A stretch of DNA of 45,877 nt from Gammaproteobacteria bacterium. Its GTDB lineage: Bacteria > Pseudomonadota > Gammaproteobacteria > Thiohalomonadales > Thiohalomonadaceae. Shown one piece after another: positions 1 to 45,877 of this stretch; positions within the stretch are counted from its first letter, which is position 1; every line of letters starts with the position of its first letter. The notes below the pieces were generated by a model. It worked only from the letters and a program-made list of their open reading frames with translations, did not search any database and was not told where the DNA came from. Where the stretch lies: the NCBI GenBank assembly GCA_026196575.1, contig JAPHSX010000025.1, positions 1 to 45,877 of the forward strand, read 5' to 3'. Position numbers and translations under genes: made by a program.

Positions 1-1077
1 CCCGGCACGCTCCCCCACCCAATTGGCGGCGACCATGTCGAGCCGCTTCTGCTGCAGTTTGGCACGGGCGTGCTCCAACAGCCGTTCGGTCTCGGCGGCG
101 AAGCCAACGGTGAAGGGGGGGTGCGGCAGCGCGCTCACCGTCGCCAGGATATCGGGGTTACGCAGCAGCCGCAGCGTCAGCTCCGGCGCCCCCTTCTTCA
201 CCTTCTCCGCGGCCACCTCCCCGGCGCGGTAGTCGGCCACCGCGGCGCAGGCGATGAAGAGCTCACCGGGGTCAGCGAGCACCGCCGCCAGCATCTGCTC
301 GGCGCTCTGCACATCGATACGCTCGACCCCGGCAGGGGTCGGCAGCGCCACCGGCCCGGCCACCAGCCGCACCCGCGCCCCCATCGCCACGGCGGCGGCG
401 GCGATGGCAAAGCCCATCTTGCCGGAGCTGTGGTTGCTGAGAAAGCGCACCGGATCGAGCGCCTCGCGGGTCGGCCCGGCGGTGAGGGTGAGGCGCACCC
501 CGTTGAGGGGACCGGCGGCAAAGTGCTCCTGGCACAACTGCAACAGCTCGGCCGCCTCCAGCATACGTCCGGGGCCGCTCTCGCCGCAGGCCTGCGCCCC
601 CTCGGTGGGGCCCCACACCTGCACCCCGCGCCCACGCAACTGCTGCAGGTTCTGCTGTGTCACCGCTGCCTGCCACATCTGCCGGTTCATCGCCGGGGCA
701 ACGGCGATGGGGGCGGCGGTGGCCAGACAGAGGGTGGTGAGCAGGTCATTGGCCATGCCGGCGTGCAGGCGGGCGAGAAAGTCGGCGCTGGCCGGCGCCA
801 CCACCACCAGCTCGGCCCAGCGCGCCAGCTCGATGTGGCCCATCGCCGCCTCATGCTCGGGGTCGAAGAGGGCGCTACGCACCGGATGGCCAGAGAGCGC
901 CTGCAGGGTCATGGGGGTGACAAACTGAGTGGCCGCCTCCGTCATCACCACCCGCACCTCGGCCCCCGCCTTGCGCAGGCCGCGCACCAGCTCGGCCGTC
1001 TTGTAGGCGGCAATACCGCCGGTGATGCCGAGCAGGATGTGCCGGTGCTGCAAGGTTGTCGGTAAGGGGGCACTCAT
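1..1077 (-). CDS. coaBC: Phosphopantothenoylcysteine decarboxylase / phosphopantothenate-cysteine ligase (C-terminus cut)
   Basis: This bifunctional flavoprotein makes 4'-phosphopantetheine from 4'-phosphopantothenate and cysteine in coenzyme A synthesis. The start at 1077 gives [10 protein letters not shown], and 359 codons run to the window edge; the usual length is about 400, so only the C-terminal end is missing. The N-terminal CoaC part shows the flavin-binding [10 protein letters not shown] (residues 18-27) and the decarboxylase substrate motif APAMNRQMW. The CoaB part shows [21 protein letters not shown], then CAAVADY, GFAAET and the [12 protein letters not shown] motif that holds the active-site lysine and asparagine. 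It diverges from radC across 91 bases, as in the E. coli dfp-radC arrangement. Nothing looks broken. Confidence 0.96.
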
Positions 1078-1168
1078 AATCAGCGCAGTTTAGCAGAAAC
1101 CTGGCGCACCCCGGCACTACTGTGTCTAAAATGGGGGTCACTGACGAGAGCGCAACAGGGAGGTTGTT

Positions 1169-1843
1169 ATGGCAATATCGGACTGGCCCGCCGCAGAGCG
1201 GCCACGGGAAAAACTGCTGGCGCGGGGGGCCGCCGCCCTCTCCGACGCAGAACTGCTGGCGATCTTTCTGCGCACCGGCCTGCCGGGCAAGTCGGCGGTA
1301 GAGCTGGCGCGCGAGCTGCTGCACCACTTCGATGGCCTGCGCGGCCTGCTGGAGGCGGAGCAAAAGGCCTTCTGTGCGGTGAAGGGGCTGGGGCAGGCAA
1401 AGTTCGTGCAACTGCAGGCCACCCTCGAATTATCCCGCCGCCACCTCCTCTCCACCCTGCAGCGGGGCGATGCCCTCACCTCGCCCGCCGAGACCCGTCA
1501 CTACCTCAGCGCCCAGCTGCGCCACCGCGAACGTGAGGTCTTCGCCTGTCTCTATCTGGACAACCGCCACCGGGTACTCGGCTACGAGGAGCTCTTCTTC
1601 GGCACCATCGACGGCGCCAGCGTCCACCCGCGCGAGGTGGTGCGCCGCTGCATCGAGCACAACGCGGCGGCGGTGATCCTGGCCCACAACCACCCATCCG
1701 GAGTCGCCGAACCGAGCCGCAGCGACGAGGAGATCACTCGCCGCCTGAGAGAGGCGCTGGCCCTGGTCGACGTGCGGGTGCTGGATCACATGATCGTGGG
1801 CGACGGCGTCATCACCTCCCTGGCGGAGCGGGGGGTGATTTAA
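1169..1843 (+). CDS. radC: RadC family JAB1/MPN-domain protein
   Basis: This is a RadC/YicR family protein of 224 residues, the usual length. The N-terminal part has a helix-hairpin-helix-like region with [20 protein letters not shown]. The C-terminal JAMM metalloprotease-like domain carries [18 protein letters not shown], so the two histidines, the serine and the aspartate of the metal site are present. A good ribosome site (AGGGAGG) precedes the ATG. The family was historically linked to DNA repair, but its biochemical role is unsettled. Neighbouring coaBC upstream and rpmB downstream match the E. coli coaBC-radC-rpmB order, except that a 3.3-kb c-di-GMP gene now separates radC from rpmB. 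Confidence 0.95.
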
Positions 1844-2080
1844 CCCCGGCCCCAACCACAGGCCGCTCTCTGGCGGCCGCTCGCTGTTGCGTTCACCCGA
1901 CCACCCCATTATATTGCCGTCAGATAATGTCATTCACCCCGGCCACTGGGCGCCGCATAGCGGCCCACAAACCGGTCACGGCGATTATGACGGGCTGCCG
2001 CCAACTGGCGTCGCTACCAAATCAAGAATAACAATAATTTGTGGGCACGGAAGCCTTATCTATGCCAGTTAGGGGAGACC

Positions 2081-5000
2081 ATGTCGATACGCCGCTTACT
2101 CATCACGCTGCTGGCCCTGCTTGGTCTGCTGATCCTGCTCGGCAGCCTGTGGCAGGTCAGCGACATTCGCACACGCCTGCGAGCCATCAGCTGGATCGAG
2201 CAGAGCAATGGCCTGGCCGATGCCTCGCTGCACGCCAGCGCCGTCATGGCGATGGAGCGCGGCATCACCGCCGCCATCCTTGCCGATACCCTCCAGGCCA
2301 ATGGGGGCATGCAGCGGGAGATGCTGACGCAGCGCCGTGCCCTGGATGAGCACTACCAGCGGCTGCTTGACATCGCCCACGCCCTGCCCACCCTGCCAGC
2401 CAACCACCCGCTCGTCGCCGCCCTGCGTGATCTGGCCAGCAGCCGCCAGACACTGGAGAGCTTTCGCCACGAGATCGACCTTGCGCTGGAACAAGGGGGG
2501 GAGGGGCAGCGCGAACAGGCGTGGTTCACACTGTCCTCCAGCCATATCGAGGCGCTGATGACACTGCGCTTCGCCACCATGGCGCCCCTGCCCGACAACC
2601 CCTACTCCTACGTCTCCAACCCGGTACTGAAGCAGGTGCTGTTCACCATCAGCGAGAACGCCGGACGTGAGCGCGCCATAGTCGGTATCGCCATCGCGCA
2701 GAACCGGCCGCTGACGGCAGAGGAGCTGGAGCGCCTGCGACAGTACCGCAACCTGGTCCGCTTGCGGCTGAAGACCAGCGAGTCGATCACCCGCTACATG
2801 CCCACCACCGCGGAGCTGACCCACGCCACCACGCGCCTGAGTACGGTCTTTCTTGGCCGCTACGAGGAGCTGCGCCAGGCGGTTCTCAGCGCCAGCCGCG
2901 AGGGGCGCCCCTACCCCGTTAGTGCCGAGGAGTGGTATACCGGGGCGACCGCCGGCATCAATACGGTGCTGGAGTTGGCCGATGTACTGAATGATCAGCT
3001 GCGCCAGGATATCGGCCGCCTGCGCGGCAGTGTCGAACTCGGCAGCACCCTGGTGCTGTTTTCGATGCTGGGCGCGCTCCTTGTCTTCACCGTCGCCCTG
3101 ACACAGATCCGGCGCCGCATCCTGGAGCCGCTGCAGCGTCTGGAGGGGGCGGCCAACACCATCGCCGGCGGCGATCTGCAGCAGCCTCTGCCCGCCTTTA
3201 ACCAGGACGAGCTGGGGCACCTGGCCACCGCCTTCGACCACATGCGCCAAACGTTGCTGGACGACATCCAGCAGCGCGAGGCCGCCGCCGCAGAGTTGCG
3301 CAAATTTGCCCTGAGCCTGGAGCAGAGCGCCGATGCGGTGATGATCACCGACCGTGACCGCAACATCGAATATGTCAACGCCGCCTTCGAACGCACCCGT
3401 GGCTACCACCGCAGCGAGGTGCTGGGCAAAAACGCCGCCATCTGCAAACAGGAGATCAACGACCCGACCGCCTGCGAGAACTTTCAACAGGCACTGGAAC
3501 AGGGCGAGGCGTTCTGCACCACCCTTGCCAACCAGCGTGCCGATGGCACCCCCTTCTACGAGGAGGTGACCCTCAGCCCGCTGCGCGACCCTGCCGGCGT
3601 CATCACCCACTACATCTCCACCAGCAAAGATGTGACCGTGCGCATTCGTGCCGAGGCCGAGCTGCGCAAGCTGAGCCAGGCGATCGAGCAGAGCGTCAGC
3701 TCGGTGATCATCACCGACCCCGAGGGCATCATCGAATATGTCAACCCGCAGTTCAGCCGCACCACCGGCTACCACGCCGAGGAGGTGCGCGGGCGCAAGC
3801 TCAACATGCTCAAATCGGGCCAGACCACCGCGGCGCAGTACCAGGAGCTGTGGCACACCATCAAACAGGGACAGGTCTGGGAGGGGGAGCTGCTCAACAA
3901 ACGCAAGAATGGCGAACTCTACTGGGAGCTCGTCTCGATCAGCCCGGTACGCAACCCGCAGGGGCTTATCACCAACTTCGTCGGTCTGCAGCACGACATC
4001 AGCGAGCACAAGAAACTGGAGGAGCAGCTCAACTTCTTCGCCTTCTATGATGAACTGACGCAACTGCCCAACCGCAACCTGCTGACCCAGCGCTTCAAGC
4101 AGGCCGCCGGCGCCAGTCGGCGCAACGGCACCCTGCTCGCCCTGCTCTCGCTCGATATCTGCCGCTTCAAGCTGATTAACGACAGCCTTGGCCACCGTAT
4201 CGGCGACGAGGTGCTGCGCACCATCGGTACGCGCCTGAGCCAGGCGGCGCGTGAACACGACACCGTGGCGCGCTACGGCGGCGACGAGTTCGTGGTCATC
4301 CTCTCCGATGTGGAGAACCCCGACGACATTAGCACCGTGGCACAGCGCATGCTCGACGCGGCGGCGCAACCTATGGTGCTGGAGGGGCACGAATTGCGCC
4401 TGGCCCTGCATATCGGCATCAGTCTGATGCCCCAGGATGGCGACGACCTCGACACCCTGCTGCGCAACGCCATCACCGCCCTGCATCAGGCGGCGCGTGA
4501 GGGGCGCAACCACTTCCGCTTCTACACCGAGGAGCTGAATGCGGCGGCATCGGCAAGGCTTTCAATGGAGCACGCCCTGCGCCGCGCGCTGGAACAGAAT
4601 GAACTGGAGCTGCACTACCAGCCGAAGGTCGACCTGCAGAGCGGTCGCATCACCGGCGTCGAGGCGCTGGCACGCTGGCACCACCCCACCGAGGGGTGGA
4701 TCCCCCCCGTGCAGTTCATCCCGGTAGCCGAGGAGACCGGCCTCATCATGGAGCTGGGCGAATGGGCACTGCGCGAGGCCTGCACCCAGAACCGGCGCTG
4801 GCAGGCGGCCGGGCTGCCGCCCATCACCGTGGCCGTCAACCTCTCCGTCTGCCAGCTGCGCCAGCCAACGCTGGTGGCAACGGTGACGCGGATCCTCGGG
4901 GAGAGCGAGCTGGAGGCGCGTTATCTGGAGCTGGAGTTGACCGAAAGCGCGGTGATGGAGTCACCGGACGAAACCGTGCGGATACTGGGGCAGCTCAAGG

Positions 5001-5380
5001 CGCTGGGGCTGAGCCTCGCCGTCGATGATTTTGGCACCGGCTACTCCAGCCTCTCCCACCTGGGCCACTTTGCCTTCGACACCCTGAAGATCGACCGCAG
5101 CTTTGTTATCGACATCACCAGCGCCCCGGATCAGGCCACCATTGCCAAGACCATTATTGCCATGGCCGACAGCCTGCGCCTGAAGGTGGTGGCCGAAGGG
5201 GTAGAGGGCGAGGAACAAGCGGTCTACCTGCGCGACAAGGGGTGTGACGAGCTGCAGGGTTACCTCTTCAGCCGTCCGCTACCGGCCGCCGAACTCGAAA
5301 CACTGCTACGCAGCGGCCGCGCCCTCACCCTCCCCCCGCGCCGCGGCGAGAAACCGGAGGCCTTCCCGGGCAACACCTGA
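2081..5380 (+). CDS. Membrane PAS-PAS-GGDEF-EAL c-di-GMP turnover protein
   Basis: A 1099-residue inner-membrane signalling protein predicted to make and/or degrade cyclic di-GMP. I chose the ATG at 2081 (MSIRRLL) because AGGGGAG lies just upstream; an in-frame earlier start exists but has no ribosome site. Order: membrane helix 5-24; a roughly 295-residue helical periplasmic region with MERGITAAILA and a QRRALDEHY segment, resembling NIT-type sensors; helix about 322-345; HAMP; two PAS domains (about 410-525 and 530-650); GGDEF; EAL. The cyclase signature GGDEF (733-737) is intact and preceded by the inhibitory-site REHD at the expected spacing. The EAL motif (861-863), DDFGTGYSSL, KIDRSFV and EGVE are intact. 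Both activities are therefore possible; the ligand is unknown. Confidence 0.93.
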   Translation: MSIRRLLITLLALLGLLILLGSLWQVSDIRTRLRAISWIEQSNGLADASLHASAVMAMERGITAAILADTLQANGGMQREMLTQRRALDEHYQRLLDIAHALPTLPANHPLVAALRDLASSRQTLESFRHEIDLALEQGGEGQREQAWFTLSSSHIEALMTLRFATMAPLPDNPYSYVSNPVLKQVLFTISENAGRERAIVGIAIAQNRPLTAEELERLRQYRNLVRLRLKTSESITRYMPTTAELTHATTRLSTVFLGRYEELRQAVLSASREGRPYPVSAEEWYTGATAGINTVLELADVLNDQLRQDIGRLRGSVELGSTLVLFSMLGALLVFTVALTQIRRRILEPLQRLEGAANTIAGGDLQQPLPAFNQDELGHLATAFDHMRQTLLDDIQQREAAAAELRKFALSLEQSADAVMITDRDRNIEYVNAAFERTRGYHRSEVLGKNAAICKQEINDPTACENFQQALEQGEAFCTTLANQRADGTPFYEEVTLSPLRDPAGVITHYISTSKDVTVRIRAEAELRKLSQAIEQSVSSVIITDPEGIIEYVNPQFSRTTGYHAEEVRGRKLNMLKSGQTTAAQYQELWHTIKQGQVWEGELLNKRKNGELYWELVSISPVRNPQGLITNFVGLQHDISEHKKLEEQLNFFAFYDELTQLPNRNLLTQRFKQAAGASRRNGTLLALLSLDICRFKLINDSLGHRIGDEVLRTIGTRLSQAAREHDTVARYGGDEFVVILSDVENPDDISTVAQRMLDAAAQPMVLEGHELRLALHIGISLMPQDGDDLDTLLRNAITALHQAAREGRNHFRFYTEELNAAASARLSMEHALRRALEQNELELHYQPKVDLQSGRITGVEALARWHHPTEGWIPPVQFIPVAEETGLIMELGEWALREACTQNRRWQAAGLPPITVAVNLSVCQLRQPTLVATVTRILGESELEARYLELELTESAVMESPDETVRILGQLKALGLSLAVDDFGTGYSSLSHLGHFAFDTLKIDRSFVIDITSAPDQATIAKTIIAMADSLRLKVVAEGVEGEEQAVYLRDKGCDELQGYLFSRPLPAAELETLLRSGRALTLPPRRGEKPEAFPGNT

Positions 5381-5466
5381 GTTGACCGCCACCCCGGTAG
5401 CGGCACCCTTGTCCATGATGCGAGCATGGAGATTGCCGGTTTGCGGTAAAAATCTGGGGGTGATGC

Positions 5467-5495
5467 TTGCCTCAAAGTAGCGGATTTGGTATAAA
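5467..5495 (+). promoter_or_regulatory. Sigma-70 type promoter of rpmB-rpmG
   Basis: TTGCCT (5467-5472) and TATAAA (5490-5495) are separated by 17 bases and lie about 70 bases before the rpmB start. Both boxes are close to consensus, as expected for a ribosomal protein operon. No other good promoter is visible between the GGDEF-EAL gene and rpmB. Confidence 0.7.
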
Positions 5496-5562
5496 AGCCG
5501 GCTTCCTGCTCCCGGGTAGATCCGGGGAGTGAACAGAATTCAGTATTGGCGGAGTTAAGAAC

Positions 5563-5799
5563 ATGTCCAAGGTATGCCAGGTAACAGGCAAACGTCCTAT
5601 CACCGGTAACAACGTTTCGCACGCGCACAACAAGACGAAGCGTCGTTTCCTGCCCAACTTGCACTCACACCGTTTCTGGGTTGAGAGCGAGAAGCGCTGG
5701 GTTAAACTGCGTCTCACCACCAAGGGGATGCGTATCATCGACAAGAAAGGTATCGACGCCGTACTGGTTGATATCCGTGCCCGCGGCACGAAGGTATAA
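5563..5799 (+). CDS. rpmB: 50S ribosomal protein L28
   Basis: A 78-residue ribosomal protein of the large subunit, the normal length. The N-terminus [12 protein letters not shown] and the following [14 protein letters not shown] are the family's typical basic rRNA-binding sequence. It is translated just upstream of rpmG, with 11 bases between stop and start, so the pair forms the standard rpmB-rpmG operon with its own promoter and terminator. A Zn-binding cysteine pattern is not complete, so this looks like the zinc-free form. Confidence 0.98.
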
Positions 5800-5810
5800 G
5801 GAGCTAGATC

Positions 5811-5978
5811 ATGGCTAAATCCGGACGCGACAAGATCCGCCTCAACTCCAGCGCAGGCACCGGTCACTTTTACACCACCGACAAAAACAAGCGCAACATG
5901 CCCGAGAAGATGGAGATCAAGAAGTTTGATCCCGTCATCCGTCAGCATGTGATGTACAAGGAAGGCAAGATTAAGTAA
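5811..5978 (+). CDS. rpmG: 50S ribosomal protein L33
   Basis: A 55-residue large-subunit ribosomal protein. The start [20 protein letters not shown] follows an AAGGAG ribosome site, and the product ends MYKEGKIK. The sequence has no cysteines, so it is the zinc-independent (C-minus) form of L33. It is the second gene of the rpmB-rpmG operon and is followed within 25 bases by a strong intrinsic terminator. Confidence 0.98.
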
Positions 5979-6002
5979 GCCTTTTTTGCGACACCTGAAG
6001 AG

Positions 6003-6025
6003 GCCCGGCACTGCCGGGCTTTTTT
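6003..6025 (+). terminator. Intrinsic terminator of rpmB-rpmG
   Basis: A perfect 7-bp stem GCCCGGC/GCCGGGC with a three-base loop is followed directly by six T residues. It closes the rpmBG operon; the next gene (hydantoinase A-type) converges from the other strand and ends at 6046. Confidence 0.9.
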
Positions 6026-6045
6026 GTGGCCGCTACTTTGCCCCC

Positions 6046-8016
6046 TCAAGCCTGACAGTCGAGGACGAGATTGCCATGCGGGTCGACCAGTGCCCGCCAG
6101 TGCGGGGCGATGAAGGTGGTGGCAACCTGCTCGGTCACCAGCGCCGGCCCCTCGATCACATTGCCGACAGAGAGGTCTTGACGCCGATAGAGCGCCACCG
6201 GCCCATCAATACCGTGCAGCACGGCCTGATCAACCACCACCCCACCCGGTGAGACAGGCGGTGCCTCAAGCGGCAGTTGCGGCAGCGGGCCACGCAGGCT
6301 CAGGCGCAGGTTCACCAGCTCCACCGGCAGCGCCAGACGGTGACCATAGCGCTGCTGGTGGGCCAGGTGAAAGGCCTCGCTGGCCTCGGCGACATCCCCA
6401 TGCCACGCCACATTGAGGGTGTAGGACTGGCCCTTGTAGCGCAGATCGATGCTTGACAGTGCCGTCACCGCTGCCGCAGTCACACCCTCCTGGGCCAGCG
6501 AGGCCATTCCCTGTTGCCGCAACCCTTCCAGCGCCTGTTCGATCTCGGCAACCGGGATTGTCTGCAACAAACCCTGGTGGGTGCATGAGAGCTGCCGCCC
6601 GCGCGGCGCGCTGAGCATCCCCAGCGCCGAGAGCACCCCGCCATGAATAGGCACCAGTGCCTGACGCATCCCCAACGCCTCGGCGAGGGCACAGACGTGC
6701 AACCCGCCGGCACCACCAAAGCAGGCGAGCGTCAACTGCCGCGGGTCGATGCCACGCTGCACCGAGATCACCCGCAGGGCACGGGCCATCTGTTCGTTGG
6801 CGATACGGATGATCCCCTCCGCCGCCTCATAAAGGCCGATATTGAGCTGCTCGGCGATCACCCCCACCGCCCTCTTTGCCGCCGCCACGTCGAGCGCCAT
6901 CTCACCGCCAAGGAAGGCGTCAGCACGCAGCCGGCCGAGTAGCAGGTTGGCGTCGGTCACCGTCGCCTCGACCCCGCCACGACCGTAACAGGCGGGCCCC
7001 GGTGCCGCCCCCGCCGACTGCGGCCCCACCTGCAACAGACCGCCGCCATCGACCCGGGCGATGGAGCCGCCCCCCGCGCCGATGGTGTGCATGTCAACCA
7101 TCGGCACCGCCACTGGCCAGGGACCAATCCGCCCCTCGCTGGTAAGCCGCAGCTCGCCATCAATAAGGGCGACATCGGTGGAGGTTCCCCCCATGTCGAA
7201 GGTGAGGAGCTGCTCGCGCCCGGTGCGGGCGGCGATAGCCCGCGCCGCCGAGAGCCCCCCGGCGGGGCCGGAGAGCAGCATGCGCACCGCCTGCCGCCCG
7301 GCAAGCCCCGCCTCGATGGTGTTGCCGCAACTCTGCATCACCGAGATACCGACCCCAGGCAGCCCCGCCTCCAGCCGCTGGAGATAGCCCGCCACCAGCG
7401 GCCCCACCCAGGCGTTGAGCCAGGTGGCGATGCCGCGCTCGTACTCCTTGTATTCGGGAAGGATGGCGGAGGAGCGCGAGACAAAGAGCCCGGCAGGCAG
7501 CGCCGCCTCGATCTGCCGCTCAAAACGGTCGTCAAGGAAGGAGAAGAGGAGGGTGATCGCCACCGCCTCGGGCGCAAGCGCCTTCACCCGCGCCACCAGC
7601 GCCGCTAGATCCTCTTCGCCAAGCGGCTCTACCACCGCGCCGTCGCCGCCCAGGCGGCCGCCCGTCTCCAGGCAGAGCTCCCGAGGAACGGGAGGGGTGA
7701 GCGCCTGCGGCTGCAGGTTGTAGAGCTCGCGCCGCGCCTGACGACCGATGGTGAGCAGATCCTGCAGGCCGTGGTTGGTGATAAAGCAGGTGCGCCCCCC
7801 CTTCCCCTCCAGCACCGCATTGGTGGCGACGGTGGAGCCATGCACCAGTTGCAGTGACGCGAGCCCGTCGCCGGTCAGCCCAAGTTCACGCACCCCCTGC
7901 AGGATCGCCTGCTCCGGGGCATGCGGGGTGGAGAGCACCTTGTGCACCCGCAGCCGCTCGCCGTCGAGCAGCACGAAGTCGGTGAAGGTTCCGCCGGTAT
8001 CTATGCCTAACAGCAT
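6046..8016 (-). CDS. Hydantoinase A / 5-oxoprolinase family protein (HyuA-type)
   Basis: A 656-residue member of the ATP-dependent hydantoinase A/oxoprolinase family, which opens cyclic amides such as 5-oxoproline or N-methylhydantoin. The N-terminus MLLGIDTGGTFTDFVLLDGE is the nucleotide-binding signature. Further in are the second ASKHA-type motif FDMGGTSTDVALIDG, the GAGGGSIARVD glycine-rich stretch and GPGPACYGRGG-like GAAPGPACYGRGG. The family normally works with a HyuB partner of about 520-600 residues or is fused to it; neither is seen here. The gene stands alone between the rpmG terminator and the divergent ABC cassette. The substrate cannot be told from sequence. Confidence 0.9.
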   Translation of the reverse strand: MLLGIDTGGTFTDFVLLDGERLRVHKVLSTPHAPEQAILQGVRELGLTGDGLASLQLVHGSTVATNAVLEGKGGRTCFITNHGLQDLLTIGRQARRELYNLQPQALTPPVPRELCLETGGRLGGDGAVVEPLGEEDLAALVARVKALAPEAVAITLLFSFLDDRFERQIEAALPAGLFVSRSSAILPEYKEYERGIATWLNAWVGPLVAGYLQRLEAGLPGVGISVMQSCGNTIEAGLAGRQAVRMLLSGPAGGLSAARAIAARTGREQLLTFDMGGTSTDVALIDGELRLTSEGRIGPWPVAVPMVDMHTIGAGGGSIARVDGGGLLQVGPQSAGAAPGPACYGRGGVEATVTDANLLLGRLRADAFLGGEMALDVAAAKRAVGVIAEQLNIGLYEAAEGIIRIANEQMARALRVISVQRGIDPRQLTLACFGGAGGLHVCALAEALGMRQALVPIHGGVLSALGMLSAPRGRQLSCTHQGLLQTIPVAEIEQALEGLRQQGMASLAQEGVTAAAVTALSSIDLRYKGQSYTLNVAWHGDVAEASEAFHLAHQQRYGHRLALPVELVNLRLSLRGPLPQLPLEAPPVSPGGVVVDQAVLHGIDGPVALYRRQDLSVGNVIEGPALVTEQVATTFIAPHWRALVDPHGNLVLDCQA

Positions 8017-8110
8017 CTCTTATCTCGGGTTGAACTCTATTTGGAACTTTTTAAAATATTGCCCGTTCAAACAGGACGATGGTTTCCCCGGAGGGCCAAT
8101 CTCCAGTGCG

Positions 8111-8123
8111 CGGTATCATACCG
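8111..8123. promoter_or_regulatory. 13-bp perfect palindrome in a divergent intergenic region
   Basis: CGGTAT-C-ATACCG lies between the divergent hydantoinase A-type gene and the ABC cassette. Position and symmetry suit a regulator's operator, but no regulator is encoded nearby and there is only one copy, so this is weakly supported. Confidence 0.25.
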
Positions 8124-8160
8124 AATTCAACAGTGATAATCTTTCCGCCGCGCAGGGGGA

Positions 8161-8225
8161 TGTGGGAGCGCCGTCCCGGCGCGAACTAAGCTGCCACCCC
8201 TTCGGCCCGAGGACGGGCCTCCCAC
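8161..8225. repeat. REP-like structured repeat, copy 1
   Basis: The outer stem GTGGGAG/CTCCCAC (8162-8168 with 8219-8225) encloses two inner hairpins, GCGCCG/CGGCGC and GGCCCG/CGGGCC. The layout is shared with the copy at 12250-12305, with paired base changes in the first inner stem. It resembles the TGTGGGAGCGG-type REP sequences of Pseudomonas and relatives. It lies 35 bases before the ABC ATPase gene. Confidence 0.75.
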
Positions 8226-8260
8226 GGGAAGTGTGGTGCAAACAACAAAACCGGAATGCT

Positions 8261-9220
8261 ATGGAAAACGATATCCTGATCAAGGTAGAACACCTCTCGC
8301 GCCGCTACGGCAACACCCTGGCGGTCAACCGCCTCAACTTCGAGGTCAAACGCGGCGAGGTGCTCGGTTTTCTCGGCCCCAATGGCGCCGGCAAGTCGAC
8401 CACCATGCTGATGCTCAGCGGCAACCTCGCCCCCAGCAGCGGCGCCATCACCATCAACGGCATCGACCTGCTGGAGGAGCCGAAGGCGGCAAAACTGGCC
8501 CTCGGTTTCCTGCCGGAGCAGCCGCCGCTCTACCGCGAGCTGACGGTGGATGAGTTCCTTGACTACTGCGCCCGCCTCAACCGCATCGACAAGGGCAAGA
8601 TTGCCGCCGCCGTGGATCAGGCCAAACAGCGTTGCGGCCTTACCGCGGTAAGCAAGCGGCTCATCAACAACCTCTCCAAGGGCTACCAGCAGCGGGTCGG
8701 CATCGCCCAGGCGATCATCCACTCCCCCGACGTGGTGATCCTCGATGAGCCCACCGTCGGCCTCGATCCGATTCAAATCCGCGAGATCCGCCAGCTGATC
8801 CGCGACATTGGCACCGAGCACAGCGTCATCCTCTCCACCCACATCCTCCCCGAGGTGCAGGCCACCTGCGACCGGGTGCAGATCATCCATAACGGCGAAC
8901 TGGTGTTGAGCGACACCATCGACGGTCTCACCCAGCGTATGCAGAGTTCCAGTCTGGTGGTGGCGCTGCGCCAGCCGCCCGCCCTCGCGGAGTTAGGCGC
9001 CATCGCGGGGATCAGCGCCGTCGAGCCACTGGAGGGGGGGCGCCTGCGCCTCAGCCACGCACCGCAACTCAACCCCTCGGAGCGGGTCGTCGAGCGCGCC
9101 GTGGCCGAAGGGTGGGGCCTCTACGAACTTACCCCCGAGCGCCTCTCGCTGGAGGATGTCTTCGTCAACATCACCACTACCGACACCGCCGCCGATACCA
9201 CAGAGGAGGCCGCCGCATGA
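8261..9220 (+). CDS. ABC transporter ATP-binding protein (GldA-like)
   Basis: A 319-residue ABC ATPase, first gene of a four-gene export cassette. MENDILIKVEHLSRRYG opens the protein; the same frame is open far upstream, but that stretch runs through the REP-like repeat. Walker A is GPNGAGKST, the signature is LSKGYQQR, Walker B is VVILDEPTVGLDP, and the switch histidine is in LSTHIL. The C-terminal 80 residues form the regulatory tail common in the gliding-motility/Nos-type exporters. Its stop overlaps the start of the permease gene by ATGA, so the two are translationally coupled. The substrate is unknown. Confidence 0.93.
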   Translation: MENDILIKVEHLSRRYGNTLAVNRLNFEVKRGEVLGFLGPNGAGKSTTMLMLSGNLAPSSGAITINGIDLLEEPKAAKLALGFLPEQPPLYRELTVDEFLDYCARLNRIDKGKIAAAVDQAKQRCGLTAVSKRLINNLSKGYQQRVGIAQAIIHSPDVVILDEPTVGLDPIQIREIRQLIRDIGTEHSVILSTHILPEVQATCDRVQIIHNGELVLSDTIDGLTQRMQSSSLVVALRQPPALAELGAIAGISAVEPLEGGRLRLSHAPQLNPSERVVERAVAEGWGLYELTPERLSLEDVFVNITTTDTAADTTEEAAA

Positions 9221-9963
9221 TCCGCACCATCGCCGCGCGCGAGTTGCGCAGCCTCTTTCTCTCGCCGCTCGCCTGGTCGATCCTCGGGGTGGTGCTGTTC
9301 ATCCTCGCCTACCTCTTCCTCGGCCAGCTCGACACCTACATCAGCTACCAGGCGCGGATCGCGATGATGGATAACCCGCCGGGGGTGACCGAGGTGATCG
9401 TCGCCCCCCTCTTCTCCAGCGCCACCATCATTCTGCTGCTGGTGATCCCGCTTATCACCATGCGCCTGGTAAGCGAGGAGCGGCGCGCCCGCACCCTGCC
9501 GCTGCTCCTCTCCGCCCCGGTCTCGATGAGCGAGATCATCCTGGGCAAATACCTCGGCATCCTCGGCTTCCTGGGCATCATGCTGGGACTCATCACCCTG
9601 ATGCCGCTCTCGCTGCTGATGCTGGGTACCCTCGACTTTGGCCTGCTCGCCTCCAACCTGCTGGGGCTAGGGCTGATGCTCGGCGCCTTCGCCGCGGCGG
9701 GGCTCTTCATGTCGACCCTCACCGCCCAGCCGACAGTGGCGGCGGTGACCAGTTTCGGCCTGCTGCTGCTGCTCTGGATCATCAACTGGGCGGGTGCGGG
9801 GGCGGGGCAGAGCGTCCTCGCCTACCTCTCCTTGCAGGGCCACTACGAGGCGCTGCTCAAGGGGCTCTTCAACAGCTCGGATGTGGTCTATTACCTGCTC
9901 TTCATCCTCACCTTTCTGGTCCTGAGCATCCGCCGCCTGGATGCCGATCGTCTGCAGCATTAA
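9217..9963 (+). CDS. ABC-2 type permease (GldF-like)
   Basis: A 248-residue inner-membrane protein with about six hydrophobic helices, including LAWSILGVVLFILAYLFLG, IILLLVIPLITM, and LLFILTFLVLSIRRL at the end. MIRTIAARELRSLFLSP at 9217 is the typical opening of the GldF/NosY-like permeases. The conserved cytosolic EERRARTLPLLLSAPVS, which touches the ATPase, is present. It overlaps the ATPase gene and precedes the GldG-like gene by 16 bases. It should form the channel of the exporter. Confidence 0.92.
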   Translation: MIRTIAARELRSLFLSPLAWSILGVVLFILAYLFLGQLDTYISYQARIAMMDNPPGVTEVIVAPLFSSATIILLLVIPLITMRLVSEERRARTLPLLLSAPVSMSEIILGKYLGILGFLGIMLGLITLMPLSLLMLGTLDFGLLASNLLGLGLMLGAFAAAGLFMSTLTAQPTVAAVTSFGLLLLLWIINWAGAGAGQSVLAYLSLQGHYEALLKGLFNSSDVVYYLLFILTFLVLSIRRLDADRLQH

Positions 9964-9979
9964 CGGGAAGCATTAACCG

Positions 9980-11344
9980 ATGGAAGTCAGTACACAATCG
10001 CGCCGCGCGCTACGGTTCCAGAGCTGGGCATTCGTGGTGCTCTTTCTCACCGTCATCGGCCTCCTTGCCTGGCTCAGCACCCGCTACAATATGGAGGCCG
10101 ACTGGACCGCCAGCGGGCGCCACACCCTCTCCGCCGCCAGCACGGCGTTGCTCAAGCAGCTGGATGGGCCGGTCACCCTCACCTCCTTCAGCCGCGAGGA
10201 TGACCTCTCCGGCCTGCGCAAGCGCACCCAGGAGCTGGTGGCACGCTACCGGCGGGTGAAGCCGGAGATCACCCTCAACTTCGTCGACCCCGACCTGGAG
10301 CCGGAGCGGGTGCGTGCCGCCGGCATCACCCTCGATGGTGAGCTGCTGCTGGAGTACGGCGGGCGGCGCGAGAACCTCAAGGCGATCGGTGAGCAGGCAC
10401 TGACCAACGCCCTGCAACGCATGCTGCGCAGCGGCGAGCGGCGCGTGCTCTTTCTTGGCGGCCACGGCGAGCGCAAGATTGACGGCGAGGCCAACCACGA
10501 CCTCGGCCAGTGGGGGCGCGCCCTCACCGAGCAGGGGTTCCGCTTCGCCGCCATCAACCTGAGCGTCGACCCCGCCATCCCCGCCGACACCGCGGTGCTG
10601 GTGCTCGCCAACCCGCAGACAGCACTGCTGCCGGGTGAACTGCAGCTGGTGCAGGAGTATCTGAACAACGGCGGCAACCTGCTCTGGCTCTCCGACCCGC
10701 AGGAGCAGAACAACACCGCCGCCCTGGCCGACCAGCTGGGGATCCACTTCCTCCCCGGCACTCTCGTCGACCCCACCGGGCAGATGCTCGGCATCGAACA
10801 CCCCGCCTTCGTCATCGTCGCCGAGTACCCGGCCCACCCGGTGAGCGAGGCGCTCACCACCCTCACCCTCTTCCCCAAGGCCCACGCCATCGAGCTCATC
10901 GAGGAGAAGGTGGGGTGGCGCACCCTGCCACTACTCAACACCCTGCCGCGCAGCTGGGCCGAGCTTGGCAAACTGGAGGGTTCCATCGCCTTTGACGAGG
11001 GGGTGGAGCGCGCCGGCCCGCTCACCATCGGCATGCTGTTGAGCCGTGACCTGGGTGAAGATGAGAAGCGGAAACAGCAGCGCGTGGCGGTGCTGGGCGA
11101 CGGCGACTTTCTCGCCAACAGCTATCTGGGCAACGGCGCCAACCAGGAGCTAGGCAACCGCCTGCTCAACTGGCTGAGCCACGACGATAGCCACATCACC
11201 ATCGCCCCGCGCACCTCACCCGACAGCCAGCTGGCGATCACCCCGATGCTGTCGATGCTGATCGGCTTTGGCTTCCTACTGGTGATCCCCGGGCTGCTGA
11301 TCGGCAGCGGCCTTCTCATCTGGTGGCGACGGCGGGGAAGATAA
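9980..11344 (+). CDS. GldG-like ABC transporter auxiliary protein
   Basis: A 454-residue membrane-anchored protein of the GldG/ABC_transp_aux family. It has one helix near the N-terminus (about residues 17-35), a large extracytoplasmic domain beginning with the conserved TLSAASTALLKQLDGPV, and a C-terminal helix (LSMLIGFGFLLVIPGLLIGS) followed by WWRRRGR. In Bacteroidetes GldF and GldG pair with GldA in gliding; homologues in non-gliding Gammaproteobacteria have no settled role. The stop overlaps the start of the next gene (TAATG), marking a single operon. Confidence 0.88.
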   Translation: MEVSTQSRRALRFQSWAFVVLFLTVIGLLAWLSTRYNMEADWTASGRHTLSAASTALLKQLDGPVTLTSFSREDDLSGLRKRTQELVARYRRVKPEITLNFVDPDLEPERVRAAGITLDGELLLEYGGRRENLKAIGEQALTNALQRMLRSGERRVLFLGGHGERKIDGEANHDLGQWGRALTEQGFRFAAINLSVDPAIPADTAVLVLANPQTALLPGELQLVQEYLNNGGNLLWLSDPQEQNNTAALADQLGIHFLPGTLVDPTGQMLGIEHPAFVIVAEYPAHPVSEALTTLTLFPKAHAIELIEEKVGWRTLPLLNTLPRSWAELGKLEGSIAFDEGVERAGPLTIGMLLSRDLGEDEKRKQQRVAVLGDGDFLANSYLGNGANQELGNRLLNWLSHDDSHITIAPRTSPDSQLAITPMLSMLIGFGFLLVIPGLLIGSGLLIWWRRRGR

Positions 11345-12243
11345 TGAACCAGCGCAACCTGCTAAACATCGGCCTGCTCGCCCTCATCGGCTTGCTGCTC
11401 CTGCTGGTGCTCTACGAGCCGGGTATCGAAAAACCGGCGGAACTCCCTCCCCTGCTGTCGCTCGACAAGGGGGCGATCCGGCAGATCGCCATTCGGCGCG
11501 ACGGTCAGCAGGATATCGAGCTGCGGCTGGAGGAAGACGGCCAGTGGTGGATGGTGCAGCCGCTGCGTCACGCCGCCGATCCGTTTCGTATCGACTCGCT
11601 GCTGCGCATCAGCACTATCAAGTTCCTCACCCACTTTGGCGCCTCACCCGACAAACTCGCCGCCTACCAGCTGGAGAGTCCGCGCGTCACCCTAACCCTT
11701 AACGGCGCGACCACCATCGCCTTTGGCGGCAGCACGCCGCTCGATCAGCGCCGCTATGTTCTGGTCAACGGCCAGGTACACCTTATCAGCGACACCCTCT
11801 ACTACCATCTCATCGGCTCCTTCCCCACCTTCCTGCGCAAACAGCTGCTGGACGAGGGGGTAAGCATTGAGGCGATCACCCTGCCGGAACTAAACGTGGC
11901 GTGGCAGGAGGGTGGTTGGCGGCTCGAACCGCGGCCGAAGGGCTTCTCCGCCGATCAGGTAACCCGACTTATCGACAACTGGAAACTTGCCTCGGCGCTG
12001 GAGATCAGGCCTTACGACGGCAGCGAGGGGAAGGTGGTTTCAATCAAAATTAGTGGCCACGAACGGCCCATTGAGTTTTTGCTCACCGCACAGGAACCCG
12101 ACCTCATCCTCGCCCATCCGGAGAAGGGCGTGCAATACCACTTCGACAGCTCCAGCGTGAATAACCTGTTGCAGCTCCCCAACATGGGAGCGGCTGCCGG
12201 AGAGCCCGAAACCCTGGATAATGGCGATCCACACAACCACTAG
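11344..12243 (+). CDS. DUF4340 domain protein
   Basis: A 299-residue protein with one N-terminal helix (NIGLLALIGLLLLLVLYEPG) and a long extracytoplasmic part. Repeated beta-rich segments such as RQIAIRRDGQQDIELRLEE and the ESPRVTLTLNGATTIAFGG stretch are typical of DUF4340, the usual fourth gene beside GldG-like proteins. The start at 11344 shares bases with the GldG-like stop. Its function is unknown; the linkage suggests a part of, or helper for, the exporter on the outer face of the membrane. Confidence 0.85.
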   Translation: MNQRNLLNIGLLALIGLLLLLVLYEPGIEKPAELPPLLSLDKGAIRQIAIRRDGQQDIELRLEEDGQWWMVQPLRHAADPFRIDSLLRISTIKFLTHFGASPDKLAAYQLESPRVTLTLNGATTIAFGGSTPLDQRRYVLVNGQVHLISDTLYYHLIGSFPTFLRKQLLDEGVSIEAITLPELNVAWQEGGWRLEPRPKGFSADQVTRLIDNWKLASALEIRPYDGSEGKVVSIKISGHERPIEFLLTAQEPDLILAHPEKGVQYHFDSSSVNNLLQLPNMGAAAGEPETLDNGDPHNH

Positions 12244-12249
12244 GACACC

Positions 12250-12305
12250 TGTGGGAGCGGCATCCTTGCCGCGACGAGCATTCGGCCCGGGGACGGGCCT
12301 CCCAC
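12250..12305. repeat. REP-like structured repeat, copy 2
   Basis: The outer stem GTGGGAG/CTCCCAC (12251-12257 with 12299-12305) encloses GCGGCA/TGCCGC and GGCCCG/CGGGCC hairpins. It begins seven bases after the DUF4340 stop and ends 14 bases before mutM. It could end or stabilise the ABC operon transcript. Confidence 0.78.
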
Positions 12306-12319
12306 ACCAGTAGTAACGT

Positions 12320-13135
12320 ATGCCTGAACTCCCCGAGGTAGAAACCACCCGACGCGGCATCTCGCCGCACGTCAAAGGCCAAACCGTCCGCGATGTGATT
12401 GTGCGCCATCAGCAACTGCGCTGGCCGGTGCCGCGCGGGTTAAAGAAAACCCTGCAAGGGCAGCGTATCAACAGCGTCTCACGCCGCGCCAAATACCTAC
12501 TGCTCGGCTTCGACCACGGCACCCTCATCCTGCATCTTGGGATGTCGGGGAGCCTGCGCATTATTGAAGAAGGTTTGGTCGCCGGGAAACACGACCACCT
12601 CGACATCCTCCTGGAGAGCGGCAAGGCGCTACGCCTCACCGACCCGCGCCGCTTTGGCGCCGTGCTATGGACACAAGACGATCCGAATGAACACGCACTA
12701 CTCGCCCATCTTGGCCCCGAGCCACTCAGCGACGCCTTCACCCATGACACCCTCTTCCCGCGCTCGCGCGGGCGCAAGGGCCCGATCAAGCCATTCATCA
12801 TGGAGGGCAGGGTGGTGGTGGGGGTCGGCAACATCTACGCCAGCGAGGCGCTGTTCCTCGCCGGCATCAATCCCAAGACTGTCGCCGGCAAGGTGAGCCG
12901 GGCGCGCTACGACAAGCTCGCCGCCGCCATCAAACAGGTGCTTGCCGCCGCCATCGCCCAGGGGGGCACCACGCTGCGCGACTTTGTCGGCGGCGACGGC
13001 AAACCGGGCTACTTCGCCCAGCAGCTGAACGTCTACGGACGGGAGGGGGAGGCATGCCACACCTGCGGCACCCCCATCAAACAGATCACCCAGGGGCAGC
13101 GCAGCAGCTACTACTGCCCCCGATGCCAGCATTAA
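12320..13135 (+). CDS. mutM: Formamidopyrimidine-DNA glycosylase
   Basis: A base-excision repair enzyme that removes 8-oxoguanine and formamidopyrimidines and nicks abasic sites. At 271 residues it is the family length. MPELPEVET gives the catalytic Pro2 and Glu3 after methionine removal. [11 protein letters not shown] and the C-terminal zinc finger [10 protein letters not shown]...YYCPRC are complete, as is the beta-hairpin lysine region. Its place downstream of rpmBG is ancestral, with the hydantoinase A-type gene and the ABC cassette inserted between. An 8-bp inverted repeat CCGATGCC/GGCATCGG spans its stop codon but lacks a T tract. Confidence 0.97.
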
Positions 13136-13209
13136 CCTGTGTCAAGTGAGAGCGCCGGCATCGGTGTTACTATCCCTCGCTCGCCACCCTGCCCACAAGA
13201 GATCGACCG

Positions 13210-13611
13210 ATGAAGACGCTGCGCCTGCTCACCCTCCCCGCCCTGGTTTTCCTGCTGGCGGCCTGCTCTCCCCACCCTGGCGCCGGCAACTGGCAGGAGA
13301 GCGGCGAGGCCGAGCCGCAATTTATCACCGAGTTCACCCGTCTGGAGGTGAGTTATGAGGGACGGACCGACATCTTCAACCAGGAGAGGGCGCAGCGGGC
13401 GGCGGCGGGTGAAACCAACGGCGCCATCCGTCGCTGTTTCTGGCATGGGGTGGATGCGCAAACCATCGCGCTGAGCTGCGTACAGGCCGACGATACCGAT
13501 ATTGAGGAGAGTTACCAGCTGCGCGTAGACGGCGACAACACCACGGCCGAGTTGATCCAGGGAGAGACGGTGGTAGGACGCTTTGTGCGCGACCTGCCGA
13601 CCGCAAGGTAG
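13210..13611 (+). CDS. Small putative lipoprotein, unknown function
   Basis: A 133-residue protein that I do not recognise. The first 19 residues form a lipoprotein signal: a basic start MKTLRLL, a hydrophobic core, and the lipobox LLAAC with Cys19 as the lipid attachment site. The mature part is polar and rich in acidic residues, with two further cysteines (RRCFWHG and LSCVQ) that could form a disulfide. The residue after the lipid cysteine is serine, so outer-membrane sorting is likely. It ends 36 bases from the convergent mutarotase gene and shows no operon partner. Confidence 0.75.
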   Translation: MKTLRLLTLPALVFLLAACSPHPGAGNWQESGEAEPQFITEFTRLEVSYEGRTDIFNQERAQRAAAGETNGAIRRCFWHGVDAQTIALSCVQADDTDIEESYQLRVDGDNTTAELIQGETVVGRFVRDLPTAR

Positions 13612-13647
13612 CAACGATACCCGGGCTGGCAGGCGGCCGAAATTCCG

Positions 13648-14553
13648 CTACAACGCCTCGATGGCGTAGGTGGCGCTCAACCGGTGCTGCGCGCCGGGGG
13701 CGATGGTGACCGTATCCTCGGCGGCGTTGGCGGTCTCGACACAGAGCATGTTGAGATAGCCTTCCGGCCCCAGATCCCCCATCTGTGCCCCCTTTTCCGC
13801 CCACGGCGTCCAGACCACGGTGGAACGGCTGCCACTGGCGCGAATCACGATACGCCGCTGCATGGCGGGGTCGCGGATCTCGCACTGGGACGGGGTATCG
13901 AGGTAGATGCGATCCACCTCGCCGCTGAAACTGACCGTCCCCTCCTGGGTAACCCGCGCAAAGGCGTTGACCTTGTCCAGATAGTCGCACCCCTGTAGCC
14001 CGTTCACCGTCACCCGACGCAGGTCTCCCACCTGGAAGTAGGTGTGCAGCGCCTCGCCGATCAGCAGCGCCTCGCTGCCGAGGTTGGTGGTAACCAGTTC
14101 GTGGCGCAGGGTTTTGCCGACGGTAATGATGTTGCGCACCGCACAGGGGTACGGCCACTGGCTACGAGTGAGCGACGAGGGGATGAGTTCAAACTCCAGG
14201 CGGGTCTCGCCGCCCGACAGCGCATCGACCTGATTGAGGCGCCACGGCACGGTGCGGGCAAAGCCGTGGGCCGGGAACCCCTTCTCACTCTCGTGTGGCC
14301 CGAACCAGGGCCAGCAGACCGGCACCCCGCCGCGAATCGATTTGCCCTCCGCCAGCTTCGCCTCCGGGCTGAGCCAGATCAGCGGCTGCGCCCCCGTGGG
14401 CTGGAAGCTCATCAGGTGCGCCCCCTGCATGGCGATGGTGGCGCCGGCGTGGGCGTTGCGCACCGTCGCCACCACAAAGCCGTTGGGCAGTTCGCTAAAA
14501 GAGAGGACGCCGTCGAGGCCGAAGCGTTGATTGAGATCTACCGCTGTTGTCAT
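13648..14553 (-). CDS. D-hexose-6-phosphate mutarotase (YeaD-like)
   Basis: A 301-residue aldose 1-epimerase superfamily enzyme expected to interconvert anomers of hexose 6-phosphates. The core motif GGVPVCWPWFGPH and the catalytic histidine motif FPAHGFAR are present. A second histidine lies in EALHTYF, and the general-base glutamate sits in MLCVETANA near the C-terminus. The length fits the YeaD group rather than the larger GalM group. It lies upstream of the ParA-like gene's 3' end on the same strand, with 54 bases between; no functional link is evident. Confidence 0.9.
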   Translation of the reverse strand: MTTAVDLNQRFGLDGVLSFSELPNGFVVATVRNAHAGATIAMQGAHLMSFQPTGAQPLIWLSPEAKLAEGKSIRGGVPVCWPWFGPHESEKGFPAHGFARTVPWRLNQVDALSGGETRLEFELIPSSLTRSQWPYPCAVRNIITVGKTLRHELVTTNLGSEALLIGEALHTYFQVGDLRRVTVNGLQGCDYLDKVNAFARVTQEGTVSFSGEVDRIYLDTPSQCEIRDPAMQRRIVIRASGSRSTVVWTPWAEKGAQMGDLGPEGYLNMLCVETANAAEDTVTIAPGAQHRLSATYAIEAL

Positions 14554-14607
14554 AAGTGAGTTCCTGTTGATTGGGTTATCTTACTGTCGGCTAGGGTCAG
14601 ACACCGC

Positions 14608-15255
14608 TCAGGAGGCCTTTCGCGGCATACTGTCGCGACTCGCCAGCCACGCCAAAATGGGCTGCCACTGTTCAACATCGTGCCTGGCCAGCGAGGGGGG
14701 CAGCTCAAAGACCCCCATCCCTTTTTCCGCGGCACGGATATAGTTCTGGCTATCACGCAGCGAGGTGAGAAAGGGGATCTCCAGGCTGGCGAGAAAGCGC
14801 TCCAGAGAGCGATAGACGAGCGTATGCTCACGCACCCGGTTGGCGACCACCGCAACGCGGGTACGCTCGGCCGAGACCCTCCCCAGCAACAGCAGCTCCT
14901 CGATAAACCGTGCGGTGGCACGCATATCCATCGGCGAGGGGAGTACCGGGATAATCAGCGACTGCGCCAGCTTGACATACGGTTTCAACGCCTTGCCATG
15001 CACACCGGCCGGGGGGTCCATAATCAGGTAGCCACTCCCGTGCGGCAGCAGCAGCTCTCCCCCCTTGGCCTTGCAGGCCCCGATGCGCGCCAACGATTCG
15101 GGGCGCGCCGCCAGCCAGTCCAGACTGCTCGACTGGGCATCGAAATCCACCAGACTCACCCGCTCACCCGCCGTGGCGTAGTAACTGGCCAGATTGGTCG
15201 CCAGCGTGCTCTTTCCACACCCCCCCTTGGAGTTGAGTACCATCACCCTGCGCAC
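14608..15255 (-). CDS. ParA/MinD family ATPase
   Basis: A 215-residue ParA-like ATPase. The deviant Walker A is KGGCGKST, followed by TNLASYYA, then LVDFDAQSSSLDW and MDPPAG. The GTG start at 15255 (VRRVMVLNSKGG) is chosen for the AGGGGAGG nine bases upstream. The gene has no ParB partner or parS-like site in this window, so it is an orphan. It lies 56 bases after hemY on the same strand and may be transcribed with the heme genes. Orphan ParA proteins position cell structures such as chemoreceptor arrays or pili; which one applies here is not shown. Confidence 0.88.
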   Translation of the reverse strand: MRRVMVLNSKGGCGKSTLATNLASYYATAGERVSLVDFDAQSSSLDWLAARPESLARIGACKAKGGELLLPHGSGYLIMDPPAGVHGKALKPYVKLAQSLIIPVLPSPMDMRATARFIEELLLLGRVSAERTRVAVVANRVREHTLVYRSLERFLASLEIPFLTSLRDSQNYIRAAEKGMGVFELPPSLARHDVEQWQPILAWLASRDSMPRKAS

Positions 15256-15311
15256 CTGTTTCACCCTCCCCTGTATACGATTATCCCGCGTCCCTGAGTG
15301 TTGCCTTCCCC

Positions 15312-16544
15312 CTAGCCGTGGTGGTGGAGGCGATCCCCATCGGCGGGGATGATCACCGGGGTACACGCCTCGCCAGCGGCCAGTTGCAGCCCCTTGCGAA
15401 AGCACTCCGCCGCCCGCCCCGGCTCACCCGTCTGCTCCAGCAGCTGCCCCAGTTCGCAGTAACTCTCGGCGCGCGGCTCAAAACCGATACTCGCCTCCAG
15501 ATAGCTGCGCCCCTTGCCCCAGAGCTTGTTGGCAAAGCAGAGGCGGGCCAGCGCCAGCAGCTGCTCCGGGTGCTGCCCATACTCGGTGAGCCACCTCTCG
15601 GCCAGTGTCAGTTGGCGTGCCGGCTCCTCCCCCTGTACCTGCCCGTAGAGACGGATCAGGGTGGGGTCCCAGCGATTTTTCAGATAGTCGCGCAGCTGCT
15701 TTTCGGCCTCGCCGTGAGCACCCAGTTTTATCAGGCGCAAGACGTAGTCATGGCGCAACGTTGCCGTCTCGCGCAGTGCCTTGGGGATCTCGTCCCAGCA
15801 GCGGTGCAGGGCATCGGGACGCTCACCGGCCAACTGCAGACGCTTGCTGTGAACACGGTGGCTGAGGGCCGCAGCCTCCTCCTGACTCAACAGATTCTGG
15901 CGCGTCAGCTCCGGGATCAACTCCAGCAGATCATCCCAACTTTCCAGGCGTTCGTAGATCTTGCGCAGCAGATGCAGAACATAGGCATGCTTGGGGGCAA
16001 TGGTGCGCAGATGGCGCAGGGTGGCCAGCGCCTGCTCGGCCTGATCAGCGGAGAGCTGCACCTCGGCCTGGGTCAGACCCACTGCCAGTTCGGCATCGGG
16101 CATGCTCTGGTAGGCCTGTGACAGATAGTCATCACGACGTGCATCGGCCCCCTGTTTCTGTGCCGCCCGCGCCGCCCCCAGGTAATTGAGCAGCGGGGTA
16201 TCGCTGCTGGCGGCGTAGCGGCTGAGAAAGCGTTCGGCGCGCGGCCAGTTCCCCTCGGCCAGCGCCAGCAGGCCCCGATTGGTAGCACGACGGGCACGCA
16301 GGGCACGCCGTTGGCGGCGCCAGTAGGCGAGCCTACCGGGCAGATGCAGGGTGCCAAAAAGCAGGCGCAGCACAAGGTAGAAGAGGACGAAGCCAATCGC
16401 AATGGCGAGCAGGAAGAGGCTCAGGCTGCTCTCCACCGACCAGCCGCCGTAGCTTAGCAGCAGGTAGCCGGGGTCATGCTGGGCCAGCAGAGTAAAGCCG
16501 ACCGCCGCGGCCAGCACCAGCAGGGCAACGAGCAGCAGCCTCAT
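15312..16544 (-). CDS. hemY: HemY-type heme biosynthesis-associated TPR membrane protein
   Basis: A 410-residue inner-membrane protein with two N-terminal helices (about residues 2-20 and 39-65) and a cytosolic TPR-rich remainder with repeats such as LALARLCFANKLWGKGRSYLE. This is the Gammaproteobacteria HemY, unrelated to protoporphyrinogen oxidase of the same name in Gram-positives. It overlaps hemX by ATGA and ends the hemC-D-X-Y operon. Its exact role in tetrapyrrole synthesis is not settled. Confidence 0.92.
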   Translation of the reverse strand: MRLLLVALLVLAAAVGFTLLAQHDPGYLLLSYGGWSVESSLSLFLLAIAIGFVLFYLVLRLLFGTLHLPGRLAYWRRQRRALRARRATNRGLLALAEGNWPRAERFLSRYAASSDTPLLNYLGAARAAQKQGADARRDDYLSQAYQSMPDAELAVGLTQAEVQLSADQAEQALATLRHLRTIAPKHAYVLHLLRKIYERLESWDDLLELIPELTRQNLLSQEEAAALSHRVHSKRLQLAGERPDALHRCWDEIPKALRETATLRHDYVLRLIKLGAHGEAEKQLRDYLKNRWDPTLIRLYGQVQGEEPARQLTLAERWLTEYGQHPEQLLALARLCFANKLWGKGRSYLEASIGFEPRAESYCELGQLLEQTGEPGRAAECFRKGLQLAAGEACTPVIIPADGDRLHHHG

Positions 16545-17650
16545 GGCTGCGACTCCTCACCCTCTGCCCCATCGGCTGCGGCCGCACCCGCTACCGCAGG
16601 CCGGGCAGCGTGCAGCTGCTGACGCACTCCCTGCAGTGACGGCAGCTCGGGGGCAACGGGGAGTGTGGCCAGCTGCGTCAGGGAGGCCAGCATCTCTACT
16701 ACGGCAGCGGCGCCGGTATCATAGTCGCGGTTCAGCAGCTCCACCGCCTCCTGCAGGCTGGCACTGAAGAGCGGCTGGTTGCGCGTCAGCACCGCCAGCC
16801 GGGCGCTTTGCAGTGCAAGGCGCAGCTCTGCCTGCGAGAGCTGACGCTGCTCGGTGGCCGGTAACGGACGCCCCCCCTCACCGCTGCGCCGGATGGTGAC
16901 CAGCGACCTGAGATCCTGCCACACCAGGCGCCCCCAGTGGCGCAGCCGCTCGCCCAGCGGCGCGGCCTCGTTGGGCACGGTATCAGCAGGTTGGGGCGTG
17001 GTGGTGGCGTGCGCAAGCGGCGTGACAAAGGGTAGCCCCTCCAACATGCCAAGCACTGTGCCAAGGCGAGCGATCACGACAGCGGCGCCGCTCTCCTCCA
17101 GTGCCGTAAGTTGCTCAATCTGTGCCGCGATGTGCGCGGCCACACCGGCGTAGTGACCATTGCCATAGCGCGCCAGCTGTTCGTGTGCCTGGCGCAGGGC
17201 AGCGATGGCGCCGGGGAGGTCATGACTCAGCTGCAGGTGGTGGTCGGCCAGACGCAGCAGGTAGTCGACCTCGGCCAGGCTCCAGTCATGCTGCTGCAAC
17301 GTGAGTTGCTGTCCCAGCGCGGGCAGGCTCCGCTCCAGTACAACCAACCGTTGCTCCACCTCGGCGTGGCGGTGCCCGGCCAGCTGCTCGATACGCTGCC
17401 TCTGCGCCGCCTCACTCTGCTCCACCACCTCCAGCAGCCGTTCGATACCCTGTTGCAGCACCCGACGCTCCTGTTCGGCGCCGAGATACTGTTGCCACAC
17501 ATAGTAACTCCCCCCCCCCGCCGCCAGGGCGAGCACCATTGCCAGAAAGGCGCCGCTGCTGCCGGAGCCTTGCGGCCTGGGGGCGGGCTTTTGTGTCTTT
17601 GCCTTTGGGGATGAATGGCGTGGTGCGGCGGCTGGCGTCTCTTCACTCAT
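16541..17650 (-). CDS. hemX: HemX protein
   Basis: A 369-residue HemX family protein, often annotated as uroporphyrinogen-III methyltransferase but lacking SAM-methyltransferase motifs. The cytosolic N-terminus is rich in Pro, Ala and Lys. One membrane helix follows (FLAMVLALAAGGGSYYVW), then a predicted coiled coil with many Gln and Glu residues and a helical periplasmic domain including EVDYLLRLADHHLQLSHD. It overlaps both hemD (8 bases) and hemY (4 bases), so the operon is tightly coupled. Confidence 0.93.
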   Translation of the reverse strand: MSEETPAAAPRHSSPKAKTQKPAPRPQGSGSSGAFLAMVLALAAGGGSYYVWQQYLGAEQERRVLQQGIERLLEVVEQSEAAQRQRIEQLAGHRHAEVEQRLVVLERSLPALGQQLTLQQHDWSLAEVDYLLRLADHHLQLSHDLPGAIAALRQAHEQLARYGNGHYAGVAAHIAAQIEQLTALEESGAAVVIARLGTVLGMLEGLPFVTPLAHATTTPQPADTVPNEAAPLGERLRHWGRLVWQDLRSLVTIRRSGEGGRPLPATEQRQLSQAELRLALQSARLAVLTRNQPLFSASLQEAVELLNRDYDTGAAAVVEMLASLTQLATLPVAPELPSLQGVRQQLHAARPAVAGAAAADGAEGEESQP

Positions 17651-18440
17651 GGCTCTTTTCCAGTTCGATTACGGGGCGTTGTGCCCACTCGATTAGCGTG
17701 GCGACGATTGCCGCATCCCCCGCCAGCGGGGTGACGAGAACCTCGCGGCGAAAACCTAGCTGGCGCGCCCGTTGCGCAGCACGTTCACTCACCACCACCA
17801 GCGGTTTCTCATAGAGGGTGTCGCGTAGCGCCTGCGGGGTCAGCGTCACCAGATTGCCGAGCGCCTCGCCGCTGGTGAGGGTAATGATATCCGTGCGCTT
17901 CAGCCACTGCGTATCGGCGGGTGGAGGTGGTGGCGCGCGCCGGTAAACCTCGGCATAGTCGACCCGCGCACCGCGCTGGCGCAGCGTCTCGGCCAGCAGC
18001 TCGCGTCCCCCGCTGCCGCGGATGATGAGAATCCGCTTGCCGCTGACGTGTTGCAGCGGCTCAAGTTGCAGCAGTGCCTCGCTGTCGTAGCTCTCCCTGG
18101 GCACCAGGTCGGGGCGACGGCCACTTTGTTGACAGAGGGCGTTGGCGCTCCCCTTGCCGACGGTGGCGAGCAGCAGCGAGTCGAGCAGGCCGCCACTGCG
18201 CCGAATCGCGTCGAGGCCGAAGGTGACGGCATTGGGGCTGACAAAGATGGCGATCTGGTAGTCGCTGAGGTGGGCCAGGCGCTGGCGCAGCGCCGGGTCA
18301 TCGCCGTTGTCGTGGATGACGAGCGCCGGCAGGCGTAGCGGCTCTCCCCCCGCCGCCTCAATCAGACGGCAGAGCGGTGCGGCCTGATGGGCAGGCCGGG
18401 TAACGAGTATGGTGAGTCCGCTTAACTCAGTTTTGGGCAT
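17643..18440 (-). CDS. hemD: Uroporphyrinogen-III synthase
   Basis: This enzyme cyclises hydroxymethylbilane to uroporphyrinogen III. I take the ATG at 18440 ([16 protein letters not shown]) as the start because the family normally begins with a short strand ILVTRP; it overlaps the end of hemC by 14 bases. The 265-residue product has the typical low conservation, with [23 protein letters not shown] and [10 protein letters not shown] matching family blocks. It is in the standard hemC-hemD-hemX-hemY order. Confidence 0.94.
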
Positions 18441-19365
18441 AGACTTCGGCGAGGATCTCGCCGGCACCGCGAGCCAGCAGATCCTCGGCCAGCGCCACGC
18501 CCAGCTCCTCCGCCGCCTCGGGAAGGCCGCTCACGCTGCCACGGATGATGGCGCTGCCGTCGGGGTGGCCGACCAGCCCGTGCAGCACGATCACCCCATG
18601 CTCCAGTTCGGCATAGCCACCGATGGGCACCTGGCACCCCCCCTCCAGGCGGCGGTTCATCGCCCGTTCGGCCAGCACCCGCGCCTGGGTCTTGGGGTCG
18701 TTGAGGGCGAGGAGCATCAGGTTAAGCTCGTCATCATCGACACGGCACTCGATGCCGACCGCCCCCTGGCCACAGGCCGGCAGCAGGGTGGTGATGTCGA
18801 GCAGTTCGGTGATGCGCTCGGCCAGTTGCAGCCGCTTGAGGCCGGCGCCGGCGAGAATGATGGCGTCGTACTCGCCCTCGTCGAGCTTGCGCAGGCGGGT
18901 CTGCACGTTGCCGCGCAGGAACTTGATCTCAAGGTCGGGGCGGCGCGCCAGCAGCTGGCACTGACGGCGCATGCTGGAGGTACCCACCACCGCCCCCTGC
19001 GGCAGTTCGTCGAGGCTCTTGTAGCTGTTGGAGACAAAGGCGTCGCGTGGGTCCTCGCGCGGGCAGATCACCGGCAGGTGCAGCCCGGCGGGCAGCTCCA
19101 TCGGCACATCCTTCATCGAGTGGACCGCGATATCGGCGTCACCCGCCAGCAGCCCCTCCTCCAACTCCTTGGTGAAGAGCCCCTTGCCGCCCACCTTGGC
19201 CAGCGGCACGTCGAGGATCTTGTCCCCCTGCGACTTCATCTTGATGAGCTCCACCTCCAGGCCGGGGTGGGCACTCTTCAGCGCGGTGGCGACATACTCG
19301 GCCTGCCACAGGGCGAGCAGGCTTTCACGGGTGGCGATGCGGATCACTTTTTTATTCATGGTCAC
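18427..19365 (-). CDS. hemC: Hydroxymethylbilane synthase (porphobilinogen deaminase)
   Basis: A 312-residue cytosolic enzyme that joins four porphobilinogens. The N-terminus [18 protein letters not shown] is diagnostic. Also present are the [13 protein letters not shown] block, the [19 protein letters not shown] block with substrate-binding arginines and the catalytic-aspartate region, and [12 protein letters not shown] with the dipyrromethane-binding cysteine. It begins the hemCDXY operon. A thioredoxin-fold gene lies divergently upstream in the place where algR normally ends. Confidence 0.97.
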
Positions 19366-19427
19366 TCTTGGTTGGCATTAGCCGGATGATATCGGAACCA
19401 CCCCGGCATTATCGGGTCGTAATGGCG

Positions 19428-19457
19428 AATGTATGCCGATTCTACACATCCTTGCAA
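19428..19457 (-). promoter_or_regulatory. Candidate hemC promoter
   Basis: Reading on the minus strand, TTGCAA (19452-19457) and TACATT (19428-19433) are 18 bases apart, about 63 bases before the hemC start. Both are moderate matches to sigma-70 boxes. This is the only reasonable candidate in the hemC upstream region. Confidence 0.35.
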
Positions 19458-19526
19458 CGCGGGCCTATTGCGGGATGATGGGGCACGGCCTATTCTTGTC
19501 CGTCCATTCACGGGAGCCGGGCCTCG

Positions 19527-20063
19527 ATGGTGAAGTTAATACAAAACACTCTCCTCCATATTGCCCTGACATGCACGCTGGTTGGCAACCTGTTCGCCGC
19601 CGATAGCCACGATACAGTGACTATTGAAGAGGTAAGTGACTTCGCGCAGCTGGGGCGCACCCTGCACCAGCAGCGGCTACCCCTGGTGCTGATGCTCTCC
19701 TCCAGCCACTGCGGTTACTGCGTGCGGGTGGAGCAGGAGTTCCTCGGACCGATGCAGATCAGCGGCTATTACGCGGGACGGGCGCTGATTCGCAAGCTGA
19801 CGATTGACCATGGCAACCTCGTGGTCGATTTCGATGGCCAGCGAATAGAGGCGAGCCGGCTGGCCCGGCGCTACAACGCCACGGTCACCCCCACCGTGCT
19901 CTTTCTCGATGGCGCGGGCCACCAACTGACGGCGAAGCGGGTCGGCCTGATGACCCCCGACTTTTACGGCGGCTATCTGGATGAGTCCATCACCACGGCC
20001 CTCGACCGGCTGCGCCGCGACCCGGCGCTGCGGGTCGAGTTTGGCGCCGCGATGAATTTCTAA
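19527..20063 (+). CDS. Periplasmic thioredoxin-fold protein (CxxC)
   Basis: A 178-residue exported protein of the thioredoxin superfamily. Residues 1-24 form a signal peptide ending near NLFAAD. The active-site motif is SSSHCGYCVRVEQEF, and the cis-proline region is ATVTPTVLFLDG. The CGYC motif and length are like SoxW/DsbD-gamma-type periplasmic reductases or thioredoxin-like_2 proteins; the substrate is unknown. It runs opposite to its neighbours and separates algR from hemC, which are usually adjacent. Its stop codon overlaps the algR-like stop on the other strand. Confidence 0.88.
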   Translation: MVKLIQNTLLHIALTCTLVGNLFAADSHDTVTIEEVSDFAQLGRTLHQQRLPLVLMLSSSHCGYCVRVEQEFLGPMQISGYYAGRALIRKLTIDHGNLVVDFDGQRIEASRLARRYNATVTPTVLFLDGAGHQLTAKRVGLMTPDFYGGYLDESITTALDRLRRDPALRVEFGAAMNF

Positions 20064-20782
20064 CTCATCTCCTTCAGCTGCCGCCGCACCTCGGCTACCA
20101 GGCGGCGGCTGATCTCCGGCCCACGCCCGATATCGCGCAGCGTCGCGTAGTGAACACCGTGGCTATCTCGCTCCAGCCCCGTGATCGCGCTGCGCGCCAC
20201 CAGGGCGTTGCGGTGGACGCGGATCACCCGCTCGCCCAGCAGCTCCTCAAGCTGTTTCAGTGACTCCTCCAGCAACGCCTCGCGCTGGGCGAGGTGGGCG
20301 GTTACATACTTGTGATCGGCCTGATAGTAGAGGATCTCCTCCACCGGCAGCAGTTCAATGCGACCCTGTTTCTTCACCGTAAGGTGGGCCGGCCCCGCCA
20401 GCGGAATGCTGGCCGCTGGCGGGGTCAGCAGGCGTGCCGCCCGCTCCAGCGCCTGCGCCAGCCGCTCCCGGCGCACCGGCTTGACCAGATAATCGATTGC
20501 CTGCGCCTCGAAGGCCTCCAGCGCATGCTCGCCGTAGGCGGTGGTAAAGATCACCCGCGGCGGCTGCGGCAGGGTGGCGAGGTGACGCGCCACCGCCATC
20601 CCGTCCATCCCCGGCATACGGATATCAAGCAAAATGAGGTCGGGTTGCAAGGCGGCGGTGGCGCTCAGTGCCGCCTTGCCGTCGCCCGCCTCGCCGACCA
20701 GCTTCACCCCCTCCAGTTCGCGCAGCAGCCGCCGGAGGCGCTCGCGCGCCAGCGGCTCATCATCGACCAGCAACACCCGCAT
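20060..20782 (-). CDS. algR: LytTR-family response regulator (AlgR-like)
   Basis: A 240-residue response regulator. The receiver domain (1-120) has VDDEP, the phospho-acceptor aspartate in LILLDIRMPGMDG, the threonine/serine in TTAYGEHA and the conserved lysine in DYLVKPVRR. The C-terminal LytTR DNA-binding domain has YYQADHKYVTAH and RVHRNALVARSAI. Its start overlaps the stop of the sensor gene by ATGA. In Pseudomonas AlgR controls alginate and type IV pilus functions; targets here cannot be inferred. Confidence 0.92.
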   Translation of the reverse strand: MRVLLVDDEPLARERLRRLLRELEGVKLVGEAGDGKAALSATAALQPDLILLDIRMPGMDGMAVARHLATLPQPPRVIFTTAYGEHALEAFEAQAIDYLVKPVRRERLAQALERAARLLTPPAASIPLAGPAHLTVKKQGRIELLPVEEILYYQADHKYVTAHLAQREALLEESLKQLEELLGERVIRVHRNALVARSAITGLERDSHGVHYATLRDIGRGPEISRRLVAEVRRQLKEMS

Positions 20783-21852
20783 CAGGCACCCCCCTCGGCG
20801 GGCAGCGCGAGTTGCACCTCAAAACGTCCCTCGCCCTCGTGCAGGGCAAGAGTGGCACGTCCGCCGTAGTGGGCGTCGAGGCGGGCACGAATATTCTCCA
20901 GCGCGATGTGGCTGCCGCCACCGTGTCCCGCGCCTGGGGCGGGCAGTGGGTTAGCCACCGTGATCCGTAGCTCTCCCGCCTCGCGCTTAATGGTGATGGT
21001 GATGCTGCCCCCCTCGGGACGCGGTTCGATGCCATGGTAGACCGCATTCTCCACCAGCGGCTGCAGGATCAGCGGCGGCAACCGCAGCCTCTCGGCCCCC
21101 TCCTCCAGCTGCCACTCCAGCCGCAACCGCGCCCCCAGGCGCAATGACTCCATGTTGAGATAGCGGCGGGTGAGCGCCAGCTCCTCGGCCAGCGGGATAA
21201 ACTGCTGCTCCTCACGCAGGGTGGCGCGGAAGAGATCGGCCAGGTCCAGCAGCGCCTCCTCCGCCTCGTCCGGCCGCTGGTGGATGAGACTGCTGATGGT
21301 GTTGAGGCTATTAAAGAGAAAGTGGGGCCGAATGCGTGCCTGCAACGCCTCCAGCCTGGCCCTCGCCTCGGCACGGATGCGCCGTCGCCACTGATGGCTG
21401 ACATAGAAATAACGCAGGGTGAGGGCGCAGACGATGGCGGCGATGCCGAGGTTGTGCAGCAGAAATTCGCCACGGCTGGTGAGGGTATGGGGAAGGCCGG
21501 TCAGCTCCATGACCTCGAAGGCCGCCAGGCTCAGCAGGCCGATAACCAGCAGCAACAGCAGGTAACTCACCACCCCGGCGGCGGCATCGCTAAGGCGCGC
21601 CAGCGGACGGCGCGCCATGCAGAGCAGTGCCGCGCTCACCAGACCCGCCCACTGCATGAAGAGCGAGTAGAGGGCAAGCACGCCCCACAGCTCGTCACGG
21701 TGCGGCGCGGCGGCAAGGGTGAAGACAAAGGTGAGTAGCTCCACCAACACCACCACGGCAAAGACCGACGGCAGGCCGCAAAAGTCCGGCAGGAAAAAGG
21801 CCCTCTCCGCCCCCTGTCGCGCCGACCTCTGCGGTTTTGTTGCTGACGTCAC
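20782..21852 (-). CDS. algZ: LytS/AlgZ-like sensor histidine kinase
   Basis: A 356-residue membrane sensor. Four N-terminal helices (including VFAVVVLVELLTFVFTLAAA and SYLLLLLVIGLLSLAAFEV) lead to a short linker and a His_kinase domain with IRPHFLFNSLNTISSLI, the phospho-acceptor histidine being in RPHFLFN. The ATP-binding part shows the N box PLVENAVYHGIEPRP and the G box IALENIRARL. There is no separate periplasmic sensor domain. It is coupled to algR and preceded by the 2Fe-2S reductase gene with a 79-base gap. Confidence 0.92.
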   Translation of the reverse strand: MTSATKPQRSARQGAERAFFLPDFCGLPSVFAVVVLVELLTFVFTLAAAPHRDELWGVLALYSLFMQWAGLVSAALLCMARRPLARLSDAAAGVVSYLLLLLVIGLLSLAAFEVMELTGLPHTLTSRGEFLLHNLGIAAIVCALTLRYFYVSHQWRRRIRAEARARLEALQARIRPHFLFNSLNTISSLIHQRPDEAEEALLDLADLFRATLREEQQFIPLAEELALTRRYLNMESLRLGARLRLEWQLEEGAERLRLPPLILQPLVENAVYHGIEPRPEGGSITITIKREAGELRITVANPLPAPGAGHGGGSHIALENIRARLDAHYGGRATLALHEGEGRFEVQLALPAEGGA

Positions 21853-21931
21853 CCCGGCCCCTCCCCTCTGACCTGCGTTAACCTGCCGCTACTCGCCTTG
21901 GCGCGCAGGAGTTCAGCCGTTCAACTCCCGT

Positions 21932-22945
21932 TCAACTCTTCGCCCACTCAAAGGCATCGGCGTAGCAGTGCCCCGACTCGACTCCCCTGGCGACCAGCGC
22001 CGCCCTGGCACTGTGTACCATCTGCGGATGGCCACAGGCGTAGAGCTCGAAACCGTGCAGACTGGTAAAGTCGGCAAAGTCGGCCAGCACCGCATCCTGC
22101 ACATAACCGGTGCGACCCTCCCACTGCGCATCGGGGCGGGAGAGCACCGGGCGATACTCAATGTTGGCGTTATCACGGCCCCATTGCTGTGCCAGTTCAT
22201 GCATATAGAGCCCCGCCTGGGTACGCGCCCCCCAGTAGAGGTAGATGCGCCGGTGGCTGTGCTCGGCGATGGCGTGTTCGATGATCCCCTTCACCGGGCC
22301 GAAGCCGGTGCCGGTAGCGAGCATGATGATGGGGCGCTCGGACTCCTCGCGCAGAAAGAAGCTGCCCAGCGGCCCCTCGATGCGCAGGATCTCGCCCACC
22401 GTCGTCTCGTCGAAGAGGTGGGTGGTGAAGGCGCCGCCCTCGATGTGGCGGATATGAAACTCCAGGGTCTGGTCGTTGTGCGGGGCGTTGGCGATGGAGA
22501 AGGCGCGCCGCCGTCCATCCTTGAGGATAAACTCCACATACTGACCGGCGAGGAACTGCAGGCGCTGCCCCTCGGGCAGGGTAAGATGCAGGCTCATCAC
22601 CTCGTCGTTAAGCCGCTCCATGCGGGCAACCTTGGTCACCATGTTGCGCACCGGGATCTGCTCGACCTCACCCACCTCCTTGATCTCGACCGTGAGGTCA
22701 CTGGTGGCACTGGCCACACAGAGCAGTGAGAGACGGTCCGCCTGCTCCGCCTCGCTCAGCGCCATCGGATCTTCGAGGTAACGGACCGAGCCATCAAGCA
22801 GCTTCGCCCGGCAGGCGCCACAGGCGCCACCGCGACAGCCATAGGGTAAAGCGAGGCCGTTGCGCAGCGCCGCGTCAAGGATCGTCTCGTCGCCTTCGGC
22901 GGTAAATTCGCGCCCACCGGGCAGCAGATGTATTGTAAAACTCAT
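21932..22945 (-). CDS. 2Fe-2S / FAD / NAD(P)H oxidoreductase (AscD/Vox-type reductase)
   Basis: A 337-residue electron-transfer protein. I start at 22945 (MSFTIHLLPGG), where ferredoxin domains begin. The N-terminal plant-type 2Fe-2S domain has YGCRGGACGACRAKL and the fourth cysteine in LLCVAS. The FAD domain has RAFSIANAP, and the NAD(P)H domain has LATGTGFGPVKGIIEH and YACGHPQMV. Databases often call such proteins CDP-6-deoxy-delta-3,4-glucoseen reductase, but no sugar-deoxygenation genes are beside it, so its electron acceptor is open. It diverges from the SDR gene. Confidence 0.88.
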   Translation of the reverse strand: MSFTIHLLPGGREFTAEGDETILDAALRNGLALPYGCRGGACGACRAKLLDGSVRYLEDPMALSEAEQADRLSLLCVASATSDLTVEIKEVGEVEQIPVRNMVTKVARMERLNDEVMSLHLTLPEGQRLQFLAGQYVEFILKDGRRRAFSIANAPHNDQTLEFHIRHIEGGAFTTHLFDETTVGEILRIEGPLGSFFLREESERPIIMLATGTGFGPVKGIIEHAIAEHSHRRIYLYWGARTQAGLYMHELAQQWGRDNANIEYRPVLSRPDAQWEGRTGYVQDAVLADFADFTSLHGFELYACGHPQMVHSARAALVARGVESGHCYADAFEWAKS

Positions 22946-23031
22946 TAATCCTCCATCAGGATAAGGATCGCCGCACCATGACCCACCAAACCAGCACGAA
23001 TTATTCACCACCAGGGGGCAAAGACAAACCG

Positions 23032-23913
23032 ATGGCTGATGTTTTTATTGTTGGTTGTGGCAACATCGGCACACGCCTCGCGCGGCAGTGGGGCCAGCAT
23101 AACCGATCCGTGGGCGCGCTGGCACGCTCCGCGGCCAGTGCCGAACGGTTGCGTGCACTGGGGGTGGAGCCGCACCGTGGCGATCTCGACGATGCCGCCA
23201 CCCTGCACGATTTGCCGCTTGCCGGGAGCCTGCTCTACTACCTCGCCCCGCCACCCGGCACGGGCCAGCACGACAGCCGCATGCGCCACTTCGTCGCCGC
23301 CCTGGACAGTACCGCGCCGCCGCACCAGCTCATCTACCTCAGCACCAGCGGCGTCTATGGCGACTGCGCCGGGGCGTGGGTAACGGAGGAGCGACCCGTC
23401 AATCCCCAGGCGGCGCGCGCTCGGCGCCGGGTGGATGCGGAAACTGTATTGGGTCACTGGTGCGCGGCGCATGATGTGCCACTCACTATCCTGCGCGTGG
23501 CAGGGATCTACGGCCCGGAGAGGCTACCCATCGCCCGCCTTCAGCAAGGGAGACCGGTCGTGCGCGAGGAGGAGTGCGGTTATACCAATCGTATCCATCT
23601 GGAGGATCTGCTACAGGTCTGCATCGCGGCGGCGCGCCATGCCAGGGGGATCGCAATCTACAACGTCAGCGATGGCCACCCCGGCACCCTGAGCGGCTAT
23701 TTTTTCGCGGTGGCCGATGCCCTGGGGATGGAGCGGCCCGTCGCCATCACCCTGGAGCAGGCACGCCGGCAACTGACCCCGGCGATGCTCTCCTATCTAA
23801 ACGAATCACGCCGCCTCGATAACCGCAAACTGTTGCGGGAGCTGGGGGTCTCCCTCCGCTACCCGGATCTGCAGAGCGGGTTACGGGGGATCAGCGTAAC
23901 CGGCGATAATTAA
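23032..23913 (+). CDS. NAD(P)-binding SDR / epimerase family protein (YeeZ-like)
   Basis: A 293-residue Rossmann-fold protein. The dinucleotide motif VFIVGCGNIGTRLA lies at the N-terminus, YLSTSGVYGDCAG has the SDR-like serine and tyrosine, and LRVAGIYGPERLP is conserved. I prefer the ATG at 23032 (MADVFIVGCG), as in relatives. An in-frame ATG at 22978, with AAGGA ten bases upstream, would add 18 residues with no counterpart in the fold. The closest family is the YeeZ-type extended SDR of unknown substrate. It converges on the DJ-1 gene, overlapping by four bases. Confidence 0.85.
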   Translation: MADVFIVGCGNIGTRLARQWGQHNRSVGALARSAASAERLRALGVEPHRGDLDDAATLHDLPLAGSLLYYLAPPPGTGQHDSRMRHFVAALDSTAPPHQLIYLSTSGVYGDCAGAWVTEERPVNPQAARARRRVDAETVLGHWCAAHDVPLTILRVAGIYGPERLPIARLQQGRPVVREEECGYTNRIHLEDLLQVCIAAARHARGIAIYNVSDGHPGTLSGYFFAVADALGMERPVAITLEQARRQLTPAMLSYLNESRRLDNRKLLRELGVSLRYPDLQSGLRGISVTGDN

Positions 23914-24461
23914 CCATAGAGCAGGCCGGCTGCCACCTCATCGCGCTTCGTCTTGCCGTAGAGGCTCTCAATCAGGGTGAGGGCGAAGGCCATCGCGGTG
24001 CCAGGACCGCGCGAGGTGATCACCGTGCCGTCCCGCACCACCGCCTCCTCGCAATAGGTCACATCGGGCAGCGCCATCCGGTCCAGGGTGCCGGGGTAGC
24101 TGGTGGCCCGCTTGCCGTGCAGCACCCCGGCCCTGGCCAGCACCCGGGGGGCGGCGCAGATGGCGGCGGTGTAGCGCCCCGCCGCCGCCATCTTCTTGAT
24201 CAGGGTCTGAATGCGCGGGTCATCGTTGAGATGGTCGGCGCCGGGCAGGCCACCCGGCAGCACCACCATATCGAAGTCACGCTTGAGCGCGGCATCAAGG
24301 GTCATCTCCGGTATCAGCACCACCCCACGCGAGGCGGTGACCGGCCCCGCCGTCAGGCCGGCACTCACCACCTCGGCCCCGGCCCGCACCAACAGGTCGA
24401 TAATGGTTACTGCTTCGAGCTCTTCACACCCTGTTGCCAGGGGGACAAGGACGCTTGCCAT
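23910..24461 (-). CDS. DJ-1/PfpI family protein (YajL-like)
   Basis: A 183-residue DJ-1 superfamily protein. MASVLVPLATGCEELEAVTI has the conserved glutamate that assists the catalytic cysteine, which lies in AAICAAPRVLARAG. VVLPGGLPGADHL and ITSRGPGTAMAFAL are family blocks. Members act as protein or nucleotide deglycases, glyoxalases or oxidative-stress chaperones, and the exact activity is disputed. Its start lies 55 bases inside the yibQ-like gene in another frame, with an AGAGAGAGG ribosome site in that coding sequence, suggesting coupled translation. Confidence 0.9.
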   Translation of the reverse strand: MASVLVPLATGCEELEAVTIIDLLVRAGAEVVSAGLTAGPVTASRGVVLIPEMTLDAALKRDFDMVVLPGGLPGADHLNDDPRIQTLIKKMAAAGRYTAAICAAPRVLARAGVLHGKRATSYPGTLDRMALPDVTYCEEAVVRDGTVITSRGPGTAMAFALTLIESLYGKTKRDEVAAGLLYG

Positions 24462-25240
24462 AGCCTCTCTCTTTGCCCATCACGCTGGGCGATTAACTGT
24501 GAAACCGGGTGCAACGCCACCCCCTGCCCCTCCAGTGTAGGCAATAACAGCTCCAGCACCCGCAGGGTCTCGGGGTAGGGGTGGGCGATGGCCAGCGAGA
24601 AACCCACCGCCTTTGCCTGGCCGATAAAGCGGGCAAACTGACGGCGGATGGCCGCTTCGTCCGGTTCATGATCGAGAAAGATGTTGCGCCGCAGGCTGGG
24701 CAAGCGGTGCTCAATGGCCACCTTGAGGGCCACCGTCTGGCTGCTCGTGGTGCTGTCGACAAAGAAGAGGTCGCCGCGCTGTTGCAGCGCATCCATCAGC
24801 CACGCCATCTGTCCGGGGTGACGGGTGAGCAGGCTGCCCATGTGGTTGTTTACCCCGCGGGCATGGGGTACCGATGCCAGATTGGCGTGCAGCGTTCGTA
24901 CAAAGGCGTTGTGTGTCATGTGCAGCGAGAGGCCGCCCGGCCCCATCGCCGCGCCACTGAGCGACTGCATCGGCTGGTGCAGCATCACCTCCTTGCCCAG
25001 GCTGTGTGCCAGCTCGGCAAAACGGGCGCTGAAGGGGGTTTGCGGCAAAATGGAATAGGTGACCTGGCCGGGCAGGGCGATGGCACGCAGCCCCTCGTTC
25101 AGGCGATCACCCAGGTCGTCGATAATAAGGGCGGCCAGCGGCCTGGGCGTGGGTGTGGAGGGGGTCTCCTCCGCGGCGGCCAGCGGCCGACCAAGCAGCA
25201 GCAGGATAGCGCCCAGCAGCAAGCCGTATCGTGCCACCAT
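24407..25240 (-). CDS. yibQ: Divergent polysaccharide deacetylase family protein (YibQ-like)
   Basis: A 277-residue exported protein of the divergent polysaccharide deacetylase group (DUF610). A signal sequence covers residues 1-23. LAALIIDDLGDRLNEGLRAI has the two metal-type aspartates, and EVMLHQPMQS, GVNNHMGSLLT and FFVDSTTSSQTVA are family motifs that keep a deacetylase-like metal site. In E. coli yibQ follows gpmI-envC; here ctpA is placed between envC and yibQ, with 16 bases from ctpA. It probably acts on cell-wall material, but the substrate is not known. Confidence 0.9.
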   Translation of the reverse strand: MVARYGLLLGAILLLLGRPLAAAEETPSTPTPRPLAALIIDDLGDRLNEGLRAIALPGQVTYSILPQTPFSARFAELAHSLGKEVMLHQPMQSLSGAAMGPGGLSLHMTHNAFVRTLHANLASVPHARGVNNHMGSLLTRHPGQMAWLMDALQQRGDLFFVDSTTSSQTVALKVAIEHRLPSLRRNIFLDHEPDEAAIRRQFARFIGQAKAVGFSLAIAHPYPETLRVLELLLPTLEGQGVALHPVSQLIAQRDGQRERLWQASLSPWQQGVKSSKQ

Positions 25241-25256
25241 CCGGGTTAACAGTCCG

Positions 25257-26582
25257 TCAATTCGCTGTGCGCGACTGCAGGATGGTGAGCCCCTTGAGCA
25301 GGTTCAGCGCCTCGTTGAGGGCGTAATCCTTGCTGGCCAGCGACTCCTCCTCTGTACCCTTCTCCTTGTCACCCTGCGGCCTCTTCTTCACCGTGCCATT
25401 CTCCAGATGGCCGCTCAGGTCGGCCTCCTTGAGCACCTTGCCGTTGCGCTCCACCTTCTCCACCCGCAGCGGGTCAACCTTGATGTCGGGGACGATCCCC
25501 TCGGCCTGGATGGAACGCCCGGAGGGGGTGTAGTAGCGGGCGGTGGTGATCTTCACCGCCGACTGGTTGCTCATCGGGAAGATGGTCTGCACCGACCCCT
25601 TGCCAAAGCTCTGGTTGCCCATGATCACGGCCCGCTTGTGATCCTGCAGGGCGCCGGCGACGATCTCCGAGGCGGAGGCGGAGCCCTCGTTCACCAGCAC
25701 CACCATCGGCGCGCCGTCGAGGATATCATCCGGGGTGGCGTTGAATTTCAGGGCGGCATCCTCGGCCCGCCCCTCGGTATAGACGATCAGCCCCTTCTTC
25801 AGGAAGGCGTCGGAGACGGCCACCGCCGCCCCCAGTACCCCGCCGGGGTTGTTGCGCAGATCCAGCACCAGGCCGTTGAGCGCGCCGCCATGCTCCTTCT
25901 TCAGCTCGGAGATCGCCTTGTGCACCTGCTCTCCGGTCTTGGTCTGGAAGCTGGTGATCCGCAGATAGCCAAACCCCCTCTCCAGGGTACGCGACTTGAC
26001 GCTCTGTACCTTGATGATGTCACGGGTAATGGTCACTGTCAGCGGCGCATCCTCGCCCTCACGCACGATGGTGAGGACGATGTCGCTGCCCGGCTTGCCG
26101 CGCATCAGCTTGACCGCGTCGTTCAGACTCATTCCCTTCACCGGGGTGTCGTCGAGGCGGATGATGAGGTCACCGGCCATCACCCCGGCACGCTGCGCCG
26201 GGGTGTCGTCGATGGGCGAGACCACCTTGACGAAGCCATCCTCCATGCTCACCTCAATGCCCAGGCCACCGAACTCACCGCTGGTCCCCACCTGCAGCTC
26301 CTTGAACTCCTCCTTGTTGAGGTAGGCCGAGTGGGGATCGAGCCCGGCGAGCATGCCGCGAATCGCCCCCTCCAGCAACTGCTTGTCCTCCACCGTCTCG
26401 ACATAGTCATCCTTCACCTTGCCAAAGACCTCACTGAAGGTGCGCAGCTCGTCCAGCGGCAGAATGGTGGCGGCGTGGTTGACCGTCTCACGTTCGGCGA
26501 AGACGCTGGTGCCCACCCCGAGGGTGATGCCAAAGACGATGCCCGCGCCGAGAACCAGCGAATAACCTAGTGATGACTTCAT
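25257..26582 (-). CDS. ctpA: C-terminal processing peptidase, S41 family
   Basis: A 441-residue periplasmic serine protease. The start at 26582 (MKSSLGYSLVLGAG) gives a signal/anchor helix. The PDZ domain contains GGLGIEVSMEDGFVKVVSPI and the carboxylate-binding loop. The protease core has DLRNNPGG, the catalytic serine in NEGSASASEIVAGALQ and the catalytic lysine in QSFGKGSVQ. Such enzymes trim murein hydrolases and lipoproteins, which fits its place between envC and yibQ. TTGGTT (26687-26692) and TACTAT (26665-26670) on the minus strand, 16 bases apart, could be a weak promoter of its own. Confidence 0.95.
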   Translation of the reverse strand: MKSSLGYSLVLGAGIVFGITLGVGTSVFAERETVNHAATILPLDELRTFSEVFGKVKDDYVETVEDKQLLEGAIRGMLAGLDPHSAYLNKEEFKELQVGTSGEFGGLGIEVSMEDGFVKVVSPIDDTPAQRAGVMAGDLIIRLDDTPVKGMSLNDAVKLMRGKPGSDIVLTIVREGEDAPLTVTITRDIIKVQSVKSRTLERGFGYLRITSFQTKTGEQVHKAISELKKEHGGALNGLVLDLRNNPGGVLGAAVAVSDAFLKKGLIVYTEGRAEDAALKFNATPDDILDGAPMVVLVNEGSASASEIVAGALQDHKRAVIMGNQSFGKGSVQTIFPMSNQSAVKITTARYYTPSGRSIQAEGIVPDIKVDPLRVEKVERNGKVLKEADLSGHLENGTVKKRPQGDKEKGTEEESLASKDYALNEALNLLKGLTILQSRTAN

Positions 26583-26702
26583 AATTGCTCCTGGGACGAA
26601 TTGCCGTTGCCCTTGTCGACCGTTGCCCCTTGCGTTAACTGGCACGACCGCGGGTAATTGCAGGATAGTACTGTAAACGCCTGAATAACCAAAATGGTCT
26701 CG

Positions 26703-27860
26703 TCAGCGCCGGCACCAGCGTACCGGATCGGTGGGTTTGCCATCCTTGCGGATCTCGAAGTAGAGGGCGCTCTTTTCGATACCGCCACTGTTGCCGACGG
26801 CGGCGATGAGATCCCCACGCTCCACCCACTCCCCCGCCTCGCGATAGAGGCTCTGGTTGTGCCCGTAGAGGCTCATATAGCCATCGCCGTGGTCGATGAT
26901 CAGCAGCAGGCCATAACCGCGCAACCAGTCGGCAAAGGCGACCCGCCCGTGCGACACGGCACGCACCTCCTGCCCCTCGCTGCCGGCGATCACCACCCCC
27001 TGCCAGCGCAGGCTGCCCACCCGGCGCGGCTCGCCATAGGCGACCAGGCGCTGCCCGCGGGTGGGCCACGGCAACTTGCCCTTAAGGCGGGCAAAGGGCT
27101 GATGGTTGCCCGGTTCGGCGGGGATATCCTCCAGCGCATCGGTGAGCGCCTTGAGCAGGGATTTCAGTTCGCTCTCGTCGGCCATCAACCCCGTCAGCTG
27201 CCGATCCTTGCCGCTGATCTCCGCCTGCAGACGTGCGACCACGCCTTGACGCTCCTGGCGCGATGCGCTCATCTCCCGCTGATCCTGCTCGCGTTGCCGG
27301 CGCAGTGCCTGCAGCCGTTCCGTTTCACTTTGCAGTGTACGCCGCACCTGCTCCAGCTCGGCAATGGTGCCGTTGAGGGCGGTGATGCGCTGGCTGCGCG
27401 CCTTGTTCAGGTAGTCGTAGTAGGTGAGGGTGCGGCCCACCGTGGAGGGATCCTGCTGATTGAGCAGGATCTTGAAATACTCCTGCCGTCCCATGGCATA
27501 GGCGGCGCGGATCTGCCCGCCCAGATAGCGGCGCTGCTCGGCAATGGAGGCCTGCAGCGTAGTGCGTCGCGCCTGCAGCCCTGCCAGCCGCTGCTCCTGC
27601 TCATCCAACTTCCGCTTGAGTTCATTGATGCCGCGGCCAATACGGCCAATCTGTCGCTCTACCCGGCGTAATTCGCCAAGCAAGGTATCGTAGCGACTGC
27701 GATCCTGCTGCAGCTCACCCTGCAGGCTGGCGATGCGCTGGCGCAACCGCTCCAGCTCGGCATAACGGCCCTGCACATCGCTGGTAGCCAGCAGCGGGCC
27801 ACTGAGGCAGAGCAGCAGCGGGATCAGGACGTACCGTAACCGGCGCCGCACCCGGCTCAC
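26703..27860 (-). CDS. envC: Murein hydrolase activator EnvC
   Basis: A 385-residue periplasmic activator of septal amidases. The GTG start at 27860 has GAGGAG six bases upstream, inside the end of gpmI. After a signal helix (about residues 9-27) comes a long coiled coil (about 30-260, rich in ELERLRQRIASLQ-type heptads), then a LytM/M23 domain. The M23 metal ligands are lost: the first His/Asp motif is replaced by RWQGVVIAG, and the HxE-type motif reads LYFEIR. That matches catalytically dead EnvC rather than an active endopeptidase. The order gpmI-envC is as in E. coli. Confidence 0.94.
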   Translation of the reverse strand: MSRVRRRLRYVLIPLLLCLSGPLLATSDVQGRYAELERLRQRIASLQGELQQDRSRYDTLLGELRRVERQIGRIGRGINELKRKLDEQEQRLAGLQARRTTLQASIAEQRRYLGGQIRAAYAMGRQEYFKILLNQQDPSTVGRTLTYYDYLNKARSQRITALNGTIAELEQVRRTLQSETERLQALRRQREQDQREMSASRQERQGVVARLQAEISGKDRQLTGLMADESELKSLLKALTDALEDIPAEPGNHQPFARLKGKLPWPTRGQRLVAYGEPRRVGSLRWQGVVIAGSEGQEVRAVSHGRVAFADWLRGYGLLLIIDHGDGYMSLYGHNQSLYREAGEWVERGDLIAAVGNSGGIEKSALYFEIRKDGKPTDPVRWCRR

Positions 27861-27861
27861 G

Positions 27862-29430
27862 CTACTCCTCGACCTTGGCGGGATACTCCACCAGGGCATG
27901 ACCATTCATCTCCACCGGTTTTTCCAGCCCCAGCAGGAACAGCAGGGTGGGGGCGATATCGGCCAGGGTGCCCAAGTCGGCCATCAGCAGCTGCTGCCTG
28001 CCAACATAGATCAGCGGTACCGGGTTGGAGGTGTGCGCGGTGTGGGCCTGGCCGGTATCCTCACCGCGCATCTGCTCGGCGTTGCCGTGGTCGGCGGTGA
28101 TCAATATCTCACCATCCATCTTCTCCACCGCGCTCACCACCTGCCCCAGACAGCTATCCAGCACCTCCAGCGCCGCCACCGTCGCCTCGAAGTTGCCGGT
28201 GTGGCCCACCATGTCGGGATTGGCGTAGTTGCAGATGATCACATCGTACTTGCCCCCCTCAATCGCCGCCACCAGCTGCTCGGTGAGCTGCGGGGCGCTC
28301 ATCTGCGGCTGCAGGTCATAGGTGGCCACCTGCGGCGAGGGGACGAGGATACGATCCTCCGAATCGAACGGCTCCTCGCGTCCGCCATTGAAGAAGAAGG
28401 TGACATGGGCGTACTTCTCGGTCTCGGCGATACGCAGCTGGTGCAGCCCCAGTTGCGAGATGTACTCGCCAAAGACATTCACCAGCCGCTCCGGCGGAAA
28501 GGCGACCGGTACGGCATAATCGGCGCTGTACTCCGTAAGGCTGACGAACATCCCCAGCTCTGGCTTGAAGGCGCGCTCGAAGGCATCAAAATCGGGCTCG
28601 ACGAAGGGGCGGGTGATCTGGCGTGCGCGATCGGAGCGGTAGTTCATGAAGACCACCACATCGCCATCGCGCACACAGGCCTGCTCGGCCCCCGCGGGCT
28701 GGATCACGGTGGCCTGCACAAACTCATCGGTCTCGCCCCGCGCATAGGCCATCTCCAGGGCACTCAGCGGATCGGAGGCGACAAACTCGCTGCGGCAGCC
28801 GGTGATAAGGTCGTAGGCGGCCTGAATGCGCGGCCAGCGGTGGTCGCGGTCCATGGCGTAGTAGCGGCCGATCACCGAGGCGATGCGCCCTGTGCCCAGT
28901 TCGTCAAACACCGTCTGCATGACGGCAAGCGACTCGGTCGCGCTTTTTGGCGGGGTATCACGACCGTCAAGAAAGGCGTGCAGATAGACCCGCTCCACCC
29001 CGCGCTCGACCGCCAGCCGCACCATGGCGTGGATATGCTCCTCGTGGCTGTGTACCCCGCCGGGAGAGAGCAGGCCGAGGATATGCAACGCCTTGCCGCT
29101 GTCGCGCGCCTTGTCCACCGCCTCGGTGAGGGTGGCATTGGTATAGAAGGAACCGGTCTTGATGGCGCGGCTGACGCGCGTGAACTCCTGGTAGACCACG
29201 CGCCCGGCACCGAGATTGAGGTGGCCCACCTCGGAGTTGCCCATCTGCCCGCCGGGAAGCCCCACCTCGGCACCTGAGCAACGCACCAGGGTATGAGGGC
29301 GCTCACTCCACAACCTGTCCCAGACCGGGGTGCGAGCGGCATGGATGGCGTTATAGTCGGTTTTCTCGCTATAGCCCCAGCCATCCAGGATGACCAGGAG
29401 GAGGGGGAGGTGACGCTCAACAGAGGGCAT
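27862..29430 (-). CDS. gpmI: 2,3-bisphosphoglycerate-independent phosphoglycerate mutase
   Basis: A 522-residue Mn-dependent enzyme of glycolysis and gluconeogenesis interconverting 3- and 2-phosphoglycerate. The start at 29430 gives [19 protein letters not shown], whose aspartate binds metal. The phosphoserine intermediate residue lies in [50 protein letters not shown] and [11 protein letters not shown] supply the remaining metal and substrate residues. Its stop is one base from the envC start region. An upstream TTG in frame would add 12 poorly supported residues. Confidence 0.97.
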
Positions 29431-29548
29431 AGTGTATAAACCAATCCAGTTTTGTTGCGACTGCAACCGGCAGCCGGTCTAGTTTGTCCAGGTAGCCGCT
29501 ACCATGAACCGTCGTTTTCCGGGACAAATTATCTTATTCCAACATTAC

Positions 29549-29562
29549 CTTATTCGAATAAG
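29549..29562. promoter_or_regulatory. Palindromic operator candidate upstream of the ArsR-family gene
   Basis: CTTATTCGAATAAG is a perfect 14-bp palindrome just upstream of, and next to, the -35 region of the arsR-type promoter. AT-rich palindromes with TTCGAA-like centres are typical ArsR-family sites. It probably mediates autoregulation and could also affect divergent gpmI. Confidence 0.55.
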
Positions 29563-29563
29563 C

Positions 29564-29592
29564 TCTTTCCAATCGTGCGTTTATTGTATAAT
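29564..29592 (+). promoter_or_regulatory. Promoter of the arsR-rhodanese-grxC operon
   Basis: A perfect -10 box TATAAT (29587-29592) has a weak -35 (TCTTTC, 29564-29569) at 17 bases. The poor -35 beside the palindrome suggests a regulated promoter. About 94 bases lie between it and the ATG. Confidence 0.6.
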
Positions 29593-29686
29593 GTTTTGCT
29601 GATATTGGCAGCACCGCCCGAACCGGGCGGCGGATACGGCCATTACTATTACGGCCACCTTTGACTAGCGCATTCTGGATCACAAC

Positions 29687-30004
29687 ATGACAGAACAAGA
29701 TACGATTGGTTTAATCACCCGGGATGAAGACATTGACCGCGCCTCGCGTTCACTCAAGGCGATGTCGCACCCGCTACGCCTGAAGATCCTCTGCACCCTG
29801 GGGGATCAGGAGGTCAGCGTGCAGGATATCGTCGAGCGCGTCGGCACCTCGCAGAGCAACATCTCGCAGCACCTGGCCATCCTGCGTGACAAGGGGATCC
29901 TCTCCTCACGCAAGGACGCCAACCGCGTCTTCTACAAGGTGGTGGACAACCGCACCCTGCAGCTCATCGGCATGATGCGTAACGTCTTCTGCACCATGGC
30001 CTGA
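29687..30004 (+). CDS. ArsR-family regulator with a SqrR/BigR-like cysteine pair
   Basis: A 105-residue winged-helix repressor. The helix-turn-helix is VERVGTSQSNISQHLAILRDKG, and the wing includes RKDANRVFYKV. No metal-site CxC motif is present. It has just two cysteines, Cys36 in LKILCTLGD and Cys102 in NVFCTMA, 66 residues apart. The persulfide sensors SqrR (Cys41/Cys107) and BigR (Cys42/Cys108) have the same spacing and the same structural positions. A rhodanese gene follows 35 bases later. I infer a sulfane-sulfur or thiol redox sensor; binding data would be needed for proof. Confidence 0.85.
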   Translation: MTEQDTIGLITRDEDIDRASRSLKAMSHPLRLKILCTLGDQEVSVQDIVERVGTSQSNISQHLAILRDKGILSSRKDANRVFYKVVDNRTLQLIGMMRNVFCTMA

Positions 30005-30039
30005 GCCTTCCCACCCCCACTTCAGCAAACAGGCATTAC

Positions 30040-30492
30040 ATGTCACAGTATTACGAATTCGCCACCAACCACTGGGATCTCTTCATCGCCCTGCCGATCA
30101 TCATCGCCATGCTGCTGCACAACCTGTTTGGCGCTCGCCTGCGCGGTTATAAACCGATCGAGCCTAGCGACGCGGTACGCATCATCAACCATGAAGGGGC
30201 GCTGGTGCTGGACGTGCGCGAGGAGAAGGAGTATGTCGAGGGCCACATTCTCGACTCGCTGCACATCCCGCTGGGCAAACTGGGCGAGCGCCTGAGCGAG
30301 CTGGCCAACACCCGTGAAAAATCGATTATAGTAAGCTGCCGCAGCGGCCACCGCTCGGCCAACGCCTGTGCCCGGCTGCGCAAAGAGGGTTTCAGCACCG
30401 TCTACAATCTCAGCGGCGGCGTGCTGGCCTGGCAAAAGGCCGGCCTGCCGCTGCAGAAACCGCAGCCAACCAAGGGAAAAAAACGCAAATAG
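30040..30492 (+). CDS. yibN: Membrane-anchored rhodanese (YibN-like)
   Basis: A 150-residue protein with an N-terminal membrane helix (about residues 13-27, LFIALPIIIAMLL) and one cytosolic rhodanese domain. The active-site loop is CRSGHRSA, with the persulfide-carrying cysteine, preceded by LVLDVREEKEYVEGHI. The C-terminus is lysine-rich. In E. coli yibN heads the yibN-grxC-secB-gpsA run, as here. Next to a SqrR-like regulator, a role in sulfane-sulfur handling is plausible. Confidence 0.92.
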   Translation: MSQYYEFATNHWDLFIALPIIIAMLLHNLFGARLRGYKPIEPSDAVRIINHEGALVLDVREEKEYVEGHILDSLHIPLGKLGERLSELANTREKSIIVSCRSGHRSANACARLRKEGFSTVYNLSGGVLAWQKAGLPLQKPQPTKGKKRK

Positions 30493-30502
30493 GTAATCAA
30501 CC

Positions 30503-30763
30503 ATGCCAAATGTTGTGCTCTACACCACCGAACACTGCCCCTACTGCGTGCGCGCCCGTAACCTGCTCGACAGAAAACAGGTCAAGTACACCGATATTCG
30601 CATCGACGCCGAGCCACAGCGCCGCGCCGAAATGATCGCCCGCGCCAACGGCGGCTCCAGCGTGCCGCAGATCTTCATCGACGATTTCCACGTCGGCGGC
30701 TTTGACGACCTGGCCGAGCTGGACGTACTGGACGAGCTCGACGAAAAGCTCGGCCTGAGCTGA
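30503..30763 (+). CDS. grxC: Glutaredoxin 3
   Basis: An 86-residue dithiol glutaredoxin. The active site is CPYC in TTEHCPYCVRAR. The glutathione-binding block SSVPQIFIDDFHVGGFDD includes the cis-proline and GG motif. It reduces protein disulfides and glutathione mixed disulfides in the cytosol. It lies ten bases after the rhodanese gene and 14 before trxC. Confidence 0.96.
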   Translation: MPNVVLYTTEHCPYCVRARNLLDRKQVKYTDIRIDAEPQRRAEMIARANGGSSVPQIFIDDFHVGGFDDLAELDVLDELDEKLGLS

Positions 30764-30777
30764 TCCCGCCCGCCGCC

Positions 30778-31212
30778 ATGAGCGACCCGCTACACATCGT
30801 CTGTCCCCACTGTCACGGCGTCAACCGCCTGCCTGTTGCCAAGCTGAGCGCGGGCGGGCATTGCGGCAAGTGCAAACAGCCGCTGTTCGATGGCCAGCCG
30901 GTGGCACTGACGCAGGCCACCTTCGCCACCCACCTCCAGCGCAACGACATCCCGCTGCTGGTCGACTTCTGGGCCCCCTGGTGCGGCCCCTGCAAGATGA
31001 TGGCCCCGGTCTTTGCACAGGCCGCCGCGCAGCTGCAGCCGCAGGTGCGCCTCGCCAAGGTCAATACCGAGGAGGAACAGGGGCTGGCGGCACAGCATGC
31101 CATCCGCAGCATCCCCACCCTGGCGCTGTTCAGGGGTGGCCAGGAGATCGCCCGGATAGCCGGGGCGCTGGATCTGCCACGGCTCATCGCCTGGACCCGG
31201 CAACACCTTTAA
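30778..31212 (+). CDS. trxC: Thioredoxin 2 (zinc-binding)
   Basis: A 144-residue cytosolic thioredoxin of the TrxC type. The N-terminal extension has the zinc motifs CPHC and CGKC, and the thioredoxin domain has the WCGPCKMMAP active site and SIPTLALFRGG with the cis-proline. Zn-thioredoxins are linked to oxidative stress. In E. coli trxC is elsewhere, so its placement between grxC and secB adds to the thiol-redox flavour of this run. Confidence 0.95.
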   Translation: MSDPLHIVCPHCHGVNRLPVAKLSAGGHCGKCKQPLFDGQPVALTQATFATHLQRNDIPLLVDFWAPWCGPCKMMAPVFAQAAAQLQPQVRLAKVNTEEEQGLAAQHAIRSIPTLALFRGGQEIARIAGALDLPRLIAWTRQHL

Positions 31213-31269
31213 ACTTCACAATACATAAACCGCGCCGCCACGGCGCCCTCGCAACCCACAGGAAAAATC

Positions 31270-31758
31270 ATGGCCGAGAACACCACCCCCGAGCAGGGCG
31301 CACCGCAATTTGCCCTGCAACGCATCTATACCAAGGATATCTCCTTCGAGACCCCCCACTCGCCCGCCATCTTCACCGAACAGTGGGAACCCAAGGTCAA
31401 CGTCGAGATCACCTCCGCCAACAAGCTGCTGCAGGAGGGGCTGTTCGAGGTGGTGCTATCGCTTACCGTCACCACCAGGATCGGCGACAAGACCGCCTAC
31501 CTGGCCGAGGTCAAGCAGGCCGGCATCTTCCTCCTCAACGGCTTCAACGAGCAGGAGATGGGCGGCATGCTCAACAGCTACTGCCCCAACACCCTCTTCC
31601 CCTTCGCCCGCGAGGTGATCTCGGACCTGGTGAGCAAGGGGAGCTTCCCGCAGATGCTGCTCGCCCCCATCAACTTCGACGCCCTCTACGGGCAGCACCT
31701 GCAACAGCAGGCAGCCAAGCAGGCGGGCGGCGAGGGCGGGGAACAGCCGGTCCACTAA
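31270..31758 (+). CDS. secB: Protein-export chaperone SecB
   Basis: A 162-residue cytosolic chaperone that keeps preproteins unfolded and passes them to SecA. LQRIYTKDISFETPHSPAIF opens the core, and QAGIFLLNGF, CPNTLFPFAREVISDLV and LLAPINFDALY are strongly conserved. SecB is found nearly only in Proteobacteria, which supports the taxonomic call. The 57-base gap before it holds a small GCGCCG/CGGCGC stem without a T tract. It is followed by gpsA after 16 bases. Confidence 0.97.
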   Translation: MAENTTPEQGAPQFALQRIYTKDISFETPHSPAIFTEQWEPKVNVEITSANKLLQEGLFEVVLSLTVTTRIGDKTAYLAEVKQAGIFLLNGFNEQEMGGMLNSYCPNTLFPFAREVISDLVSKGSFPQMLLAPINFDALYGQHLQQQAAKQAGGEGGEQPVH

Positions 31759-31774
31759 CGCGACAGCCACCACC

Positions 31775-32785
31775 ATGGACCACTCCTGCGATGCGCGCAT
31801 TGCCGTCCTCGGTGCCGGCTCCTGGGGCAGCGCCCTGGCCATCCAACTGGCGCGTAACGGCGTTACCACCCTGTTATGGGGACGTGACGGCGAGGCGCTG
31901 GCGCAGATGGCGGTGGAGCGGCGCAACGCCCGTTATCTGCCGGATTCTCCCTTCCCCGAGCGGCTGACCCCGGCGGCGGATCTGGCGGCAACACTGGCGC
32001 TGGCCGACCATGTGCTGCTGGCGGTACCCAGCCACGCCTTTCGCGACACCCTCAAAGCCATCGCCCCGCGGCTCAAGCCCGGCAGCCACCTCGGCTGGGC
32101 CACCAAGGGGCTGGAACCGGGCAGCCGCAAGATGCTGCATCAGGTGATCGCCGAGGAGCTGGGTGAGGGGCAATCCTCTGCCGTGATCTCCGGCCCCACC
32201 TTCGCCGCCGAGGTGGCGCACGGCCTGCCCACCGCCGTCACCATCGCCGGCACCCCGGATGCCGCCGCGCTCTACACCGCCTGCCTGCACGGCGGCGCCT
32301 TTCGCGCCTACACCAGCAGCGATGTTACCGGGGTGGAGATCGGCGGCGCCTGCAAGAATGTGCTCGCCATCGCCACTGGCATTGCCGATGGCCTCGGCTT
32401 CGGCGCCAACACCCGCGCCGCCCTCATCACCCGCGGCCTGGCCGAGATGATGCGCCTGGGGGTGGGACTGGGCGGACAGGCGGAGACCTTCATGGGACTG
32501 GCCGGGCTGGGCGATCTGGTGCTCACCTGCACCGATGATCAGTCACGCAACCGTCGCGTCGGCCTGGCCCTGGGACGGGGGGAGGCGTTGGCCGAGGCAC
32601 TCGCCGCCATCGGCCAGGCGGTGGAGGGGGTGAAGAGTGCCCCCGAGGTCTACCGCCTGGCACAAGAGCAGGGTGTCGAGATGCCGATCACCGAACAGGT
32701 CTATCGCGTACTTCACGAGGGGCTCGCCCCGCAGCAAGCCGTAGAGGCCTTGCTGGGGCGTGAGCAGAGACCGGAAAACGGCTGA
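31775..32785 (+). CDS. gpsA: Glycerol-3-phosphate dehydrogenase [NAD(P)+]
   Basis: A 336-residue cytosolic enzyme that reduces dihydroxyacetone phosphate to sn-glycerol 3-phosphate for phospholipids. The Rossmann motif is VLGAGSWGSALAIQLA. The substrate and catalytic region has EIGGACKNVLAIATGIADGL, with the catalytic lysine, and GANTRAALITRGLAEM. GLAGLGDLVLTCTDDQSRNRR is the C-terminal family block. The secB-gpsA order matches E. coli. It ends seven bases from the convergent trmL. Confidence 0.97.
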   Translation: MDHSCDARIAVLGAGSWGSALAIQLARNGVTTLLWGRDGEALAQMAVERRNARYLPDSPFPERLTPAADLAATLALADHVLLAVPSHAFRDTLKAIAPRLKPGSHLGWATKGLEPGSRKMLHQVIAEELGEGQSSAVISGPTFAAEVAHGLPTAVTIAGTPDAAALYTACLHGGAFRAYTSSDVTGVEIGGACKNVLAIATGIADGLGFGANTRAALITRGLAEMMRLGVGLGGQAETFMGLAGLGDLVLTCTDDQSRNRRVGLALGRGEALAEALAAIGQAVEGVKSAPEVYRLAQEQGVEMPITEQVYRVLHEGLAPQQAVEALLGREQRPENG

Positions 32786-32792
32786 CGCCCTG

Positions 32793-33257
32793 CTATAACG
32801 CCCCCGCAAACCCCAGCTGTCGCCACGCCTCGTAGACCAACACCGCCGCCGCGTTGGAGAGGTTGAGACTGCGGCTTTCGGGCCGCATCGGCAAGCGTAA
32901 CAGCTGCTCCGGCGCCAGGCTGGCAAGCAGCGCCTGCGGCAAGCCACGTGTCTCGGGGCCGAACAGCAGCGCATCCCCCTCCTGATAACTCACCTCGCTG
33001 TAGTTGCGGCGGCCACGGGTGGTGCAGGCGTAGAGTTGCCGGGGCTGCTGCCGCGCCATAAAGGCCTCCAGCGTCGGGTAGAGCCGCACCTGGGCAAACT
33101 CATGGTAGTCGAGACCGGCGCGGCGCAGCCGCTTGTCGTCCAGCTCAAAACCGAGCGGCTCGATAAGATGAAGCTGGCTGCCGGTATTGGCGCAGAGACG
33201 GATGATGTTACCGGTATTTGGCGGGATCTCCGGCTGGTAGAGGACCACGTGCAACAT
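32793..33257 (-). CDS. trmL: tRNA (cytidine(34)-2'-O)-methyltransferase
   Basis: A 154-residue SPOUT-class methyltransferase that modifies the wobble base of tRNA-Leu. [22 protein letters not shown] is the family N-terminus. The knot region has [26 protein letters not shown] and a C-terminal VLVYEAWRQ. In E. coli trmL closes the gpsA-cysE-trmL run; here cysE is absent and trmL is turned to the other strand. Confidence 0.95.
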
Positions 33258-33339
33258 GCGTTAGAACCCCCGCCCGCTAAGGTAGCGCGTCGGCGAATCA
33301 TGTAGAATCGCCATTTTTACCACTGCGTCAGGTGAGGCG

Positions 33340-34314
33340 ATGAACAAGGCAGACAAGGCCATGCTGGCCGTTGATTTCTGTGGCATGCGGTTTGATACCC
33401 CGTTGGTGCTGCTCTCCGGCTGCGTCGGTTTCGGCGAAGAGTATACGCGGGTAGCGGGCTTTTCCAACCGCGATGTCGGCGCCGTCTGCCTCAAGGGGAC
33501 CACCCTGGAGCCGCGCCTCGGCAACCCGCCTCACCGCATCTACGAGACCCCGATGGGGATGCTCAACGCCATCGGCCTGCAGAATCCCGGCGCCCGCCAT
33601 GTGATCGACAAGATCCTCCCCACCCTCGACTTCGGGGAGACCCGCTTCATCGCCAACATCTCCGGCTCCACCGTCGAGGAGTACGCCGAGGTGGCGCGGC
33701 TGTTCAATGATTCGCCTATCGACGCCATCGAGATCAACATCTCCTGCCCCAACGTCAAGGCGGGCGGTGTCGCCTTCGGCAACGACCCCGAGATGTCGGC
33801 CCGCGTGGTGGAGGCGGTGCGCGCCGCCAGCGACAAGCCGCTCATCACCAAGCTCTCGCCCAACCAGACCGATATTGCCGGCAATGCGCGACGCTGCATC
33901 GAGGCGGGCACCGACGCCTTTGCGGTGATCAACACCCTGATGGGGATGGCCATCGACATCGAGAGCCGCGCCCCCATCCTTGGCAACAACCAGGGGGGAC
34001 TCTCGGGACCTGCGATAAAACCGGTGGCCCTGCTCAAGACCCATCAGGTCTATCAGGCGTGCCGCGACCACGCCATCCCAATCATCGGCCAGGGCGGCAT
34101 CGCCAGCGCCGAGGATGCCATCGAATTTATCATTGCCGGGGCCAGCGCCGTCGGCATCGGCACCGCGCTCTTTTACGACCCGCTCATCTGCAGCCGCATC
34201 AACCAGGGGATCGCCGACTACCTCAAGCGCCACGGCATGAGCGAGGTGTCGCAGCTGGTGGGCACCCTCAGCCTCAACAGCGCCGTCACGCCCGCCTGTG
34301 GTTGCGGCAAATAA
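33340..34314 (+). CDS. Dihydroorotate dehydrogenase, class 1-like catalytic subunit
   Basis: A 324-residue FMN enzyme of pyrimidine synthesis, or a close relative. The class 1 pattern is clear: GMRFDTPLVLLSGCVGFG, then NISCPNVKAGG with the catalytic cysteine (class 2 enzymes use serine), LSPNQTDIAGNA and GQGGIASAEDAIEFI for phosphate binding. It best fits the 1B group, which pairs with the electron-transfer subunit PyrK; no pyrK is nearby. E. coli and most relatives use the membrane class 2 enzyme. A cysteine-rich end (ACGCGK) is unusual and might bind metal. Confidence 0.87.
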   Translation: MNKADKAMLAVDFCGMRFDTPLVLLSGCVGFGEEYTRVAGFSNRDVGAVCLKGTTLEPRLGNPPHRIYETPMGMLNAIGLQNPGARHVIDKILPTLDFGETRFIANISGSTVEEYAEVARLFNDSPIDAIEINISCPNVKAGGVAFGNDPEMSARVVEAVRAASDKPLITKLSPNQTDIAGNARRCIEAGTDAFAVINTLMGMAIDIESRAPILGNNQGGLSGPAIKPVALLKTHQVYQACRDHAIPIIGQGGIASAEDAIEFIIAGASAVGIGTALFYDPLICSRINQGIADYLKRHGMSEVSQLVGTLSLNSAVTPACGCGK

Positions 34315-34327
34315 GTTCGCCGCCACT

Positions 34328-34356
34328 TTGTAACTTGCGCTAAATTGGCATAAATT
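34328..34356 (+). promoter_or_regulatory. Candidate promoter of the MSHA-type pilus genes
   Basis: TTGTAA (34328-34333) and TAAATT (34351-34356) are 17 bases apart in the short gap before the mshE-like gene, about 57 bases before its start. Moderate sigma-70 match. Confidence 0.45.
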
Positions 34357-34412
34357 TTCGGCAATCGGGCGCGAGCTAAACGCCCTCTCCATTTTGCCCT
34401 GACGGAGGGAAC

Positions 34413-36161
34413 ATGCTTCCACGGAAAAAGATCCGCATCGGCGACCTGCTGGTCGAGCACAAGATCATCTCGGAAAACCAGCTGATGACGGCGCTGGCCG
34501 ATCAGAAAAAGAGCGGCCACAAACTGGGGCGCGCCCTGATTGAGTTGGGCTTTCTCGGCGAGGATCAGCTGCTGGAGTTTCTCTCGCGCCAGCTGCAGAT
34601 CCCCTACATCGACCTCAAGCACTACAAATACAGACCCGAGACCGTGCGTCTGGTGCCGGAGACCATCGCGCGGCGCTTTCGCATCATCGCCCTGGACGAT
34701 AGCCAGGAGGCGGTGCTGGTCGGCATGGCCGACCCCACCGATATCTTTGCCTACGATGAGCTGGCGCGCATCCTGAAAAAGCCGATCCGCCAGGCAGTGG
34801 TGCGCGAGGGCGAGCTGCTGCGCACCATCGACAGCGTCTATCGCAAGACCGAGGAGATCTCCTCACTGGCCGAGGAGCTGAACGAGGAGCTGTCGGAGAC
34901 CGACTTCAACTTCGATGAGCTGCTGCAGAGCAGCGATGTCAGCGAGGCGCCGGTGGTCAAGCTGCTGCAGTCGGTGTTCGAGGACGCCGTACAGATCGGC
35001 GCCTCCGACATTCACATCGAACCCGACGAGTATGTGCTGCGCATCCGCCAGCGCATCGACGGCGTGCTGCACGAACAGGAGATGAAGGAGCGGCGCATCG
35101 CCGGTGCGCTGGTCTCCCGCCTCAAGCTGATGGGGGGGCTCGACATCTCCGAGCGCCGCCTGCCGCAAGATGGGCGCTTCAACATTCGCGTCAAGGACAA
35201 GCCGATCGACGTGCGCCTCTCCACCATGCCGATTCAGCACGGCGAATCGGTGGTGATGCGCCTGCTCGACCAGAGCGGCGGCAACCTCAATCTGGAGACC
35301 ATCGGCATGCCCGAGCGGCTGCTGCGCCGCTTTCGGCGCAACATCCACAAGCCCCACGGCATGGTGCTGGTGACCGGCCCCACCGGCAGCGGCAAGACCA
35401 CCACCCTCTACGGCGCACTCAATGAGCTCAATGCCCCGGAGAAGAAGATCATCACCGTGGAAGACCCGGTCGAGTACCGCCTGGCGCGCATCAACCAGGT
35501 GCAGGTCAACAGCAAGATCGGCCTGAGCTTCGCCAATGTCCTGCGCACCGCGCTGCGCCAGGACCCGGACATTGTGCTGGTGGGCGAGATCCGCGATCAG
35601 GAGACCGCCGAAATTGCCCTGCGCGCCTCCATCACCGGCCACCTGGTACTCTCCACCCTGCACACCAACGACGCAGTCTCCACCGCCATTCGCCTTATCG
35701 ACATGGGCATTCCCGGCTACATGGTCGCCACCTCGCTGGAGGCGATCGTGGCGCAACGCCTGCTGCGGCGCATCTGCGAGGGCTGTATCAGCAACTACGA
35801 GCCGAGCGTGCAGGAGCGCGCTTGGCTGAAAAAGATGCTGCCCGAGGGGTTCGCGCAGCTGCAACTGCGCCACGGCAGCGGCTGCCCGCACTGCAACAAC
35901 ACCGGCTATCGCGGCCGTATTGGCGTCTTTGAACTGCTGGAGCTGGACGAGCCGATGGCCGATGCCCTGCGCCGCAACGACTCCAGCGCCTTCGCCAAGG
36001 CGGCAGCGGCCAGCCCCAACTTCCGCTCCCTCACCCGCAACGCGCTCGATTTTGCCAGCGACGGCATCACCACGCTGGCCGAGGTGCTGCGCATCTCCAG
36101 CGACGATGAGGCGTTTGCCGCCAACGCCGAAATCGCCACCGCAACCACGGGTACCGACTGA
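34413..36161 (+). CDS. mshE: MSHA-type pilus assembly ATPase (MshE/PilB/GspE family)
   Basis: A 582-residue cytosolic hexameric ATPase that powers pilus extension. The N-terminal MshEN domain (about 1-150), with KIRIGDLLVEHKIISENQLM and GRALIELGFLGEDQL, is a c-di-GMP-binding fold in MshE of Vibrio. Walker A is GPTGSGKTT with Lys328, the Asp box has VEDPVEYRL, Walker B includes DIVLVGEIRD, and the His box HLVLSTLHTND is intact. A zinc tetracysteine motif (CEGC...CPHC) is present. The gene order with mshG and a downstream pilin supports MSHA rather than type II secretion. Confidence 0.9.
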   Translation: MLPRKKIRIGDLLVEHKIISENQLMTALADQKKSGHKLGRALIELGFLGEDQLLEFLSRQLQIPYIDLKHYKYRPETVRLVPETIARRFRIIALDDSQEAVLVGMADPTDIFAYDELARILKKPIRQAVVREGELLRTIDSVYRKTEEISSLAEELNEELSETDFNFDELLQSSDVSEAPVVKLLQSVFEDAVQIGASDIHIEPDEYVLRIRQRIDGVLHEQEMKERRIAGALVSRLKLMGGLDISERRLPQDGRFNIRVKDKPIDVRLSTMPIQHGESVVMRLLDQSGGNLNLETIGMPERLLRRFRRNIHKPHGMVLVTGPTGSGKTTTLYGALNELNAPEKKIITVEDPVEYRLARINQVQVNSKIGLSFANVLRTALRQDPDIVLVGEIRDQETAEIALRASITGHLVLSTLHTNDAVSTAIRLIDMGIPGYMVATSLEAIVAQRLLRRICEGCISNYEPSVQERAWLKKMLPEGFAQLQLRHGSGCPHCNNTGYRGRIGVFELLELDEPMADALRRNDSSAFAKAAAASPNFRSLTRNALDFASDGITTLAEVLRISSDDEAFAANAEIATATTGTD

Positions 36162-37384
36162 TGCCACTCTTTGCCTACCGGGCACGCAACAGCCGTGGGG
36201 ACATGGTCAAGGGCGAGATCGAGGCGGCCTCCGCCGAGAGCGTCGCCGCGCAACTGCTCAACAGCAGCATCACGCCGATAGAGATCACACCGACCCAGGC
36301 AAAAAAGGATCTCCTCGGCAACCTCAAGGTCAAACTCGCCAGCAGCAAACCGACGCTCGACGACCTGATCCTCTTCTGCCGCCAGATGTACACCCTCAAC
36401 AAGGCGGGCGTGCCCATTATTCGCGGCATCACCGGCCTGCAGGAGACCACCCGCAACATCCTGCTGGCGCAGGCCCTCAAACGCATCCTGCTGGAGCTGG
36501 AGTCCGGCCGCGAGCTCTCCACCGCGATGGCGCAGCAGGGCGATATCTTCTCCTCGCTGATGATCAGCATGGTCAAGGTGGGGGAGAACACCGGCAAGCT
36601 TGAAGAGGCCTTTTTGCAACTCTCCTCCTACCTTGAGCTGGAGCGCGACACCCGCAGCCGCATCAAGGCGGCATTGCGCTACCCCACCTTTGTCATCGTC
36701 GCCATCGCCCTGGCCATCGGCGTGGTCAATGTCTTCGTCATCCCCGCCTTTGCCGGCGTCTTCAAGGGGATGAACCTGGAACTGCCCTGGCAGACCCAGG
36801 CGCTGATCGGCCTCTCCGACTTCACCGTGGCCTACTGGCCCCACCTCCTCACCCTCCTCGCCGTGGTACTGCTCGGCTTTGGCAATTACATCAAGACCCC
36901 CGGCGGCAAATACAAGTGGGACAAGACCAAGCTACGCCTGCCCATCGTCGGCAATATCATCAAACGGGCCCTGCTCTCGCGCTTCGCCCGCACCTATGCC
37001 ATGGCCAGCAAGAGCGGCGTGCCGCTCATCCAGACCCTCACCGTGATCTCGCGCGCGGTGGACAATGACTATGTGGCGGAAAAGGTGCTGAGCATGCGCA
37101 ACGGCATCGAGCGCGGTGACTCCATGACCCGCACCGCGATGGCCACCGGCCTCTTCACCCCGCTGGTACTGCAGATGCTCAACGTCGGCGAGGAGACCGG
37201 CGCGGTCGACGAGATGATGGACGAGGTGGCCGACTTCTACGAGCGCGAGGTCGACTACGAACTGAAGGGGCTCAGCGCCGCCATCGAACCGATCCTCATC
37301 GTCGCCGTCGGCCTCCTGGTGCTCATCCTCGCCCTCGGCATCTTCCTGCCGATGTGGGAGATGACCAGCCTGGCCAAGCGGTAG
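36161..37384 (+). CDS. mshG: MSHA-type pilus inner-membrane platform protein (MshG/PilC/GspF family)
   Basis: A 407-residue polytopic platform protein that links the ATPase to the growing pilus. MPLFAYRARNSRGDMVKGEI is the family start. It contains two GspF repeats, each with the ARTY/MARxG-type block: LFCRQMYTLNKAGVPI and RFARTYAMASKSGVPL. Three membrane helices follow, the last being ILIVAVGLLVLILALGIFLP. Its start overlaps the ATPase stop by one base. The stop codon TAG is formed by the first three bases of a 30-bp palindrome identical to the ends of the MITE at 40322-40591. Confidence 0.92.
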   Translation: MPLFAYRARNSRGDMVKGEIEAASAESVAAQLLNSSITPIEITPTQAKKDLLGNLKVKLASSKPTLDDLILFCRQMYTLNKAGVPIIRGITGLQETTRNILLAQALKRILLELESGRELSTAMAQQGDIFSSLMISMVKVGENTGKLEEAFLQLSSYLELERDTRSRIKAALRYPTFVIVAIALAIGVVNVFVIPAFAGVFKGMNLELPWQTQALIGLSDFTVAYWPHLLTLLAVVLLGFGNYIKTPGGKYKWDKTKLRLPIVGNIIKRALLSRFARTYAMASKSGVPLIQTLTVISRAVDNDYVAEKVLSMRNGIERGDSMTRTAMATGLFTPLVLQMLNVGEETGAVDEMMDEVADFYEREVDYELKGLSAAIEPILIVAVGLLVLILALGIFLPMWEMTSLAKR

Positions 37385-37411
37385 TACCGTGACCCATAGG
37401 TCACGGCACTA
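37382..37411. repeat. End-only palindrome of the MITE-like element
   Basis: The first 17 bases, TAGTACCGTGACCCATA, are identical to the left end of the 40322-40591 element. The last 13, GGTCACGGCACTA, match its right end with one change. The result is a hairpin with a 13-bp stem (one mismatch) and a four-base loop. It provides the mshG stop codon and may serve as a hairpin in the mshG transcript. TA dinucleotides flank both the palindrome and the full element. Confidence 0.8.
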
Positions 37412-37422
37412 GGAGCTGCACG

Positions 37423-37977
37423 ATGCGCGCCCATGAACAAGATACCCGTCTGTTGCGCCTTATCGTGCTCGCCGTCCTGATCCTCATCTTTATCAGCATC
37501 GCCGCCAACCGCATCTGGGGGCTGCGCCTCGCCGCCGAGCGGGTCGGCGTGCTGCACACCGTGGGCAGCCTGCGCAGCGCCCTGGGGATGAAAATGAGTG
37601 AGGTGGTGGTCAGGGAGGGGGCGGCGGCACTGGTGGGGCTGCACCAGCACAATCCGATGCGCCTGTGGCAGCTGCCGCCCCCGAACTACCTCGGCGAATT
37701 CCACACCAGCGAGGCACCGCAGGAGCGGGGAATATGGTATTTCGACCTCGACCAGAGGATGCTGATCTACCGCGTGCGCTTTGCCGCACAGTTCAGCAGC
37801 AGCAACCCCCTGCACCCCGATCTGGCGCGCTACCAGCTGCGCGCCGACTATCACGACACCAATGGCAACGGCCAGTTTGACGCCGAACTGGAGACGCTCA
37901 GCGGCCTGGACCTGGTAGCGGCAGACCACTACAGTTGGCCCAGCGCAACGGGGCCGGACGCGGCCCGTCAACCTTAA
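37423..37977 (+). CDS. MshF-position membrane-anchored protein
   Basis: A 184-residue protein with an N-terminal membrane helix (about residues 10-30, LLRLIVLAVLILIFISIAA) and a periplasmic part. Its place right after mshG is that of mshF in the Vibrio MSHA cluster, and the size and topology fit, but I see no decisive motif. A calcium-loop-like DTNGNGQFDAE (residues 145-155) has the D-x-N-x-N-G-x-x-D pattern of EF-hand or dockerin loops. An AGGAG ribosome site precedes the start. It is a candidate MshF or minor pilus assembly protein. Confidence 0.7.
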   Translation: MRAHEQDTRLLRLIVLAVLILIFISIAANRIWGLRLAAERVGVLHTVGSLRSALGMKMSEVVVREGAAALVGLHQHNPMRLWQLPPPNYLGEFHTSEAPQERGIWYFDLDQRMLIYRVRFAAQFSSSNPLHPDLARYQLRADYHDTNGNGQFDAELETLSGLDLVAADHYSWPSATGPDAARQP

Positions 37978-37983
37978 CGGTCA

Positions 37984-38610
37984 ATGCAGACAATGGACAA
38001 CGCCACCCTTTTCGCCATCCTGCAGGAGGCAACACTCCTCTTCCTCCTCATCGGCTCGCTCTTCGCGCTGCTGCTCGGCGTGCTCTTTTTACTCTCGCCG
38101 CAACAGGCCGCCATGTTCACCGGGCGCTACAACCGCTGGCTCTCGCTGCGCCGTCCCACCCGGCCGCTGGAGATCCCCCACCCCGTAGACCACACCCTCT
38201 ACCACCATCACCGTCTCATCGGCCTCCTGCTCCTCCTCGCCGCCGGCTACATTCTCTACCGCTTTGGCTTCGACTACCGCCAGCAGGAGGCGGTCGCCCT
38301 CATCGCCGCCAGCCCGTGGCACCCCGCCCTGGTCGAGTGGTTGCTGGAGGCGCTGCTCTGGTTCCTTATCCCCTTCTCGCTGCTGCTGCTCCTGCTGGGC
38401 GGCGCCATGGCGCTCAAACCCTCCACCCTGAAGGGGCTGGAACAGCACGCCAACCGCTGGCTCTCCACCCGCAAACTGCTCCACCCGCTGGACAAACCCA
38501 ACCTCTCCCTGGATCGCTGGAGCCAATCCCATCCCCGCCTCTTTGGCGCCCTCCTCACCCTCGCCGCCCTCTACAGCCTCACCCTGCTGCTCCTGCTGCT
38601 CCTCGCCTGA
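37984..38610 (+). CDS. Internally duplicated four-helix membrane protein, unknown function
   Basis: A 208-residue protein that I do not recognise. It has four hydrophobic segments (about 17-37, 78-95, 120-144 and 186-207). The two halves align at an offset of 107-108 residues: NRWLSLRR at 50-57 with NRWLSTRK at 157-164, PLE/PLD at 61 and 168, and RLIGLLLLLAAGY with RLFGALLTLAALY. It is thus a tandem repeat of a helix, polar-loop, helix unit. It occupies the place of mshB before the pilin but has no prepilin signal. Two start codons nine bases apart are possible. Confidence 0.72.
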   Translation: MQTMDNATLFAILQEATLLFLLIGSLFALLLGVLFLLSPQQAAMFTGRYNRWLSLRRPTRPLEIPHPVDHTLYHHHRLIGLLLLLAAGYILYRFGFDYRQQEAVALIAASPWHPALVEWLLEALLWFLIPFSLLLLLLGGAMALKPSTLKGLEQHANRWLSTRKLLHPLDKPNLSLDRWSQSHPRLFGALLTLAALYSLTLLLLLLLA

Positions 38611-38639
38611 GGCCGCCAGCCCTCAAAGACAAAAGCAAA

Positions 38640-38668
38640 TTCACATCCTTGCGGATTTCTGCTTAAAT
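38640..38668 (+). promoter_or_regulatory. Candidate promoter of the pilin gene
   Basis: TTCACA (38640-38645) and TTAAAT (38663-38668) are 17 bases apart, 88 bases before the pilin ATG. The leader then contains a perfect GGGCCGCGGCCC palindrome (38725-38736). No convincing sigma-54 site was found. Confidence 0.4.
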
Positions 38669-38756
38669 GGGCTGCGCGCTCACCTTTTTCCCTGTGTGGG
38701 CACCACGCACAAACAGTTAGTCCCGGGCCGCGGCCCCCCCGAACGGAGTAGACAAT

Positions 38757-39185
38757 ATGAAAGCGCAACAAGCAGGTTTCACCCTGATCGAACTGGTGAT
38801 GGTGATCGTTATTCTTGGTATTCTGGCGGCTACGGCCGTTCCTAAATTTATCGATTTAAAAAGTGATGCAGAAGCCTCTGCCATTAAAGGGGTTGCCGGC
38901 GGTTTTGGCTCGGCATCGGCAGTCAACTATGCCGGCTGTTCACTCACAAACAATGTAGTAACCGCTAACAAGTGTGTCACCGTCGCCAAATGCTCAGATG
39001 TCTTGGACGTTGCCAATAGTGATATCACATCTCTGGGTCTAGTACGCTCTACCACCGCCTACAATTTGCTCGCTGACACCGCGGTGACAAACGGCACAAC
39101 AGCAACATGTACGCTCGAAAAAGAAAAAACCTCGGGCGGTGCAGTGTGGACTGCCACATATCAAGTTATCGGCGCAGGCAACTAA
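38757..39185 (+). CDS. mshA: MshA-like type IV major pilin
   Basis: A 142-residue prepilin. The short leader MKAQQAG is followed by FTLIELVMVIVILGILAATA: cleavage after glycine, N-methylated phenylalanine, and Glu+5. VPKFIDLKSDAEASAIKGVAGG continues the helix as in MshA pilins. The globular head has four cysteines (AGCS, NKCV, AKCS and ATCT) that could form two disulfides. Its codons are visibly richer in A and T than those of its neighbours. It has its own promoter candidate and a strong terminator, as expected for an abundant subunit. Confidence 0.9.
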   Translation: MKAQQAGFTLIELVMVIVILGILAATAVPKFIDLKSDAEASAIKGVAGGFGSASAVNYAGCSLTNNVVTANKCVTVAKCSDVLDVANSDITSLGLVRSTTAYNLLADTAVTNGTTATCTLEKEKTSGGAVWTATYQVIGAGN

Positions 39186-39253
39186 AAGGCAGCAAAAGAA
39201 GTCTCCTTAAGGGTCAGAATTTTCTTCTGCATTAGCTTCCTGACCACCTTTAG

Positions 39254-39283
39254 AAAGCGGCGACTTAACAATCGCCGCTTTTT
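39254..39283 (+). terminator. Intrinsic terminator of the pilin gene
   Basis: A perfect 10-bp stem AAAGCGGCGA/TCGCCGCTTT (39254-39263 with 39272-39281) has an eight-base loop; five T residues close the structure. It lies 69 bases after the pilin stop and before the convergent bluB. On the minus strand the A-rich side gives a T run as well, so it could act for bluB too. Confidence 0.88.
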
Positions 39284-39325
39284 GTTTGTCCGGCCCACTG
39301 CCTCACGGATCGTGGCCGCCCGGGA

Positions 39326-40090
39326 TCAGTCGAGTCGGGTGGAGACGAAGCTGCCCTGTTGCACCGCCTCTTGATCGGCACGCAGCTGCTGTTGCAGGGG
39401 CACGGCCCCCTCGGCGCTGGTCTGCCCCCACTGCTCGAAATAGACCAGTTCATCGAGGGGCAGGCGTGGCCGCCAGTTGGCGCTCTCCAGTTCGGGTTTG
39501 TCGAAAAAGTGCGAGACATAGCCGATGCACAGGTAGGCGATGGGGACGATGTGGCGGGGAATGGCCAATATGGTCTGCAGCTCCCGCTGATGAAAGATGC
39601 TGACCCACCCCACGCCCAGCCCTTCGGCGCGGGCCGCCAACCATAGATTCTGCACCGCGCAGACGCTGCTGTAGAGGTCCATGGTCTTCATGTGGGTTCG
39701 CCCCACCACCACCGGGCCGGCGCGCTCCCGATCACAGGTGATACAGAGATTGAGCGGCGCCTCCAGGATCCCCTCCAGCTTGAGACGCTGGTATACCTCG
39801 CGGCGTTCGTCATCGAACATCACGGCGGCCTCGGTATTGGCCGCCACGAAGGCGTCGTGGACCCGCTGCTTGAGCTGTGGCGAGTTGATCAGCAGAAAGT
39901 TCCAGGGTTGCATGAAACCGACCGACGGCGCGTGGTGGGCCGCCGTAAGGATACGGCTTAGCACGGCGGCGGGAACGGGATCCGGTTTGAATTGACCGCG
40001 CACGTCACGGCGTGTCAGCACGGCCTGATAGAGTCCGGCGCGCTGCTCATCGCAGAGGCGGTGTGGCGAGAGTGGGTTCTGGTTTTCCAT
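39326..40090 (-). CDS. bluB: 5,6-dimethylbenzimidazole synthase
   Basis: A 254-residue nitroreductase-fold enzyme that breaks down reduced FMN with oxygen to give 5,6-dimethylbenzimidazole, the lower ligand of vitamin B12. TRRDVRGQFKPDPVP is the BluB signature; AAHHAPSVGFMQPWNFLLI and AEGLGVGWVSIF bind flavin. The frame is open upstream to 40525, but the ATG at 40090 (MENQNPLSPH) with AAGGGGA ahead is the true start, since the extra part is riboswitch and MITE. A cobalamin riboswitch precedes it, so B12 should repress it. Confidence 0.95.
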   Translation of the reverse strand: MENQNPLSPHRLCDEQRAGLYQAVLTRRDVRGQFKPDPVPAAVLSRILTAAHHAPSVGFMQPWNFLLINSPQLKQRVHDAFVAANTEAAVMFDDERREVYQRLKLEGILEAPLNLCITCDRERAGPVVVGRTHMKTMDLYSSVCAVQNLWLAARAEGLGVGWVSIFHQRELQTILAIPRHIVPIAYLCIGYVSHFFDKPELESANWRPRLPLDELVYFEQWGQTSAEGAVPLQQQLRADQEAVQQGSFVSTRLD

Positions 40091-40149
40091 GGTTAGTCCC
40101 CTTGTTTGGAAAAACCGGGAGCGCCTGACCATACGCGTCCTCTTATCCT

Positions 40150-40305
40150 GCGGGCCGGTCTTCTGACTCAGGTTCCTTTCGCCCAGACGCCTTCCCGGCC
40201 AGAGCCAGTGGCATTGTGTCTGAGCAATCACCTTCACAGCGTTGGGCACGTAGCGGGTTTGCACCGCTTTCCCGATTCTCCCGTAACGCATCACGGGCAC
40301 CTGCA
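40150..40305 (-). promoter_or_regulatory. Cobalamin riboswitch upstream of bluB
   Basis: Reading on the minus strand, the 3' end carries the B12 box AGTCAGAAGACCGGCC (40153-40168), matching AGYCMGGAGACCKGCC at all but one base. Upstream in order are CGGGAAGGCG, GCCACTGG (40205-40212), ACGCTGTGAAGG, and the GGGAAAGCGGTGCAAACCCG core, all expected for the class. The ends of P1 are approximate. About 60 bases separate it from the bluB start; I could not find a clear terminator hairpin there, so control may act on translation. Confidence 0.9.
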
Positions 40306-40321
40306 GGGATGACAGGCCCAC

Positions 40322-40591
40322 TAGTACCGTGACCCATAAATTTCGACACAACCAGAGCCCCCCGGATGTGCCAGGACAAGGCGTAGCGCGCAGGCAATGG
40401 CCCAAGCCCTTGTCAAGCGCTGCAACGTGGGACTGGTGCATCCGGGGGGCTCCCTTCGGGCGAGCCGCTGACCGGCCATCTGCGGCGTTGCGCTTGCTTG
40501 AAAGGGGGTGGCCCTTCCGGCGCAACCGCGTCTTGCATCTGACCGGTCAGCGGCTCGCTGGTTATGCCGAAATTTATGGGTCACGGTACTA
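40322..40591. mobile_element. MITE-like non-autonomous element with 34-bp inverted ends
   Basis: A 270-bp element. Left 40322-40355 and right 40558-40591 are inverted copies matching at 32 of 34 bases, each beginning TAGTACCGTGACCCATAAA. TA lies at both outer edges, as for IS630/Tc1-mariner-type insertion. The interior is almost wholly palindromic: AGCCCCCCGGATG (40356-40368) pairs with 40439-40451, and GAGCCGCTGACCGG (40462-40475) with 40543-40556, each with nested stems. No transposase is encoded. Its left edge lies about 15-20 bases from the 5' side of the cobalamin riboswitch. Confidence 0.88.
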
Positions 40592-40645
40592 AAGGGTGGG
40601 CCGCGACTGGGATGGTAATTGGCGGACGGCGATGCGCGCAAGCAG

Positions 40646-42271
40646 TTAAATGCCGGTCACGCTGCCGCTATTATCCAGATCGATGGCGTGAGCGGCCGGT
40701 TCGCGCGGTAGCCCCGGCATGGTGACGATGTCACCGGTAAGTGCCAGCAGGTAGCCGGCCCCGGCGGCGATGCGCACCTGCTCCACCGGCAGGGTGAAGC
40801 CGTCGGGATGGCCGGGCCTTTTCGGGTCATCGGAGAGGGAGAGGTGGGTCTTGGCGATGCAGATCGGCAGGGTGTCGTAACCCAGGGCGGTGACCTGGGC
40901 CAGATCCCTGCGGGCGCTGCGGCTCAACTCGATCCCGGCCGCGCCGTAGATGGTGCGGGCGACGGCGCCGATCTTCTCCTGCGGTGACTGGGCGAGATCG
41001 TAGAGGTAGCGCACCGGCGGCGGTGGCTTTGCCGCCATCTCCATCACGGCGGCGGCCAATGCCTCGGCGCCGCGACCGCCCTCACGATAGGCAGTGGTAC
41101 GGGCACAGTGCAGACCGCGCTCGCGGCACCCCTGCTCGATGGTCAGCAGCTCCTCCTCGCGGTCGGCATCAAAAACATTGATCGCGATCACCGGCTCAAA
41201 GCCGAAACAACGCACACTCGCCACGTGGTGGTCGAGGTGCTCCAGGCCACGCACGATCTCCTCTGGCGTACCATTGGCAGAGAGGCTGCCGCAGCCGTGA
41301 ATGCGTAACGCCCTCACCGTCACTACCAGCACCACCGCATGGGGCCAGAGCCCGGAGCTGCGGCACTTGATGTCGAAGAACTTCTCCGCCCCCAGGTCGA
41401 AGCCGAAGCCCGCCTCGGTGACTACGTAGTCGGCCAGGGTGGCGGCGGTACGGGTCGCCACCACCGAGTTGCAGCCGTGGGCGATGTTGCCGAAGGGGCC
41501 GCCGTGTACCAGCGCCGGCACCCCCTCGGTCGACTGCACCAGGTTGGGCAGGCGGGCGTCATGCAGCAGGGCGGCCATCGCACCGGTGGCGTTCAGCTTG
41601 TCGGCGGTGACGGGGACACCGTCCCGATCAAACCCCACCAGGATCTGCCCCAGCCGTCTCTTGAGGTCGTCGATCCCCTCGGCGAGGGCGAGGATCGCCA
41701 TCACCTCGGAGGCGGCGGTGATATCAAAACCGGCCTCGCGCGGCACGCCGTTGGCGCGCCCGCCGAGGCCGATCACCCCCTGGCGCAGCGCCCGGTCGTT
41801 GACATCGAGCACCCGCCGCCAGAAGAGCTGACGGTGCTCCAGGTCGAGGCCGCTGTGGTGGTGAATGACGTTGTCGATCATCGCCGCCAGCAGGTTGTGC
41901 GCCGCCCCCACCGCGTGGATATCGCCGGTAAAGTGCATGTTGATGCGGGTGGCCGGTTCCAGCTGACAGCGGCCGCCGCCGGTGCCACCCCCCTTGATGC
42001 CAAAGATGGGGCCGAGTGAGGGCTCGCGCAGGGCCAGGGCAACGCGTTGCCCGAGCCGTTGCATCCCCTGCGCCAGACCGATGGAGACGGTGGTCTTACC
42101 CTCGCCGGCGCGGGTCGGGTTGATTGCCGAGACCAGGATGATCCTGCCGCTGGGAGATGTGCCGGCTGGCGCTAAAACCTCACCTCTTAACTTCGCCATC
42201 TCATCGCCATAGATAAACAGTGACTCAGGCGAGAGCCCCAGCCGGGCGGCGGTCTCGATAATGGTGGCCAT
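40646..42271 (-). CDS. fhs: Formate-tetrahydrofolate ligase
   Basis: A 541-residue cytosolic enzyme that activates formate with ATP to 10-formyltetrahydrofolate. The P-loop-like NPTRAGEGKTTVSIGLAQG, REPSLGPIFGIKGGGTGGG, FTGDIHAVGAAHNLL, and the C-terminal TGDIVTMPGLPREPAA are all diagnostic. The usual PTPAGEGKTT reads PTRAGEGKTT here, a mild change. The gene lies 55 bases after the sulfotransferase-like gene on the same strand. It may feed purine synthesis or one-carbon flow from formate; no partner folD is in the window. Confidence 0.96.
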   Translation of the reverse strand: MATIIETAARLGLSPESLFIYGDEMAKLRGEVLAPAGTSPSGRIILVSAINPTRAGEGKTTVSIGLAQGMQRLGQRVALALREPSLGPIFGIKGGGTGGGRCQLEPATRINMHFTGDIHAVGAAHNLLAAMIDNVIHHHSGLDLEHRQLFWRRVLDVNDRALRQGVIGLGGRANGVPREAGFDITAASEVMAILALAEGIDDLKRRLGQILVGFDRDGVPVTADKLNATGAMAALLHDARLPNLVQSTEGVPALVHGGPFGNIAHGCNSVVATRTAATLADYVVTEAGFGFDLGAEKFFDIKCRSSGLWPHAVVLVVTVRALRIHGCGSLSANGTPEEIVRGLEHLDHHVASVRCFGFEPVIAINVFDADREEELLTIEQGCRERGLHCARTTAYREGGRGAEALAAAVMEMAAKPPPPVRYLYDLAQSPQEKIGAVARTIYGAAGIELSRSARRDLAQVTALGYDTLPICIAKTHLSLSDDPKRPGHPDGFTLPVEQVRIAAGAGYLLALTGDIVTMPGLPREPAAHAIDLDNSGSVTGI

Positions 42272-42326
42272 GAACGACTCCGTTGCGTGGAAATGGGTCT
42301 GTTTAGGTTAACGCAAAACCGCCCTC

Positions 42327-42860
42327 TCAGGCCGAGGCGTTGTGGCGGGTCTGCCATTCGGCGAGCGCCGCCGGTAAATTTCCCTCGGCACCGATGCGCT
42401 GCCAGAACTCGCTAAAATCCGTTTGTGCCTCTTCCAGCCTGAATGCCATCTTGTTGCTCTTGTCTTTAAGAAAGCATGCGATATTGGTCTCGACGGTAGC
42501 AAGATAATCGAGGGCGATGTCGTGGGCCGCGGGTGCGCCCTCCAGCTCCAGCAATATCCCCTCGCGATAGGCGTGCAGGATGCCGAATTCACTGCGGTGG
42601 GCGAAGCTTGCGGCGGTCGCCTCACGCTCACGGCTGAGGTGGACATAGAAGGCGTGGTCGCCATATTTTTGATCGAGACGGCCGAGGAACCAGCTGAGGC
42701 GGTTGTCGGCCTCGATGTGGTTGGCCGGGTAGTTGAGGCGCTGCGGGCCGATGAGTCCGCAGCGCGACTCATGCAGCGCGCTGTAGTTGCGAATGTGGCT
42801 ACAGGCGCGGATGAAGGTGGTGGAGCCGCAGCGGCCGCTGTTGAGGATAAAGATGTTCAT
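42327..42860 (-). CDS. Small sulfotransferase-like protein
   Basis: A 177-residue protein whose N-terminus MNIFILNSGRCGSTTF fits the 5'-phosphosulfate loop of PAPS-dependent sulfotransferases (residues 7-16, GRCGST). LSREREATAASFAHRSEFG resembles the 3'-phosphate binding block with its arginine and serine. It is shorter than most sulfotransferases (250-300 residues). The ATG overlaps the stop of the glycosyltransferase-like gene (TGATG), so the two are coupled. I infer sulfation of a sugar or lipid made with its neighbours; the acceptor is unknown. Confidence 0.72.
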   Translation of the reverse strand: MNIFILNSGRCGSTTFIRACSHIRNYSALHESRCGLIGPQRLNYPANHIEADNRLSWFLGRLDQKYGDHAFYVHLSREREATAASFAHRSEFGILHAYREGILLELEGAPAAHDIALDYLATVETNIACFLKDKSNKMAFRLEEAQTDFSEFWQRIGAEGNLPAALAEWQTRHNASA

Positions 42861-44554
42861 CAAGGGTTTGTCCCGCTAGCCAGCACGCCTTCCCAGCGCA
42901 CTCGGTCGTCCTGGTAGCTGAGGAGGGCGCCAACGATCTGCTGCCGGCGCCGGGCGCGGTGCGCGCTAGAGCGGATCTGTCGATAACCTGCGGCGTCATC
43001 CCCGAAGTTGTCCTCCATATTGGTGATGAATCGCTGGAACTGCTCTCGGGTGGCCACCAGCGCTTCACCCTGTTGCCACCACTGATCACGCCCTTCAAAC
43101 AGGGCGCGCAGGGCGGCGATCTGCTGCATGATCTCTCCATGGCGGGTAGTGTAGTTGTGTAACATCTCGGTCTCGACCTGCTGCACCAGCGCCTCAACCT
43201 CGGCCGCGCTCAGCACCGTTGCCGGGTAGCCCTGTGCGGTGAGCCGCTCCATCGAGAAGAGCATCACATCACCAAAAAACTGCCGCTCGAACTCGCCGCA
43301 GAGGTCGACCGTGTGCTGCTCGCGTTCGATCCCCGGACGAAACTCCGACTGGCCCGTCTCCTCCACGGTGCGCTTGTGCAGCATCGGCAGGTTGGCGGAG
43401 ACAAATTTATCGCCAAGTTCCGCCTTGATGATGCGCCCCAGTACCGGACCTGCCATGCGCAGTTTTAATGTGGCGAAGGGGATGAAGTAGCGCAGTGCCG
43501 TGGCACGAAAACAGTAGTTGCCGGTGTAGACGGTACGCGCCGGGGTGATGCTCTCGGCCAGGGGGCGGTGTTCGTAGTAGCTCTTGCGTGTCGGGTGTTC
43601 GCCGTCGAAGAAGCGGTTGAGCTGGGCGGCGAAGTCGGTGAGGCAGGCAGCGTGGTCATGGTCACCCGCGAGGGTGCACCGGTAGTCGAAGGTCCCCCCC
43701 CTGGTCTTGAAACCGAACAGGTCGGCCATGTCGTGGTAGGCCGCATCATCACAGCTTTGCCGCGGCGTGCCATGAAAGTGGCAGGGGATGCTGGCCATGG
43801 TGTGGGCCATCGCGCCGAGGAAGGTGCTGACATCCGCGAGAAATCTGCCGGCCATCACGGCGGGGGAAACCGGCGGGTCACCCACCACCTTGCCGGTGAG
43901 AATGGCGACATCGCGCTCGCTGAAGATCCTGTCCAGCTGATAGAGGTAGTTGATGGCGTAGAGGTTGCGCTCGCCAGAGGGGGTTGCCACCTTGACCTGA
44001 AACTCCTGGTCGCTGTCGATGAAATAGATAAGGATATCGTCACGCCCCGCCACCATCTCGTTGAGCTTAAGGTAGGCGATGTTGCGCATCAGCGAGGCGC
44101 CCTTGTGGTAGAAGGCACTGACGGGGGTGTCGCCAATGATCGGCATCAGCCCGCTACGGCTGGCGCTATCAAGTCGATCCAGTTGCGCCAACTGCTCATG
44201 CTGACCGAAGTAGTGGCAGGTGAGGCCGCGTTGATCATAATCGGCGGCGATCTGGCGGTGACGTTCGATGTTGTCGCTCGCCTTGCTGTCGTCGGCGATC
44301 AGCACCTCGACCATGCGATAGCGTCCCGCCTCCTTGCCACCGTAGCCGAAGGTGTCACACAGCGTCAAGATACTGCCAAGACACGCAGCCAGCTGTTGCG
44401 GGCGGTCGGCCACCGGGATGACGATGATGAAGTGGTGGCACGGCTCATCGCCAGGGCGCTGCCGCTCCAGCTCACGAAACTGCTGCTGGTAGACGGCGAG
44501 CCGCTGCGCGTTATCGGGTTGCTGCCACAGCGCCGTTTCCAGTTGCTCAATCAT
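42860..44554 (-). CDS. Glycosyltransferase-like (GT-A fold) protein, unknown specificity
   Basis: A 564-residue soluble protein with no membrane helix. A GT2-like N-terminus has FIIVIPVADRPQQLAACLGSIL (about 42-63), ADDSKASDN (87-95), and a DxD-type FIDSDQEF (Asp180/Asp182), probable nucleotide-sugar and metal sites. The next part, with MRNIAYLKLNEM and AILTGKVVGDPPVSP, looks like an acceptor domain. The C-terminal third is helical and Gln/Glu-rich. It lies five bases after the TPP-enzyme gene and overlaps the sulfotransferase. I cannot place it in a named family with confidence. Confidence 0.68.
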   Translation of the reverse strand: MIEQLETALWQQPDNAQRLAVYQQQFRELERQRPGDEPCHHFIIVIPVADRPQQLAACLGSILTLCDTFGYGGKEAGRYRMVEVLIADDSKASDNIERHRQIAADYDQRGLTCHYFGQHEQLAQLDRLDSASRSGLMPIIGDTPVSAFYHKGASLMRNIAYLKLNEMVAGRDDILIYFIDSDQEFQVKVATPSGERNLYAINYLYQLDRIFSERDVAILTGKVVGDPPVSPAVMAGRFLADVSTFLGAMAHTMASIPCHFHGTPRQSCDDAAYHDMADLFGFKTRGGTFDYRCTLAGDHDHAACLTDFAAQLNRFFDGEHPTRKSYYEHRPLAESITPARTVYTGNYCFRATALRYFIPFATLKLRMAGPVLGRIIKAELGDKFVSANLPMLHKRTVEETGQSEFRPGIEREQHTVDLCGEFERQFFGDVMLFSMERLTAQGYPATVLSAAEVEALVQQVETEMLHNYTTRHGEIMQQIAALRALFEGRDQWWQQGEALVATREQFQRFITNMEDNFGDDAAGYRQIRSSAHRARRRQQIVGALLSYQDDRVRWEGVLASGTNP

Positions 44555-44559
44555 GACAC

Positions 44560-45877
44560 TTAGCGGCGCGAGGAGTAGTTGGGGAACTTGTCCTTGTTAA
44601 TCACCATCTCGATGAGATTGATGCCGCCGCGCAGATCGTCCTCGGCAAACATCTGTTCAATATCCGCCTCCGATTCAAGCTTGCGATAGTGGATGCCGAA
44701 GGAGTGGGCCAGCGCCGCAAAGTCGGGGTTGATGAAATCGCAGTTGATGTAGCGCCCCTGGTAGTGCTGGTGCTGGTTCTTGCGTATCAGACCCATGGTG
44801 GCGTTGTTGAACAGCAGCACGTTGAGCGGCAGCCGGTAGTTGACCGCGGTCATCAGCTCCATGCAGCACATCTGAAAACCGCCGTCGCCGAGGATGGCGA
44901 AGGTGGGCTTGGGCTCGGCAAAACGGGCGCCGATGGCCGCCGGGATGGCATGGCCCAGCGAGGAGACGCCGGAGTTGGGGTGATAGCGGTTGCCGCTGGC
45001 CACCTGGAAGAAATTCTGCGCGAAGATGATGTTGTCGTCGAACACCACCGCGTCTTTCGGGAAGTGCTGCTCTAGGCTGGAGAAGAACCGCTTCACCAGC
45101 GAGAAACCCGACTGGAAGATCGCATAGTCGTTGTTGGCCGAGCCCTTCAGCTCGGCGATGCGTGCCCGCGTCGCGCTGCCGTCGCGCTGCTCCCCTTCAA
45201 GACGGCGCAGCAGGTCGTGCAGCACCTCGTTAATCTCGCCCTGTACCGCGATATCGGCCTGGAATACCTTGTCCAGCTGCTCGGGGTCGTTATCGATCTG
45301 CACCAGGGTGCGCTCGCCAAGCAGCCGCTGCTCCCACAGGTAGCTGGTGCGCTCGTTGAAACTGGCGCCGAGAAAGAGGATGAGGTCGGCGTGCTCCACC
45401 AGGTACTGGTAGGCGTGGCCGCTGGAGGTGACACCGAGGCTGCCAAGGGAGAGCGGCGAGCGCTCGTCGATCACCCCCTTGGCCTTGAGGCTGCTGGCAA
45501 CCGGAATGGCCAGCTGCTCACTGAGCTGTATCACCTGTTGTTGTGCCCCGGAGCGGATCGCGCCGAAACCGGCGACGATCACCGGATTCCTTGCCGCCAG
45601 CAGCGCCTCGGCGATGGCGGCGGTAGAGTGTGAGGCGCCGTTCAGGCGGCGCGGCCGTCGGGTGGTGACGATCTCATCAAGAATGGCATCGTCCACCAGC
45701 TCGCTCTGCACGTTAAAGGGGAAGCTGAGCAGCACCGGGCCGGGGTTGGGGGAGAGCAGGATCTTCGAGGCGCGATTCAGTGCCTGCGCCAGGTAATCGG
45801 TGCGCTCGATGATGCGATTGTAGCGGGTGATCCCCTTGAACAGGGCGAGCTGGTCGATGCTGCCCCCCTCACCCGAG
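44560..45877 (-). CDS. Thiamine-diphosphate enzyme, acetolactate-synthase-like (N-terminus cut)
   Basis: The last 439 residues of a ThDP-dependent enzyme; the start lies beyond the right edge. The visible part begins in the ALFKGITRYNRIIERTDYLA block typical of the N-terminal pyrimidine-binding domain's end, then has the middle domain, and the pyrophosphate-binding domain with LGDGGFQMCCMELMTAVNY and NNATMG, the GDG-to-NN metal motif. It resembles the large subunit of acetolactate synthase, but no small subunit gene is seen. Its partners are a glycosyltransferase-like and a sulfotransferase-like gene, so a role in modified sugars or lipids is more likely than in valine synthesis. Confidence 0.85.
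   Translation of the reverse strand, partial: SGEGGSIDQLALFKGITRYNRIIERTDYLAQALNRASKILLSPNPGPVLLSFPFNVQSELVDDAILDEIVTTRRPRRLNGASHSTAAIAEALLAARNPVIVAGFGAIRSGAQQQVIQLSEQLAIPVASSLKAKGVIDERSPLSLGSLGVTSSGHAYQYLVEHADLILFLGASFNERTSYLWEQRLLGERTLVQIDNDPEQLDKVFQADIAVQGEINEVLHDLLRRLEGEQRDGSATRARIAELKGSANNDYAIFQSGFSLVKRFFSSLEQHFPKDAVVFDDNIIFAQNFFQVASGNRYHPNSGVSSLGHAIPAAIGARFAEPKPTFAILGDGGFQMCCMELMTAVNYRLPLNVLLFNNATMGLIRKNQHQHYQGRYINCDFINPDFAALAHSFGIHYRKLESEADIEQMFAEDDLRGGINLIEMVINKDKFPNYSSRR

Follow-up and report, generated by a model that had tools for sequence, protein, structure and literature searches.

A conserved gene trio encoding a ThDP enzyme, a GT-A-fold protein and a small sulfotransferase: a probable biosynthetic module with an exchangeable third gene

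The three minus-strand genes at the end of the window (the whole stretch of DNA that was analysed, 45,877 nucleotides) form a genuine, conserved and undescribed module that is built from known enzyme superfamilies. The trio probably represents a compact cytosolic biosynthetic unit with a ThDP and NDP-sugar core and an exchangeable capping enzyme. Gene identity, linkage, shared presence and absence, active-site motifs and predicted folds are established by our data, and a literature search retrieved neither a report of the trio nor a function assigned to the module.

Results

ORF analysis of the window verified all three genes as genuine open reading frames (Table 1). Their tight coupling is as an earlier note on this DNA had described it, with a gap of 5 bases between the ThDP gene and the GT gene, and a TGATG overlap at the junction of the GT and sulfotransferase genes, provided that the sulfotransferase begins at the likely ATG at 42860, the start that is favoured by most homologues. 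The ThDP gene of that note is likewise real, but it is cut by the contig end: the window, a part of contig C12 (the genome comprises 2.74 Mb on 74 contigs), ends inside this gene and contains the C-terminal ~438 of its ~556 residues, whereas the first ~117 residues are found on contig C5. C5 starts with the 12 bases at which the window ends, the ThDP reading frame runs on across both, and we infer a C12–C5 junction across the gene. The sister genome G001 has a full-length homologue with an equal gene layout (L019). Directly upstream of the ThDP start, C5 carries a divergent gene, and the ThDP gene is therefore the first gene of the operon. This position, together with the divergent gene and with flanks that differ between genomes, speaks against the earlier suggestion that the trio may be the end of a sulfated-glycan cluster.

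The formate-tetrahydrofolate ligase gene on the other side was rejected as a part of the operon, as it was not matched beside the trio in the fetched loci; BLAST with this protein matched the window and its own copies, and nothing else. Clusters 4 and 25 were set aside as artefacts, their ORFs being antisense to the sulfotransferase and ThDP genes. In a Pfam scan of the window trio, the ThDP domains alone were recognised. The maximum 19-residue hydropathy of the trio proteins is 0.8–1.4, with no evident transmembrane segment.

Table 1. Positions of the trio genes and of the adjoining features, in window coordinates unless C5 or L099 is given.
Feature	Position	Strand	Evidence and remarks
ThDP-dependent carboligase/decarboxylase	44560..45877 (ORF 44560-45876)	-	Pfam TPP_enzyme_M + TPP_enzyme_C; operon gene 1; open at 5' end
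ThDP enzyme, N-terminal 117 residues	C5:3-353 (L099:3-353)	-	Profile search with the ThDP family
Divergent gene beyond the ThDP start	L099:534-980 (C5)	+	
GT-A-fold protein, 564 aa	42860..44554	-	AlphaFold2, VIA match to MtdL, invariant residues, 58 loci
Small PAPS-type sulfotransferase, 177 aa (ATG) or 178 aa (TTG)	42327..42863	-	AlphaFold2, VIA, motifs
Formate-tetrahydrofolate ligase	40646..42271	-	Pfam FTHFS; 55 bases downstream of the sulfotransferase gene

The earlier note had spoken of an uncharacterised operon and had named a lack of conservation of the trio in relatives as a refutation, but the trio proved to be conserved, with recurrent linkage across genomes. A search of a bacterial and archaeal genome collection with the GT protein yielded 58 loci; a ThDP gene lies close to the GT gene in 48 of them, and the trio-type sulfotransferase gene is present in 36, in both cases always on the GT strand. 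The arrangement is not due to chance, as dozens of genomes have the same reading frames in the same order, with protein identities of roughly 40–85%. All but one of the 58 loci are titled Proteobacteria or subgroups thereof, and many of the names are those of sulfur oxidisers or symbionts; according to the record names, the carriers include Thiodiazotropha, Sedimenticola, Endoriftia and Thiobacillus, and they comprise free-living as well as animal-symbiotic bacteria. Among 398 sampled genomes of the phylum, a full-length GT match was obtained in three (including G000) and a weak partial match in one more, and the module is therefore rare overall.

The third gene is the variable component. A second sulfotransferase type (Sulfotransfer_3-like), encoded on the strand opposite to the GT gene, is found in seven loci, a PaaK-like adenylate-forming ligase takes the third place in five, and no locus contains two third-gene types together. 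Ten GT loci are without a third gene, and four of these stop at a contig edge; at L029, L063 and L073, the neighbouring ThDP or third gene is missing although there is room for it. A quick GT tree places the second sulfotransferase type in one clade and the PaaK-like type in two groups, and three is the lowest number of third-gene changes among the typed rows. As the capping enzyme is swapped while the ThDP/GT pair stays, we take the core product to be constant and the cap to vary. The remaining neighbours of the trio vary between the genomes, and none is constant.

The co-occurrence of the three genes, which had been proposed as a check, was confirmed as one pattern of presence and absence across 56 relatives. 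The GT gene is present in 15 of them, and a ThDP relative (E<1e-120) in these 15 and in G003, an 82% complete genome that carries the ThDP gene without the GT gene. The trio-type sulfotransferase was detected in 14 of the 15 GT-positive relatives and in none of the other genomes, and the sole GT-positive exception, G054, carries the second sulfotransferase type (L092). A SAM methyltransferase (Methyltransf_24) follows the same distribution, with 12 of the 15 GT-positive relatives and no other genome. The pattern is shared even without linkage: G009 has its ThDP gene 1.2 Mb from the GT and sulfotransferase genes, in G005 the sulfotransferase is encoded on a separate contig, and the same is true for the methyltransferase in G000 and G001. 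Fisher values range from 1e-12 to 8e-10 for all 56 relatives and from 2e-5 to 7e-4 within the family, and they are over-optimistic, as the relatives share ancestry.

In 24 of the 36 sulfotransferase loci, the methyltransferase gene is found downstream in convergent orientation (within about 240 bases in 14 of the 24), whereas none of the 12 loci of the second-sulfotransferase and PaaK-like types has it. Linkage with sugar-nucleotide genes, named in the earlier note as potential support, holds in part: a nucleotide-sugar dehydrogenase gene overlaps or abuts the co-occurring methyltransferase gene in two lineages, the g8 genus and G012, with only ~33–36% identity between the dehydrogenases of the two. 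No other pathway gene accompanies the trio throughout.

The ThDP enzyme shares the ThDP decarboxylase domains, the KHEQ glutamate and the GDG...NN motif with BbmA and acetohydroxyacid synthase (AHAS), and these motifs are conserved. BbmA is the closest solved sequence, with AHAS next; we found no literature on BbmA or CsmA, and the reaction of BbmA was therefore kept out of the evidence. Features of the AHAS large subunit, the ThDP-binding motif and the catalytic Glu, are present, and it is conceivable that the gene encodes an additional acetolactate synthase of branched-chain amino acid synthesis with incidental neighbours, as AHAS models do match and TIGR00118 gives 389 bits with the full-length homologue. 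This score, however, is below the model cut-off of 538, as are the scores for all other NCBIfam cut-offs shown, and the position of the AHAS substrate Trp, as aligned with yeast AHAS, is Asn in 27 of 27 sequences. No ilvN-type small-subunit gene lies beside the ThDP gene, which has the GT gene downstream and the divergent gene upstream; the true ilvB, which the ThDP profile search also retrieved and which reaches 882 bits with TIGR00118, is found with ilvN and ilvC on another contig, C44. In view of this separate ilvBNC set, we reject a housekeeping acetolactate synthase, and linkage to and co-occurrence with the GT and sulfotransferase genes also speak against incidental neighbours. We thus regard a second acetolactate synthase as very improbable, and the sequence comparisons support a separate subfamily; the refutation named in the earlier note, an ilvN-type subunit next to the gene, is not observed.

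The GT-like gene had been suspected to encode a glycosyltransferase-related protein, and the AlphaFold2 model (pLDDT 89) indicates a sugar-nucleotide enzyme of the GT-A fold with a core and a C-terminal helix region. In VIA, MtdL and rice UAM rank highest (Z 17.3–16.4, rmsd 2.9–3.6 Å, 280–297 residues), with MtdL as the best match (Z 17.3, rmsd 3.0 Å, 292 residues, covering most of the model), whereas other GT-A enzymes reach a Z of 15.3 or less. Residues of the DxD/His-x-Arg type are common among GT-A enzymes, and D180, D182, H393 and R395 are invariant in all 44 sequences of the family. MtdL holds Mn2+ and diphosphate via its DxD motif, His287 and Arg289 (PMC9937993), and the H393-x-R395 spacing is that of MtdL 287/289, as judged from sequence positions. 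A clear counterpart of Arg159, the glycosylated Arg of MtdL, was not seen in the sequence alignment, in which none of the positions between D182 and R323 is an invariant Arg. In its predicted fold, the protein most resembles the GT75 NDP-sugar mutases such as MtdL, but it differs from GT75 members (MtdL, plant UAM/RGP) by its larger size, a C/H-rich insert and long C-terminal helices. Within the family, C258, H261, C293 and H299 are conserved, and the joint loss of three of the four in L065 suggests that they form one putative C2H2 metal site.

No Pfam family covers the GT-A protein. RGP (PF03214) gave no match to the window protein at E<=1, does not figure in the 25 families that are displayed for the 44 members, and is absent from G000 and from 200 scanned genomes of the phylum; at best, weak Glycos_transf_2 matches were obtained for seven of the 44 members (best E 0.002). 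A PDB profile search with the GT alignment returned no credible match, and the same was true for the sulfotransferase alignment.

The assignment of the third protein as a PAPS-type sulfotransferase, also made in the earlier note, is supported by its predicted fold and its motifs, and not by membership in a named Pfam family. The AlphaFold2 model (pLDDT 93) has its best VIA matches among curacin and olefin-synthase sulfotransferase domains and TPSTs (Z 13.9–12.2), with the curacin sulfotransferase 4gbm at the top (Z 13.9, rmsd 3.5 Å, 166 residues); sulfotransferases come first, followed by kinases that share their P-loop class, and the natural-product sulfotransferases Cpz8 and SgdX2 are among the matches as well. 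The GRCGS loop, H31-E32, R78 and S86 show no variation in any of the 35 sequences. We take GRCGS to be the PAPS 5'-phosphosulfate loop, E32 the position of the catalytic base, and R78 and S86, which show the Arg/Ser spacing of eight residues, the 3'-phosphate pair. Fold, GRCGS, R78...S86 spacing and E32 are common to the trio protein and these PAPS sulfotransferases, but the trio protein is shorter than most of its structural relatives and stays under every Pfam sulfotransferase cut-off, with Sulfotransfer_3 hit by two of the 35 members (best E 0.074, below the cut-off). The neighbour genes of two orphan homologues, L087 and L088, have no common context.

Discussion

In the pathway that we propose, the ThDP carboligase would use a 2-oxo acid to form a C-C bond, and the GT75-like GT-A enzyme would carry out an NDP-sugar step with a divalent metal, either as a mutase or as a transferase. 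The third enzyme would then cap the core product, here as a PAPS-dependent sulfotransferase, and in other lineages as a member of the second sulfotransferase family or as a PaaK-like acyl- or aryl-activating ligase, and the unlinked or convergent SAM methyltransferase may take part in most genomes of the sulfotransferase type. Substrates, order of steps and product are inferred; the product would be a small molecule or a group of the cell envelope that is derived from a sugar and sulfated. The core product may be a C-branched sugar, made by YerE-like chemistry, or a glycosylated acyloin-like molecule, and we rank the general module above any such specific product.

In the case of a C-branched sulfated sugar, an idea of the earlier note, the ThDP enzyme would add a branch derived from a 2-oxo acid to a keto-sugar nucleotide, the GT-A enzyme would isomerise or transfer it, and the sulfotransferase would sulfate the glycan. 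Branching of NDP-keto-sugars in LPS is carried out by YerE-like ThDP decarboxylases (PMC12247030), and the trio enzyme belongs to the same ThDP decarboxylase superfamily. A sugar-nucleotide partner is plausible for the trio enzyme as in the YerE-like systems. The GT75-like fold of the partner protein speaks for this pathway, as do the NDP-sugar dehydrogenases found close to the methyltransferase of two lineages. In contrast to the YerE-like systems, a deoxysugar/O-antigen cluster is absent around the trio: dehydratase, deoxysugar, O-antigen and export genes do not recur in the loci examined, nor do genes for a 4-keto-deoxysugar nucleotide around the trio, and such a cluster may lie at a distance in the genome. 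The ThDP gene moreover opens the operon, and with BbmA and then AHAS as the nearest solved enzymes, we consider this sugar pathway rather unlikely.

Alternatively, the ThDP enzyme could make an acyloin or tertiary alcohol that is glycosylated by the GT and completed by sulfation, acylation or methylation, resulting in a soluble non-carbohydrate metabolite, for example an osmolyte or a signal. The lack of evident transmembrane segments in the trio proteins, the exchangeable tailoring gene, and the matches to Cpz8 and SgdX2 from natural-product pathways are consistent with such a molecule, as is the finding that export or polymer genes do not recur in the loci examined. Natural-product assembly genes do not recur there either, however, and the link to NDP-sugar dehydrogenases indicates sugar nucleotides, so that we see only a small chance for this option as well.

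The general module with a ThDP and NDP-sugar core remains our preferred reading. It provides an example of the exchange of tailoring enzymes upon a constant core, and two of its proteins, the GT-A protein and the sulfotransferase, are without a Pfam family. The trio is also a small, defined gene set with which it can be probed whether sulfur oxidisers make a dedicated sulfated metabolite. Tentatively, it may stand for a novel kind of sulfated metabolite in chemolithotrophs that oxidise sulfur, made by a new GT75-like family with a C/H-rich and possibly zinc-binding insert and by a dedicated ThDP carboligase, with interchangeable caps that would be introduced by sulfation, by another sulfation enzyme, or by acyl or aryl activation.

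Gene neighborhoods and homologues of the trio

Just past the trio in the window lie genes for a BluB-type 5,6-dimethylbenzimidazole synthase and a formate-tetrahydrofolate ligase, and by the look of them neither has any apparent relation to it. Downstream of the sulfotransferase gene in the relative G009, four successive genes of ~600 aa each abut or overlap the next, and the one that was scanned is an AAA-ATPase_like/PDDEXK_9 gene. In the window genome, the Methyltransf_24 methyltransferase gene that co-occurs with the trio stands immediately before the genes of EarP and EF-P, all on the same strand, with 6 bases between it and EarP.

Of the four candidate metal ligands, C258, H261 and H299 are missing together from the GT homologue of a Hydrogenophilales genome whose third gene encodes a PaaK-like ligase. 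At two further loci, the reading frame of the GT gene is broken in two, whether through a frameshift, a sequencing error or pseudogene formation, leaving a pair of ORFs.

Coordinates of the features discussed
Feature	Location	Strand
BluB-type synthase	window 39326-40093	-
Four ~600-aa genes	L090:932-8206	
GT homologue, Hydrogenophilales	L065:2139-3917	
Split GT gene	L073:4004-5812	
Split GT gene	L067:893-2724	
Methyltransf_24 methyltransferase	G000:C31:45230-45823 (L115)	
GT-less sulfotransferase homologue	L087:9727-10302	
GT-less sulfotransferase homologue	L088:9733-10392	

No shared gene context was seen at the two loci with GT-less sulfotransferase homologues. As these belong to two other genomes of the phylum that lack the GT gene, the small sulfotransferase family is broader than the module.
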